A stretch of DNA of 26,251 nt, taken from the IMG/VR virus record IMGVR_UViG_3300038825_001176, positions 1-26,251 of that record; one strand, given 5' to 3'. Source of the stretch: a virus. Under the pieces are notes generated by a model that worked only from the letters and a program-made list of their open reading frames with translations, did not search any database and had not been told where the DNA came from. Below are positions 1 to 26,251 of this stretch, piece after piece; the stretch's first letter is position 1, and each line of letters begins with the position of its first letter. The position numbers were made by a program, and so were the translations under genes.

Positions 1-2
1 TG

Positions 3-1493
3 GTGAGTGAGTCGAAAGCGAAGGACGGGAACAACACCATCCTGCAGAAAAACTTTCCCGGCGGCACGTTGTCGCTGGTGGGGGCTAACTCACCACGGGG
101 CTTCAGGCGTGTGAGCAGAAGGGTTGTGCTGTTTGATGAGGTTGACGGTTATCCGGCGTCAGCAGGATCTGAGGGTGATCAGATCAAGCTGGGTATCAAG
201 CGGACTGAGTATTACTGGAACCGCAAGATTATTGCTGGCAGTACGCCAACGGTGAAGGACTTCAGCCGCATCGAGCGGATGTACGACGAGTCAGATAAAA
301 GGCGCTACTTCGTGCCCTGCCCAGAGTGCGGTGAGATGCAGGTGCTGGAGTGGGAGAACATCAAATGGATCAACAATGATCCTGAGACTGCCGCCTATGC
401 GTGCAAGGGTTGCGGCGTTCTGATCCCGCACAGCAAGAAACGCTGGATGGTTGAGCGCGGTGAGTGGCGGGCTACTGCGCCGGGCAACGGCAAGCACGCA
501 GGGTTTCACATCTGGGCGGCGTACAGCTACAGCCCGAACGCAAGGTGGGCTGATCTTGTCGCTGAATTTTTAGAAGCCAAATCAAATCCTGAGCAGCTGC
601 GGGTGTGGATCAACACCACGTTGGGCCAAACGTGGTCTGACGATTACAGCAGCGCCATGAGTGCTGAGGCGTTGGTTGAACGCTGTGAGGATTATCAGGA
701 GGGGATCCTGCCTGCTGGTGTCTTGGCCGTCACGATCGGCGTTGACGTGCAGGGTGGCGGCGGAACGCTTGGGGAGAGATTGGCAATCAGCGTGTGGGGC
801 TGGGGCCGCAAGGAAGAGGGCTGGCTGATTCAGTACGTCGAGATTGCAGGCGACCCGACGCGATCTGAGGTGTGGAAGCGGCTAGACGAGTTCGTAACGC
901 GCAAGTGGCCACATGAGCTTGGTTACAAGCTGAAGGCTGACTTCATAGCTTGCGATTCAGGTGGCTTGGCAACTTCCGAGGTCTACCAATACGCCAGGGA
1001 GCGCAGAGCCCAGGGCGTGATTGCGATCAAGGGTTCAAGTCAGCGTGATAAGCCGCCAATAGGCAAGGCCACCAGAGTGGACATCAACGCAAAGGGCAAG
1101 AACATCAAAAACGGTGCGCAACTGTTCCCTGTTGGCGTTCACTCAATCAAGAACACCATGGCAGGCCGCTTGAAGTACACCGAGCCGGGTGAGGGTTACT
1201 TGCACTTTCACGCGACGACGGGGGAGGAGTATTTCAAGATGCTCACGGCTGAGAAACAGGCCATCAAATTCCGCAACGGCTTTCCTGAGCGCATCTGGGT
1301 CAAGAAAGGCGGCGCTAGGAACGAGAGCTGGGACACATTGATTTACGCCTATGCCTGTCTGCAGTTGCTCTATCGCAAATACGATCGCAGGACAATCTGG
1401 GATCAGTTGGAAAAGCGTTTGGAGCAGCCGCTAAGATCGAAGGAAGCAACGCCTAAAGCAGTTGCGGCGCCGTCGTTCGTGAACAACTGGTGA
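3..1493 (+). CDS. Terminase large subunit, GpA family (5' partial)
   Basis: This is the ATP-driven DNA packaging motor and concatemer-cutting nuclease of the phage. The gene enters from the left edge, so the Walker A part of the ATPase is outside the window. Visible are a Walker B-like segment (VVLFDEVDGYP, with Asp-Glu at residues 45-46 of the visible part), a CxxC...CxxC zinc ribbon (Cys 106, 109, 134, 137) and an RNase H-like nuclease region with GVDVQGG and later CDSGG. This order is typical of the lambda gpA family (about 640 aa), so about 150 residues are missing. The GTG at 3 is only the first complete codon, not a start. The stop overlaps the next gene's GTG as GTGA. Confidence 0.93.
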   Translation: MSESKAKDGNNTILQKNFPGGTLSLVGANSPRGFRRVSRRVVLFDEVDGYPASAGSEGDQIKLGIKRTEYYWNRKIIAGSTPTVKDFSRIERMYDESDKRRYFVPCPECGEMQVLEWENIKWINNDPETAAYACKGCGVLIPHSKKRWMVERGEWRATAPGNGKHAGFHIWAAYSYSPNARWADLVAEFLEAKSNPEQLRVWINTTLGQTWSDDYSSAMSAEALVERCEDYQEGILPAGVLAVTIGVDVQGGGGTLGERLAISVWGWGRKEEGWLIQYVEIAGDPTRSEVWKRLDEFVTRKWPHELGYKLKADFIACDSGGLATSEVYQYARERRAQGVIAIKGSSQRDKPPIGKATRVDINAKGKNIKNGAQLFPVGVHSIKNTMAGRLKYTEPGEGYLHFHATTGEEYFKMLTAEKQAIKFRNGFPERIWVKKGGARNESWDTLIYAYACLQLLYRKYDRRTIWDQLEKRLEQPLRSKEATPKAVAAPSFVNNW

Positions 1494-2059
1494 TTAAACA
1501 TCCGGCTGAAATCAGGATCGGCGACACCGTAATTTTCGATGTGCCGTCTTTTGCCAACAGCATTGGCACAACGATTGACAACACATACACGCTGACTTGG
1601 TACGGGCGGACAAATACAGCCAGCAAAGGTGCAGCGGTAGACGGAACCAATCAGGGTGACGGCTGGCGGATCACAATCCCGTCATCAACGACTACTGATT
1701 GGGTTGCTGGAACTTGGTATTTCCAGCTTGTAGCCGTCAGTGGCTCGACGCAGTATCTGGCAGGTGAAGGTCAGTTCAAGGCTATTGCCAGCCTTGCTTA
1801 CACAGGCGATCCCGGCGCGTTTGATGGTCGCAGCCGTGCGCAGGTTGATCTTGATCAAGTACAGGCTGCAATTCGCACGATTCTCGACGGTGGCGCCGTC
1901 AAGAGTTACTCAATCGCAGGGCGTAATTTGCAGAAATATGAGTTAGCAGATTTGCTGGCTTTGGAAACTAAACTGAAGGCTGAGGTTAAGCGTGAGCAGA
2001 CAGCTGATCTGATTCGCAATGGCCAGGGCAATCCCCACAACTTGTTCGTGAGATTCTGA
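1490..2059 (+). CDS. Head-tail joining protein, gpW-like C-terminus with extra N-terminal beta domain
   Basis: The protein has 189 aa and a GTG start that overlaps the terminase stop. Residues about 115-189 look like the lambda gpW family: a helix (VDLDQVQAAIRTIL), a beta hairpin (VKSYSIAGRNLQKY), a second helix (ELADLLALETKLKAEVKRE) and an ending NPHNLFVRF. gpW joins the portal to the tail connector and lies between terminase and portal in lambda, as here. Residues 1-100 are Thr/Ser/Trp-rich with alternating hydrophobics and look like an immunoglobulin-like beta domain, which lambda gpW (68 aa) lacks. The domain assignment is from pattern only. The stop overlaps the portal ATG (TGATG). Confidence 0.72.
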   Translation: MIKHPAEIRIGDTVIFDVPSFANSIGTTIDNTYTLTWYGRTNTASKGAAVDGTNQGDGWRITIPSSTTTDWVAGTWYFQLVAVSGSTQYLAGEGQFKAIASLAYTGDPGAFDGRSRAQVDLDQVQAAIRTILDGGAVKSYSIAGRNLQKYELADLLALETKLKAEVKREQTADLIRNGQGNPHNLFVRF

Positions 2060-3609
2060 TGGGCGTTCGATCTGCATTCCGCGAACTGTTTAGGCGTGAG
2101 CGGCCTCAGCGCCGCCGTAGTTATGCAGGCGCAAGGGTTAGTCGGCTGACTGCTGACTGGGTGACGAGTGGCACCAGCGCAGACAGCGAAATTAAGTCCA
2201 GCATCAAGATGCTGCGCAACCGGGCGCGGCAGCTTTGCAGGGACAACGACTATGCAAAGCAGGCGCTCAGGAGCATCACCAACAATGTGATCGGCCATGG
2301 CATCTATCACCAGTCACAGGTGCGAATGCAGCGTGGCGGTCGGATGGATGAGGCTGTCAATGCCCGCATCCATGCAGCTTGGAAGCGTTGGAGCCACAAG
2401 AGCCGTTGTGATGTCAGCGGCCTGCTGAGTTTTTATGACATGGAGCGGCTGCTATGCCGCAGCTTGGCTGAATCTGGTGAGGTGTTCATCAGGATTATCC
2501 GCCGACCTTTTGGCGACAGCGGCATTCCGTTTGCGCTGCAGGTGCTGGAGTCGGATTATCTGATCGATGACGACGTACAGGCCAGTAAGGACGGCAAGAC
2601 CGTCCGCATGGGCATTGAGCGGGATGAGTATCTGCGCCCGATTGCCTATAACTTCTACGCCAACCACCCCGGCGATGTTTACGCCGGGAATGTGCGCACA
2701 ACACGCCGCATCCGTGTTGATGCTGATGATGTCATCCATTTGTTCATCCCTGAGCGTCCGAGTCAGACGCGCGGCGTCACTTGGTTTGCATCAGCGTTGC
2801 AGCGTCTGCACATGCTCGACGGTTATGAGAACGCTGAGCTTGTGCGTGCGCGGGCTAGCAGCGCATTGATGGGATTCATCACCAGCCCTGAGGGCGAGCT
2901 TATTGGTGACGACGTTGTAGATGGTGAGCGGGTCACAGACTTTCAGCCTGGCGTGTTCAAGTACTTGGATCCCGGCCAATCGGTTGAGGTGCCACAGCTT
3001 GATGCTCCTGATGGTCAGCTCGAAGCGTTTACGCGGTCAATGCTGCGCGCTGCGGCCGCTGGAATTGGGGTGAGTTTCGAGAGCATTTCGAAGAACTACA
3101 GTCAATCGAATTACAGCAGCAGTCGGCTGAGCTTGCTTGAGGAGCGCGACACATATAAGTGTCTGCAGCGTTATTTCATCGAAAACTTCCATCAGATCGT
3201 TTTCGAGAAATGGATGGACATGGCGGTGTTGAGCGGAACGCTGAACCTGCCGGGTTATGAGACTGACCCTGATCGTTATCGCGCCAGCAAGTGGGTGCCG
3301 CGCAGCTGGGAATGGGTTGATCCTCAGAAAGAAGTCGCGGCCTACAAGGCAGCAGTCCGCAGCGGCTTTAAGACACTTGGCCAAGTCATCAGCGAGCAAG
3401 GCGGTGACATTGAAGAGGTGCTAACGATGCGTCAGGCCGAGCTGGCAATGCTGGATGAGAAGAACATCATCACGGACACCGATCCGAGCGAGGTCAATGG
3501 TGGCGGTGGTGTTCAGCCTGGCTTAGGCATGGGCGCAATCCCAGCCTTCGAGGACACTGAGCCACCGGTATCTGACGAGGAGGAGGTCCAGGAAGATGGC
3601 GACGATTGA
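2059..3609 (+). CDS. Portal protein, lambda gpB family
   Basis: This is the dodecameric ring at the capsid vertex through which DNA is pumped and to which the tail joins. At 516 aa it is close to lambda gpB (533 aa). Family signs in order are an Arg-rich start, NDYAKQALRSITNNVIGHGI, SLAESGEVFIRIIRRPFGDSG, the LQVLESDYL segment, VDADDVIHLFIPERPSQTRG, and ASSALMGFITSPEGE. Near the end SYSQSNYSSSR-like spacing is seen as KNYSQSNYSSSRLSLLEERD, then an acidic tail. It starts on an ATG overlapping the previous TGA and ends 14 bases inside the protease-capsid gene. The acidic C-terminus (SDEEEVQEDGDD) is coded in that overlap. Confidence 0.92.
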   Translation: MGVRSAFRELFRRERPQRRRSYAGARVSRLTADWVTSGTSADSEIKSSIKMLRNRARQLCRDNDYAKQALRSITNNVIGHGIYHQSQVRMQRGGRMDEAVNARIHAAWKRWSHKSRCDVSGLLSFYDMERLLCRSLAESGEVFIRIIRRPFGDSGIPFALQVLESDYLIDDDVQASKDGKTVRMGIERDEYLRPIAYNFYANHPGDVYAGNVRTTRRIRVDADDVIHLFIPERPSQTRGVTWFASALQRLHMLDGYENAELVRARASSALMGFITSPEGELIGDDVVDGERVTDFQPGVFKYLDPGQSVEVPQLDAPDGQLEAFTRSMLRAAAAGIGVSFESISKNYSQSNYSSSRLSLLEERDTYKCLQRYFIENFHQIVFEKWMDMAVLSGTLNLPGYETDPDRYRASKWVPRSWEWVDPQKEVAAYKAAVRSGFKTLGQVISEQGGDIEEVLTMRQAELAMLDEKNIITDTDPSEVNGGGGVQPGLGMGAIPAFEDTEPPVSDEEEVQEDGDD

Positions 3610-5983
3610 AGGCGTTGAGATCAACCTGATGCCAACAGAGGGCATGAGGGAAGAGGCGCAGCGTTATCGGGATTGGAAAGCTGACGGCGAAGCTGGCGGA
3701 ACTGAAGTTGCAGCACGCAGAGCCACGCAGATTCTGAGCGGTGATGAGCTAAGCGCTGACACCGTGATTGCCATGAATGCTTGGTTTGCTCGCCATGAAG
3801 TGGATAAACAAGGCGAAGGTTTTACGCCTGATGAGGATGGTTATCCATCAGCCGGCAGAGTCGCCTGGGCTGCATGGGGAGGAGACGCAGGAATGAGGTG
3901 GAGTAGCGGCAAAGCAGATAGAATCAAAGAAATTCGTGATAGGAGCATGGACACGAATAGGGCAGAACCTGATGAGCTTTCTGTTGGCGATTTTGTCCAG
4001 TGGAACAGCGCCGGAGGGCAGGCAAAAGGCAAGATTGATCGCATCGAACGCGATGGCTCAATCAACGTGCCCGATTCAGAGTTCACCATCAACGGTGATG
4101 AGGATGATCCTGCTGCCTTGATCACTGTTTATCGCGAAGGTGACGAAGGCTGGGAAGAAACTGACGTGCAGGTTGGCCATCGTTTCTCTGCACTGACCAA
4201 GATTGCAGCTCTGCGTTGGCTTGAGGGCAAGACCTACAAGCGCAGCGAAGACACTGCATTTGATGAAGTCGAAGATCGGATTTATGACTTCCCGTTTTCG
4301 AGTGAGCAGCCTGTCGCTCGCTATTTCGGAAATGAAATCCTTAGTCACGAAAAAGGCGCTGCTGATCTCAGTCGCCTGAATGACGGCGCTCCGCTGTTGT
4401 TCAACCACAACCCTGATCGTGTGATCGGAGTTGTGGAGCGTGCGTATATCGACGACGAAAAACGTCGTGGTTATGCGCGCGTGCGGTTCAGCCGCAATGA
4501 GTTCGCGCAGGAAGTCTTGCGCGACGTACGGGACGGAATCATCCGAAACGTGAGCTTTGGCTACGCCATCGACAAGATGGAAGAGAGAAGTAGTGGCGAA
4601 TTTGTTGCTACTTCATGGACTCCTACGGAGGTCTCAGCCGTTGCGATTCCTGCGGATCAAACCGTGGGTTTCGGTCGCTCTCTTTCGGAGTCCGAACCCG
4701 AACCCGCTGCCTCGGCAGCAATATCCACACCACCTGTTCCTGAAATGGAAAACACCACCCCTGACATGGAAGTGGTGCGGGCCGAGGCCGTTGAGGCTGA
4801 GCGTTCCCGCATTGCTGAAGTGACCAGCCTGTGCAACAAGCACGGCATGGAAGATCTGGGCCGTCAGCTCGTCGAGTCTGGCCGTTCGATCAACGAAGCA
4901 CGGGCTGCCGTGCTGGAAAAACTCAACGTCAAAGAGGAGCCCGTGAACATGAAGGCCGCTGAAATTGGCCTCACCGAGAAGGAAAGCCGCAGCTTCTCCT
5001 TCCTGCGTGCCATCAACTACCTGGCCAACCCGACCGATCGCGCCGCCCGTGAGGCTGCTGCGTTCGAGATCGAAGCCTCCGAAGCTGCAGCTGACAAGCT
5101 GGGCCGCGCTTCCCGTGGCATCACCATCCCTGTGGATGTGATGCGTCGCGATCTGAACGTGGGCACTGCCACCGCTGGCGGCAACCTCGTCGAGACCCAG
5201 CTGGATTCCGCCAACTTCATTGATTTGCTGCGGAACGCTTCCGCTCTGGATCAAGCTGGCGCAACCGTGCTGACTGGCCTGTCTGGCAACGTCAACATTC
5301 CCCGTCAGTCTGGTGCTGCTACCGCTTACTGGGTTGCTGAGTCTGGCTCACCCACCGAGTCCCAGCAGACTATCGATCAGGTCGCTCTGACTCCTAAGAC
5401 CTGCGGTGCTTTCACCGACTTCAGCCGCAAGCTGATGATCCAGTCCTCCATCGACGTGGAGAACATGGTGCGCACCGACCTGGCGCGTGTGCTGGCTCTT
5501 GAGATTGACCGCGTTGGTCTTTATGGCTCCGGCTCTTCCAACCAGCCCCTGGGCCTGAAGGACACGACCGGCGTTCTGAGCGAAGACTTCGCCGCCAACA
5601 CCCCGACCTTCGCTGAGGTTGTGGCTCTGGAAAGCGACGTGTCTGGCGCTAACGCTCTGCTGGGTTCTCCTGTCTATGTGATGAACGCTGCAATGGCTGG
5701 CAGCCTCAAGACTGCCACCAAGGATTCTGGCTCTGGTCAGTTCATCCTTCAGGGCGGTGAGGTCAACGGCTATCGCGCTGTGATCTCCAACCAAGTTGAA
5801 AGCAACGACCTCTGGTTCGGCAACTTCTCCGACCTGATCATTGCTTACTTCTCCGGCCTGGATCTGATGGTTGATCCCTTCACTGGCAGCACCTCCGGCA
5901 CCGTCCGCGTGGTCGCTCTGCAGGATGTGGACATCGCAGCCCGCCACGGTGCGAGCTTCTCACGCGGTAACAACACCCTCTGA
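3596..5983 (+). CDS. Fused prohead protease and HK97-fold major capsid protein
   Basis: A single 795-aa frame joins four parts. Residues about 1-115 have an ILSGDELSADTV...GYPSAGRVAWAAWGGDAG motif seen in many phage proteins. Residues about 126-200 (VGDFVQWNSAGGQAKGKI...INVPDSEFTI) look like the small TUDOR-type domain often placed before phage proteases. Residues about 205-330 look like a U35-type prohead protease (LLFNHNPDRVIGVVE, RNVSFGYAID). From about 384 there is a helical delta/scaffold region and then the HK97 capsid fold (TAGGNLVETQL, ALDQAGATVL, PRQSGAATAYWVAESG, ALEIDRVGLYGSGSSNQPLG). The protease would cut the scaffold from the shell protein. An internal ATG at 4949 has a good Shine-Dalgarno sequence. 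Codon use changes near 4745. Confidence 0.9.
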   Translation: MATIEGVEINLMPTEGMREEAQRYRDWKADGEAGGTEVAARRATQILSGDELSADTVIAMNAWFARHEVDKQGEGFTPDEDGYPSAGRVAWAAWGGDAGMRWSSGKADRIKEIRDRSMDTNRAEPDELSVGDFVQWNSAGGQAKGKIDRIERDGSINVPDSEFTINGDEDDPAALITVYREGDEGWEETDVQVGHRFSALTKIAALRWLEGKTYKRSEDTAFDEVEDRIYDFPFSSEQPVARYFGNEILSHEKGAADLSRLNDGAPLLFNHNPDRVIGVVERAYIDDEKRRGYARVRFSRNEFAQEVLRDVRDGIIRNVSFGYAIDKMEERSSGEFVATSWTPTEVSAVAIPADQTVGFGRSLSESEPEPAASAAISTPPVPEMENTTPDMEVVRAEAVEAERSRIAEVTSLCNKHGMEDLGRQLVESGRSINEARAAVLEKLNVKEEPVNMKAAEIGLTEKESRSFSFLRAINYLANPTDRAAREAAAFEIEASEAAADKLGRASRGITIPVDVMRRDLNVGTATAGGNLVETQLDSANFIDLLRNASALDQAGATVLTGLSGNVNIPRQSGAATAYWVAESGSPTESQQTIDQVALTPKTCGAFTDFSRKLMIQSSIDVENMVRTDLARVLALEIDRVGLYGSGSSNQPLGLKDTTGVLSEDFAANTPTFAEVVALESDVSGANALLGSPVYVMNAAMAGSLKTATKDSGSGQFILQGGEVNGYRAVISNQVESNDLWFGNFSDLIIAYFSGLDLMVDPFTGSTSGTVRVVALQDVDIAARHGASFSRGNNTL
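4933..4951 (+). promoter_or_regulatory. Possible internal ribosome binding site and start for the capsid part
   Basis: AGAGGAG at 4933-4939 is followed by 9 nt and an in-frame ATG at 4949-4951 (Met 452 of the fusion). Starting there gives a 344-aa protein made of the end of the delta domain plus the full capsid fold. This could give extra capsid copies without protease. It is inferred from sequence only. The motif also encodes KEEP, so coincidence is possible. Confidence 0.4.
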
Positions 5984-5985
5984 TC

Positions 5986-6198
5986 ATGAAGATCGAGATC
6001 CGTAAACAGGTCACGCTGTCGGGTCAAGTCGTCCGCATTGGGGAAGTCGTTGAGGCTTCCCTGACGGACGCAACGATCCTTCTGGGCCAAGCTGCAGCCG
6101 TTCCTTATGTGGAGCCCGTGCAGCCTGAGGAAACGCCAACGCCTAAGGCAGAGGCAAAACCGAAAACCACTACACGCCGGAGGGCTAAACAATCATGA
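5986..6198 (+). CDS. Small head protein of unknown function
   Basis: This is a 70-aa protein starting 3 nt after the capsid stop. Residues 1-40 form a short hydrophobic beta-like domain (IEIRKQVTLSGQVVRIGEVV). The rest is Pro/Glu-rich and then a basic tail (KPKTTTRRRAKQS). Small proteins of this shape often sit between capsid and connector genes in lambda-like phages and may be capsid accessory or connector factors. I do not recognise a named family. The stop overlaps the next ATG as ATGA. Confidence 0.7.
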   Translation: MKIEIRKQVTLSGQVVRIGEVVEASLTDATILLGQAAAVPYVEPVQPEETPTPKAEAKPKTTTRRRAKQS

Positions 6199-6572
6199 CC
6201 GTCCAAAATCTCGGCACTAAAACCACGCTCTTGTCGCTCTCGGCAAGTGATGTGGTGACTGCCACTGCTAACCGCACTGGTGTCGATCTCGTCGATTACG
6301 AGGGCGACATCATGGCCGTTCTTGATGCTGAAGCCGGTGGCTCTGGCATCACCTACGCCGTGAAGATCCAAGACTCCGCAGACAACAGCAGCTTTGCTGA
6401 TGTTTCTGGCCTGGCCTTCACGACCACGACTGCTAACACCGCACTGACTGAAACCCTTCGCATCAACAGCGATGAGGTTCGTCGTTACATCCGCGCCGTC
6501 ATCACCGTTGCTGGTGGTACTGGTGCTGGTGCTCTGAGCGTTGTTGCTCTTGGCTCTAAAAAGTACGGCTGA
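6195..6572 (+). CDS. Probable capsid decoration or accessory structural protein
   Basis: This is a 125-aa protein rich in Thr, Ala and Val with a regular beta pattern (YAVKIQDSADNSSFADVSG, RRYIRAVITVAGGTGAGALS). It has no charged helix and no membrane segment. Proteins with this ATSASDVVTATA...YIRAVITVAGGTG style are usually annotated as phage virion structural proteins, and the place after the capsid gene suits a decoration protein. The function is inferred from position and composition only. It begins at an ATGA overlap. Confidence 0.65.
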   Translation: MTVQNLGTKTTLLSLSASDVVTATANRTGVDLVDYEGDIMAVLDAEAGGSGITYAVKIQDSADNSSFADVSGLAFTTTTANTALTETLRINSDEVRRYIRAVITVAGGTGAGALSVVALGSKKYG

Positions 6573-6574
6573 TC

Positions 6575-6853
6575 ATGGCAATCACTGAGGATCTCGACGT
6601 TTTCATGGCTGATTTTGGCGTTAGCTGCACAGCTGGTGCCACGACCGCTAATGGAATTCTCGACATGCCCGGTGAGGTGGTGGCTGGGGGGATGGTCTTG
6701 TCAACGGACTATTCCCTCACCACTCGTTTTTCAAATTTTGGAACTTTAATTAGTGGTGACTCAATCACCGTTGATGGAACTGCTTACACGGTGAGAGAGA
6801 ACCGGCCTATCGGCGATGGCAAGTTCGTCGAGATCGCATTGCAGAAAACCTAA
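6575..6853 (+). CDS. Head-tail connector protein, gpFII-like
   Basis: This is a 92-aa beta-rich protein. The pattern of an acidic N-terminal helix (MAITEDLDVFMADFG) followed by beta strands and a GDSITVDGTAYTVRE hairpin matches small head-tail attachment proteins of the lambda gpFII type, which form the ring between head and tail tube. It lies between the capsid block and the tail terminator, as expected. Sequence similarity to gpFII is weak in this family, so the call leans on order and size. It starts 3 nt after the previous stop, and its stop shares an A with the next start (TAATG). Confidence 0.65.
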   Translation: MAITEDLDVFMADFGVSCTAGATTANGILDMPGEVVAGGMVLSTDYSLTTRFSNFGTLISGDSITVDGTAYTVRENRPIGDGKFVEIALQKT

Positions 6854-7488
6854 TGGCCATTCAAAAGGTTGACAGTCGAGCGGGTTGGGCAGCTAGAAAC
6901 CCTCTGCTGCTGTCAGGCGAGATTGGCCTTGAGAAAGAGACTGGCAACCAAAAGATTGGCAATGGCCGTCAGCAGTGGAACAATCTTCAGTATTTCGGCA
7001 GCCCTGGTTATTGGGCTGAGTTCTCAAGCGATACAGATCAAACGACAACAGCAAACACGCCAACGGCTGTCACCTTTAACAAGGCCAACGCACACAGCCA
7101 TGGCGTCAAGGTCATTTCTGACAGCAGGCTGACGGTCGAGCATCCAGGCGTTTACGTTTTTGAGATCAATCTGCAGCTGTCCAATGACGACACGCAGATT
7201 CATGACGTGGACTTCTGGCTAAGGAAGAACAACGCAGGGGATGCAGGGAATTTAGAGCTGACGGCAAACACGGCGAGCGTCATTGAAAAGCACGGCGGTG
7301 TTCAGGGGGCGAACAACTTGCTTCTAGATCACACCTTGAAACTTGAAGGCAATGACTACATTGAAATTATGTGGGCACCGACAGACGCAAACATTTTGTT
7401 AAAAGCGGCTGCCGCCATCTCTAGCCCCTACGCACGCCCTGCGCGGCCTAGCGTGGTTTGCAACATCTTTGAAATTGCTGGGGCTTAG
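6853..7488 (+). CDS. C1q/TNF-like jelly-roll protein with fibre attachment motif (head or neck fibre candidate)
   Basis: This is a 211-aa protein. Residues 8-45 carry the pattern NPLLLSGEIGLEKETGNQKIG...W, the same module found at the start of the long tail fibre at 14866. Residues about 55-211 look like a trimeric C1q/TNF-type jelly roll: SHGVKVISDSRLTVEHPGVY, VFEINLQLS, VDFWLRKN, LEGNDYIEIMW and a final beta strand. I remember similar domains in marine cyanophage structural proteins. The gene lies in the neck region rather than with the tail fibre, so a head or neck fibre is a reasonable guess. Surface or sugar binding is inferred, not shown. Confidence 0.72.
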   Translation: MAIQKVDSRAGWAARNPLLLSGEIGLEKETGNQKIGNGRQQWNNLQYFGSPGYWAEFSSDTDQTTTANTPTAVTFNKANAHSHGVKVISDSRLTVEHPGVYVFEINLQLSNDDTQIHDVDFWLRKNNAGDAGNLELTANTASVIEKHGGVQGANNLLLDHTLKLEGNDYIEIMWAPTDANILLKAAAAISSPYARPARPSVVCNIFEIAGA

Positions 7489-7490
7489 TC

Positions 7491-7919
7491 ATGACGACAA
7501 AGCGCGAATCAATCCTGGCTGATATTGCCTCAAGCCTTGCTGGCACGGTGCAGGTCGGTTCGCGCATCTATCGCAGCCGTGTTGTTCCGTTAAGTCGCGG
7601 TGAATCGCCAGCGATTGTGATTGAACCAACGGGTGACACGCCTGAATACAGCCTGAGGCTTGACCGGCTGGATTGGAGTTTGGGCGTTCGTGTCTCGATC
7701 ATTGTGCGCTCTGCTGTGCCAGACAACGCGGCTGATCCGATCGTGGAAGATGTCCACAGCAAGATGATGAATGACCTGACGGCAGGCGGTTACGCGATCG
7801 ACGTTGAGCCAGGCTCTGTGAGCTTTGAGCAGATTGATGCTGATCAACCAGCTGGCGTGATTGGCATGAACTTTGTTGTCAAATACCGGACCCTATTGAC
7901 AGATCTCAGCTCTGGTTGA
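7491..7919 (+). CDS. Tail terminator / minor tail protein, gpU-like
   Basis: This is a 142-aa protein starting 3 nt after the previous TAG. It has an N-terminal helix (RESILADIASSLAGTV), a VYRSR-type strand (IYRSRVVPLSRGESPAIVIEP), a central SLGVRVSIIVRSAVPD strand followed by an acidic helix (DPIVEDVHSKMM), and a C-terminal FVVKYRT strand. This order is that of the gpU/tail terminator fold, which caps the tail tube and joins it to the head. Its position just before the major tail protein supports this. Confidence 0.78.
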   Translation: MTTKRESILADIASSLAGTVQVGSRIYRSRVVPLSRGESPAIVIEPTGDTPEYSLRLDRLDWSLGVRVSIIVRSAVPDNAADPIVEDVHSKMMNDLTAGGYAIDVEPGSVSFEQIDADQPAGVIGMNFVVKYRTLLTDLSSG

Positions 7920-7957
7920 CCTTGCTAAGATCGACTTAGGAAACCTGCTGGCTAGTC

Positions 7958-8896
7958 ATGCCACTGCTATCTCGTAAGCGGCTACTGCTAGCCAAGCTGG
8001 AAACGACTGTGGGCACTGACCCGACACCTGTTGTCGGCAGTGATGCAATCTTAGTGCGGAACATTGAAGTCACTCCGCTTGAGGTTGACACGGTCAATCG
8101 TGAGTTAATTCGTCCTTTCCTGGGCCAAGCTGATCAGTTGCTCGCACAGCAGCGAGTGTTGGTGAATTTCGAGGTTGAACTGGCCGGTTCTGGCACTGCC
8201 GGTACTGCACCGGCTTATGGTCCTTTACTGCAGGCTTGCCGCTGTACTGAGACCGTGGTGGCTGACACGAGCGTCACCTACGCGCCAAACAGTGACGCAA
8301 CGCCTAAATCAGTCACCATCTATTTCAACAATGATGGCGTTCTGCATAAGGCCACTGGCTGCCGTGGAACCTTCACACTGAACTGTGAGGTCGGAGCTAT
8401 TCCGTTTATCTCCTTTGAGATGACCGGTGTCTTTAATGCTCCTTCAGACGTTTCCATCAGCGCGCCTACTTATGCCGATCAGGCTGCGCCTTTGGTCTTT
8501 AAGAACGGCAATTCATCGAGCTTCCAGGTGTTCAGCTACAGCGGCGCAGTGCAGTCGCTGAGCTTTGAGCTGGCTAATGAGGTGATCTACCGCGAGTTGG
8601 TCGGCGGAACCAAGAGCATCGACGTTGTAAACCGCGCTCCCTCTGGTGAGTGTGTAATTGAGGCAACAACGATTGCAACTAAGGACTTTTTCACTGCAGC
8701 CACGGGCAGCAGCACAGGGAACCTGACTTTCCAGCACGGAAGCACAGCTGGCAACATTGCCACATTTACCGCTGCACAAATTGACCTTGGTGGTCCTTCT
8801 TACAGCGATCAAGATGGCATTCAGATGCTAACTTTGCCGTACATTGCCACGCCAACATCAGCGGGCAATAATGAATTCAGTTTGGTTTACACCTAA
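7958..8896 (+). CDS. Major tail protein (tail tube)
   Basis: This is a 312-aa protein whose hexameric rings build the tail tube. The N-terminus KRLLLAKLETTVGTDPTPV followed by NIEVTPLEVDTVNRELIRP is typical of siphovirus tube proteins. The middle has GPLLQACRCTETV and a beta-rich region, and the C-terminus repeats a tube-like domain (FELANEVIYRELVGGTKSIDVVNR, AQIDLGGPSYSDQDG). A 38-nt spacer precedes it, the longest gap in the operon up to here. Its stop overlaps the next ATG as TAATG. Confidence 0.88.
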   Translation: MPLLSRKRLLLAKLETTVGTDPTPVVGSDAILVRNIEVTPLEVDTVNRELIRPFLGQADQLLAQQRVLVNFEVELAGSGTAGTAPAYGPLLQACRCTETVVADTSVTYAPNSDATPKSVTIYFNNDGVLHKATGCRGTFTLNCEVGAIPFISFEMTGVFNAPSDVSISAPTYADQAAPLVFKNGNSSSFQVFSYSGAVQSLSFELANEVIYRELVGGTKSIDVVNRAPSGECVIEATTIATKDFFTAATGSSTGNLTFQHGSTAGNIATFTAAQIDLGGPSYSDQDGIQMLTLPYIATPTSAGNNEFSLVYT

Positions 8897-9258
8897 TGGC
8901 GCTTGTCCTTAAGGACTCTGATTCCTACAGCTGGCCGATTGTTTATCGGCAACCTGTATCAGGAGGGCGGCGAGAGAAGCAAGAGTTTGAGGCAGAATTC
9001 AAGCGTCTGCCTCAATCTCGCATTACTGAGATTCAAGAGCTTGTGCAGCAACGCATTGATGGCGCTGAGATTGAGATCTCAGACGTAAGCATTGCTGATG
9101 AGGTCGTTGTTGGCTGGGAGGGCATCGTTGACGGAGACGGTGAGCCAATCCCGTACACGCGACGGACTAAAGAGCAGCTGTTAGAGCTGCCAATGATGGC
9201 CGGCACTCTGATCGAGGCTTATTTCAACTCGCTTGTGGAGGAGAAGCGGGGAAACTGA
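8896..9258 (+). CDS. Tail assembly chaperone, gpG-like (upstream frame)
   Basis: This is a 120-aa cytoplasmic chaperone that coats the tape measure during tail assembly. It is acidic and helical (RITEIQELVQQRIDGAEIEISD), with no signal peptide, and lies between the tube and tape measure genes as lambda G does. It ends in EEKRGN directly before TGA. The last two sense codons form the canonical slippery heptamer GGGAAAC, so a minority of ribosomes should shift -1 and make a 227-aa fusion with the following frame, as lambda gpGT is made. Confidence 0.88.
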   Translation: MALVLKDSDSYSWPIVYRQPVSGGRREKQEFEAEFKRLPQSRITEIQELVQQRIDGAEIEISDVSIADEVVVGWEGIVDGDGEPIPYTRRTKEQLLELPMMAGTLIEAYFNSLVEEKRGN

Positions 9259-9290
9259 TTGGCGCCGCTAAGTATTGGGCTGGCGGCGTT
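9237..9290 (+). promoter_or_regulatory. Programmed -1 ribosomal frameshift signal
   Basis: Three elements are seen. First is a Shine-Dalgarno-like GGAGGAG at 9237-9243. Second is the slippery heptamer G-GGA-AAC at 9249-9255, next to the zero-frame TGA at 9256-9258. Third is a stem-loop whose arms CGCCGC (9263-9268) and GCGGCG (9283-9288) pair perfectly, 7 nt after the heptamer, with G-U pairs able to lengthen it. Lambda uses GGGAAAG at the same place. A stimulator, a heptamer and a stem in this spacing recall bacterial dnaX. The efficiency cannot be read from sequence. Confidence 0.85.
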
Positions 9291-9578
9291 GAGATCGATG
9301 ACACAGCAGAGGACGCGAAGCTGTTTGGCCTTGAGATGCCAGACAAAAAGCGCGTCAAAGATTTTGGGGTGATTCCTGCCGCATGGCCTGCTGTTGTCAT
9401 GTTCTTAAGGGTGCAGACGCAATGGCGTGTAGGTTCTGCCGGGATTGTGGGGCTTGATTACAACGCTGTTCGTTGGGTGTTCGAGTTGTATGAGGTCAAA
9501 GAGCCGCGCAAGATGCTCGATGATTTGCAGATCATCGAAGCTACAGTAGTGGAGACCTTGAATCAGCGCGAGAAATAG
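9255..9578 (+). CDS. Tail assembly chaperone, T-part of the gpGT-like frameshift product
   Basis: This is the -1 frame portion, 107 residues, read only after slippage on the heptamer ending at 9255. It begins LIGAAKYWAGGVEIDDTAED and runs through PAAWPAVVMFLRVQTQW to the stop at 9576-9578. The full fusion is 227 aa from 8896. No start codon with a clear ribosome site precedes the conserved part; the first ATG (9336) would cut off 27 residues that look coding, which favours frameshifting over independent initiation. In lambda the T domain binds the tail tube protein, and the same role is likely here. Confidence 0.85.
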   Translation: MIGAAKYWAGGVEIDDTAEDAKLFGLEMPDKKRVKDFGVIPAAWPAVVMFLRVQTQWRVGSAGIVGLDYNAVRWVFELYEVKEPRKMLDDLQIIEATVVETLNQREK

Positions 9579-9580
9579 CC

Positions 9581-11308
9581 ATGGCTATGGACATGACCAC
9601 CGCGCTGACTATTAAGGCGAACGTTGTTGGTCAAAGCCAGATCACAGGGCTGCAGAACGGATTAGGAAAAGTCACAACTCAGACAAACAAAGCGGCTGGC
9701 GCCATGGGTCGCTTTAAGGCTGCTGCTGGTGGAGCGCTTGGCGCAATGCGCGGCTTGTTGCCTGTGATTGGCGTTGGTGCGATTGGAGCGTTTGCAAAAA
9801 AGAGTCTTGATGCGGCCGATTCCATGTCGAAGTTGTCACAGCGCACTGGTGTCGCTGCTCCGATGCTTGACAAATTCAGACAAGCCGCTGAGCTGAGCGA
9901 TACAAGCATTCAGAGTCTTGAAAAGGCATTCCCAAACTTGGCGCGTGGGATTGATGATGCAGTTGTGAAAGGCACTGGGCCAGCAGCAGAAGCATTTACA
10001 CGCCTTGGTGTTTCATTGACTGATGCGAATGGCAAGGTCCGAGAGACTGATCAAGTCATGCTGGACTTGGCCGATCGTTTCCAGCAAATGCCTGATGGCA
10101 CAGAGAAAGCTGCGCTGGCGTCTCAAATCTTCGGGCAACGTCTTGGCTCTGAGCTAATCCCAATGCTGAACATGGGCGGCGATGCAGTTCGTGGAATGAG
10201 CACTGCATTAACTCAAGAATTTGCAGACAAGTCAGCACAGTTCAATGACAAGCTCACCACGATGGGCGAGAAGCTGGGCCAGCTTGGAATGAAAATAACT
10301 GAAGCGTTGCTTCCTTTTTTAGAAAAGTTGGTTGATGGCGTTGCATTCCTCGCTGAAAAGTTTGCTACGTTGCCTGGCCCTGTTCAAGGTGCTATCGCTG
10401 CTATTGCTGGTATTGCAGCAGTCGGCTTGGTGTTTGCTCCCCTCATTGCTGCAGTAACAACACTTGGCCCGCTCATGATCGGGTTAGTTCCGATTATTGG
10501 CAAAGTCGTGGCAGTCGCTGCAGGTATTGCAGTCCTTGGTGCTGCTTTTAATGCAATCAAGGATATTGTTGTTGAAGTTGCAAGTGCTATTAATGAAGTG
10601 TTTATCAAGCCTATTACTGAAGGCATTCAGGTTTTAGGTGGGCATATTGCAGAGGCTTTTCAAGCTGCATTCAAATCTGTTTCAGAAATTTTTCGCGGAG
10701 CCTTTGAGTTTATCGGCGCTAACTTTGTTAGGCCAGTTTTTGATGCTTTCTCGTCACTTGTAAGTTCTATTGGAAATTCATTTAGAAACGTTTATGACGC
10801 CATCACACGTCCGATCAAGGCGGCATATGATTTTGTCCTCGGCATAGTTCAGAACATCATCAATGCTGTTTCTAGGGCTATTCAAGCCATCGCAAACCTT
10901 GGCAGAAGGCGATCTTCGTCTAATACCGAAACTGCTGCTCAAGGTGCTTATTGGCGTGGCGGATTCCAAGCGTTCGCCAATGGTGGTGTTGTCAATGGGC
11001 CAACGCTTGGCTTGATCGGGGAGGGTGGCGAGAGTGAATACATTGTGCCTGCTAGCAAAGCTATTGGATTTGCTAATAACATCCTTTCAGGCGTCCGTGG
11101 CCCAGGTGCTATCCCTCGTTTTGCAGAGGGCGGCTTTGTTGCCCCTTCTGCCAACGTGAACATTCAAACCGGGCCAGTGACTCAAATGAATGGGCAAAAT
11201 TTTGTCACTACGCAAGACATGAGCAAAGCAGTCAGAGCTGGAGTGCAGCAGACGTTAGATATTCTTCGCCGTGATGGCAATGTGCGCTCACAGCTGGGGC
11301 TTGTCTAA
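9581..11308 (+). CDS. Tail tape measure protein
   Basis: This is a 575-aa protein that sets tail length and is ejected at infection. It shows a tape measure N-terminus (KSLDAADSMSKLSQRTGV, ELSDTSIQSLEKAF), a coiled, Ala/Lys-rich middle, strong hydrophobic segments around residues 265-325 (GAIAAIAGIAAVGLVFAPLI and following) and a C-terminal FANGGVVNGPTLGLIGEGG motif typical of the family. At about 0.15 nm per residue the tail would be near 85 nm, shorter than lambda's 150 nm. Start ATG at 9581 follows the T-frame stop by 2 nt. Its stop overlaps the next gene (TAATG). Confidence 0.93.
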   Translation: MAMDMTTALTIKANVVGQSQITGLQNGLGKVTTQTNKAAGAMGRFKAAAGGALGAMRGLLPVIGVGAIGAFAKKSLDAADSMSKLSQRTGVAAPMLDKFRQAAELSDTSIQSLEKAFPNLARGIDDAVVKGTGPAAEAFTRLGVSLTDANGKVRETDQVMLDLADRFQQMPDGTEKAALASQIFGQRLGSELIPMLNMGGDAVRGMSTALTQEFADKSAQFNDKLTTMGEKLGQLGMKITEALLPFLEKLVDGVAFLAEKFATLPGPVQGAIAAIAGIAAVGLVFAPLIAAVTTLGPLMIGLVPIIGKVVAVAAGIAVLGAAFNAIKDIVVEVASAINEVFIKPITEGIQVLGGHIAEAFQAAFKSVSEIFRGAFEFIGANFVRPVFDAFSSLVSSIGNSFRNVYDAITRPIKAAYDFVLGIVQNIINAVSRAIQAIANLGRRRSSSNTETAAQGAYWRGGFQAFANGGVVNGPTLGLIGEGGESEYIVPASKAIGFANNILSGVRGPGAIPRFAEGGFVAPSANVNIQTGPVTQMNGQNFVTTQDMSKAVRAGVQQTLDILRRDGNVRSQLGLV

Positions 11309-11817
11309 TGGCAGATTCTGACATCATGTGTTTCATGGAGTATTACGCCGACCGCACAAGTGTTGTTGATGGTTCTGGCAACCGCACACCGACTAGGCAG
11401 TGGCAGAATTTTTACCAAGTCGGTCAGACTTTGGGCGTAGATAACAAAGCCACGGGGACCTATTTTTACTTGGCTTTTGACGTTGATGGTTTTGGCTCGA
11501 ACGATGCGGCAGCAATCAACGATTTGTCTGTAACTCTGGCGGCTACGGCTGATCTCGTTGATATTACTGACACAGCGATTGCTGCAGAAAATTTAGTCAT
11601 TGCATCTCTTTACGTTCAAGATGTTGGAAAGGATGAGTTTGACACGGCAAGCGCTCAGCTTGTGGCTAGATATATCGGCAGCATTGACGGCGCTGAACTA
11701 AGCGATGAAACTATCACTTGGACAGTGAACCCAGCAATCAACAAGCTTGATCCGCAAGTGCCAACACGCAAAATCACTGTTGATATGCTGAACAAAGTGA
11801 GGCAGAGGTTGCGATGA
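11308..11817 (+). CDS. Putative tail tip / distal tail protein
   Basis: This is a 169-aa soluble protein directly after the tape measure, the slot of lambda M/L-type tail tip genes. It is beta-rich (YFYLAFDVDGFGSNDAAAINDLSVTLAATAD) and ends in a conserved-looking KLDPQVPTRKITVDMLNKVR stretch with a basic tail. It has no signal peptide or membrane segment. The tail-tip role is inferred from gene order; I cannot name the family with confidence. It is coupled to its neighbours by TAATG and ATGA overlaps. Confidence 0.62.
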   Translation: MADSDIMCFMEYYADRTSVVDGSGNRTPTRQWQNFYQVGQTLGVDNKATGTYFYLAFDVDGFGSNDAAAINDLSVTLAATADLVDITDTAIAAENLVIASLYVQDVGKDEFDTASAQLVARYIGSIDGAELSDETITWTVNPAINKLDPQVPTRKITVDMLNKVRQRLR

Positions 11818-12020
11818 GTGAGCAGGTTATTGCTTTCAACGTCAGCATTTTGGATACTAGCGACGTTGAGCGCACAGGTTTGCAGATTGTCTTTAACGGA
11901 AGCCGCCTGGTCTATCGAGACTCAGAAGGCGTGGAATATGAAAGGCAAACACTGCGCGGCGCAGATTTTTTAGTTGGGCCTACGATTGCTGGGCGTATCA
12001 TGCACCTATACGGGGGCTGA
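11814..12020 (+). CDS. Small tail-region protein, unknown
   Basis: This is a 68-aa acidic beta-type protein that begins at an ATGA overlap with the previous stop. The pattern FNVSILDTSDVERTGLQIVFNG followed by LVYRDSEGVEYERQTLRG suggests a small beta sandwich. Its place between the tail tip and hub genes suggests a baseplate part or chaperone. No family is recognised. The next gene's start is best placed 1 nt after its stop. Confidence 0.62.
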   Translation: MSEQVIAFNVSILDTSDVERTGLQIVFNGSRLVYRDSEGVEYERQTLRGADFLVGPTIAGRIMHLYGG

Positions 12021-12021
12021 G

Positions 12022-13995
12022 ATGGCTAGCAATTCCAGCAAGACCAGCCAGCCCAAGGGTCAAGTTGGCACTATCGCGTCCAGAAGTGATGCGAGCATTG
12101 AAAAAAGCAAAAAGCCCCAGCAAAACTTAGAGCGAGAGCAAAATGTCGGTACGGCTGGTGACACTGTGCCGATTGTGTTTTGCAAGCGGGCTAGCAATGC
12201 TGGCGGAGCTTGGGTGCAGCCGCCACTGATTAAGCAAGGGTCTTATAACTTTAACGGCATGTTTTTATACGCGATCAGCCAGGGAGACATGGTTGATGAC
12301 CCTGAAATTTATAGAACATGGAGTGGTGATCGAATTATTTCGCATATACCTTCTGGAGGGACAGTCACGGCAACTCATTTCTACTTGAGTTCTACAGCTA
12401 TGGCAGCAGCTCCTAATGTTTGCCCTATGACTGGTGGAAAGTTTTTTTGTGATGCTGACACGGCTTATTATCTTCAATTCTATGAAAAAGTAGGCGGCTA
12501 TGTAGTGTATTATGAGCCGAACGAAACCAATATCTATGCAAACTTTAGAGAGTTGACGGTTGGCGAAGGTGATACAACTAACAGCGTTATCGTTTTTAAT
12601 GGCGCTGATTTAACTGTTTTAGAAGTTGCAACAGGGATTGACAGAACTTCTGAGTATTGGACTGTCAATTACTCGGGGGCTGACCCTGCGTCGGTTAATT
12701 TTTACACCAACGCTGTTTTTAGCGGTCAAACTATTACAGGCGGTTATGCAGTAGGCACGACAAGAGGCTCAGCTGTAACAAGTTGGAACGCCCCGCTTGG
12801 CCTTAGTGGTCTCGATTTTTACCAGTCTTTTTATGGCACGACAGAGCCAGTTGTTGAAATACATGGCCCAGGCACGCTTAACAGTCAAATCAACACAAGC
12901 AATCCAGCAAGTACGGGCACTTTGTTTGGAATACTGGAAGAGCGCGGCGCTTCAACTGTTGCAGATCCAACGAGCTTTTCAAGCAGCTTTGACTTTACAG
13001 TTTTTGCTGACATAACTTTCTTGCAGATTGAAGGCAATTTGTATGACAGCGCACCCAGCGCAAGTGCGTATCCGACGACGACTCGGCAACTATCTGTATT
13101 TTACGAGCAGGGGATCAGCGTCGATTTGTATAGCGGCGGTTTAGTTAGCGGATCGTACGCAACTGGCGCAAGCAATCAATTTGTTGATCTTGCAATGTAC
13201 CTATTCACGCTAATTGGTCGCGCTGAGGGTGCTGCAACGGCTGATATTTCGATGCCTATTGATGTGAGTAATTTGCAAGACATCGCTGCATTCTGCACCA
13301 GCAATAGCACGTTTTTTAATGGTGTGATTGAGCAGTCAATGAACGTTATCGATTACATCTCCAAGGTTGCGCCTTATTTTCTGCTTTCGTTCATTTCGGC
13401 TAATGGTCAGTACAGCATTCAACCATTGCTGCCGGTTACTTCTGGCAATGCTATTGACGTAACAGCTCTCACGCCTGCCGCAACATTCACTGAGGCCAAT
13501 ATATTGCCTGGCAGCTTTGTCAAGTCTTACAGGGACGCAGATGATCGCAGAGAAATAAACATCAGCCTTGTTTGGCGTGAATGCACACCTTTTGAGGTTG
13601 GAATTCAGCGGACAACTACAGTGCGTTTTGGCACTACAGCCAACGATGCGCCAACTGAGCAGTTTGATTTAACTGACTTCTGCGCAACGCAAGCTCACGC
13701 TGAAATTTTTGGTAAATACCAGCTAGCCAAGCGTCGGCACTCAACGCACACGATTAGTTTCGCAACTCCGTTGATCACTTCTGGCTTAATTCCTACAAAC
13801 GTTATACGGGTCACTAGACAACGCAAAAACAGTGCAGGCGATGATCGCACGGAGACTGATTTCTACCAAATCACTAGCATCCGCCACTCAAGCGATGGAA
13901 TGAGCACTGTTGAAGCAATGTCCTTCCCAGTTGACGCAAGTAGCATTGCCAAGATCAGCAATGAAATTGTAAACGGCACTTTTGAGGTGATCTAA
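12022..13995 (+). CDS. Tail hub / host-specificity protein, gpJ-like N-terminus
   Basis: This is a 657-aa protein. Residues about 35-65 (AGDTVPIVFCKRASNAGGAWVQPPLI) match the opening of lambda gpJ-type hub proteins, after a disordered Ser/Lys-rich lead. The middle is beta-rich with many aromatic residues (surface insert), and the later part (FLLSFISANGQYSIQPLLPV, ANILPGSFVKSYRDADDRREINISLVWRE, RQRKNSAGDDRTETDFYQITSI) resembles hub domains. It would form the tail tip under the tube. An upstream in-frame ATG at 11974 lies inside the previous gene; the ATG at 12022 follows its stop and has GGGGG 5 nt upstream, so it is preferred. Middle codons are AT-richer than in the head genes. Confidence 0.75.
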   Translation: MASNSSKTSQPKGQVGTIASRSDASIEKSKKPQQNLEREQNVGTAGDTVPIVFCKRASNAGGAWVQPPLIKQGSYNFNGMFLYAISQGDMVDDPEIYRTWSGDRIISHIPSGGTVTATHFYLSSTAMAAAPNVCPMTGGKFFCDADTAYYLQFYEKVGGYVVYYEPNETNIYANFRELTVGEGDTTNSVIVFNGADLTVLEVATGIDRTSEYWTVNYSGADPASVNFYTNAVFSGQTITGGYAVGTTRGSAVTSWNAPLGLSGLDFYQSFYGTTEPVVEIHGPGTLNSQINTSNPASTGTLFGILEERGASTVADPTSFSSSFDFTVFADITFLQIEGNLYDSAPSASAYPTTTRQLSVFYEQGISVDLYSGGLVSGSYATGASNQFVDLAMYLFTLIGRAEGAATADISMPIDVSNLQDIAAFCTSNSTFFNGVIEQSMNVIDYISKVAPYFLLSFISANGQYSIQPLLPVTSGNAIDVTALTPAATFTEANILPGSFVKSYRDADDRREINISLVWRECTPFEVGIQRTTTVRFGTTANDAPTEQFDLTDFCATQAHAEIFGKYQLAKRRHSTHTISFATPLITSGLIPTNVIRVTRQRKNSAGDDRTETDFYQITSIRHSSDGMSTVEAMSFPVDASSIAKISNEIVNGTFEVI

Positions 13996-14366
13996 TGGCT
14001 GATTTTCCTTCTTTAGAGCCAAGCAGTCGGACTTGGTTGATGGGCGATTATCCGCAGCTAGTTCACTCAGGCGTCAGTGGCGGCGAGGTCAGGTTCATTC
14101 AAGGATCAGACCGCGTTGGCCAGCGCCTTACCTTGGGGTATGAGTATCTAACAGAATCTGAGGCAAAACAGATTCTTGATCATTTTGAGGGACAACAGGG
14201 GAGTGTTGTCGCCTTTGATTTGCCGTCGATTATTTGGGATGGCTATAGCAGTCCGCCCGTCAGCTCGTCGGAATATCAATGGCGATATGTTGGCGCATTT
14301 GAAGTGAGCAACTCTGCACCACTTCGCTACAACATGAGCATTGAGCTTGAAACGGTGCCTGTTTAA
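13995..14366 (+). CDS. gpM-like minor tail protein, copy 1
   Basis: This 123-aa protein resembles the lambda gpM family (tail tip, under the hub): an R(V)GQRLTLGYEYLTESEAKQIL core, a helix, then QQGSVVAFDLPSIIWDGY and a WRYVGAFEVS strand. The next gene encodes a close relative with the same SSRT, G-D-P, Q-L-L-G, HF, GYxxPP and WRY positions, so this is a tandem duplication that has diverged. Start TAATG overlap with the hub stop. Confidence 0.68.
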   Translation: MADFPSLEPSSRTWLMGDYPQLVHSGVSGGEVRFIQGSDRVGQRLTLGYEYLTESEAKQILDHFEGQQGSVVAFDLPSIIWDGYSSPPVSSSEYQWRYVGAFEVSNSAPLRYNMSIELETVPV

Positions 14367-14368
14367 TC

Positions 14369-14869
14369 ATGACGTTCCCAGCAATCATTCCATCGAGTCG
14401 GACCTTTAGCCCGGGCGACATCCCGCGATCATTACAGGTTAGCCTTTCTGGTGCTACTGAAGGTTTTAGGCGCGGCAACCGACGCATACAGCAAACGCTG
14501 TCTTTAGGTTTTACTGATCTCAACGAAACGCAGTTAAATCTAATCAAGGCGCATTTTGTTGATCGTGAGGGTACGTTTGGCCTTTTCTATCTCTCGGCTG
14601 AGGCGTGGAACGGTTACACAACACCACCCATCAGCCTGATTAGTGATTACGCCTGGCGCTATGCAGCCCCGCCAACAATTACTGATGGCATTGTCGGTCG
14701 CTGGAGCGTTGACGTTGAGCTGGTCAGCTATGCAATCGATATTGGTGACTTGATTTTCGATGGCTTGACGGCATCGGCAACACCGGCAAGAACCTATATT
14801 CTGGACGGAGGTGCAGCAGCGGCAACGCCTGCTCGTGAATACATCGTTCAATCGACAGGGGCAGCATGA
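14369..14869 (+). CDS. gpM-like minor tail protein, copy 2 with C-terminal extension
   Basis: This 166-aa paralog of the preceding gene has SSRTFSPGDIPRSLQVSLSG, QTLSLGFTDLNETQLNLIKAHF, GTFGLFYLSAEAWNGYTTPP and WRYAAPPTI. It adds about 45 residues at the C-terminus with a repeated A-T-P-A-R-x-Y-I motif (ATPARTYILDGG, ATPAREYIVQS), perhaps a docking tail for the fibre encoded next. The pair may form two rings or a heteromer at the tail tip. It ends in an ATGA overlap with the tail fibre gene. Confidence 0.68.
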   Translation: MTFPAIIPSSRTFSPGDIPRSLQVSLSGATEGFRRGNRRIQQTLSLGFTDLNETQLNLIKAHFVDREGTFGLFYLSAEAWNGYTTPPISLISDYAWRYAAPPTITDGIVGRWSVDVELVSYAIDIGDLIFDGLTASATPARTYILDGGAAAATPAREYIVQSTGAA

Positions 14870-17800
14870 GCATCACCCTCACGGCTCTTCAGAAACAGCG
14901 CCGCGATACTGCGGCTAACTGGACCTCAGCTAATCCAACGCTGTTGGCTGGTGAGCTGGGATATGAGTCAGACACGGGCAAATTCAAGATTGGCGACGGC
15001 TCGACAGCTTGGACTGCGCTTGCTTACACCTATTGGAGTCAGATCAGTGCTTACCCTCTAGCGAGTGCAGACATCGCGAACGACGCGATTGGCGCAGATC
15101 AACTGGCTCACACTGCTGTTACTGCCGGTTCTTATACCGCAGCTGACATCACTGTTGATGCACAAGGCCGGATCACGTCTGCTGCATCTGGAACGATCGC
15201 CACTAGCGAGATTGCCAACGATGCTGTCACTCCAGAGAAACTAGAAGACACCAGTGTTACCGCTGGAAGTTATACGGCTGCTGACATTACCGTTGATGCC
15301 CAGGGCCGGATCACTGCCGCAGCAAACGGGCAGATTGGGCCAAGTGAACTTGCTGATACTGCAGTTACAGCTGGTAGCTACACAGCTGCTGACATCACGG
15401 TTGATGCTCAAGGTCGAATCACTGCCGCAGCATCAGGCACGATCGGCACAACTCAGATTGATAACGACGCCGTAACGGCTGAGAAATTGGCCGACACAAG
15501 CGTGACGGCTGGAAGTTACACAGCGGCTGATATTACTGTTGATGCGCAAGGACGCATTACTGCTGCAGCCAGCGGCACGATTGCAACTTCCGAAATTGCT
15601 AACGGGGCTGTTACCTCAGCCAAACTAGACACCAACATTGATATTGCCGGCACTCTTGATGTCACTGGAGTTGCCACATTCGACAACAACGTTGTTGTCA
15701 CGGGTGATCTGACCGTCAACGGCACAACCACTACGATCAACAGCACAACGCTGGAGGTCGATGACAAAAACATCGAGCTGGGCACTGTTGCCACCCCGTC
15801 AGACACTACGGCCAACGGTGGGGGCCTGACACTCAAGGGGTCTACAGATCACACAATTATTTGGACAAACAGCACCGACAGTTGGGATTTTTCTGAGCAC
15901 CTCAACATCGCTAGTGCCAAAGAGTTTCGCATTGCAGGCACTAAGGTTCTTGATGCAACCAGCCTTGGCAGTGCTGTTGTCAGTTCAAGCCTGACAAGCG
16001 TTGGCACGATCACAACCGGCGTTTGGAATGGCACGCCAATCGCGACTGATTACATTGCCAACGATTCTGTAACGGCTGACAAGCTGGCAGACACAAGTGT
16101 TACTGCTGGTAGTTATACGGCTGCTGATATTACGGTTGACGCGCAAGGCCGAATCACCTCTGCAGCATCAGGAACTATTGGAACAAATGAAATTGCCAAC
16201 GATGCTGTAACCGCAGATAAACTTGAAGACACTTCTGTGACCGCTGGCAGCTATACGCTGAGCAGCATTACTGTTGACGCGCAAGGCCGTATCACAGCTG
16301 CGTCGAGTGGCACTGCTGCTGACACTGACAAGATCGCCGAAGGCAACACAGAGGCTGAGGTTGTTGATACCGGCTCTGATGGGCACTTCAAGGTCACAAC
16401 AGAGAATACTGAGCGAATCAGGGTCGGGCCGGCAGGCCAGATCGGTATTGCGGGTGCGAACTACGGCACCAGCGGTCAGGTTTTAACAAGTGGTGGCGCA
16501 TCAGGTGCTGTTAGCTGGGCAGATGCTGCAAGTGGTGGTCCTTCTTTTACTGCTACGGCATCAGGCGCTCTTGCTAATGGCGACACTGTGATTGTTAAGT
16601 CTGACGGCAAAGTGGCAGCTGTGGCAAGTACAACAATTACTGCTGCAGTTGGAACTGAAGAAACTTTCGAAGCGAGTGCTTTAAATACTTCTCTCAGTCG
16701 TGGCACTAGATCAGTTTATGATGCGAGTACAAATAAAATAGTTACTGCGTATGTGATGAGCAGTAACAATGAATTGAAAGCAGTAGTTAGTTCTATTAGC
16801 GACACAACTCCTAGTTTTGGCACAGCGACATCACTGGGTAACAGCAAAGATCAGCCTGTAATAGCGTGCAACGGGTCTGGCAAAGTTGTTATTGCTTATA
16901 GAGATGAAGGTAATAGCGATTACGGGACTGCTATTGTTGGCACAATTAGTGGCACTTCAATTAGTTTTGGCACTGCCGTTGTTTACAACAGCAGCAACAC
17001 TCAGCATCAGACTATTGTATATGATGAAAATGCGGACAAATTTGTAATTGCATATTATGACGCTGGAAACTCTAGGACCAGTGCAATCGTGGGCACGGTA
17101 AGCGGCACATCAATTAGTTTTGGCACAGAAGTTGAAATGTTTTCAGCTTCAACTGGTGGCATAGACGCTGCATATGACCCTGTAGCACAAAAGTGTGTGT
17201 TCTTTGCGATGCTAAATGCTAGCGATGATAAAGCAATCGTTGGCACTATAAGTGGTACATCAATTAGTTTCGGCACGGCAACAACCTTTTCAACTGCTGA
17301 CGCAATAAATACAAATGTAGTTTACGATTCAAGCGCTGAAAAATTCATTGCTGTCTACGAGGAAGATGGTTCATCCGATAAATTATATGCGATAGTTGGC
17401 ACAGTATCTGGCACTTCAATAAGTGTAGGAACAAAGGTAGAGTTGACAACATCAGCTGTAGACCATGTTGCCGCTGCGTATGATGCGCAAGCCGATAAAA
17501 CCTTGGTTGCATATAAGACTTCTACAAATACAGGAGTTTTTATTCTTTTGACTACAAGTGGTACAAGTGTCACCGCTAACTCAGAGACTCAATTTGTTAG
17601 TAGCGTTGATGGCACCAGTGCTGTCTATGACGAATCACAAAAACGAGTCGCTATTTCGTACCGTGATGGCAGTGCTGCCGGACGAGGCAAAACCAGGGTT
17701 GTCAGAAATGCGGTCACTACAACAAATCTCACAGCAGAAAATTATATTGGCATTTCAGATGCTGCTTATGCAGACGGAGCTACAGCCACAATTCAAATCG

Positions 17801-17949
17801 TAGGCGCGGTTGACGATGCTCAATCAAGCTTGACGCCCGGTCAATCTTATTTTGTGCAAACGGATGGCAGTTTAAACACAACGGCAGATACGCCTTCTGT
17901 TTTTGCTGGAACGGCGGTTGCTGCAACCAAGCTGATTGTGAAGGGGTGA
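14866..17949 (+). CDS. Long tail fibre with internal repeats and a seven-bladed propeller-like region
   Basis: This is a 1027-aa protein. Residues 10-57 hold the NPTLLAGELGYESDTGKFKIGDG attachment module shared with the C1q-like gene at 6853. Residues 85-245 and 400-485 contain six copies of a DTSVTAGSYTAADITVDAQG-type repeat. Between them is a DLTVNGTTTTINSTTLEVDD region known to me from cyanophage fibres. Residues about 612-950 hold seven roughly 50-residue repeats (Y-D-x-x-x-D/E-K-x-V-x-x-Y and IVGTISGTSISFG), as in a beta-propeller. The last 65 residues (PGQSYFVQTDGSLNTTADTP) are a trimer or chaperone-like end also seen in cyanophage fibres. It is probably the receptor-binding fibre. The propeller section is visibly AT-richer. 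Confidence 0.85.
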   Translation: MSITLTALQKQRRDTAANWTSANPTLLAGELGYESDTGKFKIGDGSTAWTALAYTYWSQISAYPLASADIANDAIGADQLAHTAVTAGSYTAADITVDAQGRITSAASGTIATSEIANDAVTPEKLEDTSVTAGSYTAADITVDAQGRITAAANGQIGPSELADTAVTAGSYTAADITVDAQGRITAAASGTIGTTQIDNDAVTAEKLADTSVTAGSYTAADITVDAQGRITAAASGTIATSEIANGAVTSAKLDTNIDIAGTLDVTGVATFDNNVVVTGDLTVNGTTTTINSTTLEVDDKNIELGTVATPSDTTANGGGLTLKGSTDHTIIWTNSTDSWDFSEHLNIASAKEFRIAGTKVLDATSLGSAVVSSSLTSVGTITTGVWNGTPIATDYIANDSVTADKLADTSVTAGSYTAADITVDAQGRITSAASGTIGTNEIANDAVTADKLEDTSVTAGSYTLSSITVDAQGRITAASSGTAADTDKIAEGNTEAEVVDTGSDGHFKVTTENTERIRVGPAGQIGIAGANYGTSGQVLTSGGASGAVSWADAASGGPSFTATASGALANGDTVIVKSDGKVAAVASTTITAAVGTEETFEASALNTSLSRGTRSVYDASTNKIVTAYVMSSNNELKAVVSSISDTTPSFGTATSLGNSKDQPVIACNGSGKVVIAYRDEGNSDYGTAIVGTISGTSISFGTAVVYNSSNTQHQTIVYDENADKFVIAYYDAGNSRTSAIVGTVSGTSISFGTEVEMFSASTGGIDAAYDPVAQKCVFFAMLNASDDKAIVGTISGTSISFGTATTFSTADAINTNVVYDSSAEKFIAVYEEDGSSDKLYAIVGTVSGTSISVGTKVELTTSAVDHVAAAYDAQADKTLVAYKTSTNTGVFILLTTSGTSVTANSETQFVSSVDGTSAVYDESQKRVAISYRDGSAAGRGKTRVVRNAVTTTNLTAENYIGISDAAYADGATATIQIVGAVDDAQSSLTPGQSYFVQTDGSLNTTADTPSVFAGTAVAATKLIVKG
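15118..15600 (+). repeat. Fibre repeat block A (four copies)
   Basis: Four copies of the repeat containing VTAGSYTAADITVDAQGRIT begin at 15118, 15256, 15364 and 15502, spaced 138, 108 and 138 nt. The protein is nearly identical in each copy while the DNA differs at most synonymous positions, including Ser as TCT in one copy and AGT or AGC in the others. Confidence 0.9.
16060..16320 (+). repeat. Fibre repeat block B (two copies)
   Basis: Two more copies of the same repeat have VTAGSYT starting at 16099 and 16237 (138 nt apart). They are separated from block A by about 460 nt coding a different beta region. The final copy changes AAD to LSS before ITVDAQGRIT. Confidence 0.88.
16700..17715 (+). 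repeat. Seven propeller-like repeats in the fibre
   Basis: Seven repeats of about 46-52 residues share Y-D/N...K-x-V-x-x-Y at their start and GTxSGTSISFGT at their end. The IVGTISGTS-type segments begin near 16934, 17086, 17237 and 17392, a period of about 150 nt. The first, sixth and seventh repeats are more diverged. The size and number of repeats suit a beta-propeller, which is an inference. Confidence 0.7.
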
Positions 17950-18002
17950 CGTGTTGTCCGGTTCATTCGCCAATAGGATGAGCCGGTCAGCCTGAGAACA
18001 AG

Positions 18003-18194
18003 ATGAAGCGTCCTGACCCGATGATCGCTGGAAAACCGGGGGCCTCGGACACGCAAGCGATGGCAGCTCGAACGTTATGGCTTGAGGAATTGTTTTTCCT
18101 TGATGGCCGCGATCAGATCTCACATCCTCAGCACGGACTGTTTACTGGTCTGTCTGAAAAGTATTCGCTGTTGGATTCAACTGACGGGATCTGA
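18003..18194 (+). CDS. Small protein of unknown function
   Basis: This is a 63-aa protein 53 nt after the fibre stop. It is soluble, with KRPDPMIAGKPGASDTQAMAARTLWLEELFFLDGRD as a likely helical core. The stop overlaps the next ATG (TGATG), which supports it as a real coupled gene. No family is recognised. The spacer before it (17950-18002) has no terminator or convincing promoter. Confidence 0.6.
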   Translation: MKRPDPMIAGKPGASDTQAMAARTLWLEELFFLDGRDQISHPQHGLFTGLSEKYSLLDSTDGI

Positions 18195-18319
18195 TGGCGA
18201 AGTCACTTAGCGGGCAAAGTTTTGTTCAAGGCAAACCTAAGAAGACCAGACAAGGGAATGGACAACACTCACGCCCCAAAAGTGGGCGAAAGAAGTACCG
18301 TGGTCAGGGAAAACGCTAA
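18194..18319 (+). CDS. Small basic protein (41 aa), cyanophage-type
   Basis: This is a 41-aa, very basic protein with VQGKPKKTRQGNGQHS in the middle and RKKYRGQGKR at the end. I recall short proteins with the same KPKKTRQGNGxHS and KKRYRGQGR signature in marine cyanophages, often near structural genes. Its charge suggests binding to DNA or RNA, but the function is unknown. The ATG overlaps the previous TGA. Its small size makes it easy to miss. Confidence 0.7.
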   Translation: MAKSLSGQSFVQGKPKKTRQGNGQHSRPKSGRKKYRGQGKR

Positions 18320-18327
18320 TTCTTCTA

Positions 18328-18666
18328 ATGATCAAGCGTCTTGTTTTTGGTGTAGCCGCTGGGGCAGCTGCATTGGCTCCTTCCTCTGCACTCGCAGGCC
18401 CCTACGTCAATCCTGAGCTGAATGTCGGCGCTGGTTTTGATGACGGCATTTCCGGTGGTTCGCTTGAACTGCACGGTGGCTACTCCTTTGCCAACGGTGC
18501 TTACATTCAGGCAGGCCCTGCTTTGATCTTCAGCACCTCTGATTCAGAGTTTGAGATCTCAGGTAAGGTTGGTCAGTCCTGGGGCCCGGCATACGGCGAA
18601 GTCTCCTTCATGACTGGCGATGAGCTGAGCATTGGTTTCAAAGCTGGTGCTAAGTGGGAGTTTTGA
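18328..18666 (+). CDS. Exported small beta-barrel-like protein
   Basis: This 112-aa protein has a clear signal peptide (MIKRLVFGVAAGAAALAPSSALA, cut before GPY). The mature part has alternating hydrophobic strands ending in aromatic residues (SLELHGGYSF, AYIQAGPALIF, PAYGEVSFMTG, ELSIGFKAGAKWEF) like a small outer-membrane barrel, with a terminal Phe as in outer-membrane proteins. It may change the host envelope during infection. The role is unknown. It starts 8 nt after the previous stop and is followed by a strong terminator. Confidence 0.75.
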   Translation: MIKRLVFGVAAGAAALAPSSALAGPYVNPELNVGAGFDDGISGGSLELHGGYSFANGAYIQAGPALIFSTSDSEFEISGKVGQSWGPAYGEVSFMTGDELSIGFKAGAKWEF

Positions 18667-18704
18667 GCTAGAACTGCTCTAGGTTTCTCACACAGACCGA
18701 CATC

Positions 18705-18732
18705 AGGCTCCCGAAAGGGGGCCTTTTGTTTT
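18705..18732 (+). terminator. Intrinsic terminator, rightward
   Basis: The arms AGGCTCCC (18705-18712) and GGGGGCCT (18717-18724) pair over 8 bp with one G-T pair, closed by a GAAA tetraloop, and are followed by a T-rich run (TTTGTTTT). It probably ends the transcript that carries the structural operon and the 112-aa gene. Confidence 0.88.
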
Positions 18733-18745
18733 ATCTGCAATCGCC

Positions 18746-18979
18746 ATGCAAAAGCTGTTTAACGCAATGTCTTTGTCCGCTTTCCTGATGAGCGGTGCAA
18801 TGGTTGCCGGATCAGTGATTCTCTACACCCGCATTCCATCGCTCACTAAGTACTACATGAGCGAGCTAACGCTTGAGATGACCAAGATCGTTAGCAACAT
18901 GGTGCCGGGCAAGATTGATGAGGTCATGCCAGAGTTGCCGACTACTACTGGCCCGGCTGTGCCATTTAAGCTGCCTTGA
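18746..18979 (+). CDS. Small membrane protein, cyanophage-type
   Basis: This is a 77-aa protein with one N-terminal hydrophobic segment (about residues 8-27, LSAFLMSGAMVAGSVILYTRI), then a helix YMSELTLEMTKIVSNMVPGKIDEVMP and a Pro/Thr tail. I remember similar proteins in marine cyanophages without known function. It lies just after a terminator, with only about 15 nt before its ATG and no clear Shine-Dalgarno, so expression must come from read-through or a promoter overlapping the terminator. It converges with the next leftward gene, 2 nt apart. Confidence 0.72.
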   Translation: MQKLFNAMSLSAFLMSGAMVAGSVILYTRIPSLTKYYMSELTLEMTKIVSNMVPGKIDEVMPELPTTTGPAVPFKLP

Positions 18980-18981
18980 GA

Positions 18982-19302
18982 TCAGACCACCATCTTGGTG
19001 TCAGCTACCGGATCTTCTGGGTCATGAGCTTCAGGCCCGAAGCCTTCAGCCTTGATCCGTTCAGCAAGGTTCGTTTCTGGCGCGGGTGTCTCAGCTTTCT
19101 GGTCAAAGGACGCCAGCCACTCTCTGATTGCAGCACCCGTGGGCGTTGATGCAGGCCATTTAATAAAAGCCAAAAGCTGCTTAGTGTCGGTGAAGGTTTT
19201 GGAGGTATAGCCGCTTTTGCAGATGTAAACCACTGAAGGGCCTTCCCTCATACGGGTGCGTTCGATAAACAATGACCCAGCGGTAAACCGTTCTGACTTC
19301 AT
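18982..19302 (-). CDS. Hypothetical protein (106 aa)
   Basis: This is a soluble 106-aa protein read leftward. The N-terminal half is beta-type (FTAGSLFIERTRMREGPSVVYICKSGY) and a helix TGAAIREWLASFD follows; the tail is acidic and Pro-rich (GPEAHDPEDPV). It looks coding, and the opposite strand holds no better frame. Its ATG shares bases with the rightward gene's ATG in CATG at 19300-19303. A leftward terminator at 19597-19624 shields it from the operon upstream. No family is recognised. Confidence 0.65.
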   Translation of the reverse strand: MKSERFTAGSLFIERTRMREGPSVVYICKSGYTSKTFTDTKQLLAFIKWPASTPTGAAIREWLASFDQKAETPAPETNLAERIKAEGFGPEAHDPEDPVADTKMVV

Positions 19303-20077
19303 GCCTCAAATTCGTGAGATCGGTGTAAAGGGGATTGGTGTCCGTGAGATTTCTGTGGGCCAATCAATCCCGCCTCCTGTTCTACCAACGGCCCCACCGG
19401 TTACATCTGCAAAATACCCGGTGATTGATATGCCTGGGTGTGTTCGCGCCCGTATCTCGTCAGGCAGTGGAGTTGAGTCCTTTGAGGAGGACCCTAACGG
19501 AGTTGTGACCCTGTGCCAAGGTGCTGTCCCTGTTTACGAGGCGCCAGATTACAGGCCAAGAGATTTCACTTGGGTAGAGCCACCAAAGGCAGACATAAAA
19601 AGGCCGGATGTTTCAAGTCCGGCCCAAGCAGCTCTCCCGAATGCGTCAGGTGACAGCCCCGACATCACAAACTTGCCAAAAGATCCACCGTGCCCACCTT
19701 TTGGCGCGAAAGAAATCGGATCGTTTAACAAATTAGGGACAAAGGTCCTTGCCGGTTATGAGCTGCAAGATGGCAAGTGTGTGAAGCTTTGGGATCCTGT
19801 GCCTGCTGGTCAAGTGCTGAACAACTACATCCCTGATGCTGCACCGTTATTCAGCGTTTCTGTCACTGCGGCTGTGGCCACTACGGTCGCCATATTTGCT
19901 AAGCCCATTGCGTCAGTGCTGCAGAAGCTGGCAAAACCTCTTACAAAAAAGATCGTCAAAAAGATCAATCAGAAGCTTGGCCGTAGGGAGAAACTGGAAT
20001 CCTTACAGGAGCGGCGGGTTGTGCAGCGTCACCGGAATCAAGCCATTCGCGATCTGAGGCGCGCTCTGGGTAAATGA
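19301..20077 (+). CDS. Pro-rich protein with C-terminal membrane segment, cyanophage-type
   Basis: The start is taken at ATG 19301 (258 aa, MPQIREIGVKGIGVREISVG); an in-frame GTG at 19256 would add 15 residues but lacks a ribosome site and less resembles the family as I recall it. The order is an N-terminal GVKGIGVREI motif, VIDMPGCVRAR, EDPNGVVTLC, a long Pro-rich linker, GYELQDGKCVKLWDPV, a hydrophobic segment about residues 180-205 (FSVSVTAAVATTVAIFAKPI), and a basic C-terminus. Two Cys-containing loops suggest an exported or disulfide part. I recall relatives in marine cyanophages and cyanobacteria. The function is unknown. Its last 113 nt overlap the leftward gene. Confidence 0.7.
   Translation: MPQIREIGVKGIGVREISVGQSIPPPVLPTAPPVTSAKYPVIDMPGCVRARISSGSGVESFEEDPNGVVTLCQGAVPVYEAPDYRPRDFTWVEPPKADIKRPDVSSPAQAALPNASGDSPDITNLPKDPPCPPFGAKEIGSFNKLGTKVLAGYELQDGKCVKLWDPVPAGQVLNNYIPDAAPLFSVSVTAAVATTVAIFAKPIASVLQKLAKPLTKKIVKKINQKLGRREKLESLQERRVVQRHRNQAIRDLRRALGK
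19597..19624 (-). terminator. Intrinsic terminator, leftward, inside the rightward gene 19301-20077
   Basis: Read leftward, GGCCGGA (19624-19618) and TCCGGCC (19608-19602) form a perfect 7-bp GC-rich stem around a 9-nt loop, followed at once by TTTTT (19601-19597). This would end the leftward operon about 340 nt after its last stop codon. On the rightward strand the same bases are codons and the T-run is absent. Confidence 0.75.
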
Positions 20078-20735
20078 TCTTGTGCGTGTGATCTTGCACC
20101 GGCTTGGGTTTTAGGACTACGTCAGCACAGATGGCATAGAACGGCGAAGACTTGGTAAAGCCGTAGCCTTCACGCTTGGCTTCAGCGCAAGCCTTAAGTC
20201 GCCCCATCTCGTAGTTCAGCCGCTTGTCAGCCAGAGCCTGTTCGTAGAGCGCAACTTGTTTGCGTTGTGCGTCCTTGCACAGGTTGATTGGCCCCCAGTC
20301 CAGTGGGATTGAAAACGTGGCGGTGATGCCGAGATTATTGCTGAAGTTTTGACGGTAGCCTGTCCTTTGCTGCTTGTAGTAGAGGATGCGGCCGATATTG
20401 TCTGGCACCCCATCCGGCCCATCTATTCCAGTTTCTGGGTCTACTAAACCAAAGTTATCGCTGTTGTCGTAAACGGGCTCTTGATAATACTCATTGTTTG
20501 GATTGCCAAAAGAATGCGTGGACGAAACAAAAGGCGAGATATTTAGTGTCGCTCCATCGCATTGGATGCCACTCCCGACTGAATACTTCATGTATTGCCC
20601 AGGCGTGATTTGGACTGCCTGATTAACGACTGAGCCGGAAGAGTTACTCACCGGAGATGCAGTTGCGCTCACCTGACTTGCGGCAGGCAAGCAATACAAA
20701 ATGCTGAGCGAAAAGGCTGCTGCGACTGCCTTCAT
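19965..20735 (-). CDS. Exported protein of the envelope module (256 aa)
   Basis: This 256-aa protein has a signal peptide (MKAVAAAFSLSILYCLPAASQVSA). The mature part has a polar N-terminal stretch, TPGQYMKYSVGSGIQCDGATL, a Tyr/Asn-rich middle, NNLGITATFSIPLDWGPINLC, and a helical part with KDAQRKQVALYEQALADKRL and LKACAEAKREGYGF. Four mature Cys residues are present, suiting the periplasm. I recall relatives in marine cyanophages with no known role. It starts at an ATGA overlap with the gene before it. The C-terminal 113 nt overlap the rightward gene tail-to-tail. Confidence 0.75.
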   Translation of the reverse strand: MKAVAAAFSLSILYCLPAASQVSATASPVSNSSGSVVNQAVQITPGQYMKYSVGSGIQCDGATLNISPFVSSTHSFGNPNNEYYQEPVYDNSDNFGLVDPETGIDGPDGVPDNIGRILYYKQQRTGYRQNFSNNLGITATFSIPLDWGPINLCKDAQRKQVALYEQALADKRLNYEMGRLKACAEAKREGYGFTKSSPFYAICADVVLKPKPVQDHTHKIIYPERASDREWLDSGDAAQPAAPVRIPVSPYGQASD

Positions 20736-21118
20736 TGGCTAAACGTGCTGGTTGAGTCGATGACTGTTTCAGTGATTGTCTCGCGGTCGATTATGACCTT
20801 TTCGATCAGGCCAGGGCCTTGATACGTCTCGGCAAACTGAAAAGCAGCGCCAGGTGTTGTCTGCACCCAGTTAGTTCTAGAAGACAGATCGAGAGCGGTG
20901 GCGCTAGCGGATGGACTTACATTTCCGCTAGATGGTTGAACCCCTGTTCCGCTCACTGTGTATTCAAAGCCAGTGCGATAAGACTCAGAGACAATGCTTT
21001 CACGCACAACCGTTTTTGACTCTGTGTGCGAGGAGACAACCCCCTGGCTGAAATTTGGAATAACGGGCACTGCAACTGCTGGAGAAGGCAGCATCAGCAA
21101 AATGATTAGCCGTTTCAC
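20732..21118 (-). CDS. Exported protein of the envelope module (128 aa)
   Basis: This 128-aa protein has a short signal peptide (KRLIILLMLPSPAVA, cut before VPVIP). The mature part is Ser/Thr-rich and beta-type: VVSSHTESKTVVRESIVSES, GFEYTVSGTGV, TNWVQTTPGAAFQFAETYQG, then IDRETITETVIDS. The start is GTG at 21118, overlapping the previous TGA (GTGA). I remember the same AAFQFVETYQGPG signature in marine cyanophage proteins. The function is unknown; it may be a cell-surface or virion-associated fibre-like part. Confidence 0.74.
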   Translation of the reverse strand: MKRLIILLMLPSPAVAVPVIPNFSQGVVSSHTESKTVVRESIVSESYRTGFEYTVSGTGVQPSSGNVSPSASATALDLSSRTNWVQTTPGAAFQFAETYQGPGLIEKVIIDRETITETVIDSTSTFSQ

Positions 21119-21621
21119 CGAGTTGTCAGCTCACTGATCACTTGGCCAATGGCACTTGTATTGGCACCGCCTGGGCTGATTGTTATGGTCCCCGCCGTCG
21201 TGACGCTGCCGCTCAAACCAGTATTCACGCCCGCAGATGTGCTGGTGACATCGCCAAAGGCGGGCACAGCGCCGACTGTCGGGGCTGACGTTGGCACTGT
21301 GTCGCCCTGTGTATAGCTGGTCGCGAAGCTGAACGAGTTGCCAGCAGTTTTCTGCGTTGCGTCTGGAATTGTGATTGCGTTGACGCCGTTGGTTGCTGCA
21401 CCAAGCCCGCCCAGCGCATCGCTAGTTGTTGAGCCGCCTGCGGTGACGCTGGTATCGATTCCGCTGCCACTGATTGAGTAGCTGTTACCTACGCGGATCG
21501 CACGGCTTGAGGCCGCGCCTACATCAAGTTGCACGCTGCTGGAAATGCGGTGCGTGAGGTCCGCTCTAGCAGGCAAAGCACCCGCCAATGTGATGGCTAA
21601 TACCAAAAGTGAGCGGTTCAT
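21115..21621 (-). CDS. Exported protein of the envelope module (168 aa)
   Basis: This 168-aa protein has a signal peptide (MNRSLLVLAITLAGALPARA, cut before DLTH). The mature part begins DLTHRISSSVQLDVGAA and continues as a low-complexity Gly/Ser/Thr-rich beta sequence (YSISGSGIDTSVTAGGSTTS, SGSVTTAGTITISPGGANTS). It lacks Cys and membrane segments after the signal. I recall cyanophage relatives starting with ADLTHRxSSSVQL. The role is unknown. It is coupled by 4-nt overlaps on both sides. Confidence 0.74.
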   Translation of the reverse strand: MNRSLLVLAITLAGALPARADLTHRISSSVQLDVGAASSRAIRVGNSYSISGSGIDTSVTAGGSTTSDALGGLGAATNGVNAITIPDATQKTAGNSFSFATSYTQGDTVPTSAPTVGAVPAFGDVTSTSAGVNTGLSGSVTTAGTITISPGGANTSAIGQVISELTTR

Positions 21622-21899
21622 TTGATGCCGGCTTTGGTGTCTTTGTTGTCAACGATAACGCTCTTCTCTTCTTTCTTCTTTTGACCGTTTCGGCCTACAG
21701 AAAGGCCATAGCTGGCTGCAGTTGAGGAAAGCAGCGAGGCCGAGAAAGTTACGTCAATCGACTGCTTGAAGATGCCTAGGTAGTTGGCGGTGATTACGCC
21801 CATGGCCCAGATCATGATTGTCAGCCTGACAAAATCGCCAAGCCATCCATTGCTGTGGTCTTCCTGCTCCTCTGACTTCGTTTCCTTAGTCTCTGCCAT
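21618..21899 (-). CDS. Small inner-membrane protein, holin-like shape
   Basis: This 93-aa protein has an acidic N-terminus (AETKETKSEEQEDHSNGW), two hydrophobic segments (about residues 25-45, VRLTIMIWAMGVITANYLGIF, and 48-66, SIDVTFSASLLSSTAASYGL) and a very basic C-terminus (RNGQKKKEEK). Two membrane segments with a charged tail fit a class II holin, though the first gene of an export module could equally be an anchor. It is the first gene of the four-gene leftward operon; its ATG is only 26 nt from the divergent gene's start. Confidence 0.7.
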   Translation of the reverse strand: MAETKETKSEEQEDHSNGWLGDFVRLTIMIWAMGVITANYLGIFKQSIDVTFSASLLSSTAASYGLSVGRNGQKKKEEKSVIVDNKDTKAGIK

Positions 21900-21925
21900 G
21901 ATTGAGCAAGCGTTGGGAGCGGGTC

Positions 21926-22177
21926 ATGGTTGAAGTCTGGGCCGCCGTTGCTGGCGCGTCAATCACAGTGGCAGGCTTGGGCGCTTCAGGAATTAGTCGT
22001 CAAAGCCGTCAAGGTCAGGATTCATTGATTCGGCTGACTGCTGCTGTTGATAACCTTGCTGGCCGTCTAGATATTTTGCACAACGACATTAAGACGAAGG
22101 ACATGGAAGTCTTTGCCAGATTGAACGAGTTGGAGCGTTCAGTGGCGAGACTGGAAGGGCATAGCGATAGGCACTAA
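21926..22177 (+). CDS. Membrane/coiled-coil protein, lysis-region candidate
   Basis: This 83-aa protein has an N-terminal hydrophobic segment (about residues 3-20, EVWAAVAGASITVAGLGA) and then a long amphipathic helix with heptad pattern (RQGQDSLIRLTAAVDNLAGRLDILHNDIKT, FARLNELERSVARLEG). One membrane segment plus a coiled coil resembles inner-membrane spanins or holin accessory proteins. ATG 21926 is chosen because GGGAG precedes it by about 7 nt; the in-frame TTG at 21902 is less likely. A lysis role is inferred from neighbours only. Confidence 0.65.
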   Translation: MVEVWAAVAGASITVAGLGASGISRQSRQGQDSLIRLTAAVDNLAGRLDILHNDIKTKDMEVFARLNELERSVARLEGHSDRH

Positions 22178-22204
22178 CGTAATAGTGTTATTCAAGGCAG
22201 TCCC

Positions 22205-22378
22205 ATGCTTTTGATTCTCAAGCCGATCTTGATGACCGCGTGGAAATCAAGAGCGTTTAAGGAATTGATTGTGGCGATGTTGGAGAAAATCGTCGCTAGA
22301 ACGGACAACGACATCGATGACCTTTTTTGTAAGCACGCACGCGAACTGCTTTTGCCTGACACAAGAGTTGAAAAGTAG
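22205..22378 (+). CDS. Small helical protein (57 aa)
   Basis: This 57-aa protein, MLLILKPILMTAWKSRAFKE at its start, has one amphipathic helix and an ARTDNDIDDLFCKHAREL segment. Small proteins with a TDN-x-x-DD motif stand near lysis genes in several phages, as I recall, with no known role. Its TAG is immediately followed by the ATG of the peptidase gene, which supports it as real. AAGGCAG lies about 7 nt upstream of the start. Confidence 0.62.
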   Translation: MLLILKPILMTAWKSRAFKELIVAMLEKIVARTDNDIDDLFCKHARELLLPDTRVEK

Positions 22379-23128
22379 ATGCTGTCCGGCATCATCCAAG
22401 TGACCCTGCTTCTGGGAGTCATGGCCTTAGCGTTGCTGCCGTTTTTCGAGTGGTACAAGCCAGACGTGCCGCATCGCATGGCTGCCATTAAGCAGTTAGA
22501 GGAAGCGATGCCTGAGGAGTTGTTGTCAGAAGATGCCGAGTGGTTTCAGGCTTGGAAGGCCAGCGGCATTGACCAGGAGGTTTATGTGCCTCGATACTTC
22601 CGACAACTTGATCTGCCTGGCGGCGAGCGCAAATGCTTTACGTCGGCCGCGGCCATGGTCGCCGCCTTTTACAAAAAGGTCGCGACTCAGGAGGAGTACG
22701 AGCGGGTTAGGGCTCGATACGGCGACACTACTTCTGTGTTTGCCCACGTCGAGGCATTGACCAGCCTGGGCCTGCAGGTCCGCTTTGTAGACAACGCTGA
22801 TGCAGAAGACGTGATGGAGGCCATTGACGCTGGCATCCCTGTCCTGGTCGGTTGGTTGCACCAGGGCAACATGCTGCGCGGTGAACCGCCTATGTGTTCA
22901 AACCTGACGTGCGGCCACTGGTCGATCCTCCACGGGTACTCGGGTCGATACAGCTCAGACCCGAGCTGGCTTATGACGGACCCAGCTGGGCTGCCAGACA
23001 TTGAACGCGGCGGCCACAATCCTGCACTGTCTGGCTATCGCGTCAGCGTGCGGCAAGCTGCCTTTCATCAACGTTGGCAAGATCAAGGGCCTAGGTCTGG
23101 CTGGGCGATATTCGCGGAGGCAAACTAG
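22379..23128 (+). CDS. Membrane-anchored C39-like cysteine peptidase (possible lysis enzyme)
   Basis: This 249-aa protein has an N-terminal hydrophobic anchor (residues about 3-23, SGIIQVTLLLGVMALALLPF), a helical linker, and a papain-fold C39-like domain: Gln 76 and Cys 86 in YFRQLDLPGGERKCFTSAAA, His 180 in CGHWSILHGY, and Asp 201 in MTDPAG. These suit the Gln-Cys-His-Asp catalytic set. No other endolysin is visible, so peptidoglycan peptide cutting from the periplasmic face is a good guess. The anchor is Leu-rich, less like a releasable SAR segment. It could instead process another phage protein. It starts right after the 57-aa gene's stop. Confidence 0.75.
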   Translation: MLSGIIQVTLLLGVMALALLPFFEWYKPDVPHRMAAIKQLEEAMPEELLSEDAEWFQAWKASGIDQEVYVPRYFRQLDLPGGERKCFTSAAAMVAAFYKKVATQEEYERVRARYGDTTSVFAHVEALTSLGLQVRFVDNADAEDVMEAIDAGIPVLVGWLHQGNMLRGEPPMCSNLTCGHWSILHGYSGRYSSDPSWLMTDPAGLPDIERGGHNPALSGYRVSVRQAAFHQRWQDQGPRSGWAIFAEAN

Positions 23129-23151
23129 GTTGCACTTTTGAAAATCAACGA

Positions 23152-23664
23152 ATGACGGTTCTGTGTGACTGGGAGATCAGAGCCCGTTGCGGAAAAGGCG
23201 GAATGATTGCCCCGTTTGACTCAGAGCTTCTAAATCCAGCGAGTTTGGATGTGCGGCTGGGCTTGCATCTCATGGTTGAGAACATCTGCGACCCTGAGCT
23301 GCTGCGGATCGACATTTCAGGCAGAACAAAGGACGATCCGTTTCTGCTGGAACCCGGTGAATTTTGCCTGGCTGAAACAGTCGAGCTGTTTAACATCCCT
23401 GATGACATAAGCGCGCAGTTTGCCCTCAAATCGAGCCGAGCCAGGGAGGGCTACAACCATTGCCTTGCAGGCTGGATCGACAACGGATATTCAGGGCGTC
23501 TAACCCTTGAATTGAAGAACGAGCGACTGCATCACCCACTTCCGCTGTATCCCGGCCTAAAGATTGGTCAGATTATCTTTTTCAAGATGACGCCGCCCAT
23601 GCGGACCTATCGAGAGACAGGCCATTACAACAACCACTTGACAGTCATGCCTTCCGTGGCATGA
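23152..23664 (+). CDS. dcd: dCTP deaminase-like nucleotide enzyme
   Basis: This 170-aa protein belongs to the dCTP deaminase/dUTPase superfamily, which makes dUTP or dUMP for dTMP synthesis in infected cells. Motifs in order are NPASLDVRLG (28-37), LEPGEFCLAET (66-76), FALKSSRAREG (90-100), GWIDNGYSGRLTLELKN (107-123) with Glu 120 as the likely catalytic acid, and GLKIGQIIFF (135-144). The SSxAR motif and IDxGYSG favour dCTP deaminase over plain dUTPase; a bifunctional enzyme cannot be excluded. Length is close to the family's 170-195 aa. It is soluble. It follows the peptidase gene by 23 nt. Confidence 0.85.
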   Translation: MTVLCDWEIRARCGKGGMIAPFDSELLNPASLDVRLGLHLMVENICDPELLRIDISGRTKDDPFLLEPGEFCLAETVELFNIPDDISAQFALKSSRAREGYNHCLAGWIDNGYSGRLTLELKNERLHHPLPLYPGLKIGQIIFFKMTPPMRTYRETGHYNNHLTVMPSVA

Positions 23665-23686
23665 CTTGACAAGAATCTTCAAGGCT

Positions 23687-23902
23687 ATGGGCTGGGCTGA
23701 CTGGATGGTCATCAACCAAAGCCTTGAGGAAGAGCTTGAGGTTGAACGCAGCGTTAGAGAGGTCTACAGCTGCGAAGACGAGGAGGCATTAAAAGAGCTT
23801 TGCGCCGGCCTTGTCCGGCAAAGCTGGCATCAGGGCAAACTGCTCAGCCAAGCTGTCACACGCATTGGTGAACTTGACGCCAAGCTGGCTTGCTGGGATT
23901 AG
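23687..23902 (+). CDS. Small conserved cyanophage-type protein
   Basis: This 71-aa acidic helical protein, MGWADWMVINQSLEEELEVE at its start, has LVRQSWHQGKLLSQAVTRIGELDAKLA in the second half. I recall similar MGWAxxM...LEEELE...HQxQLLxQA proteins in marine cyanophages, function unknown. An upstream in-frame TTG at 23666 would add 7 residues; ATG 23687 with AAGG upstream is preferred. Its TAG overlaps the stop of the convergent gene at 23900-23901. Confidence 0.68.
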   Translation: MGWADWMVINQSLEEELEVERSVREVYSCEDEEALKELCAGLVRQSWHQGKLLSQAVTRIGELDAKLACWD

Positions 23903-24060
23903 CCGTGCTTCCCGGTCAGCCTTGACCTGTAGAGCCTGACGGCCGCCTCATAGTGAAAGTTGGCCTGCCAGTCATATTTGAAATAACGAGTCATCCCACC
24001 GTGACTCACCTCCCAAAGCATCAGCCCGTCCTTGCTGACCTGCTTGATGGTTGGCTTCAT
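23899..24060 (-). CDS. Small protein of unknown function (53 aa)
   Basis: This 53-aa protein, MKPTIKQVSKDGLMLWEVSH at its start, then RYFKYDWQANFHYEAAVRLY, has an alternating aromatic pattern of a small beta-alpha fold. It is the last gene of the leftward operon, but a terminator sits immediately before its ATG and no Shine-Dalgarno lies between. A later in-frame ATG at 24021 has AAGGA 7 nt upstream and would give 40 aa. A longer frame from 24150 would overlap the previous gene and read through the hairpin, which is unlikely. Confidence 0.55.
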   Translation of the reverse strand: MKPTIKQVSKDGLMLWEVSHGGMTRYFKYDWQANFHYEAAVRLYRSRLTGKHG

Positions 24061-24085
24061 AAAAAAGGAGCGCGGCGGCGCTCCT
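24061..24085 (-). terminator. Intrinsic terminator, leftward, touching the next start codon
   Basis: Read leftward, AGGAGCGC (24085-24078), loop CGCC, GCGCTCCT (24073-24066) form a perfect 8-bp stem, followed by a T run to 24061. The ATG of the following gene begins at 24060. It ends most transcripts of the replication operon after the gene 24107-24394. Confidence 0.85.
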
Positions 24086-24106
24086 AGTTTCTCGTTCGTC
24101 ACAAGC

Positions 24107-24394
24107 TTAAAAGTCAGCGGTTGACGTGTCAGCTGGGCGGGGCTTGGCATCGCTAAGAGCCATCAGCAGATAATCATTGCCGGCTTTGCTTTGACGCGGC
24201 ATCAGGTTGGCGCGCAGTTTGACGCACTCCTCGCCTTTTTGGTTCTCGCAGCGGTCTGCGGTCTTGACCCATTCCACAAGCTTGCGCAGCTCGTCCACAG
24301 GCACTTCCATGGCGGCCCAGTAGTGACCGTCTTTTTTTTGATCTTTGTTGAAGTTGCCCCAGATGTTGAAGGCGTCGGGTGCGAAGTCAGGCAT
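24107..24394 (-). CDS. Hypothetical protein of the recombination operon (95 aa)
   Basis: This 95-aa soluble protein starts MPDFAPDAFNIWGNFNKDQK. It has a WAAMEVPVDELRKLVEWVKT helix, two Cys (DRCENQKGEECVKLRANL) and a LMPRQSKAGNDYLLMALSDA strand region, and a polar tail. The alternation of strands with basic residues could suit a nucleic-acid-binding fold, but I recognise no family. It begins at a TGATG overlap with the ribbon-helix-helix gene and lies in an operon with recombination proteins. Confidence 0.68.
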   Translation of the reverse strand: MPDFAPDAFNIWGNFNKDQKKDGHYWAAMEVPVDELRKLVEWVKTADRCENQKGEECVKLRANLMPRQSKAGNDYLLMALSDAKPRPADTSTADF

Positions 24395-24576
24395 CAGTTG
24401 AAGAATTTAGAGATGATGGTTTGCAGCGCAGAGTTGATTACGCCGTGATGGCGCTGCTCTGCGTAGTGCTGCAGCTGTGCAGACAGTTGCTTGTCAAGGC
24501 GCACTTGAAAGTGCCCTGAGCGGCGGTTGGCATCTGCCTTGGCTTGCTGTTCGCGTTTCTTGTCGTCCTCAGGCAT
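24394..24576 (-). CDS. Ribbon-helix-helix DNA-binding protein
   Basis: This 60-aa protein has a basic charged lead (PEDDKKREQQAKADANRRSG) and then the short beta strand and two helices of the MetJ/Arc/CopG fold: HFQVRLDKQLSAQLQHYAEQRHHGVINSALQTIISKFF. Such proteins bind DNA as dimers and often repress their own operon. It overlaps the ERF gene by 8 nt and the next gene by 1 nt. The target site is not identifiable here. Confidence 0.72.
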   Translation of the reverse strand: MPEDDKKREQQAKADANRRSGHFQVRLDKQLSAQLQHYAEQRHHGVINSALQTIISKFFN

Positions 24577-25225
24577 TTTCCTGAATCCAAACCTGATGTT
24601 TGCGGCTGGTTATTGCAGGAGCGACCTTAGCGTTGTCGCCTAGCTTGAACGCGAAGCGGAACGACTTGCAGAAGTCCTCGCGCTTGCCTGGGCTCATCTC
24701 GCTGATAAGACCGACGAGCATGTTGCGCTCCTCTGTTGTCAGCGGCTGATCGTCTTTGGCGACACCCTCAACCGCCGGCCCCTTTTTTGGCGTTTGCTGG
24801 GTTTGCAGTTTTGCTGTTGGCTTGCTGTCAGCAAAATCGCCATCAACATCCATATCTGCCGTCAATCCCAGCAGTGCTAGGCAGCTATACCTTTTTAGGT
24901 AGGTACAAGAGGCCCCGAAGTCGTGCAATGCGTTGCGCCCTTTGCCAATAATCATCGGCAAGCGGCTCACAAGCTCAGCGCCGCTGACGTGCAGCAACCG
25001 CGTCACAAGGATCGGATCAACGCCCTCACTCGGCTCAAACGTCTGTGAAATCACAAGACCGTTTTTGATGAGGTGAGGCGTGACAGTTGAAAGCACAGTC
25101 TCAAGGTCAGCAAACTTGCCATATTGCGCATTTGCCGTCTTGCTGATTGCCGGGACAGTTTTGTGAAACTGCACTAGGGCTTCAATCAAGAGCTGTGACG
25201 GTGATGATGGCACCGAGGAAGTCAT
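24569..25225 (-). CDS. erf: ERF-family single-strand annealing protein
   Basis: This 218-aa protein belongs to the ERF recombinase superfamily, which anneals complementary single-stranded DNA during phage replication and repair. Motifs are an N-terminal LLIEALVQFHKTVPAISKTA, GKFADLETVLSTVTPHLIKN, GLVISQTFEPSEG, TRLLHVSGAELVSRLPM, and DFGASCTYLKRYSCLALLGL (the GAxxTYxKRYxLxxLLGL signature), then DMDVDGDF. A linker and a helical tail follow. The frame is open back to 25303; ATG 25225 with AAAGG upstream is chosen because residues before it are coded in RusA and do not look like ERF. Overlap with RusA is 44 nt. Confidence 0.85.
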   Translation of the reverse strand: MTSSVPSSPSQLLIEALVQFHKTVPAISKTANAQYGKFADLETVLSTVTPHLIKNGLVISQTFEPSEGVDPILVTRLLHVSGAELVSRLPMIIGKGRNALHDFGASCTYLKRYSCLALLGLTADMDVDGDFADSKPTAKLQTQQTPKKGPAVEGVAKDDQPLTTEERNMLVGLISEMSPGKREDFCKSFRFAFKLGDNAKVAPAITSRKHQVWIQENA

Positions 25226-25628
25226 CTGTTGCGTACCTTTTGATTGCGTGAATTGAAACGATGCTGGCGTCATTGGCCAGCAAGACTTGGGCAACTGCCT
25301 CACCGAGGCTGTCCCCGATTGCGCGAGTCAATTTGTCGAGATCTGGGGTTTTTGTGTGATGTTCGGGCGCAGAAGCTTTGAGCTTACCGGCGTTGCCACC
25401 AGTGCCGAAATGAGACTTTGGGCGAGGGAAAACAAACTCACAGCGCAATGAAACTGCAGCTGATTTGTTCCAGTCGTCTGGCCTTGCTCGATGTGCTGCA
25501 GATGCAACATCAGTACGCCAACTGCCGAGGGCTTCTCGATTGTTGGCAACAACTCGACTGCCATAGGCTTTCACAGAACCTTGAGGCACAGGAGTGCCAA
25601 GAACGCGGAAGGTGAAACTACTTGGCAT
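25182..25628 (-). CDS. rusA: RusA-type Holliday junction resolvase
   Basis: This 148-aa enzyme cuts four-way DNA junctions made by recombination. It has FRVLGTPVPQGSVKAYGSRV at the start, a FVFPRPKSHF segment, and the catalytic region TPDLDKLTRAIGDSL (Asp 96, Asp 98, Asp 106) followed by NDASIVSIHAIKRYA. Length fits the family (about 120-150 aa). The lysine important in E. coli RusA (position 76, from memory) aligns with Arg 102 here. It overlaps the upstream 50-aa gene by 11 nt. Together with the ERF protein it forms a phage recombination pair. Confidence 0.85.
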   Translation of the reverse strand: MPSSFTFRVLGTPVPQGSVKAYGSRVVANNREALGSWRTDVASAAHRARPDDWNKSAAVSLRCEFVFPRPKSHFGTGGNAGKLKASAPEHHTKTPDLDKLTRAIGDSLGEAVAQVLLANDASIVSIHAIKRYATDDFLGAIITVTALD

Positions 25629-25770
25629 CAGGCTTTTTCAAGGCGTTGTAGAAAGCTCTTTCTAGTGCAGTAAGGCGTGGGTTTTTCTCATTGAGAGCTG
25701 CTTTGGCTCTCGCCTTAGCTGCAGCGATGTTTTCGTGCGGCGTGTAGCTCCAATAGATTCCACGGCCCAT
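25618..25770 (-). CDS. Small basic protein (50 aa)
   Basis: This 50-aa protein starts MGRGIYWSYTPHENIAAAKA and continues with RAKAALNEKNPRLTALERAF, an amphipathic basic helix that may bind nucleic acid. It begins 1 base from the TAG of the previous gene and overlaps RusA by 11 nt, so it fits the operon as a coupled gene. No family is recognised. Confidence 0.6.
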   Translation of the reverse strand: MGRGIYWSYTPHENIAAAKARAKAALNEKNPRLTALERAFYNALKKPDAK

Positions 25771-26034
25771 CTACTTCAAGCTTTCGCAGGCGGCTTGCCA
25801 GCCTTGATCACAGTGTTGGCGCTGCTGCTTGTCGAGAGTGTCAGTGAGACTGATCCAAAAAGCACCGCCAAGCAAGACGCAAAAAATGGCAACAATGATG
25901 CCGTTGGTCTTGGGGCTGCGGTGTTCCGGGTCATAGAAACCAGGACTGCGATAGTTGATGTCTTTGCGGTTCATGAGCGAACGAGAGAAGGGGCTCATGC
26001 GCAGCATCATGCCGTCACTGGTATGCCATGTCAA
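25771..26034 (-). CDS. Small membrane protein
   Basis: This protein of up to 87 aa has one membrane segment (about residues 44-65, GIIVAIFCVLLGGAFWISL) and a Cys-containing C-terminus. Before it is a polar stretch FYDPEHRSPKTNG. The start is uncertain: a TTG at 26034 overlaps the previous TGA (TTGA) and has an AAGGGC upstream; ATGs at 26010, 25998 and 25974 lack ribosome sites. Its place in a recombination operon is unusual; the function is unknown. Confidence 0.6.
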   Translation of the reverse strand: MTWHTSDGMMLRMSPFSRSLMNRKDINYRSPGFYDPEHRSPKTNGIIVAIFCVLLGGAFWISLTDTLDKQQRQHCDQGWQAACESLK

Positions 26035-26150
26035 CGTTTGCCCTTGCCTTTCTTCTTTTTCTTTGGCTTCTGTTGCACTCGCTGCACGGTCTCTAAGTAG
26101 CCGGGGGGCTCAGGCACGCCCCCCTTGCGCAGGATCTCAGACCAATTCAC
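26031..26150 (-). CDS. Small basic protein (39 aa)
   Basis: This 39-aa protein starts at GTG 26150 (VNWSEILRKGGVPEPPGYLE) and ends in a Lys run (KPKKKKKGKGKR). I recall short WxEILxxxGVxEPPG proteins with basic tails in cyanophages. The GTG overlaps the previous gene's TGA (GTGA), and its own TGA overlaps the next TTG. The short length keeps confidence moderate. Confidence 0.6.
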   Translation of the reverse strand: MNWSEILRKGGVPEPPGYLETVQRVQQKPKKKKKGKGKR

Positions 26151-26251
26151 GCAGATGCCAAGCGTTCAAGCATTTTGCCCTTGACTGTGAATTGCGGCCT
26201 AAAGCTGCCGTTTGAGCGCATGGTGTCGATGTATGTCCATTGGTCATCAGG
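26147..26251 (-). CDS. Unknown protein, C-terminal 34 residues only
   Basis: This frame enters from the right edge and ends at a TGA at 26149-26147. The visible part, DDQWTYIDTMRSNGSFRPQF and then TVKGKMLERLASA, is coding-like and joined to the next gene by a GTGA overlap. Too little is visible to name it; it belongs to the same leftward replication operon. Confidence 0.6.
   Translation of the reverse strand, partial: PDDQWTYIDTMRSNGSFRPQFTVKGKMLERLASA

Follow-up and report, generated by a model that had tools for sequence, protein, structure and literature searches.

A putative in-frame capsid start nested inside a viral protease-capsid fusion gene

The gene at positions 3596..5983 of the window, the 26,251-nucleotide stretch of viral DNA that was analysed, is probably a nested, in-frame, two-product gene that yields both a protease-capsid fusion and a capsid precursor (all coordinates are on the plus strand). 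From sequence comparisons we give this reading a probability of about 0.62. It draws on the domain content of the fusion, a codon-use step at or near the protease/delta junction, a conserved junction methionine, and a Shine-Dalgarno (SD) sequence that is maintained at the nucleotide level in two groups of relatives, the CRP-811 and CRP-823 groups. Initiation at ATG 3596 would produce a 795-residue protein in which the protease is built into the capsid subunit. From the junction ATG (Met384, 4745..4747), the ribosome would instead make a 412-residue capsid precursor (4745..5980), made up of a delta (scaffold) domain from residue 384 to about 527 and the capsid protein from about 528, and equivalent to HK97 gp5. 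Plain precursors would be many and protease-bearing ones few, the two would co-assemble, and the protease would then remove itself and the delta domains to leave a capsid protein of about 268 residues, like the chain seen in phage R4C. Fused genes seem to force one protease per capsid subunit, a puzzle that a conserved nested start would resolve. The original prediction had offered the same solution from a different ATG, at 4949 (Met452); the idea of extra capsid protein from an internal start is well supported in related groups and plausible here, but the site is most likely ATG 4745.

An SD region precedes the full-length start (3579..3588, duplex energy -13.3 kcal/mol). The ORF call and Pfam profiles agree with the prediction that a single 795-residue frame holds a TUDOR-like domain, a prohead protease and a capsid protein. 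The N-terminal domain (residues 1-105, 3596..3910) is absent in some relatives and is a stand-alone ORF in CRP-823. It is followed by the TUDOR-like domain (residues 131-179, 3986..4132; Pfam Hva1_TUDOR) and a predicted S78 prohead protease domain (residues 253-355, 4352..4660). The Peptidase_S78 profile (PF04586) matches at 37.3 bits against a cut-off of 21, and His271 and Ser320 of the predicted protease are invariant in 34 relatives. The Phage_capsid profile (PF05065) matches residues 528-789 (4e-41), as expected of an HK97-type capsid protein, and the sole PDB sequence match of the 795-residue protein is the 268-residue capsid of phage R4C (8gta). Because the 8gta alignment starts at residue 528, the N-terminus of the mature shell protein probably lies close to that residue (mature HK97-fold region, 5177..5962), and residues 384 to about 527 would be the HK97 delta domain. 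An AlphaFold model of the 412-residue nested product has a helical delta domain and an HK97 fold (pLDDT 75.4), and its best PDB match is again 8gta (E 9.5e-24), followed by GTA and HK97 entries. The model of the whole protein (pLDDT 48.6) was used for helix order only.

The fusion is unbroken in all 80 of the closest IMG/VR relatives. The nearest isolates, Synechococcus phages S-CBS3 and S-CBS1 and Roseobacter phage CRP-811, have full-length homologues with 49-50% identity and the same domain order. A protease-capsid fusion is an already known kind of gene. That of the window is of the kind named in NCBIfam NF045541 and lies outside that model, with 177.6 bits against a curated cut-off of 525 and a match to residues 226-461 only.

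Codon use changes within the frame. A change near 4745 had been predicted, along with a step up in an adaptation plot drawn in 50-codon windows, and the step is indeed present between protease and capsid, although the break is broad (codons 350-400). The codon adaptation index is about 0.4-0.55 in the protease and 0.62-0.65 just past the junction, and within the capsid it is 0.75-0.89; it was trained on the capsid portion of relatives, so that its level is no independent measure of expression. A two-segment codon model, which holds the protein sequence fixed, places the break at codon 384 (nucleotide 4748) with a log Bayes factor of 11.4, compared with a maximum of 2.9 and a mean of -5.2 in 200 synonymous shuffles. 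On a second grid the break falls at codon 353 (log Bayes factor 11.9). The break profile is flat from about codon 350 to about 400, a span that includes the conserved domain junction, and the pooled step of the window's clade falls two codons before Met384. A comparable break occurs in just one further long gene of the window, the fibre-like gene at 14866-17949; for this reason a codon break was rejected as proof, by itself, of internal initiation.

A rival that we consider possible though rather unlikely is a plain polyprotein. Here only the full-length protein would be made, all capsid subunits would arise by cleavage, and the step would reflect selection for accuracy or folding on the structural part. 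Selection for accuracy that acts on nothing but the shell should give a later step, at the mature N-terminus, since the delta domain is absent from the virion. The first half of delta is nevertheless already capsid-like when scored with a codon reference built from half of the columns for protease and capsid and applied to other columns: its difference from the protease is 0.170 in the window's clade (p 0.0006), 0.123 in the CRP-811 group (p 0.0006) and 0.082 in the CRP-823 group (p 0.0002). In the ep3 group, which is without a well-conserved junction SD, the first half of delta is not capsid-like (0.011, p 0.21). A capsid-like delta could still be explained if selection for accuracy acts on the folding of the scaffold. 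A start at the junction is also weakened by the sub-clade without ATG 4949, where most of the codon rise falls within the latter half of delta. Per-gene step z-scores are 7.9 for the window, 7.0-7.5 for the S-CBS phages, 4.2 for S-LBS1, 3.5-4.5 for the CRP phages, 1.9-2.2 for R4C and RcCronus, and 0.7-2.9 for plain fusions, yet 4.1 for ep3, as a polyprotein would allow; hosts differ between these phages, and the ordering, which fits a junction start, is only suggestive.

When the distant fused relatives are aligned, an in-frame ATG homologous to that of Met384 appears where the protease and delta domains meet. For the CRP-811 and CRP-823 groups, 80 loci were fetched per group and dereplicated at 90% identity to 33 and 30 sequences, and the junction methionine is present in every one of them (33/33 and 30/30). 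It is preceded by an AGGAG-type sequence, giving these groups a conserved predicted internal start that has a ribosome-binding site to itself, as in a nested in-frame gene. The mean SD duplex energy is -8.4 kcal/mol in the CRP-811 group, compared with -5.05 in synonymous shuffles (Wilcoxon 1e-10), and -8.8 compared with -4.93 in the CRP-823 group (Wilcoxon 9e-10); the sequences are related, so these p-values overstate independence and are to be read as strong rather than exact. A threshold of -5.5 kcal/mol is reached by 100% of the junction ATGs and by 13-15% of other in-frame ATGs in these groups. The GG core of the SD occupies each of the three codon frames in one sequence or another (AAG GAG, AAA GGA GAT, CAA AGG AGT), with about six frame changes on the tree when the fewest changes are assumed, and the SD is retained throughout. 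Protein-level constraint cannot explain an SD that persists through such changes, and a plain polyprotein leaves it unaccounted for. The residue after the junction methionine is Ser, Thr or Ala in all 63 CRP sequences, like ordinary protein starts. The mRNA at the CRP junctions is more structured than in shuffles, where a simple open start would predict otherwise. SD-like sites at residues 348-351 and 409 in relatives were rejected, as they are not stronger than in shuffles. The junction ATG at 4745 had been passed over when the window was first read.

Isolates CRP-406, R4C and RcCronus also have an SD-ATG at the junction; R4C as a scan query returned no loci. No such SD-ATG is present in the fused relatives Mano, Mica, Alexa, MQ-4 and FoX3, so that a fused gene evidently can work without one, as a plain polyprotein would. 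From these comparisons two sorts of fusion, nested and plain, seem to exist.

In the window's own clade the evidence for a nested start is of another kind. Met384 is retained in 24 of 26 dereplicated sequences, having been lost in two lineages, and is also found in S-CBS1, S-CBS3 and S-LBS1. No SD precedes ATG 4745 in the window or the corresponding ATG in these three phages, which favours the polyprotein, and some other genes of the same four phages do have one. The junction ATG follows an A/C/T-rich leader (4720..4744), and the mRNA at -25 to +20 is less structured than in synonymous shuffles across the clade (p 2.6e-6). Immediately before the leader, 25 nt upstream of the ATG, is a predicted RNA hairpin, GCUGC-CUCG-GCAGC (4706..4719), that is conserved out to S-CBS1, S-CBS3, S-LBS1 and L083, with exchanges between G-C and A-U and between G-C and U-A. 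In its alignment 98.3% of cells are paired and its covariation score is reached by none of 500 shuffles, a result that amounts to about two compensatory events in Ala-rich coding sequence, which favours such hairpins. Slid controls are 16-77% paired, the higher values being due to GCN repeats. These features suggest either a start that works without an SD or a signal for RNA processing, and from the sequence we infer that the junction start may well be used in the window's phage.

An RNA-processing signal would fit a second, unlikely rival, in which a separate RNA serves the capsid part. Near 4706-4719, either a processing site or an internal promoter would give a stable mRNA with a short leader and ATG 4745 as its start. 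The compensatory changes in the hairpin, in a clade that is without an SD, and excess synonymous conservation at codons 369-375 (z 2.2-2.9) are consistent with this. Against it, no sigma-70-like promoter was detected in 4400-5000, and no match was found in Rfam. An Ala-rich linker, which may serve as a site for protease cleavage, could also give rise to the hairpin incidentally.

More doubtful still is a rival in which protease and capsid genes that were once separate fused long ago, and the junction ATG and codon step survive from that event without any function. Genes 4 and 5 of HK97, for protease and capsid, are adjacent yet separate (PMC8508860), and the window's clade is without a junction SD, as a relic might be. 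However, the SD sites of the CRP groups are actively maintained, and a codon pattern left over from a fusion would be expected to fade, whereas the step reaches its greatest strength in the window's clade.

A start at ATG 4949 is very improbable and was rejected, since the ATG is unconserved, its SD is at chance level, synonymous sites nearby are no more conserved than expected, and the codon step is significant already upstream of Met452. The AGAGGAG with 9-nt spacing described before this in-frame ATG is there (4933..4951) and is the only exact match in the contig, and in the ATG-bearing sub-clade an AGGAG-like sequence mostly outlasts amino-acid change (KEE, PQE, YQE). Of the 80 sequences analysed, 44 have the ATG and 36 lack it, and those that lack it have an equal or stronger codon step (median log Bayes factor 14.5 without it and 9.6 with it). 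An equally strong SD occurs before some in-frame ATG or GTG of the linker/delta region in 43% of synonymous shuffles. In the model of the nested product, a start at Met452 would delete three predicted delta helices (residues 391-442).

A broader form of the nested-start reading is evenly balanced in our judgement: widespread aquatic phages would nest a capsid precursor in frame inside a protease-capsid fusion, with a frame-drifting SD in the Roseobacter type and a hairpin and unstructured leader in the cyanophage type, and relative initiation would set the protease-to-capsid ratio. This would imply a possible switch from SD to hairpin between host groups. If the nested start is real, annotations of a "major capsid protein" of 600-840 residues in these phages conceal the true start of the capsid precursor, and the same gene, one frame expressed at two levels, offers a natural setting for testing codon selection.

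In phage lambda the scaffold gene Nu3 is nested in frame inside protease gene C. As there, the window gene would use a single frame for a full-length protease product and a shorter C-terminal product made from an internal start, but the nested product of lambda is a scaffold with the capsid gene separate, whereas here it would be a capsid precursor with a built-in scaffold domain. For the lambda genes C and Nu3, see Shaw and Murialdo 1980, as cited in PMC8508860. The nested start, if true, would be a second, capsid-yielding instance of the C/Nu3 logic; no report of a protease-capsid fusion with a nested capsid start was found in a partial literature search, and within the literature so covered the combination of fusion and C/Nu3-type nesting is unreported. 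HK97 shares with the window gene an S78 protease and an N-terminal delta domain that is cut from an HK97-fold capsid protein, and differs in that the window has one open frame for what are two genes in HK97. Gp5 of Pseudomonas phage MD8 is a protease-capsid fusion (PMC8508860) and, like NF045541, joins a protease to scaffold and capsid domains within a single gene; the MD8 paper and the model name of NF045541 are both silent on an internal start. CRP-811 differs from S-CBS1, S-CBS3 and the window in the strong SD at its junction ATG. Dinoroseobacter phage R4C, whose solved capsid chain aligns from residue 528 of the window protein, also has a fused gene; it is without the N-terminal and TUDOR-like domains, and an SD precedes its junction methionine, Met189.

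Sequence comparisons indicate that the N-terminal domain of the fused gene (aa 1-105, positions 3596-3910) is mobile. It is absent from five loci of relatives that carry homologues of the fused gene (L025-L027, L039 and L054), is separate from the fusion in CRP-823 (L091, 3998-4714) and in another such locus, L064, and occurs as a stand-alone domain in Vibrio and Actinomycetia phages. The gene start of some relatives falls close to the in-frame ATG at 3893 (aa 100), a possible further start of the fused gene. The Shine-Dalgarno match of this ATG (region 3877-3895) is strong, at -11.9 kcal/mol. In the window, the TUDOR-like part (4001-4180) has capsid-like codon use, with a capsid-trained codon adaptation of 0.63-0.76, which its neighbours do not share.

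Ribosome-binding sites at the protease/delta junction of relatives of CRP-811 and CRP-823 are often held in small hairpins (L105, L126, L216 and other loci of these groups). The mean fold energy at these junctions is stronger than in synonymous shuffles, and such hairpins may hold back initiation at the inner start.

A fusion with 85% identity (L082) is located on a contig binned into a Planctomycetota MAG; this contig is a phage or a binning stray rather than evidence of the host.

A codon-use break is also present in the fibre-like gene (14866-17949). It lies at codon 539 and has a log Bayes factor of 11.7, against at most 5.7 in shuffled sequences. This gene looks mosaic because its first part is made up of repeats.

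Follow-up and report, generated by a model that had tools for sequence, protein, structure and literature searches.

Predicted programmed −1 ribosomal frameshifting on a conserved AAC-ending heptamer in the tail chaperone genes of DUF1799 phages

INTRODUCTION

Phage lambda shifts frame in its tail chaperone genes on the heptamer GGGAAAG, and the founding survey is reportedly that of Xu 2004. The −1 frameshift that joins lambda G to T is established, as is its role in joining the tape measure and tube proteins; that lambda-type phages frameshift at this gene, as a sequence-only reading of the DNA studied here had stated, is in print (PMC5009743). Tail chaperone shift sites have also been reported in phiCbK (AAAAAAC) and Colossus (GGGAAAC) (PMC3556154), in Loki (AAAAAAC, next to the stop codon; PMC5313236), in KL1 (GGGAAAC, next to the stop codon; PMC3483164), and in the archaeal viruses HCTV-1 and HCTV-2 (GGGAAAC/AAAAAAC; PMC5009743). 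GGGAAAC and AAAAAAC are slippery sequences of low efficiency in E. coli, yet they are used by insertion sequences (PMC4066793). In E. coli dnaX, the heptamer is combined with an upstream Shine-Dalgarno (SD) sequence and a downstream hairpin (PMC5009743).

Here, we analyze a lambda-type siphovirus contig of 26,251 bases from an IMG/VR virus record (the window, meaning the whole stretch of DNA analyzed), whose closest named phage is Synechococcus phage S-CBS1, with identities of 58% for G and 60% for T. Our literature search returned no paper linking DUF1799, the domain of this T protein, with frameshifting, and the cyanophage literature held nothing recognizable on this G/T pair; the word "frameshift" is absent from the available part of the S-LBS1 paper (PMC6157547).

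RESULTS

Gene neighborhood and predicted products

In the window, the overlapping reading frames of G and T are flanked by the tail tube gene upstream and by the tape measure gene downstream (Table 1). G also matches phrog_313 (tail assembly chaperone), weakly (E 6.5e-6). Translation of ORF 8896–9258 and of the −1 frame from 9255 confirmed the two products predicted earlier, a G protein of 120 aa and a G-T fusion of 227 aa (120 + 107). The locus shares with lambda the gene position, the frame relation, and a longer product that only a −1 shift late in G would yield (PMC5009743), whereas its heptamer is GGGAAAC and its T is a DUF1799 protein. AlphaFold2 models of T and G had mean pLDDT values of 85 and 86, respectively. 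Searches of the PDB by sequence and by fold with G and T gave no significant match, and thus no link to lambda gpG or gpT or to the fold of known tail chaperones. An Rfam search of the window gave no match. The DUF1799 profile of distant T proteins (A4, positions 66 to 115) weakly resembles the C-terminal half of ribosomal protein L20 (E 0.0026); a fold search with the T model lent an L20-like T no support.

Table 1. Features of the G/T locus and its neighbors in the window
Feature	Coordinates	Strand	Detail
Tail tube protein gene (upstream neighbor)	7958..8896	+	PF18906, E 9.5e-22
G gene (zero frame), tail assembly chaperone of 120 aa	8896..9258	+	phrog_569 (tail), E 1.7e-13
GGAGGAG, SD-like, candidate	9237..9243	+	5 nt before heptamer; first GGAG 8 nt before
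Slippery heptamer G_GGA_AAC (GGGAAAC), predicted −1 shift site	9249..9255	+	In frame of ORF 8896–9258
T extension, −1 frame, 107 aa, DUF1799	9255..9578	+	PF08809, E 8.9e-14; phrog_680, E 4.6e-27
Zero-frame stop TGA, abuts heptamer	9256..9258	+	Abutting in 270/294 distinct loci among the matches listed
Predicted hairpin 3′ of shift site	9261..9290	+	GC core CGCCGC 9263–9268 with GCGGCG 9283–9288
Tail tape measure protein gene (downstream neighbor)	9581..11308	+	phrog_3981, E 5.7e-50

Elsewhere in the window, a 795-aa ORF (3596–5983, +) fuses a prohead serine protease domain (PF04586) with an HK97-type capsid domain (PF05065). Two tail-fiber-like proteins (6853–7488, + and 14866–17949, +) begin with short modules that resemble each other (PF18454 Mtd_N, a weak match in the first); the gene of the first lies directly upstream of the tail terminator gene. 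A dCTP deaminase-like protein (23152–23664, +; PF22769, E 4.5e-30) and an ERF-type single-strand annealing protein (24569–25303, −; PF04404, E 1.6e-15) are also encoded.

The shift site is conserved across relatives

As the sequence-only reading had described, GGGAAAC stands directly against the zero-frame TGA. The occurrence of this heptamer is by itself within chance (1 in the window versus 2.5 expected); its placement is beyond chance, since it is read in frame at the G/T junction and touches the stop, and the equivalent site (GGGAAAC or AAAAAAC) recurs in 292 of the 294 loci listed. Two viral-contig scans yielded 128 loci, and 80 loci, including the window, were left after the removal of identical stretches. 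All 80 carry an in-frame slippery heptamer (AAAAAAC in 55, GGGAAAC in 24, and GGGAAAT in 1). The stop is the very next codon in 65 of them; in the other 15, it comes one codon further on. In-frame AAAAAAC or GGGAAAC was also found in 9/9 loci from bacterial genomes and in 17/17 named phages with cyanobacterial, alpha-, and gammaproteobacterial hosts (selected by hand among the 1,061 records that matched T, with S-CBS3 and RcapMu added), where the stop abuts in 16/17.

Three extra scans with diverse T alignments (up to 80 loci each) led to at least 395 loci, 393 of them with a T match. Among the matches listed, 294 distinct sites comprise 248 AAAAAAC, 44 GGGAAAC, 1 GGGAAAT, and 1 AAAAAAG, and the stop abuts the heptamer in 270 of them; all these totals include the window itself and count loci, which are not independent events. 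Two further loci in that list were too short to judge, and one (L245) was scored as lacking a heptamer in a search that took identical triplets only, so that a mixed triplet scores as "no heptamer." That sole judged locus without a standard heptamer reads AAAAAGC before TGA, around position 1001, which may be a variant or an error. The comparison with relatives that the sequence-only reading had proposed finds the heptamer conserved, as GGGAAAC or AAAAAAC, in 292/294 loci listed. That the two ORFs are one gene broken by sequencing error or pseudogenization has a negligible probability, given the identical split in hundreds of contigs and in 17/17 named phage records.

Among the named relatives, Synechococcus phages S-CBS1, S-CBS3, and S-LBS1 have homologous G and T genes in the −1 frame relation, with AAAAAAC abutting TGA, unlike the GGGAAAC of the window; their records give G and T as separate ORFs, with no shift mentioned. 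Rhodobacter phage RcapMu, with a G protein 29% identical, has GGGAAAC abutting TGA as in the window, and its depositors marked a "potential −1 frameshift" before the DUF1799 ORF. The reported sites of phiCbK, Loki, Colossus, and KL1 are the same as those of the DUF1799 family, a likeness of the heptamer and, in Loki and KL1, of its position next to the stop.

Of the 270 abutting sites among the matches listed, 269 have a heptamer ending in C, although C→T would be silent in both frames. By usage, AAC makes up about 61 to 65% of AAY (847 of 1,304 asparagines, 65%, in the G and T genes), and the adjoining choice between TGA and TAA, likewise silent in both frames, varies 174:69. On a tree of 117 representatives that is poorly resolved, parsimony requires 10 or more interchanges of GGG and AAA, of which well-supported branches force only 4.

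These patterns bear on whether the frame is shifted by RNA polymerase slipping on an A run rather than by the ribosome. Most relatives have AAAAAAC, and hence a run of six A's on which a polymerase could slip, but the window reads GGGGAAAC, with no long run, and GGGAAAC and AAAAAAC swap as whole heptamers with the last C fixed. Tandem tRNA slippage therefore fits and homopolymer slippage does not, and we consider a polymerase origin extremely unlikely.

The T frame appears to be translated from the heptamer onward

T lies in the −1 frame relative to G at every locus with a placed G match and in 17/17 named phages. The first start codon in the T frame of the window is ATG 9336, at T residue 28, and in 72/80 loci no ATG, GTG, or TTG occurs in that frame as far as residue 16. 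Over T codons 2 to 27, the window differs from 23 close relatives at 32, 7, and 184 sites in −1-frame positions 1, 2, and 3, respectively, and the same comparison counts 168 synonymous versus 41 nonsynonymous codon differences and no stops. The third-position bias and the absence of stops, ahead of any start codon, argue that −1-frame translation of this stretch begins at the heptamer itself. Stop-codon readthrough was considered and rejected: the next zero-frame stop, at 9370, would allow a short extension, and substitutions there track the −1 frame, not the zero frame.

In a competing account, T is a separate protein that arises through re-initiation or translational coupling, GGAGGAG being the ribosome binding site. 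GGAGGAG does precede CTG 9255 by 11 nt and ATT 9258 by 14 nt, and the annotators of the named relatives placed the T start further in. Against this stand the scarcity of early start codons just described, the protein-level selection on T residues 2 to 27, several of which are conserved family-wide, and the second T codon, which varies among ATC, ATT, and ATA even in close relatives; re-initiation also gives the heptamer no reason for fixation. The T model opens with a confident helix at residue 2; a protein initiated at ATG 9336 would lack it. We regard separate initiation of T as very unlikely. As first proposed, −1 frameshifting between the paired tail chaperone genes is strongly supported at the sequence level by the frame relation, the conserved heptamer, and the selection on T before any start, and the correct explanation is very probably programmed −1 ribosomal frameshifting where this lambda-type chaperone gene ends, making G and G-T.

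A downstream hairpin is under selection on the window's side of the family

The GC stem noted earlier 7 nt downstream of the heptamer is present as CGCCGC/GCGGCG, and the hairpin that RNAfold predicts is longer than the 6 bp first described, with about 10 bp plus a 2-bp tip. The hairpin segment of the window folds at −17.0 kcal/mol versus a mean of −8.8 kcal/mol in synonymous recodings, which places it at rank 0.01 (stronger than 99%). Ranks of ≤0.05 were obtained for 19/24 close, 9/11 intermediate, and 23/45 distant loci and for 66/117 broad representatives, but for only 1/11 enterobacterial ones, in which the stem does not surpass synonymous recodings. An AT-rich group (L041 to L068) is without the GC stem and folds differently and less convincingly. 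Because of these two groups, the stem is best taken as a feature of the window's side and not of the whole family.

Synonymous change is reduced at T3 to T12 (P 0.0017) and at the stem-arm codons (P 0.0037), with normal control stretches, in tests on the 22 of 24 close relatives that are full length and with P values that ignore shared ancestry. In a covariation analysis of 41 of the 63 distinct 52-nt rows, 94.5% of the cells are paired and 5 cells have changed on both sides; the 22 distant rows outside this set are those with loop insertions or another register, the AT-rich group, and L034. Over all 63 rows, in an ungapped alignment that misregisters loop insertions, 85.7% of the cells are paired and 24 have changed on both sides, and the changed-pair and pair-type counts (2 of 5 measures) fall within shuffles. 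One locus (L097) has changed a stem pair from C-G to U-A at the cost of a Gly-to-Ser substitution in T. These sequence comparisons support the hairpin, which lies within the 5 to 8 nt after the heptamer expected of a dnaX-like signal, as a putative downstream stimulator under selection in the window's clade.

The role of the upstream GGAGGAG

The GGAGGAG seen earlier upstream of the heptamer is indeed present. By the rule of Sharma 2014, which allows a spacing of 6 to 17 nt and covers the window (PMC4066793), an SD-like motif occurs in 52/80 loci (24/24 close, 8/11 intermediate, and 20/45 distant); 28/80 are without one. Synonymous recoding alone would be expected to give the motif in about 15.8/24 close, 5.6/11 intermediate, and 6.0/45 distant loci, the last figure being a crude null based on the window's codon usage. 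The spacing described for SD sequences in −1 shifts is 9 to 14 nt (PMC5009743); 8/80 loci have the motif at that distance, and the window, at 5 to 8 nt, is not among them.

GGAGGAG is largely implied by the codons for Val-Glu-Glu-Lys. We therefore weighed the possibility, compatible with the frameshift itself, that the stimulators are only the hairpin and perhaps the abutting stop, and that GGAGGAG is a by-product of these four residues. This is favored by recoding, which yields the motif in about two-thirds of the close relatives, by the nonsignificant reduction of synonymous change at the four codons (P 0.11 in 22 close relatives), by the short spacing, and by the loci that do without the motif, but the motif is kept in all 24 close relatives, which are closely related to one another, and its frequency in the distant band exceeds the crude expectation. 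On balance, we lean toward the by-product, and a role of GGAGGAG as an SD stimulator is, from its sequence, unproven.

The comparison with dnaX has to be qualified in the same way. The layout is alike; dnaX, however, shifts at about 50% on A_AAA_AAG, whereas the window has an AAC heptamer, an SD spacing of 5 to 8 nt, and a motif found in 52 of the 80 loci, and the dnaX heptamer is matched neither by the GGGAAAC of the window nor in the family, AAAAAAG occurring in 1 of the 294 loci listed. Of the "complete three-part, dnaX-like" signal first described, the heptamer and, in the window's clade, the stem hold, and the SD stimulator is a candidate. Such a combination, supposed earlier to be less usual, is not very rare: besides dnaX, SD sequences are reported at an estimated 56% of insertion sequence elements (PMC5009743), and both stimulators in 9/69 enterobacterial clusters.

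DISCUSSION

Taken as a programmed shift, the locus would work as follows. Most ribosomes would read G_GGA_AAC, stop at TGA, and release the 120-aa G protein, whereas a minority would slip back one base on the heptamer, with tRNA-Gly moving from GGA to GGG and tRNA-Asn from AAC to AAA, aided by the hairpin about 6 nt downstream. The slipped ribosomes would continue in the −1 frame into the 227-aa G-T fusion with its terminal DUF1799 domain. By analogy with lambda, G may coat the tape measure protein, and the scarce G-T molecules may recruit tail tube subunits through their T part. That slippage occurs in the cell, how efficient it is, that the stem stimulates it, and what both products do are inferences.

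In E. coli, heptamers that end in AAG slip far more readily, yet this family keeps AAC. One tentative and rather doubtful idea is that the shift site of the DUF1799 family, in phages and prophages of cyanobacteria and alpha-, beta-, and gammaproteobacteria, is locked to R_RRA_AAC (R being one purine three times) plus an immediate stop, and that the A-site asparagine codon, perhaps through a tRNA wobble modification, sets a low, host-independent G-T ratio. On this idea, the invariant final C, at a base where T would change neither protein, would reflect selection for the pairing of codon and anticodon rather than for the proteins.

The frameshift is a known tailed-phage device, met here in a family where it is mostly unannotated, and AAAAAAC and GGGAAAC sites had already been reported elsewhere. 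In the S-CBS1 record, the pair is split as gp13/gp14 with a late T start; in that of S-LBS1, the G gene, A18, is named an ABC transporter ATPase; and in that of HK639, T is unannotated. For this phage family, the analysis thus amends annotations that usually miss the fusion, split G and T, and misplace T starts. The family-wide fixation of AAC is its most interesting by-product: 294 distinct sites among the matches listed retain a "weak" bacterial slippery sequence, and the avoidance of the most slippery motifs becomes directly testable.
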